From: Janthinobacterium saanense
Lineage (GTDB): Bacteria > Pseudomonadota > Gammaproteobacteria > Burkholderiales > Burkholderiaceae_D
Direction of reading: 5' to 3'
Length of the DNA stretch: 64,000 nt
Assembly (NCBI RefSeq): GCF_014200675.1
Contig: NZ_JACHCI010000017.1
Location: forward strand, 1 to 64,000
Part shown: positions 1-64,000 of the stretch, in pieces
Layout of the letters: every line of letters begins with the position of its first letter
Numbering within the stretch: position 1 is the first letter of the stretch
Position numbers and translations under genes: made by a program
The notes under the pieces: generated by a model
Seen by the model: only the letters and a program-made list of their open reading frames with translations
What the model was told of the DNA's origin: nothing
Databases searched by the model: none

Positions 1-300
1 GACGTGCTGTGCAAGCAGCTGGCGATCGAGCACCGCCTGATTCCGCCACGCCATCCGCAGACCAACGGCATGGTCGAACGCTTCAATGGCCGCATCAGCG
101 AGATCGTCAACCAGACCCGTTTCGCTTCCAGGGCCGAGCTTGAATCGACGCTGCGCAATTACCTCAAAATCTATAACCACAACATTCCACAACGCGCTTT
201 GAATAATGAAACGCCGGTGCAGGCGATGAAGAAATGGCAGGCGGAAAAGCCGGAATTATTCGTTAAACGCGTTTATAACCAAGCGGGTCTTGACAGGTAG
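1..300 (+). CDS. IS481-like transposase, C-terminal fragment (cut by window edge)
   Basis: The reading frame is open from the first base and ends at TAG 298-300, so the N-terminus lies outside the window. The visible 99 residues are the end of a DDE integrase core: the segment HPQTNGMVERFNGRI carries the last catalytic glutamate. It is followed by the typical tail with paired aromatic residues (NYLKIYNHNIPQ) and the TPxQA motif near the C-terminus. This pattern is usual for IS481/IS3-type transposases acting on their own element ends. Whether the copy is intact cannot be judged. No clear terminal inverted repeat was found in the 140 bases that follow. Confidence 0.8.
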   Translation, partial: DVLCKQLAIEHRLIPPRHPQTNGMVERFNGRISEIVNQTRFASRAELESTLRNYLKIYNHNIPQRALNNETPVQAMKKWQAEKPELFVKRVYNQAGLDR

Positions 301-441
301 GAACTATTATTCTGCTACCCGGTAGCCGCTGATACGCCACGCAGAGGGCGATTCAAGGTGTGAGGTGATGCATCGTGCCCACCCACACTGGCTGCAGCGC
401 ATTCCCCCGGGGTGCGCGCGGGATTCCGCAGCGGGGGACAC

Positions 442-2004
442 ATGAAGCAGTTGCAGCATCCATGGGTGCGCTTTCTGGTATGCACACTCGCAGCCATTGT
501 CCTGGCCTGTTGCCTGATTTATTTATTGCAGCTGGCGACATCCAACCCACTTTCCCCCTATCTGATCGCCGTGCTGGCCGCGCTGCTTGGCGCCGCAGTG
601 CTGGCGCTGGCCGGCCGGCCCCGTGGCGGCGATGATTTACGCCACTTTGCCGATACGGTGGGGCATGCCATCGACGACATCATGATCGGTGCGGCCGAAA
701 CCTCGTACTTTGTCGATTCCGTCAAAAAGAAGGTGGAGCTGGACGTACAGACGGCCAGCGATATCGCCGACAGTTCTGAACAGAATGCCCGCACCACGGA
801 AAAGATTGCCGCCAATGCCGAACGGGCCGCTACCGTGGCCGCTGGCGTGCGGGTGGAAAGCGTGGCGGCGCGGGCCGAGGTCGATCAGGGATTGAAGCGC
901 ATCAATAGTGCGCGCCAGCATGCGCAAGACGCGTCCAGCGCGATGTTGAGCCTGCAGGAAAAATCCAGACGCATCAGCGGTTTCACGCAAGCCATTTCCG
1001 ATATTTCCGCGCGCACCAATCTGCTGGCGCTGAACGCCGCCATCGAGGCGGCGCGGGCCGGTGAACATGGCCGTGGTTTTGCCGTGGTGGCCGGGGAAGT
1101 GCGGCAATTGGCGCAACGCACCAAGGAAGCCAGCGATGAAATCAGCCTGATGGTGCGCGAAATCACGGAACAATCCGAAAAAGCCGCGCGCGGCATGCAA
1201 TCGCTGGCGGCCGGCGTGACGGAAGCGGCGCGCAATGTGGAAAGCGTGCATGGTTCACTGAGCCATATCGAGCAGTCGTCGGGCGTGTCGGAAGACGAGA
1301 TCGGCCAGATCGCCCGCGCCTCGCGTGAACACGTGGACACCACGCAAGTGATTGCCGACGCCATCGTGCAGATACGCGACAGCATGTTGTCGACCAATGG
1401 CGAATTGCCACGTGCCACGCAATCGGCAATGGCGCTGGCGGAACGGGCCGAAGTGATCGCCAGCGCCATGGGCGATTCGTCGATCGCCACCCCGCACGAC
1501 GCCATCCGCATCGCCGCCCAGCGCGCCGCGCACGAGGTGGGCCGCTTGTTCGAGCAGGCTATCGCTGGCGGCAAGATTACGCGGGAAGCTTTGTTCGACC
1601 GCCATTACCGCGCCATCCCGAACACCGATCCGCCCAAGCACAACACCCAATTTGACGCTTTTACAGACCGGGTGCTGCCCGATTTGCAGGAAAGCTTGCT
1701 TGCTGCACTGCCGCAACTGGCGTATGCGGGCGCCGTCGACAACAATGGCTACTTCCCCACACACAACAAGAAATTTTCACAGCCGCTGACGGGCGACTAC
1801 GAGCACGACATCGTGCATAACCGTACCAAGCGCATCTTCAGCGACCGCACGGGCAGCCGCTGCGGCAGCAATACCAAGGCGTTTTTATTGCAGACGTATA
1901 AGCGCGACACCGGCGAGGTCATGCATGACCTGTCGGCGCCGATTTATGTCGATGGCAAGCACTGGGGCGGTTTCCGGATGGGTTACCGCTCCAGTGTGGG
2001 CTGA
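442..2004 (+). CDS. Methyl-accepting chemotaxis protein with C-terminal Cache-like domain
   Basis: A 520-residue membrane chemoreceptor. I chose the ATG at 442 ([10 protein letters not shown]) over the upstream GTG at 412 because it follows a GGGGGA ribosome-binding stretch and begins the first hydrophobic segment. Two membrane helices (about residues 10-30 and 35-52) enclose almost no periplasmic loop, so it probably does not sense outside the cell. The MCP signalling hairpin is clear around residues 185-235 ([20 protein letters not shown]). The last ~150 residues form a separate globular domain with [23 protein letters not shown] and WGGFRMGYR. This Cache-like module is known at the C-terminus of some proteobacterial receptors. 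The ligand is unknown. It stands alone, with no che genes nearby. Confidence 0.85.
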
Positions 2005-2008
2005 GGAG

Positions 2009-2989
2009 TTAATCGACGTGCGGCTTGGCGGCCACGCCGCCGCCTGCAGCCGTGGCCGAGCGCAAGGTGGCCGTATTCATGCCTTCCAGGTGGTTGCGCA
2101 GCCATTTGTGGGCTGGGCTGCGGGCGTCGCGTTCATGCCATAGCATGTCCAGGTGGACGGCCGGCAAGGCCAGCGGCAAGTCCTTGTACAGCAGCGAGTC
2201 GGTCATGCCCGTCGAAGCGATCAAGTGACGCGGCAAGACGGTGATCAGGTCGGAGTTGGCGACGACTTTGCCGGCCGTAAAGAATTGATTCACCGTCAGC
2301 AAGATGCGTCGTTCGCGGTGGATTTGCGCCAGCGCTTCATCGACCAGGCCATGGGCGCGGCCGGAAAAGCTGACCAGCAAGTGATTCGCTGCGCAGTAAT
2401 TGTCCAGGGTCAGGTCCACCTTGGCCAAAGGATGGCCGCGCCGCATCACGCACACGTATTTACCGGAATACAAACGCTCATGGCGGATAGGCGAGCTGGT
2501 CTCGTACGACAGTTGCGCCGCCACCCCAGGGAAAAAGCCCACCGCCAGGTCGATATCGCCGCGCAGCAGCATCGGACGCGGTTCGCGCGTGGTCAGCGGC
2601 ATCATGCGCACATTCACGCCCGGCGCTTCACTTTCGATCGAACGCATCAAGGACGGCAGCCAGAACGCTGCCGTGGCGTCGGCCATGGCCATGCGGAAGG
2701 TCGCATGGGTTTTCGATACATCGAAGGTTTCCGGCGTGACGGCCGCTTCCAGGCTGGCCAGGGCCGAGCGCACGGAAGGCCACAGCGCTTCGGCGCGCGG
2801 CGTGGGTTTCACGCCGTAGGCCGTGCGGATCAGCAATTCATCACCGAGGCTTTCGCGCAGGCGCTTGATGGCGTTCGAGACCGCCGGCTGCGTCATCGCC
2901 AGGTGGCCGGCTGCGCGCGTCAGGTTTTGTTCCGTCATGACGGCATCGAAAACACGCAGCAAGTTCAGGTCCAGCGTCAAAAAACTCAT
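2009..2989 (-). CDS. LysR-family transcriptional regulator
   Basis: A 326-residue LysR-type regulator. The N-terminal winged helix-turn-helix is at residues 7-65 (LNLLRVFDAVMTEQNLTRAAGHLAMTQ), followed by the periplasmic-binding-like effector domain. The DLNLLRVFDAV opening and the ligand-domain style resemble the NodD/PcpR-like group, which often responds to aromatic compounds, but the effector cannot be read from sequence. It is convergent with the upstream chemoreceptor gene, four bases from its stop. Upstream, an inverted repeat and two direct repeats could be its operator. It is divergent from a small membrane protein gene, the only close candidate target. Confidence 0.9.
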   Translation of the reverse strand: MSFLTLDLNLLRVFDAVMTEQNLTRAAGHLAMTQPAVSNAIKRLRESLGDELLIRTAYGVKPTPRAEALWPSVRSALASLEAAVTPETFDVSKTHATFRMAMADATAAFWLPSLMRSIESEAPGVNVRMMPLTTREPRPMLLRGDIDLAVGFFPGVAAQLSYETSSPIRHERLYSGKYVCVMRRGHPLAKVDLTLDNYCAANHLLVSFSGRAHGLVDEALAQIHRERRILLTVNQFFTAGKVVANSDLITVLPRHLIASTGMTDSLLYKDLPLALPAVHLDMLWHERDARSPAHKWLRNHLEGMNTATLRSATAAGGGVAAKPHVD

Positions 2990-3031
2990 GGAAAGCCCAG
3001 GTAAGAAAGTTGAAATCAGAGAAATAATTTA

Positions 3032-3086
3032 GGAGTGTAAAACGGAGTGTAAACCGCGCCGGGGGCGAATGATTTCACTCGTGAAA
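3032..3086. promoter_or_regulatory. Possible operator between LysR gene and small membrane protein
   Basis: Between the divergent starts lie two direct copies of GGAGTGTAAA (3032-3041 and 3044-3053) and a perfect inverted repeat TTTCAC-tc-GTGAAA (3073-3086). Placement and symmetry suit regulator binding, but the link to the LysR protein is inferred. Confidence 0.35.
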
Positions 3087-3133
3087 AAATATTACAATTC
3101 TCCATTCACGAACCATATAATTGGTATCAGAAA

Positions 3134-3430
3134 ATGGAATTAGATTTATATGTTGCACTGCACTATAGTACGTCAAATTCTATAATGCACTGGATCAGTA
3201 TGTCTACCTTCGCCACCGCCTTTTACGCAGTATCCGCACCCGTGCTGGATATTTCGCTGCTGAACGTCTTGCAGATCGCGCTCGCGATGGTGGCTATCGG
3301 CGCCTTCGCGCTGCTGTTCAAGCCCTTGCTGGTGGGTATTGCACGCGCCATGGTGCTGGTGGTACGCCCTAAACTGAGCCGTGATGAGCGTCTGGCCCAG
3401 CAAGAATTGAAATTCCGCCAGCGCGCCTGA
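3134..3430 (+). CDS. Small hypothetical membrane protein
   Basis: A 98-residue protein I do not recognise. It has a hydrophobic stretch at about residues 24-38 and a stronger one at 40-72, then a basic, charged tail (RPKLSRDERLAQQELKFRQRA), suggesting two membrane passes with a cytoplasmic C-terminus. No strong ribosome-binding site precedes the ATG at 3134. In-frame ATGs at 3185 and 3200 are alternatives and would keep both hydrophobic segments. It lies divergently from the LysR gene and convergently with the Chalcone-isomerase-like gene, whose end is only four bases away. Confidence 0.55.
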   Translation: MELDLYVALHYSTSNSIMHWISMSTFATAFYAVSAPVLDISLLNVLQIALAMVAIGAFALLFKPLLVGIARAMVLVVRPKLSRDERLAQQELKFRQRA

Positions 3431-3434
3431 TCAA

Positions 3435-4034
3435 TCAGGCCGCTTCACCGAGCAGATGCGCACGCAAGGTGGTGTCTGCGGGATGGGCGCCTATCCAGAT
3501 TTTCAGTAGCGCATTGTAGAAAGCCAGGTCGGGCACCGCATCGCCCAGTTGCTTGCCATTCAGCCTGCACACCGTCCCGCCCTCTTCCGGCAACCAGTCC
3601 ACCGTCAGCACATCGCCTTTTTTCAAGCCTGGCACCATGCCAAATAGCGCACCGAATTGCATGGTTTGATTGAGCAGCCGCGTACGGTCGGCCTGGTCGG
3701 AACTGTGATCGAGTCCTTGCGTGAACGCATGGCCCAGATCTTCCGAGCTGATATCGCGCAGCATGACGATTTCCAGCCGGCGCGGGCCGGGCAGCGCCAG
3801 CACATCGGCCAGCTGGTTTTTCTTTTCCGGTAAGTACAGCGCGATGGTGTACACCTGGAACACGATCTTGTAGCGTACGCCAGCGCCATTGAGTTTCAGT
3901 GCATGGCTACCCAATTGCACAGTGTCATCGAGCTTGACGCCGCCCACCTCGACCGCCAGCGCGGATTGCAGCATGGCGCCGCCCAGGCACAATACCGCCA
4001 GGCGACGAACGAACAGGGACTTGTTGCCGTGCAT
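3435..4034 (-). CDS. Chalcone isomerase-like exported protein
   Basis: A 199-residue protein with an N-terminal signal peptide (about residues 1-27, ending LQSALA) and the body of the Chalcone_3/chalcone isomerase-like family: VEVGGVKLDDTVQLGSHALKLNGAGVRYK, then VFQVYTIALYLPEKK and a C-terminal ALLKIWIG segment. Bacterial members are periplasmic. They share the fold of plant chalcone isomerase and fatty-acid-binding relatives but usually lack a demonstrated isomerase activity, so a lipid or ligand-binding role is as likely. It lies downstream of the ferredoxin gene on the same strand, about 110 bases away. Confidence 0.8.
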   Translation of the reverse strand: MHGNKSLFVRRLAVLCLGGAMLQSALAVEVGGVKLDDTVQLGSHALKLNGAGVRYKIVFQVYTIALYLPEKKNQLADVLALPGPRRLEIVMLRDISSEDLGHAFTQGLDHSSDQADRTRLLNQTMQFGALFGMVPGLKKGDVLTVDWLPEEGGTVCRLNGKQLGDAVPDLAFYNALLKIWIGAHPADTTLRAHLLGEAA

Positions 4035-4144
4035 CTACTGCCTCCAGAGAAATCACTGCGCTGAGTACATCAGTCTACAGTGTAAAACAGTTGGCAGAAG
4101 CTGGCGCGATGTTGCGGTAAGGAACGCTGGCGCTGGAAAGCGGA

Positions 4145-4959
<815 letters not shown>

Positions 4960-5023
4960 TTATGCCTCAAATTGGTGTGTCGCCTTGGGCCAGGGCCTGA
5001 TTTTGCCTAAATTATAGGCAGAT

Positions 5024-5683
5024 TCAGGCTGTTGTCGCTACTTTGTTGCAAGTTAGCAAATGATAGTAGACCGTGCCTGCTTTATCGGCGCGGATGACTT
5101 CCCACGGCGCCATCCAGTCCGGTTGTTCGAATTCATTGTTCTCATCGAACACCAGCGACAAGCCCGATTCCGCATACACCATGCCGCCTTCTTTCAGCAG
5201 CGCGCGGCACAGGGGCAAGACCTTGGCCAGGAAATCTTGCTGGTAGGGCGGGTCGAGGAAGATCAGGTCGAAACGCTGGCCGCGTGCCGCCAGGCCTTGT
5301 GCCGTCAGCAAGGCGTCGCCGCGCAGCAATTGCACATTTTCAGCGCGCAACTTGGTCTTGTTTTCTTCCAGCTGGCGTATCACGGGCGTATGCGTGTCGA
5401 CCATGATGACGGATGCGGCGCCACGGCTGGCTGCCTCGAAGCCGAGTGCGCCGCTGCCGGCGAACAAGTCCAGCACCTGGGCGTTGGCCCAGTCGCCATC
5501 GCGCAAGTGGTTGATCCAGTTAAACAAGGTTTCGCGCACCCGGTCTGGCGTGGGACGCAAGCCCAGTGCCTGTAAAACAGGCAGTACCGAGCGTTTCCAT
5601 TGTCCGCCGATGATGCGCACCTGGTTCGGTGGCGGCGCGTGGTGGACGGGGACTTTGGCGGGTTTTTTGATCTTCTTTTGCAT
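5024..5683 (-). CDS. rsmD: 16S rRNA (guanine(966)-N(2))-methyltransferase
   Basis: RsmD methylates G966 of 16S rRNA in the 30S subunit using S-adenosylmethionine. The 219-residue protein has a basic N-terminal extension (MQKKIKKPAKVPVHH). Then come VRIIGGQWKRSVL, the RPTPDRVRETLFNWI motif, the SAM-binding motif DLFAGSGALGFEAASRG around residue 70, and the catalytic DPPY around residue 145. Length and motif order are normal. It lies about 100 bases upstream of coaD in the same direction, as in many proteobacteria where rsmD, coaD and the ferredoxin gene are neighbours. Confidence 0.95.
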   Translation of the reverse strand: MQKKIKKPAKVPVHHAPPPNQVRIIGGQWKRSVLPVLQALGLRPTPDRVRETLFNWINHLRDGDWANAQVLDLFAGSGALGFEAASRGAASVIMVDTHTPVIRQLEENKTKLRAENVQLLRGDALLTAQGLAARGQRFDLIFLDPPYQQDFLAKVLPLCRALLKEGGMVYAESGLSLVFDENNEFEQPDWMAPWEVIRADKAGTVYYHLLTCNKVATTA

Positions 5684-5772
5684 GGGATTTCTTCAATTCA
5701 ATGGCGGCCACTATAGCATATGGCCCCTCGCCCACCGGCAGCGCCCCCTGCTGGCGCTGCTTGTCAGCTCCC

Positions 5773-6669
5773 CTATCTGGCTTGCGTCGCCAGAGTATTG
5801 AAATCGTCGATCCAGCCCTGCATGCGCTTGATGGCGTGGGCTTTTTGCGCGGGCGTGGCCAGCTGGATGGCGGTCAGCACAAACTGTGCCGTGCTGTTTT
5901 CATAGGCGTCAAAGAAAGGTTTGCGCTCGGAATGATCGAGGCGCTCGAAACTGTCCTTGATCAAGCTATTGATCAGGATCACGGTGGCTTCCTTGCTGAG
6001 CTTTTCCTGCTGCACTTTCTTGACCAGGTTCAAGACATTTTGCTGGCGCCGCATGCGTTCATCGAGCCAGATATCGTTGTCGAGCGGGCGCGCATCCGAG
6101 GCCTTGCGCAGAGTTGCTTCCTGCTCGCTGCTGAAGCTGCCAAACCACAGCTCGAATTGCTCCATGGCTTTTTTATAGCGCAGCTTCTGGCGCTTTTCCT
6201 GGTCGCCGCTCAGGTATTTCTTGCGGTAATCCTCATTGTTGGACTTGAATTTCTTTTCCATCTGCGCGATCTGCTCGGGTTTCAGCGAGCGGGCCAGGTC
6301 GGCCAGTTCCGGCGCCGCCTTCAGCAGCAGGGTTTGCGTGCGTTGCTTGACTTCCGTGTAGTCGCTGAGCAAGTCTGCCTGCGTGACATTGCCCTGCAAT
6401 TGCTTCTGGCCGGTACGCAAGATTTCCACATAATCCTTCAACTGCGTCTTGCGGTGCCAGTCGAACAGCTTGCCGATATCGTCGCGCACCCAGTCCTTCT
6501 GGTCGCGGTCCAGATCGACATAAGCGTTCAGCCACCAGTACAGCACGGTGTCGCCATTGTTATAGGCCAGGCGCAAACCGCTGCACGCCGTCATGACGAC
6601 CAGCAGCAGCGCCAGCACCGCATAAGTAAAGCGGTTGGAACAGGGAGTCTGCGTGTTAAAATTTTTCAT
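5773..6669 (-). CDS. DUF6279 family lipoprotein
   Basis: A 298-residue outer-envelope lipoprotein of unknown function. ATG 6669 (MKNFNTQ) is chosen because it precedes the signal peptide directly. The lipobox is LLLVVMTAC-S near residue 30. The mature part opens with LRLAYNNGDTVLYWWLNAYVDLDRDQK, the signature of the DUF6279 family, and is then almost entirely helical and charged (RKKYLSGDQEKRQKLRYKKAMEQF), probably coiled coil. It is divergent from glmU, with only 24 bases between the two start codons. The promoters must therefore overlap each other or the neighbouring coding sequence. Confidence 0.85.
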   Translation of the reverse strand: MKNFNTQTPCSNRFTYAVLALLLVVMTACSGLRLAYNNGDTVLYWWLNAYVDLDRDQKDWVRDDIGKLFDWHRKTQLKDYVEILRTGQKQLQGNVTQADLLSDYTEVKQRTQTLLLKAAPELADLARSLKPEQIAQMEKKFKSNNEDYRKKYLSGDQEKRQKLRYKKAMEQFELWFGSFSSEQEATLRKASDARPLDNDIWLDERMRRQQNVLNLVKKVQQEKLSKEATVILINSLIKDSFERLDHSERKPFFDAYENSTAQFVLTAIQLATPAQKAHAIKRMQGWIDDFNTLATQAR

Positions 6670-6693
6670 ATTCTCAACTGGTAAATACGGACT

Positions 6694-8070
6694 ATGAACG
6701 TTGTCATTCTCGCCGCCGGCATGGGCAAGCGCATGCAATCTGCCCTGCCCAAAGTATTGCATCCGCTGGCGGGCAAGCCGCTGCTGTCGCACGTGATCGA
6801 TACGGCGCGCAGTCTGGCGCCGTCCAAATTATGCGTCATTTATGGACATGGGGGCGCAGCGGTGCTGAAGTTGCTGGAGCAATACAATGCCACGCACGAG
6901 CTGCCGATTGCCGCTGCCGAACAGGCGCAGCAGCTGGGCACCGGCCATGCCGTCCAGCAAGCGCTGCCTTTGCTCGATGACCACGTGCCGACGCTGATAC
7001 TGTATGGCGACGTGCCGCTGACCAGCGCCGTTTCCCTACAGCACCTGGTTCAAGCGGCTGGCCGCGACAAGCTGGCGATTTTGACGGTGGAACAGGATGA
7101 TCCCTTCGGCCTGGGCCGCATCGTGCGCGAAGACGGCGCCATCGTGCGCATCGTCGAAGAAAAAGACGCGACCAATGCCGAGCGTGCCATCCGTGAAATC
7201 AATAGCGGCATCATGGTCGCGCCGACCGTGCAACTGAAGAAGTGGCTGTCGGCCTTGTCGAACAACAATGCGCAAGGCGAATATTATCTGACCGACATCG
7301 TGGCCCAGGCCGTGGCAGACGGCGTGACCGTCACCTCGGCCCAGCCTGGCGCCGTGTGGGAAGTTGCCGGCGTCAACAGCAAGGTGCAACTGGCCCAGCT
7401 GGAACGCATCCACCAGAACAATATCGCGCAAGCCCTGCTCGAACGTGGCGTGACCCTGCTCGACCCGGCCCGCATCGACGTGCGTGGCGAACTCATTTGC
7501 GGGCGCGATGTCACCATCGACGTCGGTTGCGTATTCGAAGGCCTGGTGGAACTGGGCGACGGCGTGCGCGTGGGCGCCAATAACGTGCTGGTCAATGCCA
7601 AGGTGGCGGCTGGCGCGCACATCAAGCCGTTCTGCCATATCGAAGACGCGGTGGTTGGCGCCGGTTCCCTGATCGGCCCTTACGCGCGCTTGCGTCCCGG
7701 TACCGTGCTGGCCGAAGAAGTGCACATCGGTAACTTCGTCGAAGTCAAGAATAGCCAGATCGCTGCCCGCAGCAAGGCCAACCATCTCGCCTACATCGGC
7801 GACGCCACCATCGGTTCGCGCGTCAACGTGGGCGCCGGCACCATCACCTGCAATTACGATGGCGTCAACAAGTTCCGCACGGTCATCGAAGACGATGCCT
7901 TCATCGGCAGCGACAGCCAGCTGATCGCGCCGGTCACGGTGGGCAAAGGCGCGACCCTGGGCGCCGGCACCACCCTGTCGAAAGACGCGCCAGCGGGCAA
8001 GCTGACTGTCTCGCGCGCCAGGCAAGTGACGATCGAAGGCTGGACCCGTCCGGTCAAGATCGCCAAGTAA
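6694..8070 (+). CDS. glmU: Bifunctional GlmU: glucosamine-1-P acetyltransferase / UDP-GlcNAc pyrophosphorylase
   Basis: GlmU acetylates glucosamine-1-phosphate and couples the product to UTP, giving UDP-GlcNAc for peptidoglycan and LPS. The 458-residue protein shows the uridylyltransferase motif [18 protein letters not shown] at residues 5-22, YGDVPL near residue 106, and a left-handed beta-helix of hexapeptide repeats in the C-terminal half. The helix contains [11 protein letters not shown] and [12 protein letters not shown] with the acetyltransferase active-site histidine. Length is standard. A strong terminator follows. glmS, the first enzyme of the same pathway, lies 1.3 kb downstream in the same direction, separated by a non-coding block and an AsnC-type regulator. 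Confidence 0.97.
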
Positions 8071-8094
8071 GATCGCCAGGTAAATTGGTACAGC

Positions 8095-8128
8095 GCCGCC
8101 AGCCTACACGGGCTGGCGGCTTTTTTTT
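8095..8128 (+). terminator. Rho-independent terminator of glmU
   Basis: A perfect 10-bp stem GCCGCCAGCC / GGCTGGCGGC (8095-8104 and 8111-8120) with a six-base loop, followed by eight T residues (8121-8128), 24 bases after the glmU stop. Confidence 0.93.
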
Positions 8129-8142
8129 GCCTTCAGACTGCC

Positions 8143-8706
8143 TGTGGGTAAGCTTGTGGAAATGATGCTGACAAGTCGGGATAACTTGAGGGGTTTATCT
8201 ATTCTTTCTTCTGGGTATTATTTCCCATTGTGGATAAACATGTGAACAAGCGCCCGTATAAGTGATGGATAAGGCTTGTATAAGCACTGTAGAAGTGGTG
8301 TAAAAGCAGTGGAAAAAATGGGATAAGTTTGCTGCGCTTAGCCTGCCATTCGCCTTGCTGTCCTTGCTATGATCAGCACAAAATCACTGCCTGAATTTGC
8401 GCATCTGCAATGTGGATAAGCTTGTGCGTAATTACTGGATAATCGATGAATAACTTGTAAGCTATTGAATTGGCTGTATATTTTAGCTTGTATGGCGTAT
8501 CGCCCTTGTGGGTAAATCTGTGTACAAGCCTGTGATTAGCATGTGGGCAAGCAGCGGATAAGATGGGATAACTTACTACTGCCAGCTTACCCATGATTTT
8601 TCCACAGGGCACTTTTTAGCATGGCTGAGGCTGCAGTGTCGTGAGGCGCTGTGTATGCCTGTGGATAAGATTGTGCATAAGGTGGCTAACAAGCCGGGAT
8701 AACTTG
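8143..8706. other. Cluster of DnaA-box-like 9-mers in non-coding DNA
   Basis: The 600 bases between glmU and the AsnC-type gene have no convincing reading frame but hold a degenerate repeat array. TGTGGATAA, the complement of the DnaA box TTATCCACA, occurs exactly at 8229-8237, 8411-8419 and 8660-8668. TGTGCATAA (TTATNCACA type) is at 8672-8680. TTTTCCACA is on the other strand at 8598-8606. One-mismatch forms are at 8143-8151, 8423-8431 and 8507-8515. A companion motif GGGATAACTT recurs at 8178, 8565 and 8696. The copies form a looser unit of about 50 bases. A DnaA-titrating or replication-control locus is possible. No dnaA, dnaN or parAB genes are nearby, so it is not obviously oriC. Confidence 0.6.
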
Positions 8707-8730
8707 CCAGCGCTCTTGCCTGGGATGCGA

Positions 8731-9213
8731 TTACACGGCGATGCGCGTCTCGAACTTGCTGCGGAAGGTAGAAAAATACGCTTTCACATTGCGCACATTG
8801 GCGTGCGTGGCAAACAGCCGGTGCGCCAGCGCATGGTAGGCGGGCATGTCGGCCACCTGCACGATCAGCACGAAGTCCGGCCCCGGCGAGACGCGGTAGC
8901 ATTGCAGTACGGCAGCTTCCTGGGCCACCAGCTGTTCGAATTGCTCCATGCGCTCAAACGCCTGCACATCGAGCGTGATTTCCACGATGGCGCTCAAGCG
9001 TGCGCCCACCATGTGCGGCGCGACGATGGCCACTTGCCGCTCGATCACGCCGCTTTCCGTCAAATGTTTGACGCGCCGCAGACAAGTTGGCGCCGACACA
9101 TGAACTTCTTGCGCCAGCTCACTATTGGTTTGCGTTGCATCAACTTGCAAGGCATTCAGGATGCGACGATCAATATCGTCCAGGGTGATGGTACTAGTGG
9201 CTGGGCTGTTCAT
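8731..9213 (-). CDS. AsnC/Lrp-family transcriptional regulator
   Basis: A 160-residue Lrp/AsnC regulator. The N-terminal helix-turn-helix covers residues 10-60 (LDDIDRRILNALQVDATQTN, then SAPTCLRRVKHLTESGVI). The C-terminal ligand-binding RAM domain follows (ILQCYRVSPGPDFVLIVQV-like segment, here VLQCYRVSPGPDFVL). These proteins form octamers, usually bind an amino acid, and commonly repress themselves. A perfect inverted repeat 35 bases upstream of the start fits autoregulation. It is divergent from glmS, but a link to amino-sugar synthesis is only positional. Confidence 0.93.
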   Translation of the reverse strand: MNSPATSTITLDDIDRRILNALQVDATQTNSELAQEVHVSAPTCLRRVKHLTESGVIERQVAIVAPHMVGARLSAIVEITLDVQAFERMEQFEQLVAQEAAVLQCYRVSPGPDFVLIVQVADMPAYHALAHRLFATHANVRNVKAYFSTFRSKFETRIAV

Positions 9214-9247
9214 GAGTTTGATGAATTTAAAAAGAAAATCACGTTAA

Positions 9248-9264
9248 ATGAAATAATATTTCAT
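9248..9264. promoter_or_regulatory. Inverted repeat in the asnC-type / glmS divergent region
   Basis: ATGAAAT-aat-ATTTCAT, perfect 7-bp arms, sits in AT-rich DNA 35 bases upstream of the AsnC-type start and 110 bases upstream of glmS. A partial copy (ATGAAATATTT) follows at about 9277. AT-rich palindromes of this kind are typical Lrp-family targets. Confidence 0.5.
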
Positions 9265-9374
9265 CGTTAAATATACATGAAATATTTGGTCAAAAGTGAC
9301 TGGATTTAGAAAGCTTATTTCATACGCTCTGCTTTAGCATGCCTGCATTCACCATTTTCTAACGCGAGGTTTCC

Positions 9375-11204
9375 ATGTGCGGCATCGTCGGCGCAGTAGC
9401 GCAACGTAATATCACTCCCATCCTGCTCGAAGGCTTGAAGCGCCTGGAATACCGCGGCTACGATTCATGCGGCATCGCCCTGCACGCCGATGGCCGTTTG
9501 CAGCGTTCGCGCTCCACCTCGCGCGTGGCCGAGCTGGAAAAGCAGATCGCCGAAGAAGGCTTGAGCGGTTTTACGGGCATCGCCCACACGCGCTGGGCCA
9601 CGCATGGCGCGCCTGTCAACTTCAATGCCCACCCGCACTTTTCTCCAAGCGAAGAAAACGCCCGCGTAGCGCTGGTGCACAACGGCATCATCGAAAACCA
9701 CGACGAATTGCGTGCCGAACTGACGGCCTTGGGTTATGTGTTCCAGAGCCAGACCGATACCGAAGTCATCGCCCACCTGGTCGAGCATATGTATAACGGC
9801 GACTTGTTCGACACCGTGCAGCAAGCCGTGAAACGCCTGGACGGCGCGTACGCGATTGCCGTTTTCTGCCGCGACGAACCGCACCGGGTGGTTGCGGCGC
9901 GCCAGGGCTCGCCACTCATCGTGGGCCTGGGCAATGGTGAAAACTTTGTCGCCTCGGACGCCATGGCGCTGGCCGGCACCACCGACCAGATCATCTACCT
10001 GGAAGAAGGCGACGTGGTCGACCTGCAACTGTCGCGCTGCTGGATCGTCGACGTCAACGGCAAGCCGGTCGAACGCGATGTCAAAACCGTGCACGCGCAT
10101 ACCGGTGCGGCCGAACTGGGCCCCTACCGCCACTATATGCAGAAGGAAATCTTCGAACAGCCACGCGCCATTGGCGATACGCTCGAAGGCGTCACGGCCA
10201 TCATGCCTGAACTGTTTGGCGACCATGCCTACAAAATCTTCAAGCAGATCGACCGCGTGCTGATCCTGGCTTGCGGCACCAGCTCGTATGCGGGCATGAC
10301 GGCCAAGTACTGGATCGAATCGATCGCCAAGATCCCCGTCAGCGTGGAAGTGGCCAGCGAATACCGCTACCGCGATAGCGTGCCGCACCCGAACACCCTG
10401 GTGGTGACCATCTCGCAAAGCGGCGAAACGGCCGACACCCTGGCCGCGCTGAAACATGCGCGCAGCCTGGGCATGCAGCACACCTTAACCATCTGCAACG
10501 TGGCCACCAGCGCCATGGTGCGCGAATGTGCGCTGTCCTACATCACGCGCGCCGGCGTGGAAGTGGGCGTCGCCTCGACCAAGGCCTTCACGACGCAGCT
10601 GGCCGGCCTGTTCCTGCTGACCCTGTGCCTGGCGCAAGTCAACGGCCGCCTGTCCGAAGAACAGGAAGCGGCCCACCTGAAAGCCATGCGCCACCTGCCC
10701 GTCGCCATCGCCTCCGTGCTGGCGCTGGAACCGCAAATCATCGCCTGGTCCGAAGAATTCGCCCGCAAGGAAAACGCCCTCTTCCTGGGCCGCGGCATGC
10801 ATTACCCGATCGCCCTGGAAGGCGCCTTAAAGCTGAAAGAAATTTCCTACATCCACGCCGAAGCCTACCCTGCCGGTGAGCTGAAACACGGCCCGCTGGC
10901 GCTGGTCACCAACGAAATGCCGGTCGTCACCATCGCGCCGAACGACGCGCTGATCGAAAAGCTGAAATCGAACATGCAGGAAGTGCGCGCCCGTGGCGGC
11001 CAACTGTACGTCTTCGCCGACGTGGATTCGCGCATCAGCTCCGGCGAAGGCCTGCACGTCATCCGCCTGCCAGAACACTACGGCGATTTGTCACCGATCC
11101 TGCACGTGTGCGCACTGCAATTGCTGGCGTACCACACGGCACTGGCGCGTGGGACGGATGTGGATAAGCCAAGGAATTTGGCGAAGTCGGTGACGGTGGA
11201 GTAA
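9375..11204 (+). CDS. glmS: Glutamine-fructose-6-phosphate aminotransferase (isomerizing)
   Basis: GlmS makes glucosamine-6-phosphate from fructose-6-phosphate and glutamine, the entry step to UDP-GlcNAc. The 609-residue protein begins [12 protein letters not shown], with Cys2 as the glutaminase nucleophile after Met removal. It has RWATHG and [11 protein letters not shown] in the class-II amidotransferase domain (to about residue 240), then two SIS sugar-isomerase domains ([25 protein letters not shown]) and the C-terminal [12 protein letters not shown]. The end of glmS is the classic recognition site for Tn7-type TnsD targeting. Here the DNA immediately downstream indeed carries Tn7-like end repeats. 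Confidence 0.98.
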
Positions 11205-11233
11205 TTAGTGACGTACGTCATCGGTGAAGCGAG

Positions 11234-11270
11234 ACAATAAAGTCCGTCGGAGAACAATAAAGTCCGTCGG
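11234..11270 (+). repeat. glmS-proximal TnsB-like binding repeats (two copies)
   Basis: ACAATAAAGTCCGTCGG occurs at 11234-11250 and again at 11254-11270, 20 bases apart, in direct orientation. The first eleven bases match the core of the Tn7 TnsB-binding site. Confidence 0.8.
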
Positions 11271-11414
11271 GCTTTTTTGTTGTCAATTGCGCATTCCCAT
11301 CAAGACCGCCACTAATCCCTGCTCCAACACGGTCATGCATTCCTACGTCAAAGCGGCCAGCCTCCTCCCTCCTCTACTGAGACGCCTCTCCGTTTGTCAT
11401 GGTTCGTACAGTTG

Positions 11415-11498
11415 TTGACACCGGACTTCGTCTGCGTTAAAGTGTGTTTAACAACGCCTGCACGGGGCCGGTCATCAAAGCAAGAACGATAGTTCTTG
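11415..11498 (+). promoter_or_regulatory. Candidate promoter and leader palindrome of the Abi_2 gene
   Basis: A consensus -35 TTGACA at 11415-11420 is followed, after 17 bases, by TAAAGT at 11438-11443. Downstream in the leader lies a perfect inverted repeat CAAGAAC-gata-GTTCTTG (11481-11498). The rest of the 380-base gap between glmS and the Abi gene shows nothing else recognisable. Confidence 0.4.
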
Positions 11499-11584
11499 TG
11501 TCCGGTCTGTGTAGGCTTTTTAACGTCCGTACTGACCAGATCGCGGTGAGCTATGGCTAAAATAGCAATTTCCAACATATCCCC

Positions 11585-12688
11585 ATGAGCATGGAGTTGA
11601 AGTTGAAGTCTATCCGCAGTGCTTGCAAATCTGTCGCACTGTCGACCCTCCTCGGGAAGTCATATTTCAAATGGCATGTAAAGCGTCAAACAGCAAAGGC
11701 CAGCGCTGAACGAAAGCGGCTTTGGGAGGAATTCCAAACTGAAAACCCTAATCTTGCCGACTACAACAAGCCATATTGCACGCCTCGTCAATTGGTGCAT
11801 AAACTCACGTTAGAAGGTCTCGTCGTTTCGGATCGCGCAATAGCAGAGGAAGTAATTTTTCGGGAAAATTACTTCCGTTTCAAAGCATACTGCATCCCAT
11901 TTTTTAACAAAAACACCGACAAATTCCATACCGGCACGACATTCGAAGATCTGCACGGGTTGTACTGCGCTGACCAGAAATTGAGAGACTTCTTGATTCC
12001 GCTTTTAGCTCAACTGGAGGTACGGATTAGGGCGACTGTAGATAACGTCGTAACGAGCACGACGAGCGATCCGTTTTGGCATATCAATACTGACTACTTC
12101 AAAAATTTCTCAGATGCGGAAAGAGCGTTAAGTAAAGCACAACAACGCTTTAACCAAGGTCAGCAAGAATTCGTCGTTCACTATCGTAAACGATATTTCA
12201 CCAACCGCTCATACGACTACAGACGTACTCCACCATTTTGGATCATTTCGGAAATATTTACTCTCGAACAGTTGCTGAGCGTATGTAAAAGCTTGAACGA
12301 GAACTGTCCAACGTTTTCGGCTTCTGCTGGTCAAAGCAAACTGGAAACAGCTGCGAAGCCGTTCGGGATTGCTTCTTATAGTTCGTTAATGACAAATTTA
12401 AGTTGTATCCTTGAACTGCGTAACTTGTGTGCACATCACAGCCGGCTGTGGAACCGAAATCTTAAGAATCCTGCTGGTTTAAAGAATAAGCATTCAATAA
12501 AGGCTAGCCATCCGAATCGGCTGTATTCGCATCTTCTGATGATACGCCTTGCCTGCAAAGCACAGGGGATCTCTGACGGCATAAAACCGTTTATGGTGAA
12601 TATGTTTGCTACTGTACCCGTGTTTTCACGAGATATGGCAAACATGGGTTTTCCTTCAGATTGGGAAAATGACACTGTCTGGCAGTAA
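11585..12688 (+). CDS. Abi_2-family abortive infection protein (HEPN-like)
   Basis: A 367-residue protein of the Abi_2 (AbiD/AbiF) family, linked to phage abortive infection. Family features are the N-terminal KPYCTPRQLVHKLTLEGLVV segment near residue 62, ENYFRFKAY near residue 94, and the C-terminal ELRNLCAHHSRLWNR. The last contains Arg279-x4-His284, the HEPN ribonuclease signature. It is therefore likely an RNA-cleaving toxin-like effector that stops growth on infection; that function is inferred from the family. It is the only gene between the two Tn7-like ends. Its base composition is clearly AT-richer than the glm genes beside it, consistent with transfer. An alternative start is the ATG at 11591. 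Confidence 0.85.
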   Translation: MSMELKLKSIRSACKSVALSTLLGKSYFKWHVKRQTAKASAERKRLWEEFQTENPNLADYNKPYCTPRQLVHKLTLEGLVVSDRAIAEEVIFRENYFRFKAYCIPFFNKNTDKFHTGTTFEDLHGLYCADQKLRDFLIPLLAQLEVRIRATVDNVVTSTTSDPFWHINTDYFKNFSDAERALSKAQQRFNQGQQEFVVHYRKRYFTNRSYDYRRTPPFWIISEIFTLEQLLSVCKSLNENCPTFSASAGQSKLETAAKPFGIASYSSLMTNLSCILELRNLCAHHSRLWNRNLKNPAGLKNKHSIKASHPNRLYSHLLMIRLACKAQGISDGIKPFMVNMFATVPVFSRDMANMGFPSDWENDTVWQ

Positions 12689-12847
12689 TGTTTAACAGAT
12701 TGCCATTACACTCTCGGGTTTAGATCGAACGAACGTATCGCAGCCGGTACAGCCAATTCGTTGCTGCGAATGCCGCGCTTGGCGGCCCAGGCCAGTGTCA
12801 CAGCGCTGATGTACACCGGGCCGCTAGCGGCCTACTCACTTGCACAC

Positions 12848-12995
12848 TCCGACGGACTTTCGCCGTCTTTGATCTAATTCGGTTGGATTATCGCTGTTTC
12901 CGACGGACTTTACGTTGAATTGCTGTTAGAAAAAAAGCTCAAGAAATCAAAATCATAGAATTTTTCTTTCCGACGGACTTTATTGACTCGACTCA
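12848..12995 (-). repeat. Distal TnsB-like binding repeats (three copies)
   Basis: TCCGACGGACTTT at 12848-12860, TTCCGACGGACTTTA at 12898-12912 and TTTCCGACGGACTTTATTG at 12967-12985 are the complements of the glmS-proximal repeats, spaced about 51 and 71 bases. The outermost is the fullest copy and lies next to the element end at 12995. The remaining 12689-13290 gap holds only AT-rich DNA and the second end described separately. Confidence 0.75.
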
Positions 12996-13040
12996 GGCTG
13001 AATAATTTAAATTATGTATTTCACATTACTTAGTTAGGCT

Positions 13041-13062
13041 TGTAAATCGAAACAATAAAGTC
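13041..13062 (+). repeat. Second Tn7-like end, facing the ATPase gene
   Basis: TGTAAATCGA followed by AACAATAAAGTCTGTC. The core ACAATAAAGTCT at 13052-13063 matches the Tn7 TnsB site better than the first element's repeats do, and it points rightwards. It starts 46 bases beyond the end of the first element, as expected for stacked insertions at one attachment site. Only one copy is seen. Confidence 0.5.
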
Positions 13063-13290
13063 TGTCTAACTTTTTGCACAAGCAAGACTCTACCTGTCGT
13101 TATATTATTCGCTTGCTTCAGGTAGCTAACATTGAAGTACTGTTGCGTGGTTGATACAAAGAAATATACATTCTGCGAATAAAGCTTAGCAATAAGTATT
13201 TTTCTATTTTTGATAACTTTTTAGCTTCCAACAGATCCGAATTACGATACAGTTAGTAGCGTTATGGAAATATTTTTTTGAAAGAAGAAT

Positions 13291-15912
13291 ATGACGCTAC
13301 TGGCCCAAGTCCTTCAATGGTCGAACTCGAGTTTAAAACCTTGGCAACAGGATGCTGCTCGACGGCTTTTTCAGAACTCCTTAGACAACAATGCTCTAGA
13401 TGACCTTTATGCGATGTTGAAGAGTAGCGTCGGGCTTCCGGACCCTAAAGGCAGGACGCCTGTCCCCCTATCTCAGGAGCACCTACCTGTAACAGCTGCA
13501 AAGGATGCTGCCGCAGTTTTGATTACGCTTAAGGACGTGAGGAACGTCAATAGGCTAGCAGCCGGTCAGATCCTGTCCTTTTCAAAGACGGGGGTTACCG
13601 TCGTTTATGGCGGGAACGGGGCCGGGAAGTCTGGCTACTCGCGTGTGCTGAAGCGTGCCTGCCGGGCTCGTGATGCCAGCGAGGAAGTTCGCCCAAATGC
13701 TCTAGACAAGGCCAGCGCAACCGCAACTCCTGAAGCAAGCTTTGAGATAGAACTCGGTGCCAAGGCATCTACTGTTACCTGGAAGAAAAACGGTACCGGT
13801 CCGGTTGAACTTGCTACCATAGCCGTTTTTGACACGCATTGCGCACGTGCTTACCTCGATTTGCAGCAGGAAATCGCGTACCTGCCCTACGGGCTGGACG
13901 TCGTGGAGAACATGGCTCAAATTGTACTGCCGAAAGTACTGGAAAAACTGAACGCGGAAATCGCGTTGACTTCTACTACGAAGGAAGCATTTAACCATTT
14001 GGCAGGAACTACAAAAGTATCCGCGCTTATTGACTCATTGAGCGAGAAGACCAACAGCGCGGACGTCGAAGCGTTTGCCTTGATGAGCGTAGACGAGACT
14101 GCGCGGATGGGAGAACTGGGCCGAACCCTCAGTGAAGCTGATCCGAAGGCAAAAGCGAAAGAGCTGCGGCTAGCGATTGGACGTATGAATGCGTTAAAGA
14201 CCAAAGTCGAGTCGTCATCGAACTGGGTTAAGAACGACGCCGTTCATAAGTTTCGGACCATGGACGAAGAGGCAGAAAAGGCGTTCGCCGCGGAGACAGA
14301 AGCCGCCAACGCATTGCGCGCGGGAGAGACACTTTTACCAGGGACTGGCGACGTTCTGTGGAAGGCGATGTATGAAGCTGCGAAGCAGTTCTCGTTGGGC
14401 TCGGCGTACCCGACGCAGGTGTTTCCCCGTGTGCATGACGGCGCGAAGTGTTTACTATGCCAGCAAAATATTTTGGATGACGGCGCGGCTCGTATGAGGC
14501 GATTCGAAGAGTACGTCCAGCACAATGTCGCCAAGCTCGCAGCTGACAAGCGGGCTGTACGAGCCACTGCAATTGGCAAGATTGAGAGAGCATCCCTTGG
14601 TATCGACTACCAAGACTATGTTGAGGAGCTAAATCACCTCGATCAGAGCGTGGTGGCCGAGCTCAATGCGTTCGACAGCGCTATTTCGGCTAGGCAAAAA
14701 TGGATGCTAGCTTCGCAGAGTGCACATATATGGGAGGGGATTCCGGAATTCCCGACCGATCCTTGCATAAAACTGAAGGCGATTGCGGACGCTCTCACTA
14801 CGCAGGCAGAGGCTTATGAAAAGGCGACGGACGATAAGCATAAGCTTCTGCTGAAGGCGGAACTTGCGGAACTGAAGGCGCGAGCCGCGCTATTTCCTCA
14901 CAAGGCCGCCGCCCTTGCGTTGATTGAGCGTATGAAAGTCAAGGCATTGCTGAGTAAATGCAAGGACGATCTGAAGACCAAACCTATTTCTGACAAATCT
15001 AAGGAGCTCGCAACCAATGCTGTCACTGGGCCTTTGCGTCAAGCCTTAAAGGAAGAGTTCGACGCGTTGGGGGTTGCTCACATGGCACCGCGCTTAGACG
15101 AGAGCGTGGAACGCGGCAAGATGAAGCACAAGCTAGCGCTGGACATTGTCGTTCCAGCCCAGATCCGCGACATCTTGAGCGAGGGTGAGCAGCGCGCAAT
15201 CGCGCTTGGCTGCTTCTTAGCCGAACTGCGGACCGGAGGTCACGGAGGGGGAATTATTTTCGACGATCCCGTTTCTTCGTTGGACCACACTAGGCGACAG
15301 AACGTAGCAAGGCGCCTAGTCGAAGAGGCGAAAGTCAGGCAAGTGATCATCTTCACACATGATACTTCTTTCCTAGGTGAGCTTCGCGACTTGATCGAGC
15401 AAACGGGCGTTGAACACCTAATTCACCACCTCGAATGGCATGGCCAGTTCTCCGGTGCGGTACAAAGTGGTCTGCCTTGGGAGCACAAGAGCTACAAGGA
15501 CCGTATCGATAAACTGCAGAAGGCGCAATCAGTGCTGGTGGCGGGCTGGCCGCCTTATCCCAATGGGGAGCAGTCAGCAGCCATGAGGCAGCAGTACAAC
15601 TTAATGCGGGCGACAATCGAACGCGTAATTCAAGACTTGGTATTTAACGGAGTGGTGGTCAGGTACCGGGACTGGATTAGGGTAACGCCAAACCTTTCCA
15701 AGGTGGTCGGTTTCGAAAAGACAGAGTGTGACGAGATCGAACGCCTTTACCAAGTTTGCTGCGATGTGGTTGACGCCCACGATCCGGCGTCCGCAAAGAA
15801 TGCGCCAGTCCCAACGGCAACTCAATTGGGGCAGGACATCGCTGCGCTCGTCGCCCTTACCGGTACGATCGAGATTCGCAGGAAATCCCAAGCAGCCAGC
15901 GGAAAATCTTAG
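13291..15912 (+). CDS. SMC/Rad50-like zinc-hook ATPase, RloC-like defence candidate
   Basis: An 873-residue ABC-type ATPase of the AAA_13/RloC-like kind. Walker A GGNGAGKS is at residues 108-115, the ABC signature LSEGEQ at 629-634, Walker B IIFDDPVSSLD at 655-665 and the H-loop FTHD at 688-691. Between the two halves lies a charged helical insertion with CLLC at 387-390, a zinc-hook motif as in Rad50 and RloC. After the ATPase core, Arg773-x3-Glu777 and His830 could correspond to the Arg-Glu-His triad of PrrC/RloC anticodon nucleases; this is a tentative match with wider spacing. The start at 13291 follows GAAAGAAG. AT-richer than the core genome. Probable anti-phage effector, not proven. 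Confidence 0.7.
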   Translation: MTLLAQVLQWSNSSLKPWQQDAARRLFQNSLDNNALDDLYAMLKSSVGLPDPKGRTPVPLSQEHLPVTAAKDAAAVLITLKDVRNVNRLAAGQILSFSKTGVTVVYGGNGAGKSGYSRVLKRACRARDASEEVRPNALDKASATATPEASFEIELGAKASTVTWKKNGTGPVELATIAVFDTHCARAYLDLQQEIAYLPYGLDVVENMAQIVLPKVLEKLNAEIALTSTTKEAFNHLAGTTKVSALIDSLSEKTNSADVEAFALMSVDETARMGELGRTLSEADPKAKAKELRLAIGRMNALKTKVESSSNWVKNDAVHKFRTMDEEAEKAFAAETEAANALRAGETLLPGTGDVLWKAMYEAAKQFSLGSAYPTQVFPRVHDGAKCLLCQQNILDDGAARMRRFEEYVQHNVAKLAADKRAVRATAIGKIERASLGIDYQDYVEELNHLDQSVVAELNAFDSAISARQKWMLASQSAHIWEGIPEFPTDPCIKLKAIADALTTQAEAYEKATDDKHKLLLKAELAELKARAALFPHKAAALALIERMKVKALLSKCKDDLKTKPISDKSKELATNAVTGPLRQALKEEFDALGVAHMAPRLDESVERGKMKHKLALDIVVPAQIRDILSEGEQRAIALGCFLAELRTGGHGGGIIFDDPVSSLDHTRRQNVARRLVEEAKVRQVIIFTHDTSFLGELRDLIEQTGVEHLIHHLEWHGQFSGAVQSGLPWEHKSYKDRIDKLQKAQSVLVAGWPPYPNGEQSAAMRQQYNLMRATIERVIQDLVFNGVVVRYRDWIRVTPNLSKVVGFEKTECDEIERLYQVCCDVVDAHDPASAKNAPVPTATQLGQDIAALVALTGTIEIRRKSQAASGKS

Positions 15913-16092
15913 GTCTACATAGATATCCCTTTGCAAACAGAATCCAACTCAACGCCATCGGCGGCGTCAAACTGCGCGGGTGCCCACTGAATCGTGCTTC
16001 GGGGGGAGGCACCTGCCGTGTTCGAGGTTCATTGGATAAAGTCAGCTCCACGCTAAATTGCGCATACTTCTACGCTAGTAGCGTCGCGGCGT

Positions 16093-16374
16093 TCATGGCC
16101 TCCGCACCAAGAAGGTATCGAGCGCACTTCGTTGGGTTGACAGCTTCTCCAAGCCGCTAACAAGCTCAACAGGGATCGAGGCGCGGCATGCGGCGCATCC
16201 CGCCTGTAAGAGATTCAGCATCTTCTTGGCCATTGGCTCCTTGCTACCGATAGCAGACTCGAGTATTGGAATCGTCATGCGCGGATTCACAAGTAACGCC
16301 GGAGTGAAAATATGCTGTCGCCACTGGTGCGAGAAGGCTGCATAGAATGCATCCAATGAATAGTCAAAGACCAT
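16093..16374 (-). CDS. Doubtful hypothetical protein or decayed gene
   Basis: A 93-residue frame starting at ATG 16374 (MVFDYSLDAFYAAFSHQW) with a protein-like composition and a CAAC motif (LLQAGCAACRAS). I recognise no family. Upstream frames on the same strand also have coding-like pieces, for example a stretch with IIFTGGGDAA at about 16427, but in another frame, which suggests frameshifts in an older gene. The 860 bases from 15913 to 16771 otherwise hold only short repeats near 16451-16642. Confidence 0.3.
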   Translation of the reverse strand: MVFDYSLDAFYAAFSHQWRQHIFTPALLVNPRMTIPILESAIGSKEPMAKKMLNLLQAGCAACRASIPVELVSGLEKLSTQRSALDTFLVRRP

Positions 16375-16450
16375 TCGCCGACTAGCGGTAGAATTCGGCG
16401 ATCCGCTGCAGCATCGCCTCCGCCCGTGAAAATAATTTCTGGCAGTGATA

Positions 16451-16642
16451 CGTCGGATTTTTGCGCGATTGCCACGGCGAGCCCCCATTGATTGTCTGAA
16501 AAATGACGTATTGTGCCTGATTTTGTCGAAAAATCGTGCTAATCAACCGATCAGGGGCTTGTCGGAATTTGTGTAGATAGGCGCAATCAGAAACTCCAGT
16601 ACGTCCAAATACTGTCGTATTTGGCAAAATTTTGTCGGATTT
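16451..16642 (+). repeat. Short dispersed repeats at the right edge of the island
   Basis: Variants of TGTCGGATTT recur within 190 bases: CGTCGGATTT at 16451, TTTTGTCG at 16521, TTGTCGGAATTT at 16559, TGTCGTATTT at 16613 and TTTTGTCGGATTT at 16630. Arrays of this kind mark transposon ends that bind several transposase subunits (Tn7/Tn5053-like), but no transposase gene is adjacent. Confidence 0.4.
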
Positions 16643-16771
16643 ATGGCTTATTCTGGTCAGACGAAGTCCTCACCAGGCATAAAAGCCGAGTCGCGCCAGT
16701 TATACGGTGGTGGTATTGACGTGCATGCGTAGCGAGGCCGGATGCGATTTCGTTACAGGGCGGTGCATCTG

Positions 16772-17641
16772 CTAGTCGCGACCACGATACTGCTCCACCC
16801 ACTTCACCGACTGCGCAATCCCGCCAAATGGAAAGAAATGCAGGCTGACCTTGCCATGGGCTGCTGTCAGGCTGGTAGCCAGGCGATCCACAAAAAGATC
16901 GGGGCCTGCCGTGCCGAACAGTTTGCCGATGGAGACGCCGTATTTGGACCACATCGAGGCGCAGGCGCTGACGCCGCAGAGGGCAGCATAGCGGGCCAGC
17001 ACTGCGATGTTCGCGGGGCCCGGTACGCCCACGCGCACGGGATGGTTGATGCCGCGCTGGCGCAGCGCTGTTAACCATGTCAGGACGATGTCGGCATCAA
17101 AGGCAAACTGGGTGACGATCAAGGGTGTCATGCCGCGCTGGACGATGTTGTGGCACTTGCGTTCGAGCACTTCCCATTGCTCTTCCGTGCTCATGACTGG
17201 ATGGCCTTCCGGGTGGCCACCCACGCCGATCAGCTTGATGCCCGAACGCTCGAAGACGCCTGTTTCGATCAGCGAAGTACTGTCGGAAAACGGCCCCATC
17301 GGGGTCGATGGATCGCCGGCGATCACGAAGCAGCGCTCGACGCCGGCTTCGGCGGCCGCGCGGCTGACGAAGGTCTCAAACTCGGCGAGCGAGGCGATAC
17401 GGCGCGCAGAAAAGTGCGGCATGGGCTCAAAGCCGAGTCTGCGCACGGCCTGCACTGCAGCCAGTCGCGCCGCGTTGTCTTCGCGTGGCAAATAGGGAAT
17501 GGAAATGGTTGACCCGGGCAATATGCGGGGCGCCGCTGCGGTCAAGGCAGCAATGTCCTTCGCACCGACTTCCAGGGAATAGGCGTGCGTGATGTGGCTG
17601 GCGGGCAGCGGAAGCGCTTTGTAGTCGACGCAGGCGTTCAT
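16772..17641 (-). CDS. metF: Methylenetetrahydrofolate reductase family protein
   Basis: A 289-residue TIM-barrel protein of the MetF family, which reduces 5,10-methylene-tetrahydrofolate to 5-methyl-tetrahydrofolate with a flavin. Visible family features are SLEVGAKD near the N-terminus (catalytic Glu), PHFSARRI around residue 80, CFVIAGDPSTPMG around residue 105, IGVGGHPEGHP, and TQFAFDADIVLTW around residue 183. Its start overlaps the stop of metR by four bases, so the two are translationally coupled. It is unusual to find a methyl-folate producer beside MesD, which is reported not to need methyl-folate. It may serve a different methyl route or be a diverged paralogue. Confidence 0.85.
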   Translation of the reverse strand: MNACVDYKALPLPASHITHAYSLEVGAKDIAALTAAAPRILPGSTISIPYLPREDNAARLAAVQAVRRLGFEPMPHFSARRIASLAEFETFVSRAAAEAGVERCFVIAGDPSTPMGPFSDSTSLIETGVFERSGIKLIGVGGHPEGHPVMSTEEQWEVLERKCHNIVQRGMTPLIVTQFAFDADIVLTWLTALRQRGINHPVRVGVPGPANIAVLARYAALCGVSACASMWSKYGVSIGKLFGTAGPDLFVDRLATSLTAAHGKVSLHFFPFGGIAQSVKWVEQYRGRD

Positions 17642-18540
17642 CGCTTGGCTTCTGCGATCACCGGCTGGCGGGCCAGTTCGATGAAGGCCCGCACGTAGTC
17701 AGTGGCGGTGTCCGTTTCGCGTGCGCCCAGGAAGATCTGCTTGGCAACGCCGCGCACACCCAGCCGCACAGGCACCACGTCCATCTTGACCGCGTATTCC
17801 TCGACTAGCCAGCGCGGCAGGGCGGCCACACCGCGGCCGCTGGCCACCATCTGCAGCATGATGTCGGTGGTTTCGATGGCTTTGTGGCGCTTGGGCGTGA
17901 CGCCGGCCGGCAACAGGAACTGATTGTAGATGTCCAGGCGCTCGATATCCACCGGGTAGCTGATGAGCACTTCCTGGGTCAGTTGCTGGGGTTTCACATA
18001 GGCCGCCGACGCCAGGGCATGGCCCTTGGCCACCACCAGCACTTGCTCATAGTCGAACACGGGTTCGAACTTCAGCCCCGGCTTGAACAGCGGGTCGGGC
18101 GTGACCAGCAGGTCGATCTCGTAGCCGAACAGCGCACCGATCCCGCCGAACTGGAACTTTTGCTTGACGTCCACATCCACGTCGGGCCATGCACTCAGAT
18201 AGGGCGAAACCACTTTGAGCAGCCACTGGTAGCAAGGGTGGCATTCCATGCCGATGCGCAAGGCACCGCGCTCGCCCTGCGCGAACTGGCCCAGGCGTTC
18301 CTCGGCCAGGTCCAGTTGCGGCAGCACCCGGTTCGCCACCGCCAGCAGGTACTGGCCGGCCTGCGTCAGGCGCAGGTTGCGCCCTTCGCGCAGCCAGACG
18401 TCGGTGCCCAGTTGCTGTTCCAGTTTCTTCATGCTGTGGCTCAGGGCCGACTGGGTCAGGTTCAGCACGCCCGCGGCAGCCGTCAACGAGCCTTGTTTCT
18501 CGACCTGTTGAACGATGCTGAGGTGGATGCGTTCAAGCAT
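17638..18540 (-). CDS. metR: MetR-like LysR regulator
   Basis: A 300-residue LysR regulator closely resembling MetR, the homocysteine-responsive activator of methionine genes. The HTH covers residues 5-60 (GSLTAAAGVLNLTQSALSHSMKKLEQQLG). In the effector domain IGMECHPCYQWL, VLISYPVDIERLDIYNQFLLPAGV and QMVASGRGVAALPRWLVEE parallel the E. coli MetR sequence very well. It leads a leftward pair with metF. It faces the FMN reductase-mesX-mesD genes across 127 bases containing repeated ATGAA/TTCAT half-sites, so it is the probable regulator of the whole locus. Confidence 0.9.
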   Translation of the reverse strand: MLERIHLSIVQQVEKQGSLTAAAGVLNLTQSALSHSMKKLEQQLGTDVWLREGRNLRLTQAGQYLLAVANRVLPQLDLAEERLGQFAQGERGALRIGMECHPCYQWLLKVVSPYLSAWPDVDVDVKQKFQFGGIGALFGYEIDLLVTPDPLFKPGLKFEPVFDYEQVLVVAKGHALASAAYVKPQQLTQEVLISYPVDIERLDIYNQFLLPAGVTPKRHKAIETTDIMLQMVASGRGVAALPRWLVEEYAVKMDVVPVRLGVRGVAKQIFLGARETDTATDYVRAFIELARQPVIAEAKR

Positions 18541-18554
18541 TTGGATGAGCCCTA

Positions 18555-18589
18555 TTCATGGATGTATGAAATAAAACCATTATACTTCA
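18555..18589. promoter_or_regulatory. MetR-type half-sites in the divergent control region
   Basis: TTCAT (18555-18559), ATGAA (18566-18570) and TTCAT (18585-18589) give two overlapping inverted arrangements between metR and the FMN reductase gene. The MetR consensus is built from TGAA and TTCA half-sites. The spacing here differs from the usual five bases, so the exact site is inferred. Confidence 0.5.
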
Positions 18590-18667
18590 TCGATCTCTGC
18601 CGCTATCATCGCTTCCTCGTTGTTGGCATTTCTTTGCCCTCGCACAGCTATCGATAGGAAAGAAAAA

Positions 18668-19249
18668 ATGACACGTCCATTGCGTTTAGTAGGGGTTTCC
18701 GGCGGGCTGCAACGCCCCTCCAAGGCTGCCGCCCTGACCGAGCACCTGATGGACCTGATCGCCGACGCATTCCCGTGCGAACAACGCCTGGTCGAACTGG
18801 GCCAGCTGGCACCGCAGTTTGCCGGCGCGAGCTGGCGCACCCATTTGCCCGAGACGGTGGAGCGTGAACTGTTAGCAGTCGAGCAAGCGGACATCCTGGT
18901 GGTGGCAACGCCGGTCTACCGCGGCTCCTACACGGGACTGTTCAAGCACTTCTTCGACTTCATTGACCAGGATGCCCTGATCGACAAGCCCGTTTTGCTG
19001 GCGGCCACCGGCGGCAGCGAGCGCCATGCCCTGATGATAGACCACCAGTTGCGGCCGCTGTTCAGCTTCTTCCAGGCACGCACATTGCCGCTGGGCGTCT
19101 ACGCGACCGACAAGGATTTCTTTGATTACCGTTTGCAGGACGAGGCCCTGATCGAGCGCGCCGCACTGGCGGTGCAACGGGCAATGCCCCTGGTCGAATT
19201 GACGCGCCATGCAAGATTTGCCACCGCCGGGGAGGTGGTCGCGGCTTGA
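18668..19249 (+). CDS. NAD(P)H-dependent FMN reductase (MsuE-like)
   Basis: A 193-residue flavodoxin-fold FMN reductase. ATG 18668 follows AGGAAAGA and begins MTRPLRLVGVSGG, whose GVSGGLQRPSKAA loop binds the flavin phosphate. VVATPVYRGSYTGLFKHFFD around residues 78-97 and AATGGSERHALMIDHQLRPLFSFF around 115-138 are typical of MsuE/SsuE-type enzymes. These supply reduced FMN to two-component monooxygenases. As the first gene ahead of mesX and mesD, it plausibly delivers FMNH2 to an oxygen-dependent step of that system. This is an inference from operon position. Confidence 0.88.
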   Translation: MTRPLRLVGVSGGLQRPSKAAALTEHLMDLIADAFPCEQRLVELGQLAPQFAGASWRTHLPETVERELLAVEQADILVVATPVYRGSYTGLFKHFFDFIDQDALIDKPVLLAATGGSERHALMIDHQLRPLFSFFQARTLPLGVYATDKDFFDYRLQDEALIERAALAVQRAMPLVELTRHARFATAGEVVAA

Positions 19250-19329
19250 AAAGAACAAAAATTGTAAAGCACTGAATACGCAATCACGTTATTCAGATTT
19301 TTTCGCAGAAATCAGGACACCAGATCACC

Positions 19330-20313
19330 ATGAGCAAAGATTTTGAATTTAACATCAAGAGTATTTCTTTCGATGAAAACTATCATCCATCAGACAATAC
19401 GCGTTTGACGACCAACTTTGCCAATCTGGCCAGAGGAGCGAGTCGCCAGGAGAACCTGCGCAATACCCTGAAGATGATAGACAATCGCTTCAATAACCTG
19501 GCGCATTGGGATAATCTGAAAGGTGATCGCTATTCTGTCGAACTCGACATCATTTCCGTTGAGATGAATATTGATGGCGCAGACGGCAATAATGCACTGC
19601 CCTTGATCGAGATATTGAAACCGAATATCGTCGATAAAAAAACCGAAGAACGCATCGATGGCATTGCCGGGAATAACTTCTCCTCGTACGTGCGCGATTA
19701 CGACTTCAGCGTGGTGCTGCCAGAGCATAACAATAATAAATCCAGCTTCAGCATCCCGGATAATTTCGGCGATTTCCACGGCAAGCTGTTCAAACACTTT
19801 GTAAAATCAGCCACTTACAAAGCGCACTTTAAAAAGCCGCCGGTGATCTGTATCAGTGCCTCGAGCAGCAAGATTTATCAGCGGACTGAAAACAAGCATC
19901 CCATCTTGGGTGTCGAGTATCAGCAAAATGAATTTTCGTCGACTGATCAATATTTCGAAAAAATGGGCATGCAAGTCCGTTACTTCATGCCGCCCAACAG
20001 TTTTGCACCTTTGGCATTTTATTTTATCGGTGATCTGCTGGGTGACTACACGAATCTTGAGCTGATCGGCACCATCAGCACGATGGAGACATTCCAAAAG
20101 ATTTACCGGCCCGAGATTTACAATGCCAATTCGGCGGCGGGGCAACTTTATCAGCCTAGCCTGAAGAATCAGGATTATTCATCGACGCAAATTGTCTATG
20201 ACCGGGAAGAGCGCAGCCAGTTGGCTGTCAAGCAGGGAAAATATACCGAAGAGCATTTCATCAAGCCCTATAAAAATGTTCTTGAACAATGGGCTGCTAA
20301 TTACGCTCTCTGA
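19330..20313 (+). CDS. mesX: DUF1852 protein MesX, required for MesD
   Basis: A 327-residue protein of the DUF1852 family. It opens with SKDFEFNIKSISFDENYHPSDNTRLTTNFANLARG, characteristic of the family, and later has RYFMPPNSFAPLAFYFIGDLLGDYTNLELIGTISTMETFQKIYRPEIYNANSA in short conserved blocks. Published genetics on MesD show that this family is needed, together with oxygen, for folate- and cobalamin-independent methionine synthesis; its chemistry is unknown. It lies 80 bases after the FMN reductase and 27 bases before mesD on the same strand, so the three are likely one transcript. Confidence 0.9.
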   Translation: MSKDFEFNIKSISFDENYHPSDNTRLTTNFANLARGASRQENLRNTLKMIDNRFNNLAHWDNLKGDRYSVELDIISVEMNIDGADGNNALPLIEILKPNIVDKKTEERIDGIAGNNFSSYVRDYDFSVVLPEHNNNKSSFSIPDNFGDFHGKLFKHFVKSATYKAHFKKPPVICISASSSKIYQRTENKHPILGVEYQQNEFSSTDQYFEKMGMQVRYFMPPNSFAPLAFYFIGDLLGDYTNLELIGTISTMETFQKIYRPEIYNANSAAGQLYQPSLKNQDYSSTQIVYDREERSQLAVKQGKYTEEHFIKPYKNVLEQWAANYAL

Positions 20314-20340
20314 TTAACCAATATATACGACATCACTATC

Positions 20341-21369
20341 ATGAAAAAATTATTGCCTACTTCAACCGCCGGCAGTTTGCCGAAACCGTCCTGGCTTGCA
20401 CAACCTGAAAAACTGTGGTCGCCATGGAAATTGCAAGATGAGGAATTAATCGAAGGCAAACAGGATGCCTTGCGTTTGTCATTGCACGAACAACAGCAGG
20501 CTGGCATCGATATTGTCAGCGATGGCGAGCAAACCCGTCAGCATTTTGTCACCACGTTTATTGAGCATCTCGATGGCGTTGATTTTGAAAAGCGTGAAAC
20601 TGTCAGAATTCGTGACCGCTATGACGCGAGTGTGCCGACCGTGGTTGGCGCGGTGAGCCGTCCAAAGTCGGTGTTTGTGGAAGACGCCAAGTTTTTACGC
20701 CAGCAAACCAAGCAGCCGATTAAATGGGCGCTGCCAGGTCCGATGACGATGATCGATACGCTGTATGACAGCCACTACAAGAGCCGCGAAAAACTGGCCT
20801 GGGAATTCGCCAAGATCCTGAATCAGGAAGCCCGCGAACTGGAAGCAGCCGGCGTCGACATCATCCAATTTGACGAACCCGCATTCAATGTCTTCTTTGA
20901 TGAAGTGAATGACTGGGGCGTTGCCACCCTGGAGCGGGCGATTGAAGGTCTCAAATGCGAAACCGCCGTACATATTTGCTATGGTTACGGCATCAAAGCC
21001 AATACGGACTGGAAAAATACGCTGGGCTCCGAGTGGCGTCAATATGAGGAATCGTTCCCCAAGCTGCAGCAATCCAATATCGATATCATCTCGCTGGAAT
21101 GCCACAACTCGCATGTGCCAATTGACCTGATTGAACTGATTCGCGGCAAAAAAGTGATGGTAGGCGCGATTGACGTGGCAAGCAATATCATTGAAACACC
21201 AGAAGAAGTCGCCAACACCCTGCGCAAAGCGTTGAAGTTTGTCGATGCCGACAAGCTCTACCCTTCCACCAACTGCGGCATGGCGCCACTGGCGCGTGCA
21301 GTAGCAAGAGGCAAACTCAATGCGCTCAGTGCCGGCGCAGAAATCATCCGCAGGGAACTCTCGGCCTGA
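20341..21369 (+). CDS. mesD: Core methionine synthase MesD
   Basis: A 342-residue protein matching only the catalytic (C-terminal) barrel of MetE. It methylates homocysteine to methionine without the folate-binding domain. The zinc site is complete: His211 and Cys213 in AVHICYG, Glu253 in SLECHNS and Cys312 in NCGMAP. GSLPKPSWL near residue 12 and IDIVSDGEQTRQ near 57 are the usual substrate-side motifs. The MesD family is reported in aerobic bacteria to need neither 5-methyl-tetrahydrofolate nor B12 but to need DUF1852 and oxygen; both the partner gene and a flavin reductase are adjacent here. The methyl donor is unknown. Confidence 0.92.
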   Translation: MKKLLPTSTAGSLPKPSWLAQPEKLWSPWKLQDEELIEGKQDALRLSLHEQQQAGIDIVSDGEQTRQHFVTTFIEHLDGVDFEKRETVRIRDRYDASVPTVVGAVSRPKSVFVEDAKFLRQQTKQPIKWALPGPMTMIDTLYDSHYKSREKLAWEFAKILNQEARELEAAGVDIIQFDEPAFNVFFDEVNDWGVATLERAIEGLKCETAVHICYGYGIKANTDWKNTLGSEWRQYEESFPKLQQSNIDIISLECHNSHVPIDLIELIRGKKVMVGAIDVASNIIETPEEVANTLRKALKFVDADKLYPSTNCGMAPLARAVARGKLNALSAGAEIIRRELSA

Positions 21370-21378
21370 TAGGTGCGA

Positions 21379-21425
21379 GGGGCAGTACTGCTCCCCCGGC
21401 ATCAAATATGCATTTGCACCGGGGG
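21379..21425. terminator. Possible bidirectional hairpin between mesD and the YcaO gene
   Basis: CCCCCGG (21393-21399) can pair with CCGGGGG (21419-21425), and an alternative hairpin uses GGGGCAG / CTGCTCCCC (21379-21396). The two overlap and neither has a T-run, so this is a weak call between two convergent genes. Confidence 0.35.
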
Positions 21426-21462
21426 AACGTCATCATTGCCCATCCAGCGATAGCCTGTCAGC

Positions 21463-23667
21463 CTAGCTGGCTTTCAGCGCTGCCTTGCCGCGCGCCACAT
21501 GCAATTTCCTGTAGCTGTCGATCAGGCGTTCGTGGCGTTCCAGGCCTTCCAGTTTCATGCTGGTGGGCGTCAGGCCGAAGAAGCGTACGCTGCCGTCGAC
21601 GGAGCCCATCACCGCGTCCATGCGTTCATTGCCATACATGCGGCGGAAATTGACGATGTAGTCGTCCAACTCCAGTTCGTCATCGAGCTGCACTTCCAGC
21701 ACCACGTTCAAGGCTTGATAAAACAGTTTGCGCTCGACCGTGTTGTCGTTGTATTGCAGGAAGGTTTCCACCAGCTCTTTTGCTTCGTCGAATTGCTGCA
21801 AGACCAGCTGGATCAGCAGCTTCAATTCCAGGGTCGTCAGTTGGCCCCAGACGGTATTTTCATCAAATTCGATGCCGATCAAAGTGGCGATGTCGCCGTA
21901 TTCGTCCAGCTCGCTGTTTTCCAGGCGGTCGAGCAAGTCTTCCAGGCTGGCATTGTCCAGGCGGTGCAAGTTCAATATGTCCGAGCGGAACAGCAGCGCC
22001 TTGTTGGTGTTGTCCCAGATCAAATCTTCGACTGGATACACTTCCGAATAACCGGGTACCAGAATGCGGCAGGCGGTCGCGCCCAGCTGGTCATACACGG
22101 CCGTGTAGACTTCCTTGCCCATCTCTGCGAGGATGCCGAACAGCGTGGCGGCTTCTTCGGCATTGGAGTTGTCGCCGCGACCGGAAAAATCCCACTCGAC
22201 AAAATCGTAGTCCGCCCTGGCGCTGAAAAAGCGCCACGAAACGATGCCGCTCGAATCGATGAAGTGCTCGACGAAGTTGTTTGGTTCGGTGACGGCTTCG
22301 CTGGCAAACGTAGGCTGCGGCAAATCGTTCAAGCCTTCGAAACTGCGGCCTTGCAGCAATTCCGTCAGGCTGCGTTCCAGCGCCACTTCCAGGCTTGGGT
22401 GAGCGCCGAACGAGGCGAACACGCCGCCCGTGCGCGGGTTCATCAGGGTGACGCACATCACGGGATAGGTGCCGCCCAGCGACGCATCTTTCACCAGCAC
22501 GGGGAAGCCCTGCTCTTCCAGCCCGGCAATGCCGGCCAGGATGCCAGGGTATTTCGCCAGCACTTCTTGCGGTACATCCGGCAAGGCGATTTCGCCTTCG
22601 AGGATTTCGCGTTTCACGGCCCGTTCGAAAATTTCCGACAGACATTGCACCTGTGCTTCAACCAGGGTGTTGCCAGCGCTCATGCCATTGCTGACGTAGA
22701 GGTTTTCGATCAGGTTCGACGGGAAATATACGGTCGCGCCATCGGACTGGCGCACATACGGCAGCGAGCAGATGCCGCGCTCTGTATTGCCGGAGTTGGT
22801 GTCGATCAGGTGTGAACCACGCAGCTCGCCATCGGGGTTGTAGATGTCCAGGCAGTAGTCATCGAGTATCTCTTTCGGCAGCGTATCCTTGCGGCCAGGC
22901 TTGAACCAGCGCTCGTTCGGGTAATGCACGAACTCGGCGTTGGCGATATCCTCGCCCCAGTACGCGCCGGCATAGAAATGGTTGTTGCTGAGGCGTTCGA
23001 TGTATTCGCCCAAGGCCGAGGCCAGTGCGCTTTCCTTGGTCGATCCCTTGCCGTTGGTAAAGCACATCGGCGAGTGCGCATCGCGGATATGCAGCGACCA
23101 CACGTTGGGAATGATGTTGCGCCACGAAGCGATTTCAATCTTGATGCCCAGGCCGGCCAGCAGGCCCGACATATTGGCGATGGTTTGTTCCAGCGGCAGG
23201 TCCTTGCCGGCAATATAGGTGCTCGCGCCAGGCGCAGGATTCAAGGTCAGCAAGGCTTGCGCATCGGCGTCCAGGTTGTCAACTTCTTCGATCACGAACT
23301 CGGGACCGGCCTGCACCACTTTTTTCACCGTGCAACGGTCGATCGAGCGCAAGATGCCTTGGCGGTCCTTGGCCGAGATATCGGCTGGCAATTCGACCTG
23401 GATCTTGAAAATCTGCTGGTAGCGGTTTTCCGGATCAACGATATTGTTTTGCGACAAGCGGATATTTTCGGTCGGAATATTGCGTGTTTCACAATACAAC
23501 TTCACAAAATAAGCCGCGCACAAGGCCGATGAAGCCAAAAAGTAATCGAACGGACCGGGCGCCGAGCCATCGCCCTTGTAGCGGATGGGCTGGTCGGCGA
23601 TGACCGTGAAATCATCGAACTTGGCTTCAAGACGTAGCTTATCGAGGAAGTTGACCTTAATTTCCAT
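21463..23667 (-). CDS. OsmC-YcaO fusion protein
   Basis: A 734-residue two-domain protein. Residues 1-145 are OsmC-like (DQPIRYKGDGSAPGPFDYFLASSALCAAYFVKLYC), with the cysteine that acts in peroxide-reducing OsmC proteins. Residues 180-560 are a YcaO ATP-binding domain (GKGSTKESALASALGEYIERLSNNHF, EAQVQCLSEIFERAVKREI). The rest is an acidic helical tail found in E. coli YcaO. E. coli YcaO supports beta-methylthiolation of ribosomal protein S12; many other YcaO proteins make peptide azolines or thioamides. No precursor peptide is seen nearby, favouring the S12-type housekeeping role. ATG 23667 (MEIKVNFLDKL) is preferred to the 23691 start because it begins the OsmC fold. Confidence 0.88.
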   Translation of the reverse strand: MEIKVNFLDKLRLEAKFDDFTVIADQPIRYKGDGSAPGPFDYFLASSALCAAYFVKLYCETRNIPTENIRLSQNNIVDPENRYQQIFKIQVELPADISAKDRQGILRSIDRCTVKKVVQAGPEFVIEEVDNLDADAQALLTLNPAPGASTYIAGKDLPLEQTIANMSGLLAGLGIKIEIASWRNIIPNVWSLHIRDAHSPMCFTNGKGSTKESALASALGEYIERLSNNHFYAGAYWGEDIANAEFVHYPNERWFKPGRKDTLPKEILDDYCLDIYNPDGELRGSHLIDTNSGNTERGICSLPYVRQSDGATVYFPSNLIENLYVSNGMSAGNTLVEAQVQCLSEIFERAVKREILEGEIALPDVPQEVLAKYPGILAGIAGLEEQGFPVLVKDASLGGTYPVMCVTLMNPRTGGVFASFGAHPSLEVALERSLTELLQGRSFEGLNDLPQPTFASEAVTEPNNFVEHFIDSSGIVSWRFFSARADYDFVEWDFSGRGDNSNAEEAATLFGILAEMGKEVYTAVYDQLGATACRILVPGYSEVYPVEDLIWDNTNKALLFRSDILNLHRLDNASLEDLLDRLENSELDEYGDIATLIGIEFDENTVWGQLTTLELKLLIQLVLQQFDEAKELVETFLQYNDNTVERKLFYQALNVVLEVQLDDELELDDYIVNFRRMYGNERMDAVMGSVDGSVRFFGLTPTSMKLEGLERHERLIDSYRKLHVARGKAALKAS

Positions 23668-23815
23668 GAGAATATTCCAAACAATGCGCAAAATGATGTA
23701 GCCGCCATTATCCGTTCTTTTGGCGGACAGCGGTTCGAATGATCAGGGAACATGCGCAGTATTGAATGAATCAGGGCGCAGCACCGTCGATCTTCCTGAT
23801 GGATGCACTCCTTTT

Positions 23816-23964
23816 ATTTACACAGTAAAGCAACAGAAGTATGGCGATAGGCCGCCCTATTCATGCTATATCACTGTGTTTATATCAAAGAGCATCAAAT
23901 ACACGCTAAACTATCATTTATATGCATCAGACTCCCCATTAATGCGATATTAAACTGTGTATAT
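23816..23964. promoter_or_regulatory. Repeated ACTGTGT motifs upstream of the HipA-like gene
   Basis: ATTTACACAGT (reverse copy, 23816-23826), ACTGTGTTTATAT (23873-23885) and ACTGTGTATAT (23954-23964) lie in the AT-rich 295-base gap. The last copy overlaps the presumed HipA start. They could be operator sites for the HTH partner; the link is inferred. Confidence 0.35.
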
Positions 23965-25249
23965 GACTAAAGAATGCACACTGCAAGTCTTCATTGACGG
24001 CGCGTGGCGCGATGCCGCCGCCCTCACTCTCATGGGCGAGCAACTGCACGGAGTGAAAGCGCAAACTTTCCTGAGCTATGAAGGCAATTATGTACTGGAG
24101 CACTTTTACCGGGAAGACGCGGCCGCTCTGTCGGCGATGTACAAAGTCGATCTTTCCCTCATCAACACGCCAAGCTGGCCGCCATTCCTGATCGATTTGC
24201 TGCCGCAGGGTTACGGGCGCAAGGAATTGCTGCATCAATTGCAGCGGGATGAGAACGCCGGCCCTGGAGCGGACTGGGATCTGCTGTGTGCCGGTGCGGG
24301 AAATCCGATAGGTAATATTCGCGTCAAGGAAGCGCATGCGTGGGTGAGTGAGCGTACTCTTGGGCAAGGGTATGGATTTACCATGGAGGAGGTCGTGGAG
24401 CGTGCAGGAGATTTCAATGAATACCTGGCGCAGCAAGGCCTCTTTCTTGCCGGCTCTTCCGGGGTGCAGGGGGAGTGGCCGAAGATACTGCTGACGCGTG
24501 CGCACGACGGACTGTTTTATCTTGATCATGCCCTTCCCGACGAGCAAGCTCACAAGCACTACATTGTCAAGTTTGGCCGTGGCGCGAATCAGGCGCTTGC
24601 CAATATTCTGATATGTGAGGCCCCGTACATGCAGCTGGCGCGCAAGCTGGGTTTAAGTGTTCACGATGATTTGTTGTTACGCGATCGGGCATTGTTTATT
24701 CCGCGCTTTGACCGCGAGGTAGTCGACGGCCGGGTAAGGCGTCATGGACAGGAAAGTGTCGCTTCGGTTTGCGGGTTGAGCCAGTTTGGCGAGGTTCCTA
24801 GCCATAATAAATTCCTGTCCGATTTCATGTTTATTGCTTCTGATATGGCCAGGGAAACGATCGAATACGTCAAGCGCGATATAGCCAATATCGTACTGGG
24901 TAATACCGATAACCATGCCCGCAATACAGCCATCCAGCGCCGCGACGATGGCCATATCGGCTTGACGCCCCTATTCGATTTTGCGCCCATGTTTTTGCAT
25001 CCCGATGGCATTGCGCGGCGCATGCGTTGGGAGTTCGATGATGGAGGCGCGCCGCAATGGGCGAGCGTGATTGAACAAGCTGCGCAGACCGCTGCCATGG
25101 ATGCGGAAGACCTCTGCGCGGCAGTTACGGACATGATCGAGCCGCTAGGTACGTTAATGGATGATGCCTATGCCTTGGGTATCGGTGAAATGATTGAGGT
25201 AAAACGCCTGACGATAGAAAATAATCTGAAGCAGTTAAGGAAGCTCTGA
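23963..25249 (+). CDS. HipA-like serine/threonine kinase toxin
   Basis: A 428-residue HipA-family kinase. E. coli HipA phosphorylates glutamyl-tRNA synthetase and causes persistence; the target here is unknown. The N-terminal HipA_N-like part (VFIDGAWRDAAALTLMG, PSWPPFLIDLLPQGYGR) precedes a nucleotide loop LAGSSGVQGEWPKILLT, the catalytic loop LGNTDNHARNTAIQ and the metal-binding LTPLFDFAPMF. All kinase motifs look intact. No clear ribosome-binding site precedes ATG 23963 and an in-frame GTG lies at 23957. Its stop overlaps the start of the following HTH gene (TGATG), giving toxin-first order, opposite to classical hipBA. Confidence 0.85.
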   Translation: MTKECTLQVFIDGAWRDAAALTLMGEQLHGVKAQTFLSYEGNYVLEHFYREDAAALSAMYKVDLSLINTPSWPPFLIDLLPQGYGRKELLHQLQRDENAGPGADWDLLCAGAGNPIGNIRVKEAHAWVSERTLGQGYGFTMEEVVERAGDFNEYLAQQGLFLAGSSGVQGEWPKILLTRAHDGLFYLDHALPDEQAHKHYIVKFGRGANQALANILICEAPYMQLARKLGLSVHDDLLLRDRALFIPRFDREVVDGRVRRHGQESVASVCGLSQFGEVPSHNKFLSDFMFIASDMARETIEYVKRDIANIVLGNTDNHARNTAIQRRDDGHIGLTPLFDFAPMFLHPDGIARRMRWEFDDGGAPQWASVIEQAAQTAAMDAEDLCAAVTDMIEPLGTLMDDAYALGIGEMIEVKRLTIENNLKQLRKL

Positions 25250-25548
25250 TGGACAAACGGTATGCCACTTTGACTGCGTCAGAGCAAAATCAGCTGCGCC
25301 GAGAGTTGATGGAACGGCTGGCGGCGACACCGGAGTTGCCGATCCCCCAGGTGATACGCGATATCCGCAAGACCTTGCGTTTCACGATTCCTGAGTACGC
25401 GAAGATTTGCAATGTTTCTGCACGCACCTTGCAAGATATCGAGCGCGGTGTGTCCAGTCCCACGCTCGATACGGTGGACAAGCTGTTGCGGCCGATGGGC
25501 ATGCGGGCCGGCGCCGTATTGGCGGTGCCGCAGAGAGAAAAAAATTGA
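25249..25548 (+). CDS. HipB-like HTH antitoxin
   Basis: A 99-residue protein with a Cro/C1-type helix-turn-helix at about residues 40-90 (IRKTLRFTIPEYAKICNVSARTLQDIERG, then SPTLDTVDKLLRPMG). Such partners bind the HipA kinase and repress the operon. The N-terminal 35 residues are polar and helical. Coupled one base into the stop of the kinase gene, it is almost certainly its antitoxin and operon repressor; the pairing is inferred from position and family. Confidence 0.82.
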   Translation: MDKRYATLTASEQNQLRRELMERLAATPELPIPQVIRDIRKTLRFTIPEYAKICNVSARTLQDIERGVSSPTLDTVDKLLRPMGMRAGAVLAVPQREKN

Positions 25549-25562
25549 GTGCGGCATATTGA

Positions 25563-25913
25563 TCAGCCTTCACGCGGGCCCTTGGAAAACTGCGCGTCAA
25601 ACCAGACATCCTCATAGTCGGGCGCCAGGATCACGCACCATCCTGGCGGCAAGGCCAGGTAGGGCAGGATTGCCGGGCAAACTTCTTCCAGGTGCGCCGC
25701 GTGCAGCGGCTGGTAAAAACCGGGATCGGCCGCGTAATCGCCGCCATAGATATACCAGCCGCAGCTGCCGTTTTCCGGCGGTATCCGGGTCGCATACAGC
25801 GGCAGTTTATCCAGCGTGTCGAGGGCGATGCCTACCTTTTGTTCCATCTCGGGAGGCAGGTAGCCGGCGTCAAAGCGCTGGCAGATAGCGCGTTGTTTGT
25901 CAGGCATAATCAT
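25563..25913 (-). CDS. Imm33-like protein
   Basis: A 116-residue protein with the motif series GWYIYGGDYAADPGFYQPLHAAHLEE and LPYLALPPGWCVILAPDYEDVWFD, which I associate with the Imm33-like domain family. These small proteins are found next to polymorphic-toxin genes as immunity factors, but many copies stand alone. The start is placed at ATG 25913; 25907 is possible. It is convergent with the HipB-like gene, 15 bases apart, and lies just downstream of a secreted PLD nuclease gene on the same strand. That neighbour is the only candidate partner. Confidence 0.68.
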   Translation of the reverse strand: MIMPDKQRAICQRFDAGYLPPEMEQKVGIALDTLDKLPLYATRIPPENGSCGWYIYGGDYAADPGFYQPLHAAHLEEVCPAILPYLALPPGWCVILAPDYEDVWFDAQFSKGPREG

Positions 25914-25942
25914 GGGGATAGTCAGTCTCCTTCCTGGCAGCT

Positions 25943-26524
25943 TTAGCGGGAGGGATAGGCAACACCCTTCCCCCAGCGATCTTCCCAGTGCCGAAGAAAC
26001 GATGCCGCCAGTTGCGGCTGATGCCATAGCACGATTACATTTTCGCTATTCGAGATAGCCGCATCCTTGCTGTAATTGAAGCTGCCATTTTGCACGGTGT
26101 CTCCATCGGCGACGATGTATTTATCGTGGTGCATGGCGTACACCGAAATGGTTCTGACGGGAATGCCGGCTTGCACCAGCGCGTTCAGCGCGGTCACGCT
26201 GTTGCCCCGCTCATTGCGCCTTGCATCGGCCAGCACCTTGATGTCCACGCCGCGATTTTTTGCTGCGAGCAAGGCTGCCACGATGGTGGGTGAATTAAAC
26301 GAATAGGCGGCCAAGCGGATGCTGGAAACGGAGGTGTTGATCACCTTCAGTACCAGCGCTTCGGCCCCATTGTCAGGGGAAAACGCATGCTCTATGGACG
26401 CCGCTGCAACGGGTGCCTCAACCGCGCTGATGGGGGGGGCAAGCGCGGGCGAGGCTGGCATGGCGGTAGCCGCCGCGATGCACATCGTGAAGCAGGTCAG
26501 GAGTGTTCTCATGGACGTAGTCAT
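25943..26524 (-). CDS. Secreted phospholipase D-like nuclease (Nuc type)
   Basis: A 193-residue single-HKD phospholipase D-superfamily protein. A signal peptide (about residues 1-28) is followed by the body with AYSFNSPTIVAALLAAKNRGVDIKVLAD. The catalytic motif is HHDKYIVADGDTVQNGSFNYS (His, Lys, Asp and the trailing Gly-Ser-Phe-Asn). Single-HKD proteins of this size, such as Nuc of plasmid pKM101, are dimeric non-specific endonucleases active in the periplasm. The Imm33-like gene begins 29 bases downstream on the same strand. Confidence 0.85.
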   Translation of the reverse strand: MTTSMRTLLTCFTMCIAAATAMPASPALAPPISAVEAPVAAASIEHAFSPDNGAEALVLKVINTSVSSIRLAAYSFNSPTIVAALLAAKNRGVDIKVLADARRNERGNSVTALNALVQAGIPVRTISVYAMHHDKYIVADGDTVQNGSFNYSKDAAISNSENVIVLWHQPQLAASFLRHWEDRWGKGVAYPSR

Positions 26525-26592
26525 GGCCTGTGCCGGTTAGAAGAGGTGGAGATTATAACGGGCCAGTTCCCCATTTTGCGTAGCTATGCTGC

Positions 26593-27510
26593 TCAAGGCA
26601 GCGTTCCGTGTGCCTGTAGCGCCTGCTCCACAAAGTCAGCCAGGTCACGGTTGAAGCGTTGCGCTTCTTCCAGGAAAGGGGCGTGGCCCGAATCTTCGTA
26701 AAGCATGCTCTGGATGCGGGGATTGAGTTGCCGCGCGCGCGCGAGGCTGGGCTGTACCTGGAGCAGTGCATCCTGGCTGCCGTACAGCATCAGCACAGGC
26801 ACGCGCGCCTTGGGCAAGCCATCGGTGACGGCGGCTGTCATCGACGGGATGGTGCGCGTCATGGTCCACGAGGCCATGGCCGCATTCGAGAGCAAACGCT
26901 CAAAGGTGGCGCTATCGGGCTGGGTGTGGAAGCACAGGGCGAGGAAGGTGCGCAGCGCGTCGAGGTGGGTCTTCAGATCGTCGGAAGCCAGGCCGGCATA
27001 CACCGGCGGGTGGGGAGTGATCAGGGCAGGATTGAGTTCAATCACGCCATCGACGTAGATGGCGCCGCTGATGGCGGTGTCGCCATAGGCTGCCAGGTAG
27101 CTGGAGATGACGATCCCGCCCAGCGACCAGCCCACCAGCACGGGGCGTTGGGCATGGCTTGCCTTGAGTACTGTGGCGAGGTCGTCGGCGTAGCGGCGGC
27201 CGTCGCGGTACGCTGCCGCATCGTCCGGCTTGCCGGACAGGCCATGGCCGCGCATATCGTAGCTGATCATGCGGTAGCGCTGCAGCTCGGCGCTGCCGGT
27301 CTGCTTTTCCCAGTTGAGGCGGCTACCGAGCAAGCCGTGGATGAAGACGATGGCGGGCCCGCTGGGGTCGCCTGACTCCTGCACGGCGATGGTGACGCCG
27401 TCCGGCGAGGTGACGGTGTAGTGCTTGTCGGCCGCCGTGGCGATCGCAGACAGGCTTGCCATGACCACCGTCAGCAAGGTGTTGCGTAATACCTGAACAT
27501 ATCGATGCAT
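26593..27510 (-). CDS. Exported alpha/beta hydrolase
   Basis: A 305-residue alpha/beta-fold hydrolase with an N-terminal signal peptide (about residues 1-27, ending IATA). The oxyanion motif is FIHGLLGSRLNW. The nucleophile elbow GWSLGG carries the catalytic serine, SQDALLQVQP precedes the acid, and DSGHAPF carries the catalytic histidine. It resembles the 3-oxoadipate enol-lactonase/haloperoxidase-like group, but the substrate cannot be told. It probably acts in the periplasm. It stands alone, divergent from the NAD(P)-binding gene. Confidence 0.85.
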   Translation of the reverse strand: MHRYVQVLRNTLLTVVMASLSAIATAADKHYTVTSPDGVTIAVQESGDPSGPAIVFIHGLLGSRLNWEKQTGSAELQRYRMISYDMRGHGLSGKPDDAAAYRDGRRYADDLATVLKASHAQRPVLVGWSLGGIVISSYLAAYGDTAISGAIYVDGVIELNPALITPHPPVYAGLASDDLKTHLDALRTFLALCFHTQPDSATFERLLSNAAMASWTMTRTIPSMTAAVTDGLPKARVPVLMLYGSQDALLQVQPSLARARQLNPRIQSMLYEDSGHAPFLEEAQRFNRDLADFVEQALQAHGTLP

Positions 27511-27698
27511 GAGTCACTCCATGGTTGGTGAAACCGTAGTCTGGCTGATCGTAGTCCATCATGCAGGAAGTAATGTTGGTCAACATCTTGCTGGAATCGT
27601 TCCCTGGAATGCCCTCCATGCCCGATGCCATGGTGCGCGTGGGAACGTGATCAGCGATCTGGTCCAATGATTGCTACACTGCGCAAAAGGAGTGACCT

Positions 27699-28343
27699 AT
27701 GAAAATCATCTTGACCGGCGCCACCGGATTTGCCGGCGGCGAAGTGCTGCGCCAGGCGCTGCTGGACCCTGAGATCGAGCAAGTGACCGTGCTGACGCGG
27801 CGCACGCTGGGCCTGTCCCATGCGAAATTGAAAGAGCTGATCGTCAGCGATTTTCTCGATTATTCCAGCGTGGATTTGAGCGGCCACGACGCCTGCATCT
27901 GGTGCCTCGGTGTTTCGCAAACGCAGGTACGCGAAGCGGAATATATCCGTATCACGTTTGACTACACGCTGGCCGCCGCGCGCGCCATGTATGCGGCCAA
28001 CCCGCCACTGCGTTTCTGTTTTCTCAGCGGGCGCAGCGCTGATCCGGACGAACAGCAAAAAGCGTTGTTTGCCCGCATCAAGGGGCGTGCCGAGCGCCAG
28101 CTGGCCGAACTGGGCCGCCCGGCCTTCTTCTTCCGCCCCGCGTACATCCGCCCTACCGCGCTGAGCGGGCCGCGCAAGGACCTGGCGCGCTTTTTCACGC
28201 CGATCGGCACCTTGCTTTCCCTGCTCAGCAAAGACTTCAGCGTGGACTGCGACCAACTGGCGCGCTGCCTGCTGGGCGTTGCCAAACACGGCAGCAATGT
28301 CAGCGTGCTGGAAAACCGCGCAATCCGGGCCTGGCAGGCGTAA
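27699..28343 (+). CDS. NAD(P)-binding protein (atypical SDR, NmrA/epimerase-like)
   Basis: A 214-residue Rossmann protein. GATGFAGGEVLRQAL at residues 7-21 is the dinucleotide-binding loop. VLTRRTL follows, then CLGVSQTQVREAEY and a C-terminal FFFRPAYIRPT. No full Tyr-x3-Lys catalytic pair is obvious, as is common in atypical short-chain dehydrogenases that sense or bind NADPH. It starts after an AGGAG-like site (AAAGGAGTGACC). It is not in an operon. The next gene is a regulator remnant on the other strand. Confidence 0.78.
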   Translation: MKIILTGATGFAGGEVLRQALLDPEIEQVTVLTRRTLGLSHAKLKELIVSDFLDYSSVDLSGHDACIWCLGVSQTQVREAEYIRITFDYTLAAARAMYAANPPLRFCFLSGRSADPDEQQKALFARIKGRAERQLAELGRPAFFFRPAYIRPTALSGPRKDLARFFTPIGTLLSLLSKDFSVDCDQLARCLLGVAKHGSNVSVLENRAIRAWQA

Positions 28344-28346
28344 GCG

Positions 28347-28796
28347 TCAGGCAGGCTGCGACGGTGAATCTGGCCGGCTATTCTTCTCCCGTAAAAAGTC
28401 CAGAAACGCGCGAAAGCCGAACGAAGGGTTGCGGATGCGGGGGTAATACAGGAAGAAGCCCGATTTTTGCGGCAGCCAATCTTCCAGCACCAGTGTCAAA
28501 CGGCCGTCGGCTACCTGTTCGCGGATTTGTTGGTGGTACAGATAACCCAGGCCGCCGCAGTGCAGCACCAGATCATGCAGCACGTCCATGTCGTCAACGG
28601 AAGCGCGCGCATTGACGCCGATTTCCAGTGTTTGCCCGTCCTTTTCGAATTCCCACGCATACGGCTTGTCCTGGGTGGGAAAACGGTAGGCGACACAGTC
28701 ATGGCCCAGCAGATTGCGCGGATGTTTCGGCGGGGCATGGCGGCGGAAGTATTCCGGCGTGCCAGCCACGGCAAAGCGGACCTTGCCGTGCGGCAC
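28347..28796 (-). pseudogene. LysR regulator remnant (C-terminal half only)
   Basis: About 149 residues of a LysR effector domain read leftwards (VRFAVAGTPEYFRRHAPPKHP, LLGHDCVAYRF, VDDMDVLHDLVLHCGGLGYL, RAFLDFLREKN). The DNA-binding half is missing. To the right of about 28796 the frame continues but no longer resembles LysR, because the DNA belongs to a different gene on the other strand. The missing half was lost by the same deletion that beheaded the neighbouring oxidoreductase. Confidence 0.82.
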
Positions 28797-29052
28797 TGAT
28801 GCGCAAGGTACCCACGGCTTGATCGCGAATGGCGCGGGCCGCACGCTGCCGTTCTCGAAATTGCGCTGGATCACCCTGGTCGGCGGCGGGCAGCAGGAAT
28901 TCGAAGGCTGGGGCAATCCTGACAATATGCGCCATTTTCTCAATGGCTCGATTGCCGGTTACGGCGGCGTCAAGGATGCCGAGATCGAATTTATCTACAA
29001 CACCATCGGGCCGGAAGAGGGGTTGATGCATCGGCACACTACGCCGCGCTGA
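28797..29052 (+). pseudogene. Flavodoxin-fold NAD(P)H oxidoreductase remnant (C-terminal part)
   Basis: About 84 residues read rightwards from the junction: GAGRTLPFSKLRWITLVGGG, GWGNPDNMRHFLNGSIAGYGGVK and EIEFIYNTIG, ending at TGA 29050-29052. This looks like the C-terminal part of a Flavodoxin_2 (quinone reductase/KefF-like) protein. No start, flavin-binding N-terminus or ribosome-binding site remains. It abuts the broken lysR gene, which would once have been its divergent regulator. Confidence 0.65.
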
Positions 29053-29212
29053 TCGCCCAGGCCCCGGCGGCGATGGTGCGTATGCTTGAGCCCGCTATTG
29101 AACCTGCTTAAGATAGTGAGCAGGGGCTTGGAAAGATTGCCGCACGAAAATCTCTATCGTGTGAAGCAGGAGTGCGCTAGTCTGTCGCTTATTGATCTGG
29201 CGATAGAACTGC

Positions 29213-31672
29213 ATGATTCCTTTCCGTAACTCCCCTTCCCATTACCTTGGTGCGCGCCTGCCCTGGCGCGGCGTGCTGCTGCCCATGCTCTGGTCGTTGC
29301 TGCTGTTGCTGACACTGGCCGCTGCACCTGCCTGGTCCCAGCCGACCGATGATGCCGCGTCGGCCGACCAGAGTCTCGATGTCTTGCGCAAGCAGATCAC
29401 GACCATTCAGACAACCCTCGATGGCGATGCCGACGTGCCCGATGCTGCCCTGTCGCAAATGAAGGCCGATGCGCTGGCGGCCGGCGCCGAGGCGGACAAG
29501 CTGGCTGCCTCGCTGGCGCCTGACCTGGCTAGCGTGAAGGCGCGGCTGGCCGAGCTGGGCACGCCAGCGGCAGGCACCAAGGAAGCGCCCGACGTGGCGG
29601 CTCAGCGCAGCCAGCTGGACAAGGCCAGCAGCGCGCTCGATGCGCAAGTGAAACTGGCGCGGCTGCTGTCGGTCGAGGCCACGCAGGCCTCGGAGCAAGT
29701 GTCGACGGTGCGCCGCGCACAGTTGCAGGCGCGCCTGGGCGAGCGCACGGCGTCGATACTTGCCGGTTCCTTCTGGAAGCAGTTGCACGGGGAGTTGCCG
29801 CAGAATTGGCAGCGCCTGCAAACCCTGGGCAAGGAATTGAGCGATGCGGCGCGCCAGACGCCGCTGCCCACCTGGGGCGGCATCCTGGCCGGCATGGTGC
29901 TGGGAATCATTGCCAGCCTGTGGGCTTCGCGCTATTTGCTGGTAGTCACGGCGACGCGTGTGCCGCATGGCCGCTTGCGCCGTTCGCTGCATGCGCTGGC
30001 CGTGATTTTACTGGCGCTGGCCACGCCGGGACTGATCGCCGAATTGCTGGCGCTGGGCCTGCGCTGGGATGACCATCTGTCCGACAAGACCGATGCCTTC
30101 ATCAGCAGCCTGGTCGGCATCATCTGTTTTGCCGGTTTCACGGCCGGACTGGGCCACGCGTTGCTGTCGGCCAAGCGCGCTTCGTGGCGGCTGCTGCCGC
30201 TGTCCGATGCGCTGGCGCTGCGCATGCGCCGGTATCCGGGCGTGTTTGCCTTCGTGGTGGTGATCGTCTGGGCCACGGAACGCATCACCATCGTTATCAA
30301 TGCCGGGCTGTCGACGGCGGTGGCCGTCAATTGCATCGTGGCGCTGCTGCTGGGCTTGACCGTGGCGTTCGGCTTGCTGCGCGCCGAGCGCTGCTGGCGC
30401 CGGGTGCAAGCGGCCGATCCGGCTTCACCCGCCACGCCCCTGTGGCTGCGTGGCGTGGTGCTGGTCTTGTGGCTGACCCTGGCAGCCAGCCTGATCAGCC
30501 TGCTGGTCGGTTATGTGGCGTTCGGCAGCTTTGTTGCCAAGCAAATCGCCTGGGTCATCGTGGTGGTCTGCAGCACCTATCTGCTGACGGTGCTGATCGA
30601 TGATATCTGCATGCTGCTGGCATCGACCCCGCCGCCGCCCGACGTCGAAAATCCCGTGCTGGCCACGCCCAAGGCGCGCGACCAGGCAGCAGTGTTGCTG
30701 TCGGGCATAGGCCGCGCCATCGTCGTGCTGCTGGCGCTGATGCTGTTGCTGGCGCCATTCGGCGAAGGGCCGGGAGAATTGTTCCACCGTGTTGGCAAGC
30801 TGCAGGATGGCCTGTCCATCGGCGCAGTGGCGATACGCCCGGCCGCCGTGATCCAGGCGCTGCTGGTGCTGGTGGTGGCGTATGTCGGCATCGGCCTGTT
30901 CAAGCGCTGGCTGCAAAACAGTTATCTGCCGACCACCAGCCTGGATGCTGGCATGCAAGTGTCCTTTTTGACCCTGTTCGGTTATGCCGGCGGCGTGACG
31001 GCCGTGGCGCTGGCCCTGTCGGCAGCCGGTATCGGCCTGGAACGCATCGCGTGGGTGGCGTCGGCCTTGTCGGTGGGTATCGGCTTTGGCTTGCAGGCGG
31101 TGGTGCAAAACTTTGTGTCGGGCTTGATCCTGCTGGCCGAGCGGCCCGTGAAAGTGGGCGACTGGGTCTCGCTGGGCGGCGTGGAAGGCGATATTCGCCG
31201 CATCAATGTGCGCGCCACGGAAATCCAGATGGGCGACCGTTCCACGGTGATCGTGCCGAACTCGGAATTCATTACCAAGACGGTGCGCAACGTCACGCAC
31301 GCCAGCCCGCTGGGCCTGGTGCAGATCAAGCTGCCCTTGCCGCTGTCTACCGATGCGGAAGCGGCGCGCGCGCTGATCCTGGCGACCTTTGTCGATAACC
31401 CCGATATACTCGATACGCCGGCGCCCAGCGTGCAGCTCGATGGCATCGACAATAGCTATTTGATGTTCAACGCCACCGGCTACGCGTCATCGCCGCGCTT
31501 GACCTACGGCATCCGCAGCAGCTTGCTGTTCGAACTGCTCAAGCGCTTGCGCGCGGCAGAGATGCCGATTTCCAAGCCCAGCACCATGGTGCTCAGTACG
31601 CTCCCTGCTACCTCAGCCATTGCGCCGGAACCAGCCCCGGCCGCCCCGCCTGTGCCGCCGTTGACTAGCTAG
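29213..31672 (+). CDS. MscS-family mechanosensitive channel with DUF3772 domain
   Basis: An 819-residue inner-membrane channel. A signal-like N-terminus (to about residue 43, PAWSQ) precedes a periplasmic coiled-coil DUF3772 region (about 45-210). Then come roughly ten membrane helices. The MscS core is at about residues 590-780: the pore helix region with GIGFGLQAVVQNFVSGLILLAERPVKVGDW, the beta domain (RINVRATEIQMGDRSTVIVPNSEFI) and a cytoplasmic vestibule. The Pro/Ala-rich tail is poorly conserved. It is likely an osmotic-shock release valve. Its TAG shares the tetranucleotide CTAG with the stop of the convergent DUF2938 gene. Confidence 0.92.
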   Translation: MIPFRNSPSHYLGARLPWRGVLLPMLWSLLLLLTLAAAPAWSQPTDDAASADQSLDVLRKQITTIQTTLDGDADVPDAALSQMKADALAAGAEADKLAASLAPDLASVKARLAELGTPAAGTKEAPDVAAQRSQLDKASSALDAQVKLARLLSVEATQASEQVSTVRRAQLQARLGERTASILAGSFWKQLHGELPQNWQRLQTLGKELSDAARQTPLPTWGGILAGMVLGIIASLWASRYLLVVTATRVPHGRLRRSLHALAVILLALATPGLIAELLALGLRWDDHLSDKTDAFISSLVGIICFAGFTAGLGHALLSAKRASWRLLPLSDALALRMRRYPGVFAFVVVIVWATERITIVINAGLSTAVAVNCIVALLLGLTVAFGLLRAERCWRRVQAADPASPATPLWLRGVVLVLWLTLAASLISLLVGYVAFGSFVAKQIAWVIVVVCSTYLLTVLIDDICMLLASTPPPPDVENPVLATPKARDQAAVLLSGIGRAIVVLLALMLLLAPFGEGPGELFHRVGKLQDGLSIGAVAIRPAAVIQALLVLVVAYVGIGLFKRWLQNSYLPTTSLDAGMQVSFLTLFGYAGGVTAVALALSAAGIGLERIAWVASALSVGIGFGLQAVVQNFVSGLILLAERPVKVGDWVSLGGVEGDIRRINVRATEIQMGDRSTVIVPNSEFITKTVRNVTHASPLGLVQIKLPLPLSTDAEAARALILATFVDNPDILDTPAPSVQLDGIDNSYLMFNATGYASSPRLTYGIRSSLLFELLKRLRAAEMPISKPSTMVLSTLPATSAIAPEPAPAAPPVPPLTS

Positions 31673-32178
31673 CGCACGGTCGCCCACAGCAGCGCCGTCA
31701 GGTACAGGCCGATACCGAACGCCGCGTGGGACATCACACTGCGCAGGCGGGCGGCGCCCGGATGGGGCGTCTTGCTGGCGGCGATGCCGGCGCCCATGCC
31801 GGGCTGCAAGATCAAAAACGGTGCAGCCACGCTGAGCAGGCCTATCAGCAGCGCCGGCACCAGGGTGGGTTGCGCCGCCCATTGTGGCCCCACCAGCGCC
31901 AGCAAGACCGCCGCAAACAGCACGCCGATGGCGTAATGGGCAGTCCAGCCCAGCACGGCTTCATCGCGCACGGGCGCAGCTTGGGCAATCGATGCATGCG
32001 TCAAAATGCCACGCGGCAAATGGCCAAGCCAGCGGCCCACCATCGCATAGTTCAGCGAAGGCAGGCACCAGTAACGCTTCAGGGCAGCGGCCCACAGATC
32101 CATCACGGCCGTTGCGCCTATGCCGATTGCCAGCGCATCGGCTGTCAGTTGCCATCCAATATGCATCGTATCATCCAT
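31669..32178 (-). CDS. DUF2938 membrane protein
   Basis: A 169-residue inner-membrane protein with about four hydrophobic helices, matching DUF2938 (LAIGIGATAVMDLW, GRWLGHLPRG, GWTAHYAIGVLFA, LQPGMGAGIAASKTP). The function of the family is unknown. If the ATG at 32178 is used, the start lies two bases from the palindrome shared with the divergent ArsR-rhodanese gene. The second ATG, 32166, leaves room for a ribosome-binding site and may be the real start. Either way it is the probable target of that repressor. Confidence 0.82.
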   Translation of the reverse strand: MDDTMHIGWQLTADALAIGIGATAVMDLWAAALKRYWCLPSLNYAMVGRWLGHLPRGILTHASIAQAAPVRDEAVLGWTAHYAIGVLFAAVLLALVGPQWAAQPTLVPALLIGLLSVAAPFLILQPGMGAGIAASKTPHPGAARLRSVMSHAAFGIGLYLTALLWATVR

Positions 32179-32180
32179 TC

Positions 32181-32210
32181 ATAACATTCAAGAGATTGCT
32201 TGAATGTTAT
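32181..32210. promoter_or_regulatory. Perfect palindromic operator for the ArsR-rhodanese regulator
   Basis: ATAACATTCAA (32181-32191) and TTGAATGTTAT (32200-32210) form a perfect 11-bp inverted repeat with an 8-base spacer in the 53-base gap between the two divergent starts. ATTCAA-type palindromes are typical of ArsR-family sites, so one dimer could control both genes. Confidence 0.85.
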
Positions 32211-32231
32211 AGGGGTGCTAGCATTGTGTCA

Positions 32232-32879
32232 ATGAAGAATGCCGATACCGAATTACTGACTACGCCCGCCGACTTTGCCCGTATCCTGGGCAGCCCACCG
32301 CGCCTGCTCTTGCTCGACCATCTGGCGCACAACGAGTATGCGGTGGAACAACTGGTGGAGTTGACCAGCCTGTCCGTGGCGAATGCCTCCCAGCATTTGC
32401 AGCAGTTGCGCAAGGCAGGTTTCGTGTTGGCACGGCGCGACGGCAAGCGCGTGCTGTACCGGCTGGGCAGCGGCCCCATCGTTCCCTTGCTCGATGCCTT
32501 GCGCTTGTATGCCCAGCACCAGCGCAGCGAGTTGCAGGCGCTGAGCCGGGGCGACCATGTGGAAGCGATCGCCCGCGATGAGCTGTTGCAGCGCATCCGC
32601 GAGAGCAGCATCACCGTGCTCGACGTGCGGCCCGCGCATGAATTTGCGGCCGGCCATGTGCCTGGCGCCATCAATATCCCCGCCGACGAACTGCAGCGCC
32701 GCCTGGCCGAATTGCCGCCAGACCAGGACATCGCCGCCTATTGCCGTGGCCCTTATTGCGTCTTGTCCGTGCAGGCGGTGGCCGCCTTGCGCCAGCATGG
32801 CTTGCCCGCGCGTCGGCTCGACAGCGGTTTTGATGGCTGGTTAGCATCGGGTTTGCCGGTGGCGTCTGTCGTTTCCTGA
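32232..32879 (+). CDS. ArsR-family regulator fused to a rhodanese domain
   Basis: A 215-residue two-domain protein. Residues 12-95 are an ArsR-type winged helix (LLLLDHLAHNEYAVEQLVELTSLSVANASQHLQQLRKAGFV). Residues 115-212 are a rhodanese domain with the active-site loop CRGPYC (Cys171 catalytic, Cys176 second). This fusion is known in sulfide/persulfide- or redox-responsive regulators, where sulfur carried on the rhodanese cysteine may alter DNA binding; the ligand here is inferred. The start at ATG 32232 gives the normal length. It is divergent from DUF2938 across a perfect palindrome. Confidence 0.9.
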   Translation: MKNADTELLTTPADFARILGSPPRLLLLDHLAHNEYAVEQLVELTSLSVANASQHLQQLRKAGFVLARRDGKRVLYRLGSGPIVPLLDALRLYAQHQRSELQALSRGDHVEAIARDELLQRIRESSITVLDVRPAHEFAAGHVPGAINIPADELQRRLAELPPDQDIAAYCRGPYCVLSVQAVAALRQHGLPARRLDSGFDGWLASGLPVASVVS

Positions 32880-32882
32880 AAC

Positions 32883-32898
32883 TGTTTCACGTGGAACG
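32883..32898. promoter_or_regulatory. parS-like 16-mer
   Basis: TGTTTCACGTGGAACG differs from the ParB site TGTTTCACGTGAAACA at two positions. It lies in the 115-base gap before nadE. ACGTGG (32890) can also pair with CCACGT (32902) in a small hairpin, so a structural explanation is possible too. Confidence 0.4.
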
Positions 32899-32995
32899 TG
32901 CCACGTAACATTGTGCGCGGTCAATGTGGTGAAATACCGGTATGCAATTTTTCAGGCACAGTACAGGCTTGTGCACATCTGACTGAAGGAACGCC

Positions 32996-34711
32996 ATGCT
33001 CAATATCGCCATCGCCCAACTCAACGTCACCGTCGGCGATTTTGACGGCAACGCCGCCGCCATCATCGAGCGCATGGGCCGCGCCAGCGAGGGCGGTGCG
33101 CAGATGGTGGTGTTTTCCGAATTGTCGCTGTGCGCGTATTACCCGGGCGACCTGTTCGAAGACGCCGCCTTCTTGTACGGGCTGGAGCAGGCGCTGGACA
33201 CCGTGCTGCAGGCGTCAACACGCTGGCCGGCGCTGGTAACGGTGTTGGGCACAGCGCGGCGCAATCAAGGTCCCGGCAAGCCGCTGCACAACGCGCTGCT
33301 GGCGATCCAGGATGGGCGCATCGTGGCCGAGTACTACAAGCAGTTGCTGCCCACCTACGGCATTTTTGACGAGGGCAGGCATTTCGAACCGGGGCCAGCG
33401 ACTGCCTGCACGCTCGACGTGGCCGGCGCCAAGGTCGGTTTCATGATTTGCGAAGATGGCTGGAATGACAGCGGCCGCGACTACACCGTCAACCCCTTCG
33501 AAGCCTTGCACGCGGCGCGTCCTGACCTGATCGTCAGCATCAACGCCAGTCCCTCCGACATCGGCAAGCGGGCCTTGCGCCACGCTGTGTTCGGCGCCGC
33601 CTGCGCGCATCAGAACTTGCCGCTGCTGTTCGTCAACCAGGTGGGGGGCCAGGACCAGCTGGTGTTCGACGGCGCCTCGTTCGCCATTTCACCGCAACAG
33701 GGACTGCAGTTCGAGGCGGCCCGCTTTGTCGAAGACTTTCAGCTGCTGCGTTTTGATGCCGGCCGTTTTACGCACATCGATGGCCAGCCGTTTCCCGTGC
33801 CCGACCCGGCCGGTATTCCCGCTGTGGAATTTGCCCGCCGCCAGATCGTGCTGGGCCTGCGCGACTATGCGCGCCGCTGCGGTTTTAAAAAAGTTGTCGT
33901 CGGCTGCTCGGGCGGTATCGATTCGGCGCTGACCCTGGCGCTGGCCGTCGAAGCGCTGGGCACCGACAACGTGGTGGGCATCACCATGCCGTCCGTGTTT
34001 TCCAGCGCCGGCTCCGTCACCGATTCCGTGGCCCTGTGCGCCAACCTGGGCATCGCCCTCTACACCCACCCTATCCGCGATATCGTGGCCCAGTACGAAT
34101 CAGGATATGCGGCCGCCTTCGACGGCAAGCTGCAGGGGCTGCCGCTGGAAAACCTGCAGGCGCGGGTGCGCGGCACCATTTTGATGGAATACTCGAATGC
34201 GTTTGGCGCCCTGCTGCTGACCACCGGCAACAAGAGTGAAATTTCGGTCGGCTATTGCACCCTGTATGGCGACACGAATGGCGGCCTGGGCCTGATCGGC
34301 GACTTGTACAAGACGGAAGTGTTTACCCTCTCGCGCCATCTCAATGCCAGCGCCGGGCGCGAACTGATCCCGGTTGCGGTGCTGGACAAGCCGCCATCGG
34401 CCGAACTGGCGCCGGGCCAGCGCGACACCGACAGCTTGCCGCCCTACCCCGTGCTCGATGAAATCCTCAAATGGCATATCGAAGGCGCGCGCCTGCCAGC
34501 GGCCGAAAGCGGGCAAGCGCTGTGCGTTGTCGACCAGTTGCGCGAGACGGACGATGGCCGGCGGCTGGTGACGCGCATACTCGGCTTGGTGGCCCGCAAT
34601 GAATACAAGCGGCGCCAGGCGGCGCCCATCATCCGCGTGCGCTCGCGCGCTTTCGGCAGCGGCCGGCAAATGCCGATCGCCGCCCACTACCCTAGCGGAG
34701 AGCAAGCATGA
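32996..34711 (+). CDS. nadE: Glutamine-dependent NAD+ synthetase
   Basis: A 571-residue two-domain NadE that amidates nicotinate adenine dinucleotide to NAD+ with ATP and glutamine. The N-terminal nitrilase-like glutaminase (to about residue 270) shows the Glu-Lys-Cys set in FSELSLCAYYPGDL, YYKQLLPTYG and FMICEDGW. The synthetase domain has the ATP pyrophosphatase loop GCSGGIDSAL near residue 303 and TTGNKSEISVGYCTLYGD further on. Length is normal. The start follows GAAGGA. It overlaps the next gene, a NadM-Nudix fusion, by ATGA (34708-34711), so the two are translationally coupled in one NAD operon. Confidence 0.96.
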   Translation: MLNIAIAQLNVTVGDFDGNAAAIIERMGRASEGGAQMVVFSELSLCAYYPGDLFEDAAFLYGLEQALDTVLQASTRWPALVTVLGTARRNQGPGKPLHNALLAIQDGRIVAEYYKQLLPTYGIFDEGRHFEPGPATACTLDVAGAKVGFMICEDGWNDSGRDYTVNPFEALHAARPDLIVSINASPSDIGKRALRHAVFGAACAHQNLPLLFVNQVGGQDQLVFDGASFAISPQQGLQFEAARFVEDFQLLRFDAGRFTHIDGQPFPVPDPAGIPAVEFARRQIVLGLRDYARRCGFKKVVVGCSGGIDSALTLALAVEALGTDNVVGITMPSVFSSAGSVTDSVALCANLGIALYTHPIRDIVAQYESGYAAAFDGKLQGLPLENLQARVRGTILMEYSNAFGALLLTTGNKSEISVGYCTLYGDTNGGLGLIGDLYKTEVFTLSRHLNASAGRELIPVAVLDKPPSAELAPGQRDTDSLPPYPVLDEILKWHIEGARLPAAESGQALCVVDQLRETDDGRRLVTRILGLVARNEYKRRQAAPIIRVRSRAFGSGRQMPIAAHYPSGEQA

Positions 34712-35745
34712 AAGACGCTTTTGACGCAGCCATCCTGATCGGCCGTTTTCAACCGTTTCACAATGGCCATGCGGGCTTGCTGCAGGCAGCGCTGGCAACT
34801 GCGTCCACGGTGGTGGTGGTGCTGGGCTCGGCCTTCCATGCGCGCAGCCCGAAGAACCCTTTTACGTGGCAGGAACGCGCCGCCATGATCGCCGCCACCT
34901 TGCCCGAAGCGCAGCGCGAGCGTGTGCGCTATGTGGCCGTGCGCGATTACTACGATGATGGCTTGTGGGCCGATGCCGTACGGCGCGCCGTGGCGGGCAG
35001 CGTGCCAAAAGCGCAGCGTGTCACCTTGGTGGCTTGCTTCAAGGATGCCACCAGCTATTATCTGCACCACTTTCCCCACTGGCAGTTGCTGAACCAGGAA
35101 GTTGATGCGGGTCTCCCCATCGGCGCGACGGCGATCCGCAATGTGTTGTTCGAGGCGGAAAATATCGATGTGTCTCTAGGGGCCGTGGCGCAACTGCTGC
35201 CAGCGGCCATCAGCCAGTATTTGCGCGCCTGGACTTTATTGCCCTGGTACGCGCCGCTGGTGCTGGAACACCGCGCCATCGAAGCCTATAAAACGCGCTG
35301 GAAGAGCGCGCCCTATGCGCCCATCTTTTGCACCGTCGATGCGCTGGTGCAGACGGCTGGCCACGTTCTGCTGGTACGGCGCGGCGGCTATCCGGGCAAG
35401 GATTTATGGGCCTTGCCTGGCGGCTTTCTGGAACCGCGCGAACGGCTGTTGCAGGGCGCCCTGCGCGAACTGGCCGAAGAAACGCAGCTGGGCGTGCTGG
35501 CACCGACCCTGATCGAGGCATTGGTGGGCGTGGCCGTGTTCGACCACCCCGACCGCAGCCAGCGCGGGCGCACCATCACCCACGCGCATTACTTTGATTT
35601 GCAGACCACGCAGCTGCCGGCCGTCACGGCGGCCGACGATGCGGCGCTGGCGCAATGGGTGGCGGTGGCTGCCCTGCCTGACATGGAAGAGCAGTTCTTC
35701 GAGGACCATTTTCATATCCTCAACCACTTCCTGCAACTGACCTAG
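34708..35745 (+). CDS. nadM: Bifunctional NMN adenylyltransferase / Nudix hydrolase
   Basis: A 345-residue fusion. Residues 1-180 are a NadM-type nucleotidyltransferase (ILIGRFQPFHNGH, with the xxGH adenylyl-binding motif) making NAD from NMN. Residues 200-345 are a Nudix domain with the complete box GGFLEPRERLLQGALREL followed by AEET, which in homologues cleaves ADP-ribose or related nucleotides. The combination is known from cyanobacteria and many proteobacteria. Coupling to nadE suggests both act in one nicotinamide nucleotide pathway, possibly via amidated mononucleotides. No regulator is visible. Confidence 0.94.
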   Translation: MKDAFDAAILIGRFQPFHNGHAGLLQAALATASTVVVVLGSAFHARSPKNPFTWQERAAMIAATLPEAQRERVRYVAVRDYYDDGLWADAVRRAVAGSVPKAQRVTLVACFKDATSYYLHHFPHWQLLNQEVDAGLPIGATAIRNVLFEAENIDVSLGAVAQLLPAAISQYLRAWTLLPWYAPLVLEHRAIEAYKTRWKSAPYAPIFCTVDALVQTAGHVLLVRRGGYPGKDLWALPGGFLEPRERLLQGALRELAEETQLGVLAPTLIEALVGVAVFDHPDRSQRGRTITHAHYFDLQTTQLPAVTAADDAALAQWVAVAALPDMEEQFFEDHFHILNHFLQLT

Positions 35746-35747
35746 GC

Positions 35748-36608
35748 TCAGGAAGTCACCCTTTCCCAGCCATGGCGCACGGCAGCCTTGAAGTTTTCCC
35801 AGGTGGACTGGGGATAAGTATGCTCCCACGTGGAACGTAACTCAGGCTCCACTTCGTCCCACGGCCGGCCCCGGTAGCTGTCGCTGCCGGCCATCGAATG
35901 GCCGTAGCGGTAAGCGGGATCGTAGTCTTCGAAGCGCGCCCCGGTCGCACCGTAACTGACGTCCCAGTGGTTGCGGTAATACTGTTCATCGTCGTCATTG
36001 CTGCCAGGCAGGTTGTCGGCGCGCGGATAACTGCGCACATTGCTGCTACGGGGGATGCCCGATGCGCTGCTGTCGTCGCGGGCGAATTGCTGTGAGGCGC
36101 CGCTCAGATTGCCTTCCTGTGGGGTGGCGCCCAGCGGCGGCTGAGACAGGCTGCCCGATAGCGATGATGACGATGACTGCAGGCTGGCTCCGCTGGCCAT
36201 GCCACCGCCGAGGCTGCCGCTGAGATTGCCCCCCGTCCGCCACTGTTCGCCATGCTCATCGATATTGATGGGGCCGAAGTCTTCCACGATATCGCTGGCG
36301 CGGTCGATGTCGGCGTCGCTGGCGCTGGTCAGGGTCAGCACCACGTTGCCGCGCGCCACCGCTTCTGCATACACGTGGCGGTCTTCATGGCTGCCGAACA
36401 TGTCAGTGAAAAAATGCTTGATGCTGGCGACAAAACCGTCGTCATCGCGGCTGGTATCGATCGCGCTGGCCGATGCCGCGCCGCTATAGTCGCTGCTGCT
36501 ATCGTTGAGGCGGATATTGTCGCTGGCGTAGCCTGAACTGATGAGTTTCTGGCGCGCTTTTTCAGCTGCTTCCCGGTTGTCGAATACTGCCGCTAGTGTA
36601 TGTGCCAT
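35748..36608 (-). CDS. YflT/general stress-like protein with disordered linker
   Basis: A 286-residue acidic, soluble protein. Residues 1-110 form a domain like the general stress protein 17M (YflT) fold: HTLAAVFDNREAAEKARQKLISSGY, then VAYAEAVARGNVVLT-like text (here HVYAEAVARGNVVLTLT). A long Ser/Gly/Asp-rich linker (about 125-205) follows. The C-terminal block GHSMAGSDSYRGRPWDEVEPELRSTWEHTYP with WENFKAAVRHGWERVT is found in many proteobacterial stress proteins. ATG 36608 follows GGAGA. It shares only two bases with its convergent neighbour region. Its role is inferred to be stress-related, not known. Confidence 0.75.
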   Translation of the reverse strand: MAHTLAAVFDNREAAEKARQKLISSGYASDNIRLNDSSSDYSGAASASAIDTSRDDDGFVASIKHFFTDMFGSHEDRHVYAEAVARGNVVLTLTSASDADIDRASDIVEDFGPINIDEHGEQWRTGGNLSGSLGGGMASGASLQSSSSSLSGSLSQPPLGATPQEGNLSGASQQFARDDSSASGIPRSSNVRSYPRADNLPGSNDDDEQYYRNHWDVSYGATGARFEDYDPAYRYGHSMAGSDSYRGRPWDEVEPELRSTWEHTYPQSTWENFKAAVRHGWERVTS

Positions 36609-36769
36609 GATGGTCTCCGATCGTTGATGGATTGAGTTGCAAGCATCATTCGCTGAGGCCGCAGACTGCCCGGCACACACGCTGGCGTGGCGGGCAAGGT
36701 CTGCGGTTCATGGCCTTAGTCTAGGACGAGAAACGCCTGTCTGTCGTTCGTTTGCCCTGGGAAATCGTT

Positions 36770-37660
36770 TCACTTCTCTAGCAATTTTTCATCTGACAAG
36801 GCTTTATCCAGCAGGACCAGCATGGCCGTGGCTATCTCCTGCGCATGCGTTTCCAGCGCGAAGTGGCCCGTGTCGAGCAGGCGCACTTCGGCTTGCGGAT
36901 TGTCGCGCTGGAAGGCATGTGCGCCAGGTGGAATGAAGAAGGGATCGTGGCGGCCCCAGATGACCAGGGTCGGCGGCTGCCAGTCGCGGAAAAACTGCTG
37001 GAAGCGCGGATACAGTGCCAGGTTGGCCGCATAGTCGAGAAACAGGTCGAGCTGGATCTCGGCGTTGCCCGGGCGCCCCATCAGGGCCGCATCGAGGTGG
37101 TAGGCTTCCGGCGCCACCAGGCTGGCGTCGGGCGCGCCATGCGTGTATTGCCAGCGGGTCGCTTCCAGTTCCAGGAAGGGGCGGATGGCGTCGCGGTTGG
37201 CGACACTGGGGTCGGCCCAGTAGCGGCGGATCGGTTCCCAGGCCTCGCCCAGCCCCTCCAGGTAGGCATTGCCGTTTTGCGACACGAACGCCGTCACGCG
37301 CTGCGGCGCGCCAGCCGCCAGGCGCAAACCCACGGGCGCGCCGTAATCGAAGACGTACAGGGCGTAGCTGCTCAGCGACAGCGCTTGCACGAATGCTTCC
37401 ATGGTGGCGGCCAGCGCATCGAAACGGTAGACATACCCGCGTTCTGGCGGCACCGTGGTAAAGCCGAAGCCGGGCAAGTCCGGTGCGATCACGCGGTAGC
37501 GCGTGGCCAGTTGCGGGATCAGGTTGCGGTACATATGCGAGGACGAAGGAAAGCCGTGCAGCAGCAGCACGACGGGCGCGTCGAGCGGCCCGGCGGCGCG
37601 GTAAAAGACATCGACGCCATCGGCGCGGACGGTGTGGAAAGTAACTTGGGTAGTGGACAT
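36770..37660 (-). CDS. Alpha/beta hydrolase, haloalkane dehalogenase/epoxide hydrolase-like
   Basis: A 296-residue cytosolic alpha/beta hydrolase. The oxyanion motif is LLHGFPSSSHMYRNL. The nucleophile elbow is VFDYGAPVG with aspartate in place of serine, as in haloalkane dehalogenases and epoxide hydrolases. The catalytic acid is probably in IWGRHDPFF and the histidine in DTGHFALE. The cap region is at about residues 130-205. It lies 120 bases downstream of a GcvA-like LysR gene on the same strand, which may or may not control it. The substrate is unknown. Confidence 0.86.
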   Translation of the reverse strand: MSTTQVTFHTVRADGVDVFYRAAGPLDAPVVLLLHGFPSSSHMYRNLIPQLATRYRVIAPDLPGFGFTTVPPERGYVYRFDALAATMEAFVQALSLSSYALYVFDYGAPVGLRLAAGAPQRVTAFVSQNGNAYLEGLGEAWEPIRRYWADPSVANRDAIRPFLELEATRWQYTHGAPDASLVAPEAYHLDAALMGRPGNAEIQLDLFLDYAANLALYPRFQQFFRDWQPPTLVIWGRHDPFFIPPGAHAFQRDNPQAEVRLLDTGHFALETHAQEIATAMLVLLDKALSDEKLLEK

Positions 37661-37780
37661 GGTGGGTTCCTGGAGTGATGGCGGCGCGGTTGCGCTGCCC
37701 CTGACCGCACTATCGCCGCCGGGGATGGTCGCGGCAAATCAGATGATGTACGCCGCCGCCATAGAAAAACTATGTCGGCA

Positions 37781-38698
37781 TCAAGCGGGCGCCACTTCGG
37801 CCAGCAGCCAGTCGCGGAAGGCGGCGATGGCGGGCCGCTGGAAGGTCTCGGCGCGGCCCACGATGTAGTAGGCGAATTCGCAGGGCAGCGCGGGGCCGAA
37901 GGGGCGCACCAGGCGGCCGTCGGCCAGGTCTTTTTCCACCAGCATGCTGCGTCCCAGCGCCACGCCGCTGCCGGCGATGGCCGCCTGCATGACGGCGGCC
38001 GAATCGTTGATCTGCAAGCCGCGCTCGGCGTCGATGCTGCGGCTGTCCACGCCCGCGTAGGGCAGCCAGCTGCGCCAGCTGGGGTAGATGGGATTGCCGC
38101 GCATCGAGACATCGTGGATCAGCGCATGGTGGCGCAGGTCGGCGCCGCTGCGCAGTGGATGTTCGCCGCTCAGCAGCACCGGGCTGCAGATGGGGAAGAA
38201 GTCGTCACTGACCAGGCGCGTGGCCACCAGGCCGTCCCAGCGCCCGCTGCCATAGCGGATGCCGACATCGGCCTGGCCACTGTTGAAATCGACCAGGCGG
38301 CCATTCGTGTCGACCCGCAGATCGTACTGTGGATAACTGGCTTGAAAGCGTTCCAGCCTGGCCAGCAGCCATTTGTCGGCAAACGAGGGCGGCACCGTCA
38401 GCGCGATGGCGTCACGCCCTGCATCGTGTTTGACGCGCGCGACGGCCGCCGACAGCAGGTCGAAGCCTGCCTGCAAATCGGGCAGCATCAGGCTGGCCTG
38501 CGGCGTCAATTCCAGGCGCGCGGCGCCGCTTTGCGAGCGCAGGAACAATGGCGTGTCCAGCGCCTGTTCCAGGCTGCGCACCAGTTGGCCGACGGCGGCC
38601 GGCGTGACGTGCAATTCTTCGGCCGCGCGCACATAACTGCGGTGGCGGGCCGCCGCTTCAAAGGCGCGCAAGGCATTCAGGTGATTCGGTGCGCGCAT
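37781..38698 (-). CDS. LysR-family regulator, GcvA-like
   Basis: A 305-residue LysR regulator of the GcvA-like group, recognised by its opening LNALRAFEAAARHRSYVRAAEELHVTPAAVGQLVRSLE and by LTVPPSFADKWLLARLERF and GIRYGSGRWDGL in the effector domain. GcvA-type proteins control amino-acid and beta-lactamase genes, but this subgroup is large and varied. It is followed on the same strand by the dehalogenase-like hydrolase and preceded, also on the same strand, by another LysR gene 60 bases away, so two regulators sit in tandem. Confidence 0.9.
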   Translation of the reverse strand: MRAPNHLNALRAFEAAARHRSYVRAAEELHVTPAAVGQLVRSLEQALDTPLFLRSQSGAARLELTPQASLMLPDLQAGFDLLSAAVARVKHDAGRDAIALTVPPSFADKWLLARLERFQASYPQYDLRVDTNGRLVDFNSGQADVGIRYGSGRWDGLVATRLVSDDFFPICSPVLLSGEHPLRSGADLRHHALIHDVSMRGNPIYPSWRSWLPYAGVDSRSIDAERGLQINDSAAVMQAAIAGSGVALGRSMLVEKDLADGRLVRPFGPALPCEFAYYIVGRAETFQRPAIAAFRDWLLAEVAPA

Positions 38699-38758
38699 GG
38701 TCGATGAATGGCTGGCATGGTGGTGGTCAGGCGATGATGGCAGTTCGCCGGAGCAGCG

Positions 38759-39673
38759 TCAACCGCCCTCGCCTGCCGGTCCACCGACGAAGGCCCGCAA
38801 AAAATCGATAAAGGCGCGTACCTTTTCCGGCGTGTGCTGGGTGTTCGGATACACGGCGTACACGCCCTGCTGCGGAAACACCACTTCGGGCAGCAGATGG
38901 CGCAGGCGGCCGGCCCGCACCTCGCCCGCCACTTGCCAGTCGGGCAGCAACGCCACGCCGCAGCCACCGAGGGCAAAGCCCAGCAGCGCCGAGGCGGAAT
39001 CCGATTGCATCAGCGTGTCCTCCTGCGCCGCGAAGGTGGCGGGGCCGGCGGGCGTCTGCACGTCCCAGCGCAAGGGTGACGGCAACCGGCTGTGGGCCAG
39101 CCAGCGCGCCTGCTGCAAATCGTCGAGGCTGGCGATGGCCTGGCCGGGGCGGCTGGCCACATAGGCCGGCGAAGCGACGGGCCAGATCGCGTAGTGTTCT
39201 ACCAGCGAGGCGCGGTAGCTTGAATCGTTCAAGGAGCCCATGCGGATGGCCACGTCGTAGCGCCCGGAGATCAGGTCTTCATGCGAGGAGGACGAAGCAT
39301 GCTGGATCTGCAGTTGCGGGTGGGCAGCGGCAAACGCGATCAGCGCCGGCACCACCGTGCGGCTGCCATATTCAACCGTCGTCGTCAGGCGCAGCGTGCC
39401 GCGCAAGCCCTGATGGCCTTGCCTCGCTGTCTCGATGGCGCCGTGCGCCTCGCCCAGCACACGCTGGCAATCTTCATAAAAACGCCGTCCCACATCGGTC
39501 AGGGCCAGGCTGCGCGTGCTGCGGGTCAGCAGCGACACGCCCAGTTCCGCTTCCAGCTGCTTTAAATTGAAACTGACCACCGCCTTGCTCTGGCCCAGCA
39601 CGGCGGCGGCGGCCGTCAGCGAGCCGGCATCAACGATGGCGATGAAAATTCCGAGGCGGTCGAGACTGATCAT
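38759..39673 (-). CDS. LysR-family regulator of the adjacent MFS transporter
   Basis: A 304-residue LysR regulator of the CrgA/AaeR-like group (DRLGIFIAIVDAGSLTAAAAVLGQSKAVVSFNLKQLEAELG; effector domain with SGRYDVAIRMGSL and GFALGGCGVALLPDW). It faces the MFS transporter gene across 116 bases with a perfect inverted repeat 26 bases upstream of its own start, the standard layout for a regulator controlling itself and a divergent target. The effector is probably a substrate of the transporter. Confidence 0.92.
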   Translation of the reverse strand: MISLDRLGIFIAIVDAGSLTAAAAVLGQSKAVVSFNLKQLEAELGVSLLTRSTRSLALTDVGRRFYEDCQRVLGEAHGAIETARQGHQGLRGTLRLTTTVEYGSRTVVPALIAFAAAHPQLQIQHASSSSHEDLISGRYDVAIRMGSLNDSSYRASLVEHYAIWPVASPAYVASRPGQAIASLDDLQQARWLAHSRLPSPLRWDVQTPAGPATFAAQEDTLMQSDSASALLGFALGGCGVALLPDWQVAGEVRAGRLRHLLPEVVFPQQGVYAVYPNTQHTPEKVRAFIDFLRAFVGGPAGEGG

Positions 39674-39698
39674 GGCGGGAATAAAGGCGGCTAGCCTT

Positions 39699-39717
39699 TG
39701 TCAAAATATTTTTGACA
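39699..39717. promoter_or_regulatory. LysR-type operator
   Basis: TGTCAAAA-tat-TTTTGACA, a perfect 8-bp inverted repeat in the divergent region between the LysR gene and the MFS gene. It contains the T-N11-A symmetry expected of LysR sites. Confidence 0.7.
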
Positions 39718-39789
39718 GTGTAATCGGGGCTGGATACTTACGCAAATACTGCGTGGCGCTTAAGCTGGCCCTTTGCCATCGGGAGCACC

Positions 39790-41199
39790 ATGGAGTATCG
39801 CAAAAAAGTCGCTGCCATCTATTTGCTGGGGTTTTTCGTCGACCTGGTCAATATGTTCATCACCAGTGTCGCCTATCCCGGCATCGGCCATGCATTCGGT
39901 GCATCAGTGGCGCAGCTGGCCTGGATCAGCACCGCCTACATCCTCGGCCTGACCATCGTGATACCCGCCAGCGCATGGCTTGCTGCTTATTATGGCAGCA
40001 AAACAGTGTTTATATTCTCGTTGATAACATTTTTATTTGCCAGCGCCGGCGCCGGCCTGTCGCAGTCCATCGAAGCGCTGATCGCCTGGCGCTTGCTGCA
40101 AGGCCTGGGTGGCGGCCTGCTGATCCCGCTGGGACAAAGCATGACTTATCAACTGTACGCACCCGCCGAGCGCCCTGGCCTGTCGTCCGTCATCATGCTG
40201 GTGGGCTTGCTGGCGCCGGCCCTGTCGCCGGCCCTGGGCGGCCTGATCGTCGACAGCCTGTCGTGGCGTGCCATCTTTTACCTGAACCTGCCGTTTGCGG
40301 CGCTGGCGCTGCTGCTGGCCGCCTGCTGGCTGCACCCCGATCCGCCGCGCAGCAAGGCTGCTTCGCTCGATGTGGCTGGGCTGCTGGCAGGCAGCACGGC
40401 GATAACCCTGCTGTTGCTGGGCTTGACCATGCTGGGCTCACCGGGCGAGTGGCTGGCTGGCGCTACCGTGCTGGCGCTGGGCGCAGTGTGCGCCGTCGTC
40501 TACGTGCAGGGTGCCTTGAAAAAATCGACGCCGCTGCTCAATCTGCGGCTGGTGGCCGAGCCGCTGCTGCGCATATCCATGCTGATGTATCTGCTGGTGC
40601 CGGGTGTATTCATGGGTGTGAGCCTGCTGGCCATGCTGTATCTGCAGGGCGTGCTGGGCATGACGGCGTCGATGGCGGGCGGCCTGATGCTGCCGTGGGC
40701 GATTGCCTCTTTTGCCGCCATTTCGCTGACCGGTAAAAGCTATCGCCGGGTGGGCCCCAAGCCGCTGTTTATCGCTGGTGCGCTGCTGCAATCGGCCGGC
40801 ATGCTGATGCTGTTGCGCGTTCATTCTGCCAGCCAGATGGCGTGGTTGTCTGGCGCGTATGCGGTGATGGGTTTTGGCGGCGCCCTGTGCAGCAGCACGG
40901 CGCAAAGCACGGCCTTTTTGCGCATCGCCGACGGGCAACTGAGCCAGGCCAGCGCCGTGTGGAATATCAACCGCCAGATCGGCTTTTGCCTCGGTGTCGC
41001 GGTGCTCGGATTGCTGCTCAATTTCCTGCTGGCGCTGCACGGTATCGGCAGCCTGGAAGACCCCCGCGCAAGCGCTGTTTTTCACTGGTGTTTTGCGCTG
41101 GCCGCCGCCTCCTGTCTGCTGCCGCTGGTGCTGTGTTTGCGCATCGATAATCGCGCAGTATTGAACCTCTTGTTTCACTTTAATGAAAGTAAAAAATGA
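39790..41199 (+). CDS. MFS transporter, DHA2 (multidrug) type
   Basis: A 469-residue inner-membrane transporter with about 14 predicted helices, as in the DHA2 drug:proton antiporters. Motifs include LGFFVDLVNMFITSVAYPGIGHAFG in helix 1, WISTAYILGLTIVIPASAWLA, the LLQGLGGGLLIPLGQSM segment of helix 4-5 and SPALGGLIVDSLSWRAIF (motif C/D-like). It probably exports a hydrophobic toxic compound. The divergent LysR regulator and shared operator suggest inducible expression. Its stop overlaps the next gene by ATGA. Confidence 0.92.
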   Translation: MEYRKKVAAIYLLGFFVDLVNMFITSVAYPGIGHAFGASVAQLAWISTAYILGLTIVIPASAWLAAYYGSKTVFIFSLITFLFASAGAGLSQSIEALIAWRLLQGLGGGLLIPLGQSMTYQLYAPAERPGLSSVIMLVGLLAPALSPALGGLIVDSLSWRAIFYLNLPFAALALLLAACWLHPDPPRSKAASLDVAGLLAGSTAITLLLLGLTMLGSPGEWLAGATVLALGAVCAVVYVQGALKKSTPLLNLRLVAEPLLRISMLMYLLVPGVFMGVSLLAMLYLQGVLGMTASMAGGLMLPWAIASFAAISLTGKSYRRVGPKPLFIAGALLQSAGMLMLLRVHSASQMAWLSGAYAVMGFGGALCSSTAQSTAFLRIADGQLSQASAVWNINRQIGFCLGVAVLGLLLNFLLALHGIGSLEDPRASAVFHWCFALAAASCLLPLVLCLRIDNRAVLNLLFHFNESKK

Positions 41200-41594
41200 A
41201 CCATAAAAATCCGTATTTTGATGACGTGATGAGTACCCATGTCCTGATCCGTCAATGGCTGGGCGGCGAGGTCGCGGCGCCTGCATTGTGCGCCGATTTA
41301 CTGGCCCGTTTTTCGCCCGATTATTCGATGGTGACAAGCACTGGCAAGCAGCTCGATCACGCCAGCCTGACGGCGTTTTTCAGCAGCGCGGGCGGCAGCC
41401 GTCCGGGCCTGGCAATGGAAATTAGCGAGCTGCGTCTGATACAGCAAAGTGATGCTGGCGCGACCGTGTCCTACCGTGAAATCCAGACGCTGCCAGGTGC
41501 TGAAATCACCGAGCGATTTTCGACTGTCGTCTATGAAAAAACCGCAGATGGCACCCTGCTGTGGCGCCATCTGCACGAGACCTGGGCGGCGTGA
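41196..41594 (+). CDS. NTF2-like hypothetical protein
   Basis: A 132-residue protein coupled by a 4-base overlap to the MFS gene. It looks like an NTF2/SnoaL-type cone-shaped fold: an N-terminal helical part (VLIRQWLGGEVAAPALCADLLARFSPDYSMV), GKQLDHASLTAFFSSAGGSRPGL, then beta strands ending with FSTVVYEKTADGTLLWRHLHETW. No catalytic residues can be assigned. Translational coupling suggests it works with the transporter, perhaps in handling the exported compound, but this is a guess from position. Confidence 0.7.
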   Translation: MNHKNPYFDDVMSTHVLIRQWLGGEVAAPALCADLLARFSPDYSMVTSTGKQLDHASLTAFFSSAGGSRPGLAMEISELRLIQQSDAGATVSYREIQTLPGAEITERFSTVVYEKTADGTLLWRHLHETWAA

Positions 41595-41607
41595 AAACCA
41601 GGCTTTT

Positions 41608-42183
41608 TCAGCTCAAATCATGCAAGTCTTTTTGCAGTGCCGGACCGCAGCTGAACTGCGAAAAAACGACTTCCAGGCCACCGCGTTCCGGCGTGCAGCA
41701 CATGGGGCCAACCAGGTAGCGTTCAGCCACCGGAAACGGCGCCAGGCGCAGCAAAGGCCAGCGTTGTCCATCGGTGGAATACTGCACGCGGATCACGCCG
41801 GCAGCCACTGTGACGCGCAACCAGAATCCGTCTGGCATGGCGGGCGCCATGCTGACAGACCAATCCGAATTTTCCACTGTCAGCACACTACTCAGCAGCA
41901 GCTGTCCGTCGGAAAATTCGACGCCGAATTTGATCCATTTTTTCTCGTCGATACGCACCATCAAACCGGCCTGGTCGTACAGCGACGAGTACTGCGCAGC
42001 GACGTGGATTTGCGCTGTAAAATCACCGTCTGCGGGCAGACCAAAAAAATGCCCACTGTCGCGAATAAAACCGTACTGCGTCTTGCGCCAGAAATCGGTA
42101 TGCGCGTCCGTCGTCACGTGTAATTGCGTGGCGTGAGCCGCCTGTTTTTGCGGTGGATTAAGCCAGCTGCCCTGAGTAAACAT
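41608..42183 (-). CDS. DUF1349 protein
   Basis: A 191-residue cytosolic protein of the DUF1349 (YesU-like, concanavalin-like beta-sandwich) family: WRKTQYGFIRDSGHFFG, DFTAQIHVAAQYSSLYDQAGLMVRIDEKKWIKFGVEFSDG, then QRWPLLRLAPFP. The fold suggests carbohydrate binding but no activity is established. It starts 27 bases after the end of the efflux outer-membrane gene and may be the last gene of that operon. Confidence 0.82.
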   Translation of the reverse strand: MFTQGSWLNPPQKQAAHATQLHVTTDAHTDFWRKTQYGFIRDSGHFFGLPADGDFTAQIHVAAQYSSLYDQAGLMVRIDEKKWIKFGVEFSDGQLLLSSVLTVENSDWSVSMAPAMPDGFWLRVTVAAGVIRVQYSTDGQRWPLLRLAPFPVAERYLVGPMCCTPERGGLEVVFSQFSCGPALQKDLHDLS

Positions 42184-42210
42184 TGCGTCTTTTTTTTGAG
42201 GATGGAAAGA

Positions 42211-43605
42211 CTACATAGTTTGCCCCCATCCCAGCGCCTTGTACAGGGCAATCGCATCGACATACGAAGCCGTTTCCGCCTGCAGCGCATCGCGGCGTAT
42301 ATCGTACAAGGCGCGCTGGTTTTCCAGTACCGCCTGGTAGCTGCCGGCGCCGCCCTGGTAGCGCGTGCTGGCGATGTCCAGCGCCGCGCTGCCGTGGCGC
42401 GCCGATTGCAGCAGCGAGGCCAGGCGCGATTGATTTTCCACCAGCTGCGTGACCGCGTTTTCCAGGTCTTCCTGGGCCAATAAAATCGCTTGTTCATAGC
42501 GCGCCAGCGCTCCTTGCGCCAGCGCTTGCGTGCCGCGCACCCTGGCCCGTGCGCTGCCCAGGCGGAAGGTGGGGTAATTGACGGTTGGCGCAAGTTCGAA
42601 TGCGCGCGCACCGCCGTCAAACACGCTGCTGCCGCGCAGTGCAAAAAAGCCTAAAAATCCACCGAGGCTGACCCTTGGATACAGCTCCGCCTTGGCCGCG
42701 CCCACATCTTCGCTGGAAGCGGCCAGCAAGCGTTCGGCGCGCACCACGTCGGGCCGGTTTTTGATCAGCTGATTCACGTCACCCAAGGGTAGCTGGCCCG
42801 CCAGCGGCGCCTGTTCATACGCTGTCGTTGCCAGCGCAATCGCGCCCGGCGCCTGGCCGCTCAGCACATCGAGGCGGTACTGCGTTTGGCGCAGCAGCGC
42901 TTGCAGCGGCGGCAGTGCGGCCTCGCTGCGCGTCAGGTTGGCCAGCGCATTTTGCCGCTCTTCCGGCAAGCCGCTGCCGGCACGGATGCGCGCATCGATC
43001 AGTGCCACGGTATCGCGCCAGCTTTGCACCTGCGCCTGCGTCAGGGCCAGGTTTTGCTGGTGGCCCAGCGCCTCGTAATAATTGCGCGCAACATCGGCCG
43101 CAATCGTCAGTTGCAGTTGCCGCAGATCCGCCTGCGCGGCGTCGGCCTGCGCCTGTGCCGAGCGCGTGACATGGGCCAGGCGGCCGAACAGGTCGAGCTC
43201 CCATTGCGCATCGAAACCGAGGCGCGTGCTGCTGCTGGCAGCGCGGCTGTCCGGGCTATCTTGCTGCACCGTGCGCTGCCAGCCCGCCTGCGCTGTGACG
43301 GTGGGCAGTGCATCGAGCCGGCGTTCATCGAAGACGGCGCGCGCGGCCAGCAGATTGGCTTGTGCCTGCGCGATATCGCGGTTGTGTTCAAGCGCGCTGG
43401 CGATCAGTTGCGACAGGCGCGGGTCGTCAAAAAACGTCCACCAGTTATCTGTTTTGGCGACAGCTGAAAATTGCGTTTGCTGGGGGCTGGCCAGCGTAAT
43501 GGCCGGCGTGACTGGCGTGACATAGGCGGGCGTAACGGCGCAGCCGGCCAGCAGCACGGGAAGGCAAGAGGTAAAACCGGATAAAAAGTAACGGTAATTT
43601 TTCAT
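42211..43605 (-). CDS. RND efflux outer-membrane factor (OprM/NodT family)
   Basis: A 464-residue TolC-like outer-membrane lipoprotein that forms the exit duct of the pump. The signal peptide ends in the lipobox LPVLLAGC near residue 22. The two OEP repeats are visible as NWWTFFDDPRLSQLIASALEHNRDIAQAQANLLAARA and RPDVVRAERLLAASSEDVGAAKAELYPRVSL. Length is normal. It follows the permease gene by nine bases, completing the tripartite pump. Confidence 0.93.
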   Translation of the reverse strand: MKNYRYFLSGFTSCLPVLLAGCAVTPAYVTPVTPAITLASPQQTQFSAVAKTDNWWTFFDDPRLSQLIASALEHNRDIAQAQANLLAARAVFDERRLDALPTVTAQAGWQRTVQQDSPDSRAASSSTRLGFDAQWELDLFGRLAHVTRSAQAQADAAQADLRQLQLTIAADVARNYYEALGHQQNLALTQAQVQSWRDTVALIDARIRAGSGLPEERQNALANLTRSEAALPPLQALLRQTQYRLDVLSGQAPGAIALATTAYEQAPLAGQLPLGDVNQLIKNRPDVVRAERLLAASSEDVGAAKAELYPRVSLGGFLGFFALRGSSVFDGGARAFELAPTVNYPTFRLGSARARVRGTQALAQGALARYEQAILLAQEDLENAVTQLVENQSRLASLLQSARHGSAALDIASTRYQGGAGSYQAVLENQRALYDIRRDALQAETASYVDAIALYKALGWGQTM

Positions 43606-43614
43606 GGTGTTCCT

Positions 43615-46600
43615 TTACTGCGCTTCGGCTTGCGCCAGCGCTTGCGATAAATCCTGGGTGCGCGGCGTGTTCTGGTCTTTTGCATGGCTGCGGGCCACGA
43701 AGGAGTACACGGTAGGCAGTACGAAGAGGGTGAAGAAAGTCCCGATCAGCATGCCCGAGACGATCACCACGCCCAGGCCGAAACGGCTGTTGGCGCCGGC
43801 GCCGCTAGCGAACAGCAGCGGCACCAGGCCGACCACCATGGCGGCCGTCGTCATGAGGATGGGACGCAAACGGATTTGCGCTGCCTTGCGGATCGCGCTC
43901 ACGCGGTCCAGCTGTTCATTCACCTGCAATTCATTGGCAAATTCCACCATCAGGATACCGTGCTTGCTGATCAATCCGATCAGGGTCACCAGGCCGATCT
44001 GCGTGTAGATATTGACGGTGGCGTAGCCCAGCGCCAGCGGTATCAGCGCGCCGCAAATCGACAGCGGCACCGTGATCAGGATGATCAAAGGGTCAGTCAG
44101 GCTTTCATACTGGGCCGCCAGCACCAGGTAGATCACCACCACGGCGGCCACGAAGGCCATCAGCAGCGCATTGCCTTCGGTGGCGAACTGGCGCGCATCG
44201 GATTGCCAGTCGTAGCTGAAGCCGGCCGGCAGCGTCTTTGCCACGCCATCGAGGAAGGCCACGGCGTCGCCCAGGGTCACGCCCAGTGCAGGCACGCCCT
44301 GGAAGGTGGCCGAGTTTTGCTGGTTGAACTGGGTCAGCTGGTTCGGTTCCGTCTTTTCCGTGATCGATACCACGCTAGCGAGCGGCAGCAGGCTGCCATC
44401 GTCGCTGCGTACGTACTGCTGCGCCAGCGCCTGCGGCGTCAAGCGCTGTTCACGCGGACTTTGCGCGATCACGTCATAGGCGCGGCCATCCATGCCGAAA
44501 CGGTTCAGATAATTTTCACCCACCAGCACGGCCAGCGATTCGCCTATGTCCTGCATGCTCAGGCCCAGGCTGGCGGCTTTTGAGCGGTCCACGCGGACCT
44601 GCACCACGGGGTTGTTGTAATCGAGGTCGCTGTCGACCACGGCGAACAGGCCGCTGTCACGTGCGCGCTGCTTGACGTCTTCCATGGTGCGGAACAGGGT
44701 GGCGTAGTCCTGCGCGCTGCGCAAGACCATTTGCACCGGCAAGCCGCCGCTCGATCCCGGCAGGGGCGCATCCTGGAAGGCGAAGATGCTCATGCCCTCC
44801 ACGTCGCCCACGGCTTCCTGCAATTGCGCCTGCACGGCGTCGGCATTGCGCTTGCGTTTTTCCCACGACGACAAATTGATGCCGCCAAAGCTGTTGGCCG
44901 GACCATCGATGCCGTTGATGATCCAGCGCGATTCGGTTTCGGGCGAGCGCTGGTAGACTTCATCGAGTTTTTTCGAGAAGCGCTCTACGTAATCGAGGTT
45001 GGCGTGCTGTGGCGCCTTGATGGCCGTCTGCACGCTGGCCTTGTCTTCCACCGGCGCCAGTTCACGCTGCGGCATCAGGTACAGGAAGGGCAGGCTGGCC
45101 ATCACCAGCAGGGCAAAGCCGCCACTGATCCAGCGATGCTGCAGCGAGCGGTCCAGCAAGCGTGCATAGCGGCTGGTGAGGCCGGCAAAAAAGTGTTCGG
45201 CGGCGCGCGCCATGCGGCCTTCCGTTTGCTTCGATTGCAGCAGGAAGGAACTCATCACGGGCGACAGTGTCAGCGCCACCACGCCCGACACCACCACGGC
45301 GCCGGCCAGGGTCAGCGCGAATTCCTTGAACAGCGCGCCCGTCAAGCCGCCCATCATGCCGATCGGCGCATACACGGCGGCCAGGGTGATGGTCATGGCG
45401 ATCACGGGGCCGGCCACTTCGCGCGCGCCGATCAGGGCGGCGGCCACCGGCGTCTTGCCGTCTTCGATATGGCGGTGCACGTTTTCCACCACCACGATGG
45501 CGTCGTCGACCACCAGGCCCACGGCCAGCACCACCGCCAGCAAGGTCAGCAAATTGATGCTGAAACCGAAGGCCAGCATCAGCGCTGCCGCACCGAGCAT
45601 GGACAGCGGTATCGTCACGACGGGGATCAGCACCGAGCGCAAGGAACCCATGCACAGATAGATGACGATGACGACGATCACCAGCGCCTCCAGCAGGGTG
45701 TGCACCACCTCGCTGATGGACGCGTTGATAAAGCGCGCCGTCTCGAAGGCCAGTTCGACTTTCACGCCAGGCGGCAAGGTCTTTTTGATTTCGGGCAGCA
45801 GCTTTTTGATGGCCGCCACGATCACCAGCGGATTGCCGCCCGGCGTGGCTGACAAGCCCAGATGCACGGCCGGCACGCCATCCATGGTGGCGCTGGTTTC
45901 CTGCGCAGCGGCGCCCAGTTCCACGGTGCCGACATCTTTCAGGCGCACCAGCGAGGCGCTGTCTTTTTCGCTGCCCTTGCGTATCACCATGTCGCGAAAT
46001 TCGGCCACGCTGACAAGATCGGTATTGATGCTGATATTGGAGACGACGAATTGCCCTTTGATTTTGCCGGGCGCCGCCTGGTAGTTATTGCGCCGCACGG
46101 CGTCGGCCACGTCGGACGCCGTCAAGCCGCGCGCAGCCAGTCTGGCCGGATCTATCCACAAACGCATGGCCAGCTGCTGGCCGCCAAAGACAGTAATTTT
46201 TGCCACCCCGTCGATGGTGGAAAACATCGGCTGCACCACGCGCGCCAGGTAGTCGGTCAGCTGCGCGGCTGGCACGCTGTCGCTGGCAAAACCCACATAG
46301 GCAACGGCCGAGGTATCGCCTGCCGAGCGCTCGATGACAGGATCGAACGCGCCTTCCGGCAGCTTGTAGCGTATCTGGTTGACCTTGGCCATGACTTCGG
46401 TCAGTGCCTGCGTGGAATCGCGGTTCAGCTCCATGCGCACGGTGACATTGCTGCTGCCCTGTACCGACGATGAGGTCAGGTAATCGATGCCTTCCACCGA
46501 CGATACGGCTTGTGCAATCGGCTGCGTCACAAAACCCTGCATCAGTTCCGCCGAGGCGCCAGGATAGGTGGTGGAGATGGTGATGGTGGACGATTCCAGC

Positions 46601-46716
46601 AGCGGATATTCGCGGATCGGCAATTGCTTGATGGCGAACAGGCCCAGCATCAAAATCAGGGCGCTGATCACCAGCGCCAGCACGGGGCGGCGCACGAACA
46701 GATCGGTAAATTTCAT
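43615..46716 (-). CDS. RND multidrug efflux permease (AcrB/MexB-like)
   Basis: A 1033-residue inner-membrane RND transporter that exports compounds using the proton gradient. FTDLFVRRPVLALVISALILMLGLFAIKQLPIREYP at the N-terminus, STTYPGASAELMQGFVTQPIAQAVSSVEGIDYL in the porter domain, and LLAVVLAVGLVVDDAIVVVENVHRH in helix 4 carry the adjacent aspartates used in proton relay. IGLISKHGILMVEFANE is the helix-10 region with its lysine replacement of Arg-Asn. Normal length, no truncation. The order adaptor-permease-outer membrane factor is standard. Substrates cannot be deduced. Confidence 0.95.
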   Translation of the reverse strand: MKFTDLFVRRPVLALVISALILMLGLFAIKQLPIREYPLLESSTITISTTYPGASAELMQGFVTQPIAQAVSSVEGIDYLTSSSVQGSSNVTVRMELNRDSTQALTEVMAKVNQIRYKLPEGAFDPVIERSAGDTSAVAYVGFASDSVPAAQLTDYLARVVQPMFSTIDGVAKITVFGGQQLAMRLWIDPARLAARGLTASDVADAVRRNNYQAAPGKIKGQFVVSNISINTDLVSVAEFRDMVIRKGSEKDSASLVRLKDVGTVELGAAAQETSATMDGVPAVHLGLSATPGGNPLVIVAAIKKLLPEIKKTLPPGVKVELAFETARFINASISEVVHTLLEALVIVVIVIYLCMGSLRSVLIPVVTIPLSMLGAAALMLAFGFSINLLTLLAVVLAVGLVVDDAIVVVENVHRHIEDGKTPVAAALIGAREVAGPVIAMTITLAAVYAPIGMMGGLTGALFKEFALTLAGAVVVSGVVALTLSPVMSSFLLQSKQTEGRMARAAEHFFAGLTSRYARLLDRSLQHRWISGGFALLVMASLPFLYLMPQRELAPVEDKASVQTAIKAPQHANLDYVERFSKKLDEVYQRSPETESRWIINGIDGPANSFGGINLSSWEKRKRNADAVQAQLQEAVGDVEGMSIFAFQDAPLPGSSGGLPVQMVLRSAQDYATLFRTMEDVKQRARDSGLFAVVDSDLDYNNPVVQVRVDRSKAASLGLSMQDIGESLAVLVGENYLNRFGMDGRAYDVIAQSPREQRLTPQALAQQYVRSDDGSLLPLASVVSITEKTEPNQLTQFNQQNSATFQGVPALGVTLGDAVAFLDGVAKTLPAGFSYDWQSDARQFATEGNALLMAFVAAVVVIYLVLAAQYESLTDPLIILITVPLSICGALIPLALGYATVNIYTQIGLVTLIGLISKHGILMVEFANELQVNEQLDRVSAIRKAAQIRLRPILMTTAAMVVGLVPLLFASGAGANSRFGLGVVIVSGMLIGTFFTLFVLPTVYSFVARSHAKDQNTPRTQDLSQALAQAEAQ

Positions 46717-46728
46717 TGTCGTGTCCTC

Positions 46729-47847
46729 TTAGCTGCCGGCGTGGGTCGGAGCCGCAGCCTGAGTTTGCTGCGCCTGGTCCAGGGTATTGGGCACTGCCTG
46801 CACGGCCATGCCGTCGGCCAGGCGCAACTGGCCCGAGGCGACCACGCGCTGGCCTGCCTGCAGTCCCTTGGCGATCACCACCTTGCCGTCCGCCCGCTCA
46901 CCCAGGGTGACGGCCACGCGCTTGACGATCAGCCCCTGCTTGGCATCCTGCTGTGCGACGAACACGGTATCGCCATACGCGCTGTAGGTGACGGCGGTTT
47001 CAGGCACCGTCAACTGCGTGGTCTTTTCCTGCTCGCGCGCGACCCGCACACTGGCGTACATGCCGGCCTTCAGTGCGCCGGCTGGATTGTCCAGTGCCGC
47101 TTGCACCTGCACCATGCGCGAGCGGGCGATCAGCGGGTCGATGGCCTTGATTTTCGCCGTGAAGACGCGCCCGGGATAGGCGTCCACCAGCACTTGCACG
47201 GCCTGCCCCGGCGCCAGCGCGGCGCTGCTCTGTTCATCGAGCGCGAAATTGACCAGCAGCGACTGGGTGTCGATCAGGCTGGCGATGGCGTCGGCCGGGT
47301 TCAGGTACTGGCCCGCATGCACGCGGCGTATGCCCAGCTGGCCGGCGAACGGCGCGCGGATGCTCTTTTGCGCGATCAGCGCTACCGTCTGGCGCACCTC
47401 GCCCAGGGCCGCATCGCGCGTGGCCAGGGCCGCATCGAGCTGCTCTTGCGTCGCGACCTTGTCGGCCAGCAGCTGGCGCGTGCGGGCATAGCTGCTTTCC
47501 GCGTTTTTCAGCTGCGCGCGCAGGCGCAGCAGCGCCGCCTGTTCGGGGGCATCGTTGAGCTGCACCAGCACGGCGCCGGCGGCGACTTTTTGTCCCGATT
47601 CAAAGGCGATGTGGGTCACCCTGCCGCCCGTCTCGGCCGCGACCTGCACCTGGCGGACCGCTTCGAGTTCGCCCACGCCATTGAAAAAGCGCTCTTGTGT
47701 GCCACTGACGACGGGCACCAGCGCCACCTTGGTGGCCGGGTTGGCCGCTGCGTCGGCTGCATGCGATGCGGCGCGCGGATACAGGCTGACGCCGGCGACG
47801 GCGAGTGTGATGAGCAGCGCGGAAGCGCCGGCGATTTTCGTATTCAT
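46729..47847 (-). CDS. RND efflux periplasmic adaptor (membrane fusion protein)
   Basis: A 372-residue periplasmic adaptor. An N-terminal membrane anchor or signal (ALLITLAVAGVSLYPRAA) is followed by the lipoyl half-motifs (VAAETGGRVTHIAFESGQKVAAGAVLVQLND and SIRAPFAGQLGIRRVHAGQYLNPAD). Between them lies a helical hairpin (QAALLRLRAQLKNAESSYARTRQLLADKVATQEQLDAALA), then beta-barrel and membrane-proximal domains ending in a GLQAGQRVVASGQLRLADG signature. It links the permease to the outer-membrane duct. Twelve bases separate it from each neighbour in the operon. Confidence 0.94.
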   Translation of the reverse strand: MNTKIAGASALLITLAVAGVSLYPRAASHAADAAANPATKVALVPVVSGTQERFFNGVGELEAVRQVQVAAETGGRVTHIAFESGQKVAAGAVLVQLNDAPEQAALLRLRAQLKNAESSYARTRQLLADKVATQEQLDAALATRDAALGEVRQTVALIAQKSIRAPFAGQLGIRRVHAGQYLNPADAIASLIDTQSLLVNFALDEQSSAALAPGQAVQVLVDAYPGRVFTAKIKAIDPLIARSRMVQVQAALDNPAGALKAGMYASVRVAREQEKTTQLTVPETAVTYSAYGDTVFVAQQDAKQGLIVKRVAVTLGERADGKVVIAKGLQAGQRVVASGQLRLADGMAVQAVPNTLDQAQQTQAAAPTHAGS

Positions 47848-47859
47848 GGGGGATGTCTC

Positions 47860-48339
47860 TCAGGAAAAAAAGTTAAATACGGCGAACAGCGCCATGGTCC
47901 ACAGCAGCAGCACCAGATGCGTCGTCTGCAAGCCTTCCTGCGCGATCCAGTAGGCGAACCACAACCCGCCCAGATGCATCAGCAGCAAAAAGGCCGCCAT
48001 GGCGCACAGGGCCAGGTTCAGCCAGGGCAGCGCAGCGGGCAGGCCGCCAGCGAAAAAGAAGATCACGCCGGTGCAGGCGGCGATGCTGGCCGCCAGTTGC
48101 AGCACCAGCACCACGACCAGGGCCAGGCGGTGCAGAGCCAGCGAAGTGAGTGCGCGGCGCAGCAGCGGGCTTTGCAGGGTCGGGTCTTGCCGCAGCGGGT
48201 CCATGCGCATGGTGTTGCCGATGGCCCAGACAGAGCCATGGAAAGCGTGCAGATTGTTGATGGCGGCCAAGCTCAGCCAGGCCGCCAGGCCGCAAGCCAG
48301 GATGGCGTGAAACAGCCAGATGGAGTACTGCAATTGCAT
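47860..48339 (-). CDS. DUF2165 membrane protein, first gene of the RND operon
   Basis: A 159-residue inner-membrane protein with four helices matching DUF2165: YSIWLFHAILACGLAAWLSLAAINNLHAFHGS, then IGNTMRMDP and an HLGGLWFAYWIAQEG segment. ATG 48339 is preferred to the upstream 48423 start because it begins the first helix and leaves the palindrome at 48429-48442 outside the coding sequence. It ends 12 bases before the adaptor. DUF2165 proteins have no known function. Its place as first gene of an efflux operon hints at a role in the pump or its signal. Confidence 0.8.
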   Translation of the reverse strand: MQLQYSIWLFHAILACGLAAWLSLAAINNLHAFHGSVWAIGNTMRMDPLRQDPTLQSPLLRRALTSLALHRLALVVVLVLQLAASIAACTGVIFFFAGGLPAALPWLNLALCAMAAFLLLMHLGGLWFAYWIAQEGLQTTHLVLLLWTMALFAVFNFFS

Positions 48340-48428
48340 GGTTTCCCCGTCAAAAAGAAGGTCTTGCCAGCGTGCAGGCGTGGAAATTCCTCGACAGCGG
48401 GGAGCTACCGGCCTATTATGCAAGCAAT

Positions 48429-48442
48429 TAGTTGGTTAACTA
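48429..48442. promoter_or_regulatory. Operator-like palindrome between regulator and RND operon
   Basis: TAGTT-ggtt-AACTA lies in the 124-base divergent gap, 22 bases before the regulator's start and 90 bases from the DUF2165 start. It is the only clear symmetric site there. Confidence 0.5.
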
Positions 48443-48463
48443 GGCCCATGATAGTTGAGCGAA

Positions 48464-49123
48464 ATGAATTACACAAGTAAACGTTTGGATAATGCCGAGA
48501 CTCCGCAAACGACGGAGCGCATCCTGTATTTCATCAAGACCAAGGGGCCCGTCTCTACGGCGGCCCTGGCGAAGACGCTGGAAATGACCGGCGAGGCGGC
48601 GCGCCAGCAAGTGCAAAAGCTGGTGGCGGCAGGCTTGATCGAGGGGCGGCAAGAGCCGCAAACGGGTGCTGGCCGGCCACGCCAGAACTGGATCTTGACC
48701 GAGGCGGGCAATGCGCGTTTTCCCGACACGCATGCGCAGCTGACGATCAAGCTGATCGGCTCCGTACGTGAATTGTTTGGCGAGGCCGGCCTCGATAAAT
48801 TGATCGGCCAGCGCGAAGAGGAAAGCCGCGCCGCGTATGCGCAGGCGTGTGCGGCGCCGGATTTGCCGACCCGCTTGCAGCAACTGGCGGCGATACGCGA
48901 TGAAGAGGGGTATATGGCCCGAGTGGAAGCCGATGGCGACGACTGGCTGCTGATCGAAGACCATTGCCCGATCTGCGCCGCCGCCCGCACCTGCCAGGGA
49001 TTTTGCCGCTCCGAATTGCAGCTATTCCAGGAAGTGGTGGGACCGGCGGGCAGCGTCGTGCGCGAACAGCATTTGCTGAGCGACGCGATGCGCTGCGTGT
49101 ATCGCATCAAAGTTTCATCTTAA
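48464..49123 (+). CDS. SufR-like HTH regulator with C-terminal cysteine cluster
   Basis: A 219-residue regulator. Residues 15-75 form a winged helix (TTERILYFIKTKGPVSTAALAKTLEMTGEAARQQVQKLVAAGLI) with the GRPRQNWILTEAG wing. The C-terminal part carries EDHCPICAAARTCQGFCRSELQLFQEVVG and a last Cys211 in MRCVYRI, giving cysteines 168, 171, 177, 181 and 211. SufR-type repressors use such cysteines to bind a [4Fe-4S] cluster, so this protein may sense redox, iron or oxidants. It faces the RND operon across a palindrome, so it probably controls the pump. It shares its TTAA stop tetranucleotide with the convergent MFS gene. An in-frame TTG at 48455 is less likely as start. Confidence 0.82.
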   Translation: MNYTSKRLDNAETPQTTERILYFIKTKGPVSTAALAKTLEMTGEAARQQVQKLVAAGLIEGRQEPQTGAGRPRQNWILTEAGNARFPDTHAQLTIKLIGSVRELFGEAGLDKLIGQREEESRAAYAQACAAPDLPTRLQQLAAIRDEEGYMARVEADGDDWLLIEDHCPICAAARTCQGFCRSELQLFQEVVGPAGSVVREQHLLSDAMRCVYRIKVSS

Positions 49124-50379
49124 CGCTTCGGAAACAGCGGCCAGGCGACCAGCGCCACCACGGCCGCAATGCACCACACGCCAGACCAGGCGGCCAGGTC
49201 CAGCAAATGGGGAATCAGCACCGGCGTGAGGAAAAAGCTCATATACACGGCCGTGTTGGCCATGCCCAGTGCGGTGCCGGCATGGTTGCTGCCGGCTACG
49301 GTCGCCAGTTCCGTGTAGCCGACGCCATGCCAGGAGGAGACGGCGACGCCGGCCAGCACGATGGCCGCCATCAGCAGCCAGCCCGGGCCATCGATCCAGG
49401 CGACGATACCCAATAGCAGGAATGCCGCGCTTGCCACCAGCACGCAGCCGCGCAGGTAGGCGGGACGGTTGGCGTGGCGGTCCGTATGACGTCCGCTCCA
49501 GATGCGCATCACCATGGCGCCCGCCTGCAGCGACACCATGGCCGTGGTGACGGCGGCCAGGCCCAGTTTGCCCTGGTCGTGCAAAAAAATGGTGGCGTAG
49601 CTGAGGATGGCCGATTGCGGCACGCACAGCAGCGCGATGGCGCCCACCATGTGCCAGATGCGGCCATTGCGCAATGGCGGCGCCTCTTGTACCGCTAACA
49701 GCCCCGTAGACGCGTTTTGCGGCCCCTTGGCGGCCTCGACAGAAAAATCTGGCTCATGCATCCATCTCCAGGCGAACGCGGCCGAGAGGGCGCATGCGAG
49801 CGCCAGCGCGCCAAACACCATCGCAAAGCCATGACGGGCCGCCAAAGTAGGCAGGATCAATGCGCCCAGGCCGCCACCGAGCGGCACGGCGGTCTGGCGT
49901 ATGCTCATGGCGAAACCGCGTTCGCCGGCGCCGAACCAGCGCATCACGGCGCGCCCGCTGGAACCGTTCACGCTGCCGCCCAGCACACCGACCAGCGCCA
50001 GGCCCGCCACCAGCGATGACAGGGGTGGCACGGCGCCAGCCGCCGGTGTTATCCACAGCAATAGCGTCAGCAGGGACAACATCGTCCCCAGCAGCCCCCA
50101 CAGCAGCACGGGCCGGTCGCCCCAGCGGTCGGTCGCCATGCCCCATGGCAATTCCGATAAAGCCACGCCCAGGCCCATGGCGCCCAGCGCCATCCCCAGT
50201 TCGGCATTGCTCAGCTGATAGCCGCTGCGCAGCCAGATGGCGGTGGTGGGCAAGCCGGCGGCGGCGGCGGAAAAGCTGGCATTGGCGGCCACGCCGACAC
50301 CTAGCACCTTCCAACGGTGGCCGGCACCCCGCATCGGGCTTTCAAGGGGAAGGGAAACAGGCGTGCAAGAGGTGGACAT
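49120..50379 (-). CDS. MFS transporter
   Basis: A 419-residue twelve-helix major facilitator. ATG 50379 (MSTSCTPVSLPLESP) begins a normal-length protein; an upstream in-frame start would run into the regulatory gap. Motif A occurs as WGMATDRWGDRPVLLWG in the helix 2-3 loop, and the matching second-half copy is RIWSGRHTDRHANRPAYLRG. The group resembles NNP/CynX-like or aromatic-acid porters, but the substrate cannot be given. It is divergent from a LysR gene with two palindromes between, and probably under its control. Confidence 0.88.
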   Translation of the reverse strand: MSTSCTPVSLPLESPMRGAGHRWKVLGVGVAANASFSAAAAGLPTTAIWLRSGYQLSNAELGMALGAMGLGVALSELPWGMATDRWGDRPVLLWGLLGTMLSLLTLLLWITPAAGAVPPLSSLVAGLALVGVLGGSVNGSSGRAVMRWFGAGERGFAMSIRQTAVPLGGGLGALILPTLAARHGFAMVFGALALACALSAAFAWRWMHEPDFSVEAAKGPQNASTGLLAVQEAPPLRNGRIWHMVGAIALLCVPQSAILSYATIFLHDQGKLGLAAVTTAMVSLQAGAMVMRIWSGRHTDRHANRPAYLRGCVLVASAAFLLLGIVAWIDGPGWLLMAAIVLAGVAVSSWHGVGYTELATVAGSNHAGTALGMANTAVYMSFFLTPVLIPHLLDLAAWSGVWCIAAVVALVAWPLFPKR

Positions 50380-50428
50380 GATGGTGGCAGGTGGTGATTG
50401 ACCTGCACAGTGTTGCGCAGTACGATCG

Positions 50429-50478
50429 TTCTGAATATCAGAAAGTATTGAAGCTATCGTCCTGAAAAACAGGATGAT
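50429..50478. promoter_or_regulatory. Two LysR-type inverted repeats
   Basis: TTCTGA-ata-TCAGAA (50429-50443, perfect) and ATCGTCCTG-aaaaa-CAGGATGAT (50456-50478, one mismatch) lie between the divergent MFS and LysR starts. The second ends 17 bases before the LysR start and overlaps its likely leader. Confidence 0.6.
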
Positions 50479-50495
50479 TGAAGAGGAGCACACAG

Positions 50496-51389
50496 ATGAA
50501 TTTCGATATCGCCTTTTTGCGCAGCTATGTGGCTGGCGTGGACCTGGGCAGTTACGCGCGCGCGGCCGACAAGGTGGGCCGTTCCACCTCGGCCGTCAGC
50601 GCACAGCTGAAAAAGCTCGAAGAGCAGGCGGGCCTGCCCCTGTTTCGGAAGGATGGACGGGGGCTGGCGCTGACCGATGGCGGCGCAGTCTTGCTGTCGT
50701 ATGCGCGCCGCATGGTCGAGCTGAACGATGAAGCGTTCGTGGCCTTGCACGGCGTGGAACTGGAAGGCTGGGTCAAGCTGGGTTTGCAGGAGGATTTTGG
50801 CGAAGTGCTGCTGCCCGATGTGCTGGGGCGGTTTGCCCGCGCCCATCCGAAAGTGCGCATCGAAGCGCACGTGGCGCGCAACACCGCCTTGCTGGAACGT
50901 TTATCCACAGGCCAGCTGGACCTGGCCCTCTTGTGGGGTGGAGCCGCCCTGCCCGATACCCTGGCCTGGCCCACCACCCAGCGCCAGACCCTGGCCGCGC
51001 CCGCCATGCGCTGGATCGCCTCAGCCAGCCTGGCGTGGCAGCCCGAGTCGGGTCAACCTTTGCCGCTGATTACCTTTGACCGCGAGTGCCTGTTCCAGCG
51101 CTGCGCCACGCAGGCGCTGGACCGGGCCGGCATCGTTTGGCGCACGGCGTTTACCAGTCCCAGCCTGGCCGGCTTGTGGGCGGCCGCTGCTGCCGGGCTG
51201 GGTGTGACGGTGCGCACCTGTTATGGCTTGCCGGCCTCGGTGCGCGCGCTCGATGCGCAGGCGGCCGGCTTGCCCGCCCTGCCCGCGCTATCGCTGGAAT
51301 TGCTGCATGGCGCCTCGACGGCCAGGCCGCCCGTCGACCGGCTGGCGGGCCTGATCGCCGAATCCTTGCAGGCGAACCTGATCGCTTAA
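50496..51389 (+). CDS. LysR-family regulator divergent from MFS gene
   Basis: A 297-residue LysR regulator. ATG 50496 follows a good GAGGAGC site; the in-frame TTG at 50478 is not needed. The HTH covers residues 3-62 ([43 protein letters not shown]). The effector domain has [37 protein letters not shown] and a C-terminal [17 protein letters not shown]. It is likely the regulator of the divergent MFS transporter. Its TAA shares TTAA with the stop of the convergent SDR gene. Confidence 0.9.
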
Positions 51390-52129
51390 AAATCCTGCAA
51401 GGTCGGGCGCAGCACGATTTCATTGAGGTCCACGCCGTCCGGCTGTTCGATGGCATAGGCCACGGCGCGCGCCACGGTCTCGGCCGGGATGGCGATCTTG
51501 TAAAACTCTTTCAGGTGGGCCGCGCTTTGTGCGTGGCTGCTGCCCGACTGCAATTCCGTATCCACCGCGCCTGGCGAAATGACGGTGGTGCGGATGGCGC
51601 CGCCCACTTCATGGCGCAAGCCTTCCGAGATGGCGCTGACGGCAAACTTGGTGCCGCTGTAGACGGTGCCGCCCGGGCTGATGACTTTATGGCCGGCTAC
51701 CGACGACACGTTGATGAAGTGGCCGCTGCCTTGGGCGCGGAAATGCGGCAAGGCGGCGGCGATGCCGTACAGCACGCCTTTGATGTTGATGTCGATCATG
51801 CGTTCCCATTCATCCACTTTCAGCGCGTCGAGCGGAGCGATGGCCATCAGGCCTGCGTTATTGATCAGCACATCGATCTTGCCGAAGGTGGCAATTGCCG
51901 TGTCGACCAGGCGCTGCACGTCGGCAGCGATGGTGACGTCGGTTTGCACCACGGCCGCCTTGCCGCCAGCGGCCGTGATGTCGGCGGCGATGCTGTTGAG
52001 TTGTTCGGTGCGGCGCGCGCCCAGCACCACGGAGGCGCCCAGTGCGCCCAGATGGCGTGCGGTGGCGGCGCCCAGACCGCTGCTGGCACCGGTGATAACG
52101 ACGACTTTTCCTGCGATAGCTTGTGACAT
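51386..52129 (-). CDS. Short-chain dehydrogenase/reductase
   Basis: A 247-residue classical SDR, cytosolic NAD(P)-dependent oxidoreductase. The start at ATG 52129 ([20 protein letters not shown]) gives the TGxxxGxG cofactor motif at residues 14-21. NNAG follows at about residue 90, then the catalytic Ser in INVSSVAG near 140 and YSGTK (Tyr-x3-Lys) near 156. The Asp/Arg after strand 2 (GARRTEQL) suggests NADPH preference. It is divergent from a LysR gene with a palindrome between, so it is probably that regulator's target. The substrate is unknown. Confidence 0.92.
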
Positions 52130-52223
52130 GATGGTTTCCTTGTGTGGGCAGCCCCTTGCTGCCGATAAAACCAGTATCGGGGCGGATGCGCTGCCAAACA
52201 ATGGAAATGATATGCTTAGAGAA

Positions 52224-52238
52224 TTCCAAAATATGGAA
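52224..52238. promoter_or_regulatory. LysR-type operator
   Basis: TTCCA-aaata-TGGAA, a perfect 5-bp inverted repeat 17 bases upstream of the LysR start, with another TGGAA half-site at 52202-52206 towards the SDR gene. Confidence 0.6.
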
Positions 52239-52254
52239 CTGTAGAAGGAAACCC

Positions 52255-53151
52255 ATGTTGAACCGACTTGAAATGCTGCGCATTTTTTGTACTGCCGCCA
52301 CACTGGGCAGTTTCAAGGAAGCGGCGACCCGCCTGGGCATCTCGCCGCAAGCCGTCACGCGCGCGGTGCAGGAACTGGAGCGTTTGCAAGGCGAATTGCT
52401 GTTTCACCGCAATACGCGGCAAGTGCAACTGAGTGAGTTTGGCGCCGCCCTGGCCGAGCGCGCAAGGTCAGCCGTAGAGCAGATCGATACCGTGTTCGAG
52501 CATGAGGAAAACGATGCCGAGGAAGTTGCGGGACTGGTGCGCTTGACAGCGCCCGCTGCCCTGTCGCGTACGGTAATCTTGCCGGCCCTGACGGCAGTGG
52601 CCAGGCGTTATCCGAAGATCGCCATTGACCTGCGCCTCGATGATGCGGTGGCCGACGTGGTGAATGAAAAAATCGATATCGGCGTGCGTATCGGCTTGCC
52701 GCGCGATAACCGTTTCGTGGTGCGCAAGGTGGCCAGGACGCAGCTGTTCGTGGTGGCGACGCCTGAGTGCATCGTGCAGCATGGCGAGCCCGTCAGTTTT
52801 GACGATTTGCACCGCTTGCCGACCACTGCCATGTATGACCGCAGCACCGGCCGCGCCTGGCCCTGGATGTTTGCCGATGGCCAGCGCGTGTACCCGGAAG
52901 GCGCGCGCTTCATGTGCAATGACGCCGAGGCGGAATTATCCGCCGTGCTGGCGGGCCTGGCGTATGGCCAGGTGCCAGACTTTCTGGCCCGCGAACACAT
53001 GGCGGCCGGCCGCCTGGTGGCCGTGATGCGCGAGGCCGAGGCAACGCCGTGGGACATCTATATCTACCGTCCCCAGCGCGGCCCGCTGGCGCGCCGCTTT
53101 CGGATCGTCTATGACGCCCTGGGCGACGCGCTGGCGCAGTTGCCCGTTTAG
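52255..53151 (+). CDS. LysR-family regulator divergent from SDR gene
   Basis: A 298-residue LysR regulator of the CrgA/DsdC-like group. ATG 52255 follows AGAAGGA. The HTH is [42 protein letters not shown]. The effector domain shows [58 protein letters not shown] and [13 protein letters not shown]. It is probably the regulator of the divergent SDR. Its stop shares TTAG with the convergent M16 peptidase gene. Confidence 0.92.
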
Positions 53152-56018
53152 GAGGCCAGGGCCAGCAGGTCGACCACTTCCAGGCCTGCCAGGTCTTGCG
53201 TCGTATTGCCCGCAAACGCGGCGCGGCTAGCTTTGCCATCTGTCAGCCAGGTACGCGTGACGGCCTTGATCTGCGCCAGGGTGCAGTTCAGTACGCCGCT
53301 ACGGAATTGCTGGCGCACCGCTTCCGTCGTGCCCCGCTGCAGCATATTCCACGCCGTCAGTGCTTCTGCGTATGGCGAATGCGGTTTGTCGAGTCCCTTG
53401 ATCACGCAGATGATCGCCTCTTCCACCTGCTCTTGCGAGAAGTCGCCATCGAGGATTTGTTCCAGCGTGGTGCCGAAGTCGGCATAGGTGCCGGCCAGGC
53501 GCGGATCGCGGTAGGAGCTCAAGGTGAAGGTGCCGGCGCCAGCCGCATAGCTGGCGCTGCCGCCATAGGCGCCGCCTTTTTCGCGCAGGGCCGTATGCAG
53601 CACCTGGTTCGTCATCAGCTCGGCCGCGACGGCCAGCGCTGCCGCGTCCGGGCTGTGCACGCCAGGCACGGGCCAGGCCACGTAGCAATGGTTGATCTGG
53701 CTGGTAGCGTGCAGGGCGGCATTGGCCAATGGCAATGCAGGGGCTTCGCTTGCGGTCGCCGCGACTGCAGCGCTTGCCGATGGCACTGGCAAATCGAGCA
53801 GGCCGGCCAGGGTCTGGCCATCCTGTTCCAGGCCGGCGCACAGCACGGTCGGTACTTGCGCAATGATCTGTGCGTGCAGGCTATCGAGTTCGCGCGCGAT
53901 TTCCTGCAAGCCTGCCGAGGTCTTGCTCAATTGCTGCAAACGGCGGTAGAACGGCAAGGCGGACGGGCCACTGACGATGTCGTCGAAACGGCGCATGGCC
54001 GACAGCGGCGCGGCAGCGGCCAGCATGGCGTAGCGGCCACCCGATTCCGCCAGGCTGCCCAATTTATCCTGCACCAGGCTTTCGATCAGGAAAGCCAGAC
54101 GCTCTTCTTCATCGAAGCGCGGCTTGGCGATCCAGGCCGACAGCACGGCGGCAATCGCCGCGTGTTCTTCACGCAAGCCACTGGCCGAGAACGACAATTC
54201 CACGCGCATCGCTTGCTGCGGGCGCGGGATGGCTTCCAGGCCGATGTGGAACGACGGCACCATGCTCTGGCGCCAGGCGCTGGCGTCGTCGAACGACAGC
54301 TCGCCCACGCCCAGTTCCGGCGCCAGGTCCGTGTACAAACGCAGCCATGGCCAGGCCGCTTCCGGCAAGTGCGACACGTCGTACAGCACATTGGCGTAGC
54401 TGATGCCGTTCGAAGCGATGGAAAACGCCACCGCGCCATTCACGGCGGCAGGAATCGGCAGGGCCGGGCGCGGATGCGCGCTGACGTCGCCAGGGCGAAT
54501 GCGCGGCAGCACTTCCGAATTCGACGGCAATTGCTGGTGCGCTTCCAGCGCGGCCGATTCGGCCACGATGTGTTCGCGCTGGGCATCGGTCAGGCTCGCT
54601 TGCAGGGCGGCCAGCTTGGCGTCTTCCTGGGCGGCGCGGTCGGTGAAGAAGGCGCTATCGGGCACCACGCGGGTGGTCAAGCGGGTCGGGTTGGCGATCA
54701 GCTCGCGTACCAGTTGCTTGAAGAATTCCGGGTCCTCGACTTGTTTTTCCAGCGTTTCCAAAATAGCCGCATTGTCGAAGGCGTGCATGACGTCGCCGCC
54801 ATACATGGCCAGCGGCAAGGCGTGCAGCAAACGGCCCAGGCCGTAAGGCATGCGGCCGCTGCTGATTTCGCGCTGGCTGTATTTGATGTCGCGCAAGGCG
54901 GCGTGCAGCACGGCAGCCGGAATACCCTCTTTGGCCGTTTCTTCCAGCGCGCTCCAGATGCGGGTGTGGGCGTCGGCGATCTGTTCCTGCGTCAAGCCTT
55001 CCATGCCGATGTGGAACACCATCTGGCGCGTGCCGGCGTCGCGGCCATTCATGTCCGATGGACGGCCGTAACCAGCCGATTCCATGGCGCGCATGACGGG
55101 CGCCGACGATTCGCCGAGCAAGCCTGCCGACAGCAGATGGGCGTGGTAAAACGCCAGCGGCTCGGACGATTCGCCCATCAGCCAGGCAAACTGCAGGCCG
55201 AATTCATCGTCGCGCGCTTCCTGCGAAGGAATTTTGACGGTGTTTTCCTGCGGTGCGGTCCACGCTGGCGCCAGCTGCGGCAAACGGCGCGGGCTGAAGC
55301 CGCTGAGTTTCGATAGCACGCGCTCGGCCACCTGCTCTTGCACCGCCGACGCTTCGATATTGCCGGCCGTCATGATCACGGCTTGCGAAGGGTGATAGTG
55401 GCTGGCGTGGAATTCTTTCAGCATTGCATGCGTCAATTCCGGGATATCCAGCGGATCGCCGCCCGACTCCACTTCATACGTCGTGCCTTTGAGCAAGGTG
55501 CTGGCGATGCCGCTGTCGAGTGCGCGCATGGGGCTGTTGAAAGCACCCTTCATTTCATTGAAAACGATGCCCTGGTACACCAGCTTGTCGCCTTCAAATG
55601 CATGGCGCCAGCCTTCCTGGCGGAAATTGAGGTAATCCAGATTCGGGAAGAAGGCCGCATCGAGGTACACATCGAGCAGGTTGAAGAAATCCTTGCGGTC
55701 GGTGCTGGCGAACGGGTACACGGTGCGGTCCGGATAGGTCATCGCATTCATGAAGGTGGCCGTCGAACGGCGCAGCATCGAGAAAAACGGGTCGCGCACC
55801 GGATAGCGGGCCGAACCGCACAGGGCCAGGTGTTCCAGGATGTGGGCGCGGCCATCGCTGACCTCGGGCACCGTGGGAAAAGCCACCAGGAACACCATCT
55901 CAGCCTGCTCGGTATGCATATGGATATGGCGCATGCCCGATGCGGGCTCGACGTATTGCTCGATGGTTGCCTGCAAGACTGGAATGAAGTTACTGCTGAC
56001 TTTTTCAAATGTGCTCAT
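53148..56018 (-). CDS. M16 family zinc metallopeptidase (PreP/insulinase-like)
   Basis: A 956-residue M16C-type peptidase of the presequence-protease kind, two M16 halves in one chain. The inverted zinc site HILEH (in GRAHILEHLALCGSARYP, near residue 60) supplies two histidines and the catalytic Glu. The distal zinc-binding Glu is in VFNEMKGAFNSPMRAL around residue 150. The second half lacks a zinc site, as expected, and the C-terminus has HTALREKGGAYGGSASY with the substrate-binding Arg/Tyr region. It degrades unfolded peptides in the cytosol or, in some bacteria, the periplasm; no signal peptide is seen. No operon partner. Confidence 0.92.
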   Translation of the reverse strand: MSTFEKVSSNFIPVLQATIEQYVEPASGMRHIHMHTEQAEMVFLVAFPTVPEVSDGRAHILEHLALCGSARYPVRDPFFSMLRRSTATFMNAMTYPDRTVYPFASTDRKDFFNLLDVYLDAAFFPNLDYLNFRQEGWRHAFEGDKLVYQGIVFNEMKGAFNSPMRALDSGIASTLLKGTTYEVESGGDPLDIPELTHAMLKEFHASHYHPSQAVIMTAGNIEASAVQEQVAERVLSKLSGFSPRRLPQLAPAWTAPQENTVKIPSQEARDDEFGLQFAWLMGESSEPLAFYHAHLLSAGLLGESSAPVMRAMESAGYGRPSDMNGRDAGTRQMVFHIGMEGLTQEQIADAHTRIWSALEETAKEGIPAAVLHAALRDIKYSQREISSGRMPYGLGRLLHALPLAMYGGDVMHAFDNAAILETLEKQVEDPEFFKQLVRELIANPTRLTTRVVPDSAFFTDRAAQEDAKLAALQASLTDAQREHIVAESAALEAHQQLPSNSEVLPRIRPGDVSAHPRPALPIPAAVNGAVAFSIASNGISYANVLYDVSHLPEAAWPWLRLYTDLAPELGVGELSFDDASAWRQSMVPSFHIGLEAIPRPQQAMRVELSFSASGLREEHAAIAAVLSAWIAKPRFDEEERLAFLIESLVQDKLGSLAESGGRYAMLAAAAPLSAMRRFDDIVSGPSALPFYRRLQQLSKTSAGLQEIARELDSLHAQIIAQVPTVLCAGLEQDGQTLAGLLDLPVPSASAAVAATASEAPALPLANAALHATSQINHCYVAWPVPGVHSPDAAALAVAAELMTNQVLHTALREKGGAYGGSASYAAGAGTFTLSSYRDPRLAGTYADFGTTLEQILDGDFSQEQVEEAIICVIKGLDKPHSPYAEALTAWNMLQRGTTEAVRQQFRSGVLNCTLAQIKAVTRTWLTDGKASRAAFAGNTTQDLAGLEVVDLLALAS

Positions 56019-56306
56019 GCGGTGTGGGATCTCTGCGGTAGGTGATTCGGGAATTCGGTGGCGTGCATCATAGTTGGGGACAAAGCGGCGAAAAGCCAGT
56101 ACTGGCCTGCCACTTTGATGCCTGTATGAAGTTTTTCCCTATTGTACTAGGACTATTCGCCGCCCGCGCTGCCCCACCCTGACTTGATTCCTGCTGAGGT
56201 GCAATCCAACAACGTTATTATTTTGATTGCATCAAGATAGGCGGCGTCTTGCATCGCGCGCTTAGCGTACCATGCGCTTTTTCCCATCGCCGAACAAGGT
56301 CGCAGC

Positions 56307-57719
56307 GTGTCCAGACTTTCCTTTCGCCAATTGCTATTTGCCGCCTTCATCCTGACGGCAGGCATTTTGACGGCCACCTCCGTGCAAGCTTTGCTCACCC
56401 TGGAACACCTGGCGCGGCTGGGCCGCGAAACGGCGGCGCAGGCGATCACCCTGACGGAGCAGTCGCAGCGCTTGTCCGAGCGCACCCTGGCCATGGAGCG
56501 CAGCGCGCGCCAGTTCCTGGTGCTGGACGATCCTGTTTTCCGCGACCGTTATGCCAGCGCGCGCCTAGAAGCGGCGGCCTCGCTGCAAGTATTGAACCGC
56601 GCCACCCCCGGTTTCGCCCAGCAACTGGCGGACGAGTGGACGGCGCAGGCAGAAGCCGCCTGGCAAGTGTTGCAGGCTGGCAAGCGACGCAAGCGCGATG
56701 GCCACGCCGTGGTGTATCGCGCGTTTGCCCGCATGGCGCAAATCAATGACAGCCTGGCGCGCGACAGCAAGACGGAAATCGGCAGCCGCAACGATGCGCT
56801 GCTGGTGGAACTGGAACGCCAGCGCCGCTTGCTGGGTGCGCTGGTGATCGGCGCCGTGCTGCTGGCCGCCGTGCTGGCCACCTGCTTTGGCTTCCTGCTG
56901 TCGCGGCCGCTGCGCCGCATCGAAACGGCCATCGAACGGCTGGGCGACAAACGCTATGAGCAACCCATCGTGGTGGGCGGTCCTGCCGATACGCGCCGCC
57001 TGGGCCAGCAGCTCGACTGGCTGCGCCAGCGCTTGCACGACTTGGATGCCGACAAGGAACGTTTCCTGCGCCATATCTCGCATGAATTGAAAACGCCGCT
57101 GGCCGCGCTGCGCGAAGGCGTGGCCTTGCTGGAAGATGAAGTGGCGGGTAAGCTCAGCGATGGCCAGCGCGAAATCGCCGGCATCCTGCAGCAGAATACG
57201 GCCTCCTTGCAAAACCAGATCGAAGACTTGCTGCGCTACAATACCGCCGCGTTTGACGCCCAGCGCCTGGCTTGCAGCAAGGTCGATTTGCTGGCACTGC
57301 TGCATGCCGTGGTGGCCGAGCAGCGGCTGCAATGGCAGGCGCGCCGCCTGACGGTGGAGGTGCAGGGCGAGCCTTTGATGGTGCAGGCGGACCGCGACAA
57401 GCTGGCCACGGCCCTGGCCAATATCCTGTCGAACGCCGTGCGCTTCAGCCCGGAAGGCGGTACCGTGCATTTCAGCTTGGCGAGCGACGGCAGGCGCGCC
57501 AGCATCGATTGCATCGACGAGGGCAGCGGCGTGGCGCCCGAAGACGTGCAGCGTATTTTTGAACCGTTTTACCAGGGAGTGCGCCAGGCCGCCAGCGCGC
57601 GCAATGGCAATGGCATCGGCCTGTCCATCGTGCGCGAATATATTGCCGCCCACGAAGGCAGCGTCGCTCTTTTACCGCGCCCGGCCGGCGCCCATTTTCG
57701 GATAGAACTGCCCTTATGA
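56307..57719 (+). CDS. glrK: Sensor histidine kinase GlrK (QseE)
   Basis: A 470-residue inner-membrane histidine kinase. Helix 1 is at residues 9-30 and helix 2 at 176-198. Between them lies a helical periplasmic sensor (about 31-175). A HAMP segment (RPLRRIETAIERLGD) leads to the phosphorylated His259 in HISHELKTPLAALREG and the ATPase N-box ANILSNAVRFSPEGG, then DEGSGVAPED and GIGLSIVREYI. It matches the GlrK/QseE group, whose regulator works with sigma-54. The start is GTG at 56307. The next gene overlaps its end by four bases. Confidence 0.92.
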   Translation: MSRLSFRQLLFAAFILTAGILTATSVQALLTLEHLARLGRETAAQAITLTEQSQRLSERTLAMERSARQFLVLDDPVFRDRYASARLEAAASLQVLNRATPGFAQQLADEWTAQAEAAWQVLQAGKRRKRDGHAVVYRAFARMAQINDSLARDSKTEIGSRNDALLVELERQRRLLGALVIGAVLLAAVLATCFGFLLSRPLRRIETAIERLGDKRYEQPIVVGGPADTRRLGQQLDWLRQRLHDLDADKERFLRHISHELKTPLAALREGVALLEDEVAGKLSDGQREIAGILQQNTASLQNQIEDLLRYNTAAFDAQRLACSKVDLLALLHAVVAEQRLQWQARRLTVEVQGEPLMVQADRDKLATALANILSNAVRFSPEGGTVHFSLASDGRRASIDCIDEGSGVAPEDVQRIFEPFYQGVRQAASARNGNGIGLSIVREYIAAHEGSVALLPRPAGAHFRIELPL

Positions 57720-58255
57720 TGAATTCCCTAACTTCCCGCGCCGGCCTTGTACTGTGCGCCATGCTGCTGGCCGCCTGCGCCGCCACGCCCGCGAAACAGA
57801 CGCCCGTACTGGTGCAGACGCCGCCGCGCGTGATTCTGGTGCCCGACCCCAGCCTGGCCGAATTGCTGGCCTACCATGCCAGCGTGCGTTTGATGACGCC
57901 GTCCGAGCTGGCCAAGGCCCAGCAGGATATGGCTGCGCAGGATGCGTCCGCCAAAAACAATCTGCGCCGCGCCATGCTGGCCGCCACCGTGCACGGCACG
58001 GGCGACTTGGCACGCGCGCAGGCATTGCTCGAGCCGATAGCTCAAAGCACGGACCAGCCTGCACTGGCGCCGCTGGCGCAATTGCTGTCCGCCCATTATG
58101 CAGAAACGCGGCGCCAGGATGAAGCCATCGAGAAACTCAATGGCCAGGTGCGCGACGCCCAGCGCCGCAATGACCAGCTCAATGAAAAACTCGAAGGCTT
58201 GAAAAATATCGAGCGCAGCCTGTCTGTGCGCCCCGCCGCAGGAGCGCCGAAATGA
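57716..58255 (+). CDS. QseG-like lipoprotein of the GlrK-GlrR system
   Basis: A 179-residue outer-membrane lipoprotein. The lipobox is MLLAAC-A at about residues 16-22. The rest is helical with a leucine-heptad coiled coil at the C-terminus (EAIEKLNGQVRDAQRRNDQLNEKLEGLKNIERSL). It lies between glrK and glrR, overlapping both by four bases, exactly where QseG (YfhG) lies in enterobacteria. There QseG interacts with the kinase and is needed for its full activity. Sequence similarity cannot be judged in detail, so the name is positional. Confidence 0.8.
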   Translation: MMNSLTSRAGLVLCAMLLAACAATPAKQTPVLVQTPPRVILVPDPSLAELLAYHASVRLMTPSELAKAQQDMAAQDASAKNNLRRAMLAATVHGTGDLARAQALLEPIAQSTDQPALAPLAQLLSAHYAETRRQDEAIEKLNGQVRDAQRRNDQLNEKLEGLKNIERSLSVRPAAGAPK

Positions 58256-59634
58256 CGGATCAAGCTCACACGAATCAAGCCCACATCCTGTTAGTGGACG
58301 ATGATCCCGACCTGCTGCGCCTGCTGACGATACGCTTGAAGGCGGGCAATTACCGCGTCACGGCCGTGGGCAGCGCGGAAGCGGCGCTGGCCCGGCTGGC
58401 CGTGGAATTGCCGGCGCTGGTCATTACCGACGTGCAATTGCCTGGCCGCGACGGCCTGGCGCTGTTCGACGATATCCGCCGCCAGCACTCTGCCCTGCCC
58501 GTCATCTTGCTAACCGCCCACGGCACCATCCCCGACGCCGTCGACGCCACCGCGCGCGGTGCGTTTGCTTACCTGACGAAACCGTTCGATGGCAAGTTGC
58601 TGATGGAAAAGGTGGCCTACGCCGTCAACCTGTCCACCGTCATGCCCACGCCGGCCTCCAGCGATGAAAGCTGGCGCGCCGAGCTGATCAGCCGCAGCGC
58701 GCCGATGGCCGAATTGCTGGCCGAGGCGCGGCTGGTGGCCGGCTCAGACGCCAGCATCCTGATACGTGGCGCCAGCGGCACCGGCAAGGAATTGCTGGCG
58801 CGCGCCTTGCACAACGCCAGCCGCCGCGCCAAGGCGCCGTTTATCGCTGTCAACTGTGGTGCGATCCCCGAGCAATTGCTGGAGTCGGAATTGTTTGGCC
58901 ACGTGAAAGGATCATTCACGGGTGCGGTGGCCAACCGCGAAGGCTTGTTCCAGGCCGCCGATGGCGGCACTTTGTTCCTGGACGAGATCGGCGACATGCC
59001 GCTTCCGCTGCAAGTCAAATTGCTGCGCGTGCTGCAAGAGCGGGCCGTGCGCCCGGTCGGCGCCGACCGCACGCAGCCGGTCGATGTGCGGCTGCTGTCG
59101 GCCACCCACCGCGACCTCGATGTCGCCATGGCTGAAGGGCAATTCCGCGAAGACTTGTATTACCGCCTGAACGTGGTGACCCTGGTCTTGCCGCCGCTGG
59201 CCGAGCGCCGCGAAGATATCGCCTTGCTGGCCAATCACTTCCTGCAAAAAGTGGCTGCCAAGTATCAAAAGCCCTTGAATGGTTTCGCGCCCGACGCCTT
59301 GACGGCGCTGGTGGGCGCGCCCTGGCCCGGCAATGTGCGCCAGCTATTCAATGTCGTCGAGCAAGTGTGTGCGCTGGCGACGGCGCCGCTGGTGCCCTTG
59401 ACCCTGGTGCAGCGCGCCTTGCGCGTGCCCTCGCTGGAAGCGCTCAGCTATAACGAAGCCAAGCAGCGCTTCGAGCGCGACTACCTGGTGCAATTGCTGC
59501 GATTGACCGATGGCAACGTGGCCGACGCCGCCCGCCTGGCCGACCGCAACCGCACGGAGTTCTACCGTTTGCTGCAGAAATACGAGCTGACGCCAGCCTT
59601 GTTCAGGGGCGACGGCGAGCCTGTCGCTGATTAG
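58252..59634 (+). CDS. glrR: Sigma-54-dependent response regulator GlrR (QseF)
   Basis: A 460-residue NtrC-type regulator. The receiver domain has LLVDDDPDLLRLL with the phospho-acceptor Asp60 in VITDVQLPGRDG. The AAA+ domain has Walker A RGASGTGKELLARALH, the sigma-54 contact GAVANREGLFQAADGG (GAFTGA variant in SFTGAVAN) and Walker B LFLDEIGDMP. The C-terminal HTH is NVADAARLADRNRTEFYRLLQKY. GlrR activates sigma-54 promoters from upstream TGTC-N10-GACA sites. Two such sites lie at and just beyond its own stop codon, in front of a sigma-54 promoter for the BON gene. Confidence 0.94.
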   Translation: MTDQAHTNQAHILLVDDDPDLLRLLTIRLKAGNYRVTAVGSAEAALARLAVELPALVITDVQLPGRDGLALFDDIRRQHSALPVILLTAHGTIPDAVDATARGAFAYLTKPFDGKLLMEKVAYAVNLSTVMPTPASSDESWRAELISRSAPMAELLAEARLVAGSDASILIRGASGTGKELLARALHNASRRAKAPFIAVNCGAIPEQLLESELFGHVKGSFTGAVANREGLFQAADGGTLFLDEIGDMPLPLQVKLLRVLQERAVRPVGADRTQPVDVRLLSATHRDLDVAMAEGQFREDLYYRLNVVTLVLPPLAERREDIALLANHFLQKVAAKYQKPLNGFAPDALTALVGAPWPGNVRQLFNVVEQVCALATAPLVPLTLVQRALRVPSLEALSYNEAKQRFERDYLVQLLRLTDGNVADAARLADRNRTEFYRLLQKYELTPALFRGDGEPVAD

Positions 59635-59639
59635 CGACA
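59622..59639. promoter_or_regulatory. GlrR activator site 1
   Basis: TGTC-N10-GACA (TGTCGCTGATTAGCGACA) spans the stop codon of glrR. It matches the published GlrR consensus exactly and is 161 bases upstream of the sigma-54 -24 element. Confidence 0.82.
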
Positions 59640-59698
59640 AGAATAAACTGTTTAAATTCAAGGGCTTGGCATGAAACATTGATAGGCTTACCATAAGC

Positions 59699-59716
59699 TG
59701 TCGCTGCCAGGCGACA
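59699..59716. promoter_or_regulatory. GlrR activator site 2
   Basis: TGTC-N10-GACA (TGTCGCTGCCAGGCGACA), the second exact match, 84 bases upstream of the sigma-54 element. It could also fold as a hairpin for the end of glrR, but no T-run follows. Confidence 0.82.
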
Positions 59717-59799
59717 AAAAGCCGGATTTTTCGGGCCATGCCAGGCTGAAAAAATCGGTATTTATGCCAAGTCATTGATTTATAAGGGTTTTTAAAAGC

Positions 59800-59815
59800 T
59801 GGCACGGCCTTTGCT
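59800..59815 (+). promoter_or_regulatory. Sigma-54 promoter of the BON gene
   Basis: TGGCACGGCCTTTGCT matches the sigma-54 consensus TGGCACR-N4-TTGCW at every defined position, with GG and GC at the correct spacing, 60 bases before the BON gene start. Confidence 0.92.
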
Positions 59816-59874
59816 GTATGGGTAGATGTGACGCTTCAAAGTGTTGCTTTAACTTCATATTGAGAGGAACTACC

Positions 59875-60243
59875 ATGCAAACATCGAAACTGTTCAATAC
59901 TCTGGTTGCCGCCGCCCTGCTGTCGGGTGCTTCGATTACCGCTACGCATGCAGCTGACTCCGCACCGAAAGCACCAGCGGCACCTGCCGCCGACACCGTT
60001 GTCGCTGCCAACGCCGCTGCCGCCGTGCCTGATGAAACCATCACTTCCTCGGCCAAAGCCGCCCTGAGCGCCGACGCTCAAGCCGCTGCCCTGCCAGTTA
60101 ATGTAGCGACCAAGCAAGGCGTGGTCGTGCTGTCGGGCGACGTGCCGAGCGCCGAAGCCGGTGACCGCGTGGTCCAGATCGTCGCTTCCGTGAGCGGCGT
60201 CAAAGAAATCAAGAACGAACTGAAAGTCAAAGCCGCCGGCTAA
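59875..60243 (+). CDS. Periplasmic BON-domain protein, predicted GlrR target
   Basis: A 122-residue exported protein. The signal peptide (MQTSKLFNTLVAAALLSGASITATHA) is followed by an Ala/Pro-rich spacer and one BON domain (about residues 60-120: ITSSAKAALSADAQAAALPVNVATKQGVVVLSGDV, VVQIVASVSGVKEIKNEL), as in OsmY. BON proteins bind phospholipid or other envelope components and are induced by envelope or osmotic stress. ATG 59875 follows GAGAGGAAC. A sigma-54 promoter and two GlrR sites lie upstream, so it probably answers to GlrK signals. A strong terminator follows. Confidence 0.88.
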   Translation: MQTSKLFNTLVAAALLSGASITATHAADSAPKAPAAPAADTVVAANAAAAVPDETITSSAKAALSADAQAAALPVNVATKQGVVVLSGDVPSAEAGDRVVQIVASVSGVKEIKNELKVKAAG

Positions 60244-60270
60244 TCACCGTTCGTGCTGTTACTCCGGGTC

Positions 60271-60299
60271 GCCCTGTCTGCGGACAGGGCATTTTTTTT
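60271..60299 (+). terminator. Rho-independent terminator of the BON gene
   Basis: GCCCTGTC-tgcg-GACAGGGC (60271-60290), a perfect 8-bp stem followed by an A and eight T residues, 28 bases after the stop codon. Confidence 0.92.
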
Positions 60300-60451
60300 G
60301 CCCGCAGACTTTAACCTTAGGGGCATCGTGACCAAACCGTCACGCAGGGAGCCGGGCAACCAGCGTAAAATAGTCAGCAATGGCGCCATTTCTGGCGCTT
60401 TTGTCATCCCTGGCACAGCGTTGCAAGGCTGTGCCGCTAACAGGCTATCGC

Positions 60452-61465
60452 ATGTCCTCTTCCTCTCCCCTGGCGCTGTTGCGCAAGCTGAAACCCGATA
60501 ATTTCACCATTGCCCTGCTGTGTACCGTGGCGCTGGCCAGCTTCCTGCCCTGCACCGGCACGACGGCCGTGGTCTTCGGCAACATCACCACCGTCGCCAT
60601 CGGCGCCCTGTTCTTCCTGCACGGCGCCAAGCTGTCCAAGGAAGCCGTCATGGCGGGCGTCATGCACTGGCGCTTGCACCTGCTGGTGCTGGCCAGCACC
60701 TTTGTCATGTTCCCCTTGCTGGGCCTGGCGCTGCGTCCGCTGGCGCTGACCTTCCTCACGCCTGAGCTGTACGTGGGCATCCTGTTCCTGTGCGCATTGC
60801 CATCCACCGTGCAATCGTCGATCGCGATGACCGCCATGGCGCGCGGCAATGTGCCGGCCGCCATCTGCAGCGCCTCGGCTTCCAATTTTATCGGTATCTT
60901 TCTCGCCCCCATCCTGGTGGGCTTGCTGGTGGCCAAAGGCGCGGCCAGCAAATCGTCGCTGGACGCCGTCTTGTCTATCGTCATGCAATTGCTGCTGCCT
61001 TTCCTGGCCGGCCAATTCCTGCGCCGCTGGATAGGCCGCTGGGTCGACCGCAACAAGGCCGTGCTGAAATACGTCGACCAGGGCTCCATCTTGCTGGTGG
61101 TCTACACCGCCTTCAGCGAAGCCGTTGGCGAAGGCCTGTGGCATACCCTGTCGGTGGAAACTTTGGTGGCGCTGGCGCTGGTCAATTTGCTGTTGCTGGC
61201 GCTGGTCTTGGGCATCGGCACTTTCGTCAGCCGCCGCCTGGGCTTTTCCAAGGAAGACGAAATCACCATCGTCTTTTGCGGCTCCAAGAAAAGCCTGGCC
61301 AGCGGCGTGCCGATGGCCAAAGTACTGTTTTCCGCCCGTGAACTGGGCATGGTGATCCTGCCGTTGATGCTGTTCCACCAGATCCAGCTGATGATCTGCG
61401 CCGTCATCGCGCAGCGCTATGCGCAGCGGACTGAGGGGCAAGAGGCGCCGGTGACGACGGCTTGA
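60452..61465 (+). CDS. Bile acid:sodium symporter-like membrane protein (SBF family)
   Basis: A 337-residue inner-membrane protein with about ten helices, matching the SBF-like/YfeH group of the bile acid:sodium symporter superfamily. ATG 60452 (MSSSSPLALLRKLKPDNFTIALL) is the last start before the first helix. Motifs include FFLHGAKLSKEAVMAGVMHWRLH, LFLCALPSTVQSSIAMTAMARGNVPAAICSASASNFIGI (the unwound substrate-site helix) and FCGSKKSLASGVPMAKVLF. In bacteria the substrate of this subgroup is not established. It stands alone with its own terminator. Confidence 0.9.
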   Translation: MSSSSPLALLRKLKPDNFTIALLCTVALASFLPCTGTTAVVFGNITTVAIGALFFLHGAKLSKEAVMAGVMHWRLHLLVLASTFVMFPLLGLALRPLALTFLTPELYVGILFLCALPSTVQSSIAMTAMARGNVPAAICSASASNFIGIFLAPILVGLLVAKGAASKSSLDAVLSIVMQLLLPFLAGQFLRRWIGRWVDRNKAVLKYVDQGSILLVVYTAFSEAVGEGLWHTLSVETLVALALVNLLLLALVLGIGTFVSRRLGFSKEDEITIVFCGSKKSLASGVPMAKVLFSARELGMVILPLMLFHQIQLMICAVIAQRYAQRTEGQEAPVTTA

Positions 61466-61490
61466 GTACATCGTTCAGATCGATGTAAGG

Positions 61491-61520
61491 AATACCGCGC
61501 CCTGCGCGGTATTTTTTTGT
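61491..61520. terminator. Terminator between symporter and UdgX genes
   Basis: AATACCGCGC-cct-GCGCGGTATT (61491-61513) is a perfect 10-bp stem with a T-run on its right side, ending transcription of the symporter gene. Its A/T-flanked left side may also serve the convergent gene. Confidence 0.9.
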
Positions 61521-62981
61521 CTATGAAACCCGATTGTGCTGCCCATCTTCAAGCAGCTTTATCGCCTGCCGCAACCCCTCAACCATCACCGCATAAGCCT
61601 CCCGCCGGCCCGTTTCATCCGGCGCCCGCAAGACATACGACGGGTGGTATACGGCGACTATCCAGCGGCCCTGATGCTGGAACGGTGCACTCAGTATGGA
61701 CTGCAGGGTGGCTGTGCTGTCTTGCAGTAATGACTTCAAGGCGGTGCTGCCCAGTGCGACGATGACTTCAGGCTGCACGCGTTCCAACTCTTCTTCCAGC
61801 CACGCATGGCAGGCGGCGATTTCGCGCTGGGCGGGGGTTTTGTGCAGGCGGCGCTTGCCGCGTGGTTCCCACTTGAAGTGTTTGACGGCGTTGGTGAGGT
61901 AGACGCTGTTGCGTGACAGCTTGGCCTCTGCCATGGCCTGCTCCAGCACGGCGCCGGCCGGGCCGACGAAGGGCAGTCCTGCCAGGTCTTCCTGGTCGCC
62001 TGGCTGTTCGCCGAGCAGCATGATGCGCGCTGGCTGTGGTCCGCTGCCGGGCACGGCTTGCGTGGCGTGTTGCCAGAGTGTGCAGCGGCGGCATTGCTGC
62101 AGCGTGGTCAAGGTGTCGCGCTGGGGCAATGCCCGTTCGTGGCGGATCGGGATGGTGGCCGCGCCGCTGCGCTGCCCAACGGTGGCCGTTTGTCCGGTAC
62201 GCCGTTCGCCATTGGCGGCGCCCGTGATCATGGCGGGCACGATGGCGCCTTCCGGCAGGTTTTTCCAGAAGCGCGAAGGGATATGGCTGCGCAGCAGGCC
62301 GGCATTCACGCGTGCGGGGTTGAAGATGCTGCGGTAGTAGGTCAGCCACAGCGCTTCGCCGTGATCATCGATATCGGCTGCGCCCTTGAGCAGCGCGGGG
62401 CCGGCGTGCAGGGTGGCGCCATCCCACATCATGGTGGCCGTCGGCGTGGCGATCATCCAGCTGATGCTGCCCATGCGACGTGCGAAGTGGCGAGCCACTT
62501 GCGGCAGCACTTCGTGAGTGGGTTCGAACCAGGCCACAAAGCGCGGCGCATGATCATTCGCACCGGTGTCTGTACGCTCCCTGAAACGCACGTAGGCATG
62601 CATATCGTGCTCTTCGCGGCGGACAGCCTTGACCATGCCGTGCAGGCGCGCACCATCGGCGTCGGCGGGCGAAATCACAGCGTGTTCGCCACGCTGCCAG
62701 CGCCACAGTACCTGGTAGAGAAAAGCCCAGCGGTCGGCGGCGCTATAGCAGGCAGCGCATTCTAGCAGTTCGACCAGCTGGCGCGGCAGGCGCAAGGCGG
62801 GTGCATAATTTGTTGCATAAGCTGGCGCATCATCACTCACCTCGTCCACCGCGCCTGAAAACAGGTCGCCATCATTTGCCGGCGACTGCCATTGCACCGA
62901 TGCCGGCGGCACGCCGCTGGCAATCAGGCCGCGCACCGCCACGCGCCACTCCTCAAACGATTGCACCCGGCGCACGACCAT
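61521..62981 (-). CDS. UdgX-type uracil-DNA glycosylase with N-terminal DUF4130 domain
   Basis: A 486-residue fusion. The N-terminal half (to about residue 250) is the DUF4130/TIGR03915-like domain (VRRVQSFEEWRVAVRGLIASGVPP, AFLYQVLWRWQRGEHAVISPADADG, WLTYYRSIFNPARVN). The C-terminal half is a family-4-like uracil-DNA glycosylase with CRRCTLWQHATQAVPGSGP, LGEQPGDQEDLAGLPFVGPAG and the loop GKRRLHKTP, the KRRxH insertion whose histidine bonds covalently to the excised-uracil site in UdgX. It probably repairs uracil in DNA. ATG 62981 is five bases after the upstream radical-SAM stop; a GTG at 63011 would overlap that gene. Confidence 0.9.
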   Translation of the reverse strand: MVVRRVQSFEEWRVAVRGLIASGVPPASVQWQSPANDGDLFSGAVDEVSDDAPAYATNYAPALRLPRQLVELLECAACYSAADRWAFLYQVLWRWQRGEHAVISPADADGARLHGMVKAVRREEHDMHAYVRFRERTDTGANDHAPRFVAWFEPTHEVLPQVARHFARRMGSISWMIATPTATMMWDGATLHAGPALLKGAADIDDHGEALWLTYYRSIFNPARVNAGLLRSHIPSRFWKNLPEGAIVPAMITGAANGERRTGQTATVGQRSGAATIPIRHERALPQRDTLTTLQQCRRCTLWQHATQAVPGSGPQPARIMLLGEQPGDQEDLAGLPFVGPAGAVLEQAMAEAKLSRNSVYLTNAVKHFKWEPRGKRRLHKTPAQREIAACHAWLEEELERVQPEVIVALGSTALKSLLQDSTATLQSILSAPFQHQGRWIVAVYHPSYVLRAPDETGRREAYAVMVEGLRQAIKLLEDGQHNRVS

Positions 62982-62986
62982 ATTCT

Positions 62987-64000
62987 TCACGCTGCCTGCA
63001 GTTCTGGCCACAGATTCATCTGTTGCGGCGCGTCCGCCATGGCGCGCCGCAGCTGGTCGGAGGGGCAGCTATCGCGCGAGGGAAAATAATCGGCCGTGAT
63101 GATGAAGGGGGCGATTTTTTTCATGCTGCAGCGTAGCCGCGACAGGTCGGCATAACGCACCTGGCGCAAGCGTCGCAGGTCGACGATGCGCTGTGCATTG
63201 CGCAAGCCGATGCCGGGCACGCGGGCGATCATATGCGGTGCGGCGCGGTTCAGGTCCAGCGGGAAATGTTCGCGGTGCGCCAGTGCCCAGGCCAGCTTGG
63301 GATCGATGTCCAGCGCCAGGTTGCCGCCTTCTGCCGGCAGCAGTTCGCTGGCCTGGAATCCATAGCTGCGCAGCAGGAAATCGGCTTGATACAGCCGATG
63401 TTCGCGCAGCATGGGCGGTGGCGCCAGGGGCACGCTTTTCGGGCTGTCCGGGATGGGGCTGAAGGCTGAGTAATACACGCGTTTGAGCTTGTAGCTGCTG
63501 TACAGCGTTTCAGCGGTGGACAGGATTTTCTGGTCGTCGCTGGCGTCGGCCCCGACGATCATTTGCGTGCTCTGGCCGGCCGGTGCGAAGCGTGGCGACT
63601 TCGGTTCTGCGGCTTTTTCATCGAGCTTGCGGCGGATGGAACCCATCGCCAGCTTGATGGTATGGACGCTCTTTTCAGGCGCCAGTTTTTGCACGCTGTC
63701 TTGCGTGGGCAGCTCGATATTGACGCTGAGCCGGTCGGCATAGCGGCCCGCCTGGGCGATCAGGGCCGGGTCGGCGTCCGGTATGGTCTTGAGGTGGATA
63801 TAGCCGCGGAACTGGTGTACCTCGCGCAGCTCGCGCGCTACCTGCACCAGCTGCTCCATGGTGTAGTCGGCCGACTGGATGATGCCGGAACTGAGAAACA
63901 GGCCATCGATGTAATTGCGCAGGTAAAAATCGGTGGTCAGCTTCACCACTTCGGCCACCGTAAAACGCGCGCGCGGCACGTTGGAGGTGCGGCGGTTGAC
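62987..64000 (-). CDS. Radical-SAM DNA modification/repair protein, 5' end outside window
   Basis: At least 337 residues of a radical-SAM protein, open at the right edge (frame begins VNRRTSNVPRARFT). The CxxxCxxC iron-sulfur loop must lie just beyond the window. Visible features are FLSSGIIQSADYTMEQLVQVARELR, YIHLKTIPDADPALIAQAGRYADRLSVNIELPT and QMIVGADASDDQKILSTAETLYSSYKLKRVYYSAFSPIP. A C-terminal helix-hairpin-helix (IARVPGIGLRNAQRIVDLRRLRQVRYADLSRL) would bind DNA. This family (TIGR03916-like) regularly sits beside the UdgX/DUF4130 fusion, as here, five bases upstream of it. Confidence 0.9.
   Translation of the reverse strand, partial: VNRRTSNVPRARFTVAEVVKLTTDFYLRNYIDGLFLSSGIIQSADYTMEQLVQVARELREVHQFRGYIHLKTIPDADPALIAQAGRYADRLSVNIELPTQDSVQKLAPEKSVHTIKLAMGSIRRKLDEKAAEPKSPRFAPAGQSTQMIVGADASDDQKILSTAETLYSSYKLKRVYYSAFSPIPDSPKSVPLAPPPMLREHRLYQADFLLRSYGFQASELLPAEGGNLALDIDPKLAWALAHREHFPLDLNRAAPHMIARVPGIGLRNAQRIVDLRRLRQVRYADLSRLRCSMKKIAPFIITADYFPSRDSCPSDQLRRAMADAPQQMNLWPELQAA

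What the first reader, a model, noticed from the sequence alone, without database searches (positions are those of the whole stretch)
11225..12995. Non-autonomous mini Tn7-like element at the glmS attachment site carrying one anti-phage gene
Two close direct copies of ACAATAAAGTCCGTCGG begin 30 bases after the glmS stop. Three spaced copies in the opposite orientation lie beyond the Abi_2 gene. The core ACAATAAAGTC is the core of the Tn7 TnsB site. The asymmetry (packed sites on the glmS side, spaced sites on the far side) and the terminal TGANNCGAG inverted repeat match Tn7 end design. With no tns genes and a single 1.1-kb defence cargo, this would be a mini-element moved in trans: a way to deliver defence genes to attTn7. 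Directly seen: repeats, position, gene content. Known: Tn7 end sequence and glmS targeting. Inferred: mobility.
Basis: partly seen in the sequence, partly recalled or inferred. Interest (0 to 1): 0.85.

Follow-up and report, generated by a model that had tools for sequence, protein, structure and literature searches.

The report
Transposase-less Tn7-like element carrying phage defence
Downstream of glmS in a Janthinobacterium genome sits a 1.8-kb element with Tn7-like transposon ends but no transposase, carrying one probable anti-phage gene; it belongs to a Tn7-like group whose insertions leave a 4-bp scar instead of the usual 5 bp.

Summary
Window 11225-12995 has a matching pair of asymmetric Tn7-like ends 20 nt after the glmS stop and no tns gene between them. 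The cargo is one Abi_2/AbiD gene behind a conserved hairpin RNA. In eight congeners glmS and the MTHFR-like match lie 50-218 bp apart, here 5,571 bp. J. sp. ROICE36 has the same 47-bp right end and a related left end, with another anti-phage gene (PD-T7-1), as a clean glmS insertion. 57 of 392 family genomes carry ends of this type; 31 of the 57, the window's genome included, match neither the TnsA nor the TniQ model. Autonomous members with tnsABC and two TniQ genes sit at glmS in two genomes of another genus. Where a target duplication is present it is 4 bp (8 of 28 end pairs; 5 bp in none), whereas a 2024 review gives 5 bp for Tn7 and all related elements. Movement in trans is inferred: the window copy has no target duplication, no helper with its exact end subtype was found, and a likely tnsD fossil in ROICE36 points to origin by internal deletion. 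A candidate defence gene (PDC-S06) and older end remnants lie beside it: the locus is a stack of insertions.

The parts
9375..11204 (+). glmS; its 3' end (about 11169-11204) is the presumed TnsD target
   Evidence: ORF, SIS and GATase domains. That TnsD of Tn7 recognises the glmS 3' end: passage of PMC11406308; the exact stretch here is inferred
11205..11224 (.). 20-nt flank between the glmS stop and the element, of unknown origin
   Evidence: Differs from the other 37 glmS loci read; not found in any other fetched locus at up to 4 mismatches
11225..11271 (+). Right end: terminus TGAAGCGAG and two TnsB-type sites (11236-11250, 11256-11270) 20 bp apart
   Evidence: 47/47 identical to ROICE36 with different flanks on both sides
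11415..11443 (+). Promoter-like TTGACA-17-TAAAGT
   Evidence: 10 of 12 consensus bases, but the scan found 3 sites where shuffles give 3.0; the same spacing is visible in G254 (by eye)
11456..11516 (+). Hairpin RNA upstream of the Abi gene, followed by a T run
   Evidence: z -4.95, 0 of 200 shuffles as good; 4 double changes in 2 sequences
11585..12688 (+). AbiD-type Abi_2 gene, 367 aa
   Evidence: Pfam PF07751 E 2.4e-36, PADLOC AbiD E 2.5e-49, PDB 8vz6 E 3.8e-26
12849..12995 (-). Left end: terminus TGAGTCGAG (read on the minus strand) and three spaced sites at +12, +82, +133
   Evidence: 72% identical to the ROICE36 left end over 159 columns
12999..13102 (+). Remnants of one or two older right ends (outside the element)
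   Evidence: 13007-13102 is 86% identical over 96 bp to G190 right after glmS
13291..15912 (+). PDC-S06 candidate defence gene (AAA_13), in the same insertion island but outside the element
   Evidence: PADLOC E 1.8e-187, Pfam AAA_13 E 6.9e-20
16772..17641 (-). MTHFR-like host gene that closely follows glmS in eight congeners

Best explanation
11225-12995 is a non-autonomous element of a divergent Tn7-like group with TGA termini and 4-bp target duplications. SHOWN by sequence comparison: a two-site right end facing glmS, a three-site left end, no tns genes, one AbiD-type gene with a conserved upstream hairpin RNA, and a sibling with the same right end, a related left end and other defence cargo. 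INFERRED: a cognate TnsB with TnsA and TnsC, supplied by an autonomous relative in the same cell, pairs the two ends; TnsD bound at the 3' end of glmS fixes site and orientation; the cargo stays as stable chromosomal immunity after the helper is gone. The Abi protein is probably a HEPN-type RNase toxin of abortive infection kept in check by the upstream RNA until a phage infects. The element most likely arose by internal deletion from an autonomous ancestor; whether it shrank before or after landing here is not settled.
For: End pair and chance control; core unique in the genome; no tns-like match inside; eight congeners with a short glmS-MTHFR gap; ROICE36: identical 47-bp right end, PD-T7-1 cargo, GGGC on both sides and flanks that rebuild the G320 empty site at 19 of 20 bases, related left end; same end layout in 11 elements; autonomous members at glmS with Tn7 homologues; other tns-less elements with 4-bp duplications, e.g. 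G186 with Shedu and Wadjet; no TnsA, TniQ, TnsD or group TnsB match in the own genome.
Against: The window copy has no target duplication and its glmS-side flank is unlike every other locus read. No autonomous element with CCGTCGG-type ends was found. The ROICE36 element spans two contigs, so its middle is unseen, and it holds a likely tnsD fossil. No identical tns-less unit was found at two sites. Cargo of such elements away from glmS, and of G014 at glmS, is not defence.
Confidence: 0.8

Rival explanations
1. In-place fossil: an autonomous element landed at glmS and later lost its tns genes by deletion, keeping its ends and one useful cargo gene. The short unit never moved by itself.
For: A 38-aa fragment like the TnsD N-terminus lies just inside the ROICE36 right end (tblastn E 0.007; E 0.15 with the G198 TnsD; pairwise E 4e-7). 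No tns-less unit was found at two sites.
Against: The window element shows no tns trace at E 0.01. Five elements without tns genes inside keep exact 4-bp duplications (G186, G240, G170, G130, and ROICE36 as far as seen). In 31 of 57 genomes with such ends neither TnsA nor TniQ is found.
Confidence: 0.3
2. Chimaera: the right end at 11225 and the left end at 12995 come from two different insertions of a stacked array, brought together by deletion or recombination; the unit is not a transposon.
For: No target duplication; remnants of further ends next to it; tandem stacks are common in the family.
Against: Sites at both ends share the same CCGTCGG form, as both ROICE36 ends do, and the pair keeps the spacing 12/32 and 12/82/133 of the ROICE36 pair.
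Confidence: 0.1
3. The unit reached this genome by homologous recombination in glmS and its neighbourhood, not by transposition here.
For: Unusual 20-nt flank after the glmS stop and no duplication.
Against: Says nothing against the element being a transposon elsewhere; the glmS 3' end is typical of the genus.
Confidence: 0.12
4. The repeats are not transposon ends but regulatory or terminator repeats.
For: Copy 2 overlaps a small terminator-like hairpin (11259-11275). Site pairs occur on plasmids with no tns gene in the annotated stretches listed.
Against: ROICE36 insertion with exact borders and duplication; same ends around autonomous Tns-bearing elements.
Confidence: 0.01

Closest known systems
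Tn7 (glmS-targeting, TnsABCD)
   Same: Asymmetric ends with core AATAAAGTC (the Tn7 core is recalled), right end toward glmS, autonomous kin with TnsA, TnsB, TnsC and TnsD homologues
   Different: No tns genes; TGA instead of TGT termini and two right-end sites (Tn7's are recalled); 4-bp instead of 5-bp duplication in the group
Tn7-like transposons with defence cargo (Benler 2021, PMC8649781; passages)
   Same: Defence genes as cargo between arrays of TnsB-type sites
   Different: That survey scanned sequence around tnsB, so elements without tnsB lie outside its design; 'nonautonomous', 'glmS' and 'target site duplication' do not occur in its main text
Laboratory mini-Tn7 delivery elements (one use seen in a passage of PMC12137116)
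   Same: Two ends plus cargo, placed after glmS by Tns proteins supplied in trans (mechanism recalled)
   Different: Natural, with other ends and another transposition machinery
AbiF-RCd22 of C. difficile (PMC12373285; passages)
   Same: Abi_2 (AbiD/F) protein with a structured RNA directly upstream
   Different: No Rfam match at E 0.5 for the RNA here; one long hairpin instead of two abiF motifs; antitoxin role untested

Membership tests
Tn7-like transposon | Arrays of TnsB-type sites at both ends, denser at one end | tested here: met
   2 sites 20 bp apart on the right, 3 spaced sites on the left
Tn7-like transposon | Fixed orientation next to an attachment site (right end toward glmS) | tested here: met
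   Right end 20 nt after the glmS stop; 23 nt in ROICE36 and G186
Tn7-like transposon | Encodes TnsB with TnsC and TniQ/TnsD | tested here: not met
   None in the element nor by the models and the TnsB query in the genome. So it is filed as a non-autonomous derivative, not as a complete Tn7-like transposon
Tn7-like transposon | Kin elements with the same end layout carry Tn7-homologous tnsABC and tnsD | tested here: met
   G288, G198, G068
Tn7-like transposon | 5-bp target site duplication | tested here: not met
   None in the window; 4 bp in 7 of 12 elements and 8 of 28 end pairings, 5 bp in 0 of 28
Tn7-like transposon | Transposition by Tns proteins | not testable with these tools
   Needs an assay
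AbiD/F abortive infection (Abi_2) | Abi_2 domain | tested here: met
AbiD/F abortive infection (Abi_2) | HEPN R-x(4-6)-H motif | tested here: met
   RNLCAH read by eye in the translation; the motif is recalled
AbiD/F abortive infection (Abi_2) | Upstream RNA that controls the toxin | tested here: inconclusive
   Structure conserved in 2 sequences; 29 of 500 shuffles score as high; function untested
AbiD/F abortive infection (Abi_2) | Protects against phage | not testable with these tools
   Needs plaque assays
MITE (miniature inverted-repeat element) | No coding cargo, many near-identical copies | tested here: not met
   Carries a 367-aa gene; the end core occurs only at this locus in the genome

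The most novel reading that the evidence does not exclude
A Tn7-like group that breaks the 5-bp duplication rule and lives mainly as a satellite population: transposase-less cargo units, some with a single defence gene, placed at glmS and other sites by rare autonomous helpers, so that immunity genes are dealt out as short exchangeable cassettes.
Probability: 0.5. Interest if true: 0.85.

Novelty: new variant of a known kind. Interest (0 to 1): 0.72.

Why it matters
A survey of Tn7 cargo that starts from tnsB misses elements without it. Here 57 of 392 family genomes carry these ends, but only 6 of the 57 have a strong match to the group's TnsB, so a large part of this mobile pool may be invisible to such surveys. 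Finding elements by their ends gives exact borders and points straight at cargo such as AbiD, PD-T7-1, Shedu and Wadjet. A 4-bp duplication means a different stagger between the two strand-transfer events, against a stated rule for Tn7 relatives, and makes the TnsB of this group a useful structural target. The AbiD gene with its hairpin RNA is a compact test case for RNA-controlled HEPN toxins.

Tried and rejected
Strict site-pair pattern: 4 stretches in genome contigs, 0 in viral contigs, 6 of 392 family genomes, 1 of 399 order genomes, the own one. Too strict; the single-end pattern worked better.

Rfam: nothing at E 0.5 in 8000-20000. PF15978 in the own genome: 0, and its control rang nowhere, so weak by itself; the model does match TnsD of G288 and G198.

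Plasmid site pairs: 17 plasmid records at E up to 1. I looked at three of these and at an Endozoicomonas contig: pairs of sites, no tns gene in the annotated stretches listed. The two Pseudomonas plasmid pairs have imperfect sites and no TGA terminus; I do not count them as members.

P. koreensis p1 and Pseudomonas sp. CIP-10 plasmids have a TnsB of the group (34.7% and 36.4% identity, 97% coverage). No window-type site within 2 mismatches lies in the 47 kb around the first, so its ends are unknown.

Search for one identical tns-less unit at two sites: of the strong pairs I followed two, an IS66-like segment carrying an end (by eye) and a segment enclosing host genes in G164; others looked like chromosomal genes beyond the elements and were not followed one by one. 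None proves movement of a tns-less unit.

Repeats at 16494-16645 near the far border of the island fit none of the end types studied.

The first structure count for the RNA was two columns out of register; one search is the corrected count. A promoter scan of the element gave no excess over shuffles (3 against 3.0).

Full report
WHAT IS THERE. Two exact copies of ACAATAAAGTCCGTCGG stand at 11234 and 11254 on the plus strand; three spaced copies of decreasing completeness stand on the minus strand at 12970-12986, 12900-12916 and 12847-12860. The 17-mer with up to 3 mismatches is found 6 times against 0.07 expected; 0 of 100 shuffles reach this. In the 6.1-Mb genome the core with up to 1 mismatch occurs 4 times, all here. 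Between the ends lie one Abi_2 gene (11585-12688; Pfam E 2.4e-36; PADLOC AbiD E 2.5e-49; PDB 8vz6 E 3.8e-26) and no match to 17 Tns proteins at E 0.01.

GENUS AND EMPTY SITES. The strict pattern found the named Janthinobacterium sp. ROICE36, which is G305 of the window's genus (same contig position and sequence). Of 40 genus genomes 39 matched the glmS 3' end. I read the sequence after glmS in 38, the window and G305 included; left out were G346 (no match) and G350 (a 31-bp match). In 8 of 38 the match to the MTHFR-like protein begins 50-218 bp after the glmS stop; in the window the distance is 5,571 bp. By eye, 14 of 38 have Tn7-like end repeats of several kinds after glmS, some of them stacked.

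A SIBLING WITH OTHER CARGO. Against these loci the window insert's most significant foreign matches are a 96-bp stretch to G190 further in (86%) and 47 bp at 100% to ROICE36, running exactly from the TGA terminus (11225) to 11271. The flanks differ, so the border is exact. The ROICE36 gene behind that end is PD-T7-1, E 2.2e-164. The other ROICE36 end lies on another contig; it is 72% identical to the window left end over 159 columns, and beyond the first 26 bp reaches 0.68 identity against a maximum of 0.56 in 200 shuffles. The two ROICE36 flanks carry GGGC on both sides; with one copy removed they read GCCGCCCCGGGCCATCAATA against GCCGCCCCGGGCCATCAAGA in the empty site of G320, 19 of 20. The middle of the ROICE36 element lies in an assembly gap and is unseen; TnsA, TniQ and the group's TnsB were not found in that assembly.

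A FAMILY OF ENDS. TGANNNNNNNNAATAAAGTYNGTCG is present in 57 of 392 family genomes, 12 of 44 genera; the reversed control is 0 in the rows listed. In 11 elements read side by side (up to 4 mismatches of 15 letters) the right end has sites at +12 and +32 in 11 of 11; the left end has a site at +12 in 11 of 11, a second at +71 to +82 in 9 of 11 and a third at +121 to +134 in 9 of 11. The window left end is 12/82/133, that of ROICE36 12/81/132.

AUTONOMOUS MEMBERS. G288 and G198, of one other genus, have at glmS and inside such ends a tnsA-like gene (328 aa each), tnsB (694/697 aa), tnsC (486/470 aa) and two TniQ-domain genes. G068 has a similar set inside its ends; no glmS lies in the stretch fetched there. 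For G288: TnsB to Tn7 TnsB 7pik E 1.2e-6, TnsA to 1f1z E 8e-4, TnsC to 7rzy E 1.3e-3, TnsD by PF15978 E 2.9e-24. TnsA and TnsB of G288 and G198 reach no Pfam model at E 0.001, so absence by PF08722 alone is weak evidence. I therefore searched with TnsB itself in 58 genomes (the 57 plus G190): strong matches (E below 1e-140) in 6 of the 57, weak ones (1e-7 to 5e-4) in G190, G164, G186 and G153, none in the window's genome or G305. TnsA (PF08722) is in 16 of 57, TniQ in 25 of 57; by my union of the two lists 31 of 57 have neither, the window's genome and ROICE36 among them. In the genus TnsA is in 12 of 40 and TniQ in 17 of 40, not in the window's genome. The other 33 genus genomes were not searched with the group's TnsB.

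TRANSPOSASE-LESS MEMBERS. Besides the window and ROICE36: G186, 14,254 bp at glmS, with DUF5131 (PADLOC PDC-M41B E 2e-42), Shedu (E 9e-161) and Wadjet (JetA E 1.6e-236, JetB E 2.9e-5) genes; G186 has TniQ genes and a distant TnsB on another contig. G014, 10.3 kb at glmS, carries usher and fimbrial genes and a phosphorelay sensor, with one weak CARF match (E 3.2e-6) that I take for a shared helix-turn-helix; it has no duplication. G240, 9.0 kb after a gene that looks by eye like amtB, carries an MFS transporter, hydrolases and a LysR gene. G170, 4.8 kb, carries a DDE transposase of IS type and unknowns; 4 of its proteins gave no defence match. G130, 16.1 kb, was not scanned for defence genes; its only tns-like match is one 32-aa stretch at E 0.027. 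Defence cargo is thus frequent at glmS but not the rule. Of the autonomous ones, G288 carries Septu (PtuA E 6e-205, PtuB E 1.3e-98) and type I restriction-modification genes; in G198 1 of 4 scanned proteins matched a defence model (an HNH protein, PDC-M68A E 4.4e-22, partial), in G068 1 of 2, weakly.

FOUR-BASE DUPLICATION. Of 12 elements examined 7 have exactly 4 bp repeated on both sides (G186 TCTT, G240 GTAG, G288 GTTA, G198 AAAA, G170 CAGG, G068 TCAC, G305 GGGC) and 5 have none (window, G152, G148, G014, G217). Over all 28 convergent end pairings, some of which need not be real elements, 8 have a 4-bp repeat (0.11 expected) and 0 a 5-bp repeat. Tandem TGA ends are separated by exactly 4 bp in 4 of 4 junctions; three junctions with a TGT end gave 3, 4 and 5 bp. 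Two further left ends in G247 are followed by 4 bp and then TGAT. [quoted passage not shown]

AGAINST. The window copy has no duplication, and its 20-nt glmS-side flank occurs in no other fetched locus. A helper for the CCGTCGG subtype was not found. Just inside the ROICE36 right end lies a 38-aa stretch like the TnsD N-terminus (VPDETLFSLCSRHHYLW; tblastn E 0.007 with G288 TnsD; E 0.15 with G198 TnsD; pairwise E 4e-7); by eye it also resembles the congener G168. So ROICE36's element is probably a deletion product of a tnsD-bearing ancestor. The window element shows no such trace at E 0.01, but the same origin is likely. Whether the short form moved after the deletion is open; a search for the same tns-less unit at two sites found none.

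THE CARGO. Upstream of the Abi gene 11456-11516 folds into a long hairpin followed by a T run (z -4.95, 0 of 200 shuffles as good), behind a promoter-like TTGACA-17-TAAAGT at 11415 (such sites are no more frequent here than in shuffles). AbiD relatives at E 1e-20 are found in 4 of 392 family genomes, the own one included. A 73%-identical but truncated one in another genus (G254), at another place and without these ends nearby, keeps the hairpin and the promoter-like spacing. With these two sequences 95.2% of cells pair and 4 pairs change on both sides; 29 of 500 shuffles do as well, and sliding the partners drops pairing to 50% or less. The support is moderate. In C. difficile an RNA upstream of abiF is the antitoxin of the Abi_2 protein (PMC12373285, passages); I infer a similar role here.

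THE ISLAND. Directly beyond the left end are remnants of older right ends, 86% identical over 96 bp to congener G190, then PDC-S06 (13291-15912, E 1.8e-187), then host sequence from about 16735 (by eye). The locus is a stack of insertions with one probable and one candidate defence gene.

LITERATURE. Benler 2021 (PMC8649781, passages) defined Tn7-like borders from sequence around tnsB; tns-less elements are outside that design. Faure 2023 (PMC10293859, passages) mined from tnsC and mentions recruitment of target selectors in trans, not of transposases, in the passages seen. Searches for non-autonomous Tn7-like elements at glmS, for Janthinobacterium with Tn7-like, and for a 4-bp duplication with Tn7 showed no such report in their listings (for most papers only the listing was seen). 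The library lacks most subscription papers, so this does not show absence from print.

VERDICT. A real, non-autonomous Tn7-like element at the glmS site with an anti-phage-type gene, kin to a Tn7-like group that duplicates 4 bp. Anatomy and kinship are shown by comparison; movement in trans and phage defence are inferred.

Noticed in passing
L161:16070-16200 (G217) and L163:5980-6110 (G225): The right end of a tns-less TGA element in G217 stops 46 bp before the start of a tnsABC-TniQ operon that lies outside it and reads away from it; G225 has an end-like site about 50-60 bp upstream of its tnsA, and in G164 (L165) another type of right end abuts the same kind of operon. A target site upstream of tnsA, or transposase genes left outside the ends?
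   Followed up: partly
window 11456-11516 and L101 (G254): Conserved hairpin RNA upstream of AbiD-type genes without an Rfam match at E 0.5.
   Followed up: partly
window 13291-15912: A PDC-S06 candidate defence gene (AAA_13) sits next to the element in the same glmS island.
   Followed up: no
window 16494-16645: Spaced TTGTCGGAATT / TTGTCGGATTT-like repeats near the far border of the island, perhaps a left end of yet another element type.
   Followed up: no
L094, L095 and other Janthinobacterium glmS loci: Several distinct Tn7-like right-end types stack after glmS across the genus, 14 of 38 loci by eye; the tns-bearing G092 end type recurs at another contig of G244.
   Followed up: partly
L141:3083-4017 (G148): A 935-bp pair of converging TGA ends near glmS with only two small ORFs and no duplication: perhaps a relic nearly free of genes.
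   Followed up: no
L104, L106 (Pseudomonas plasmids), L105 (Diaphorobacter plasmid), L005 (Endozoicomonas contig): Intergenic pairs of related sites 20 bp apart without tns genes in the annotated stretches listed; origin unknown.
   Followed up: partly
L175:5531-13021 (G164): A TGT end and a TGA end with a 4-bp repeat enclose ordinary chromosomal genes such as the LysR and MesX genes found near glmS.
   Followed up: partly
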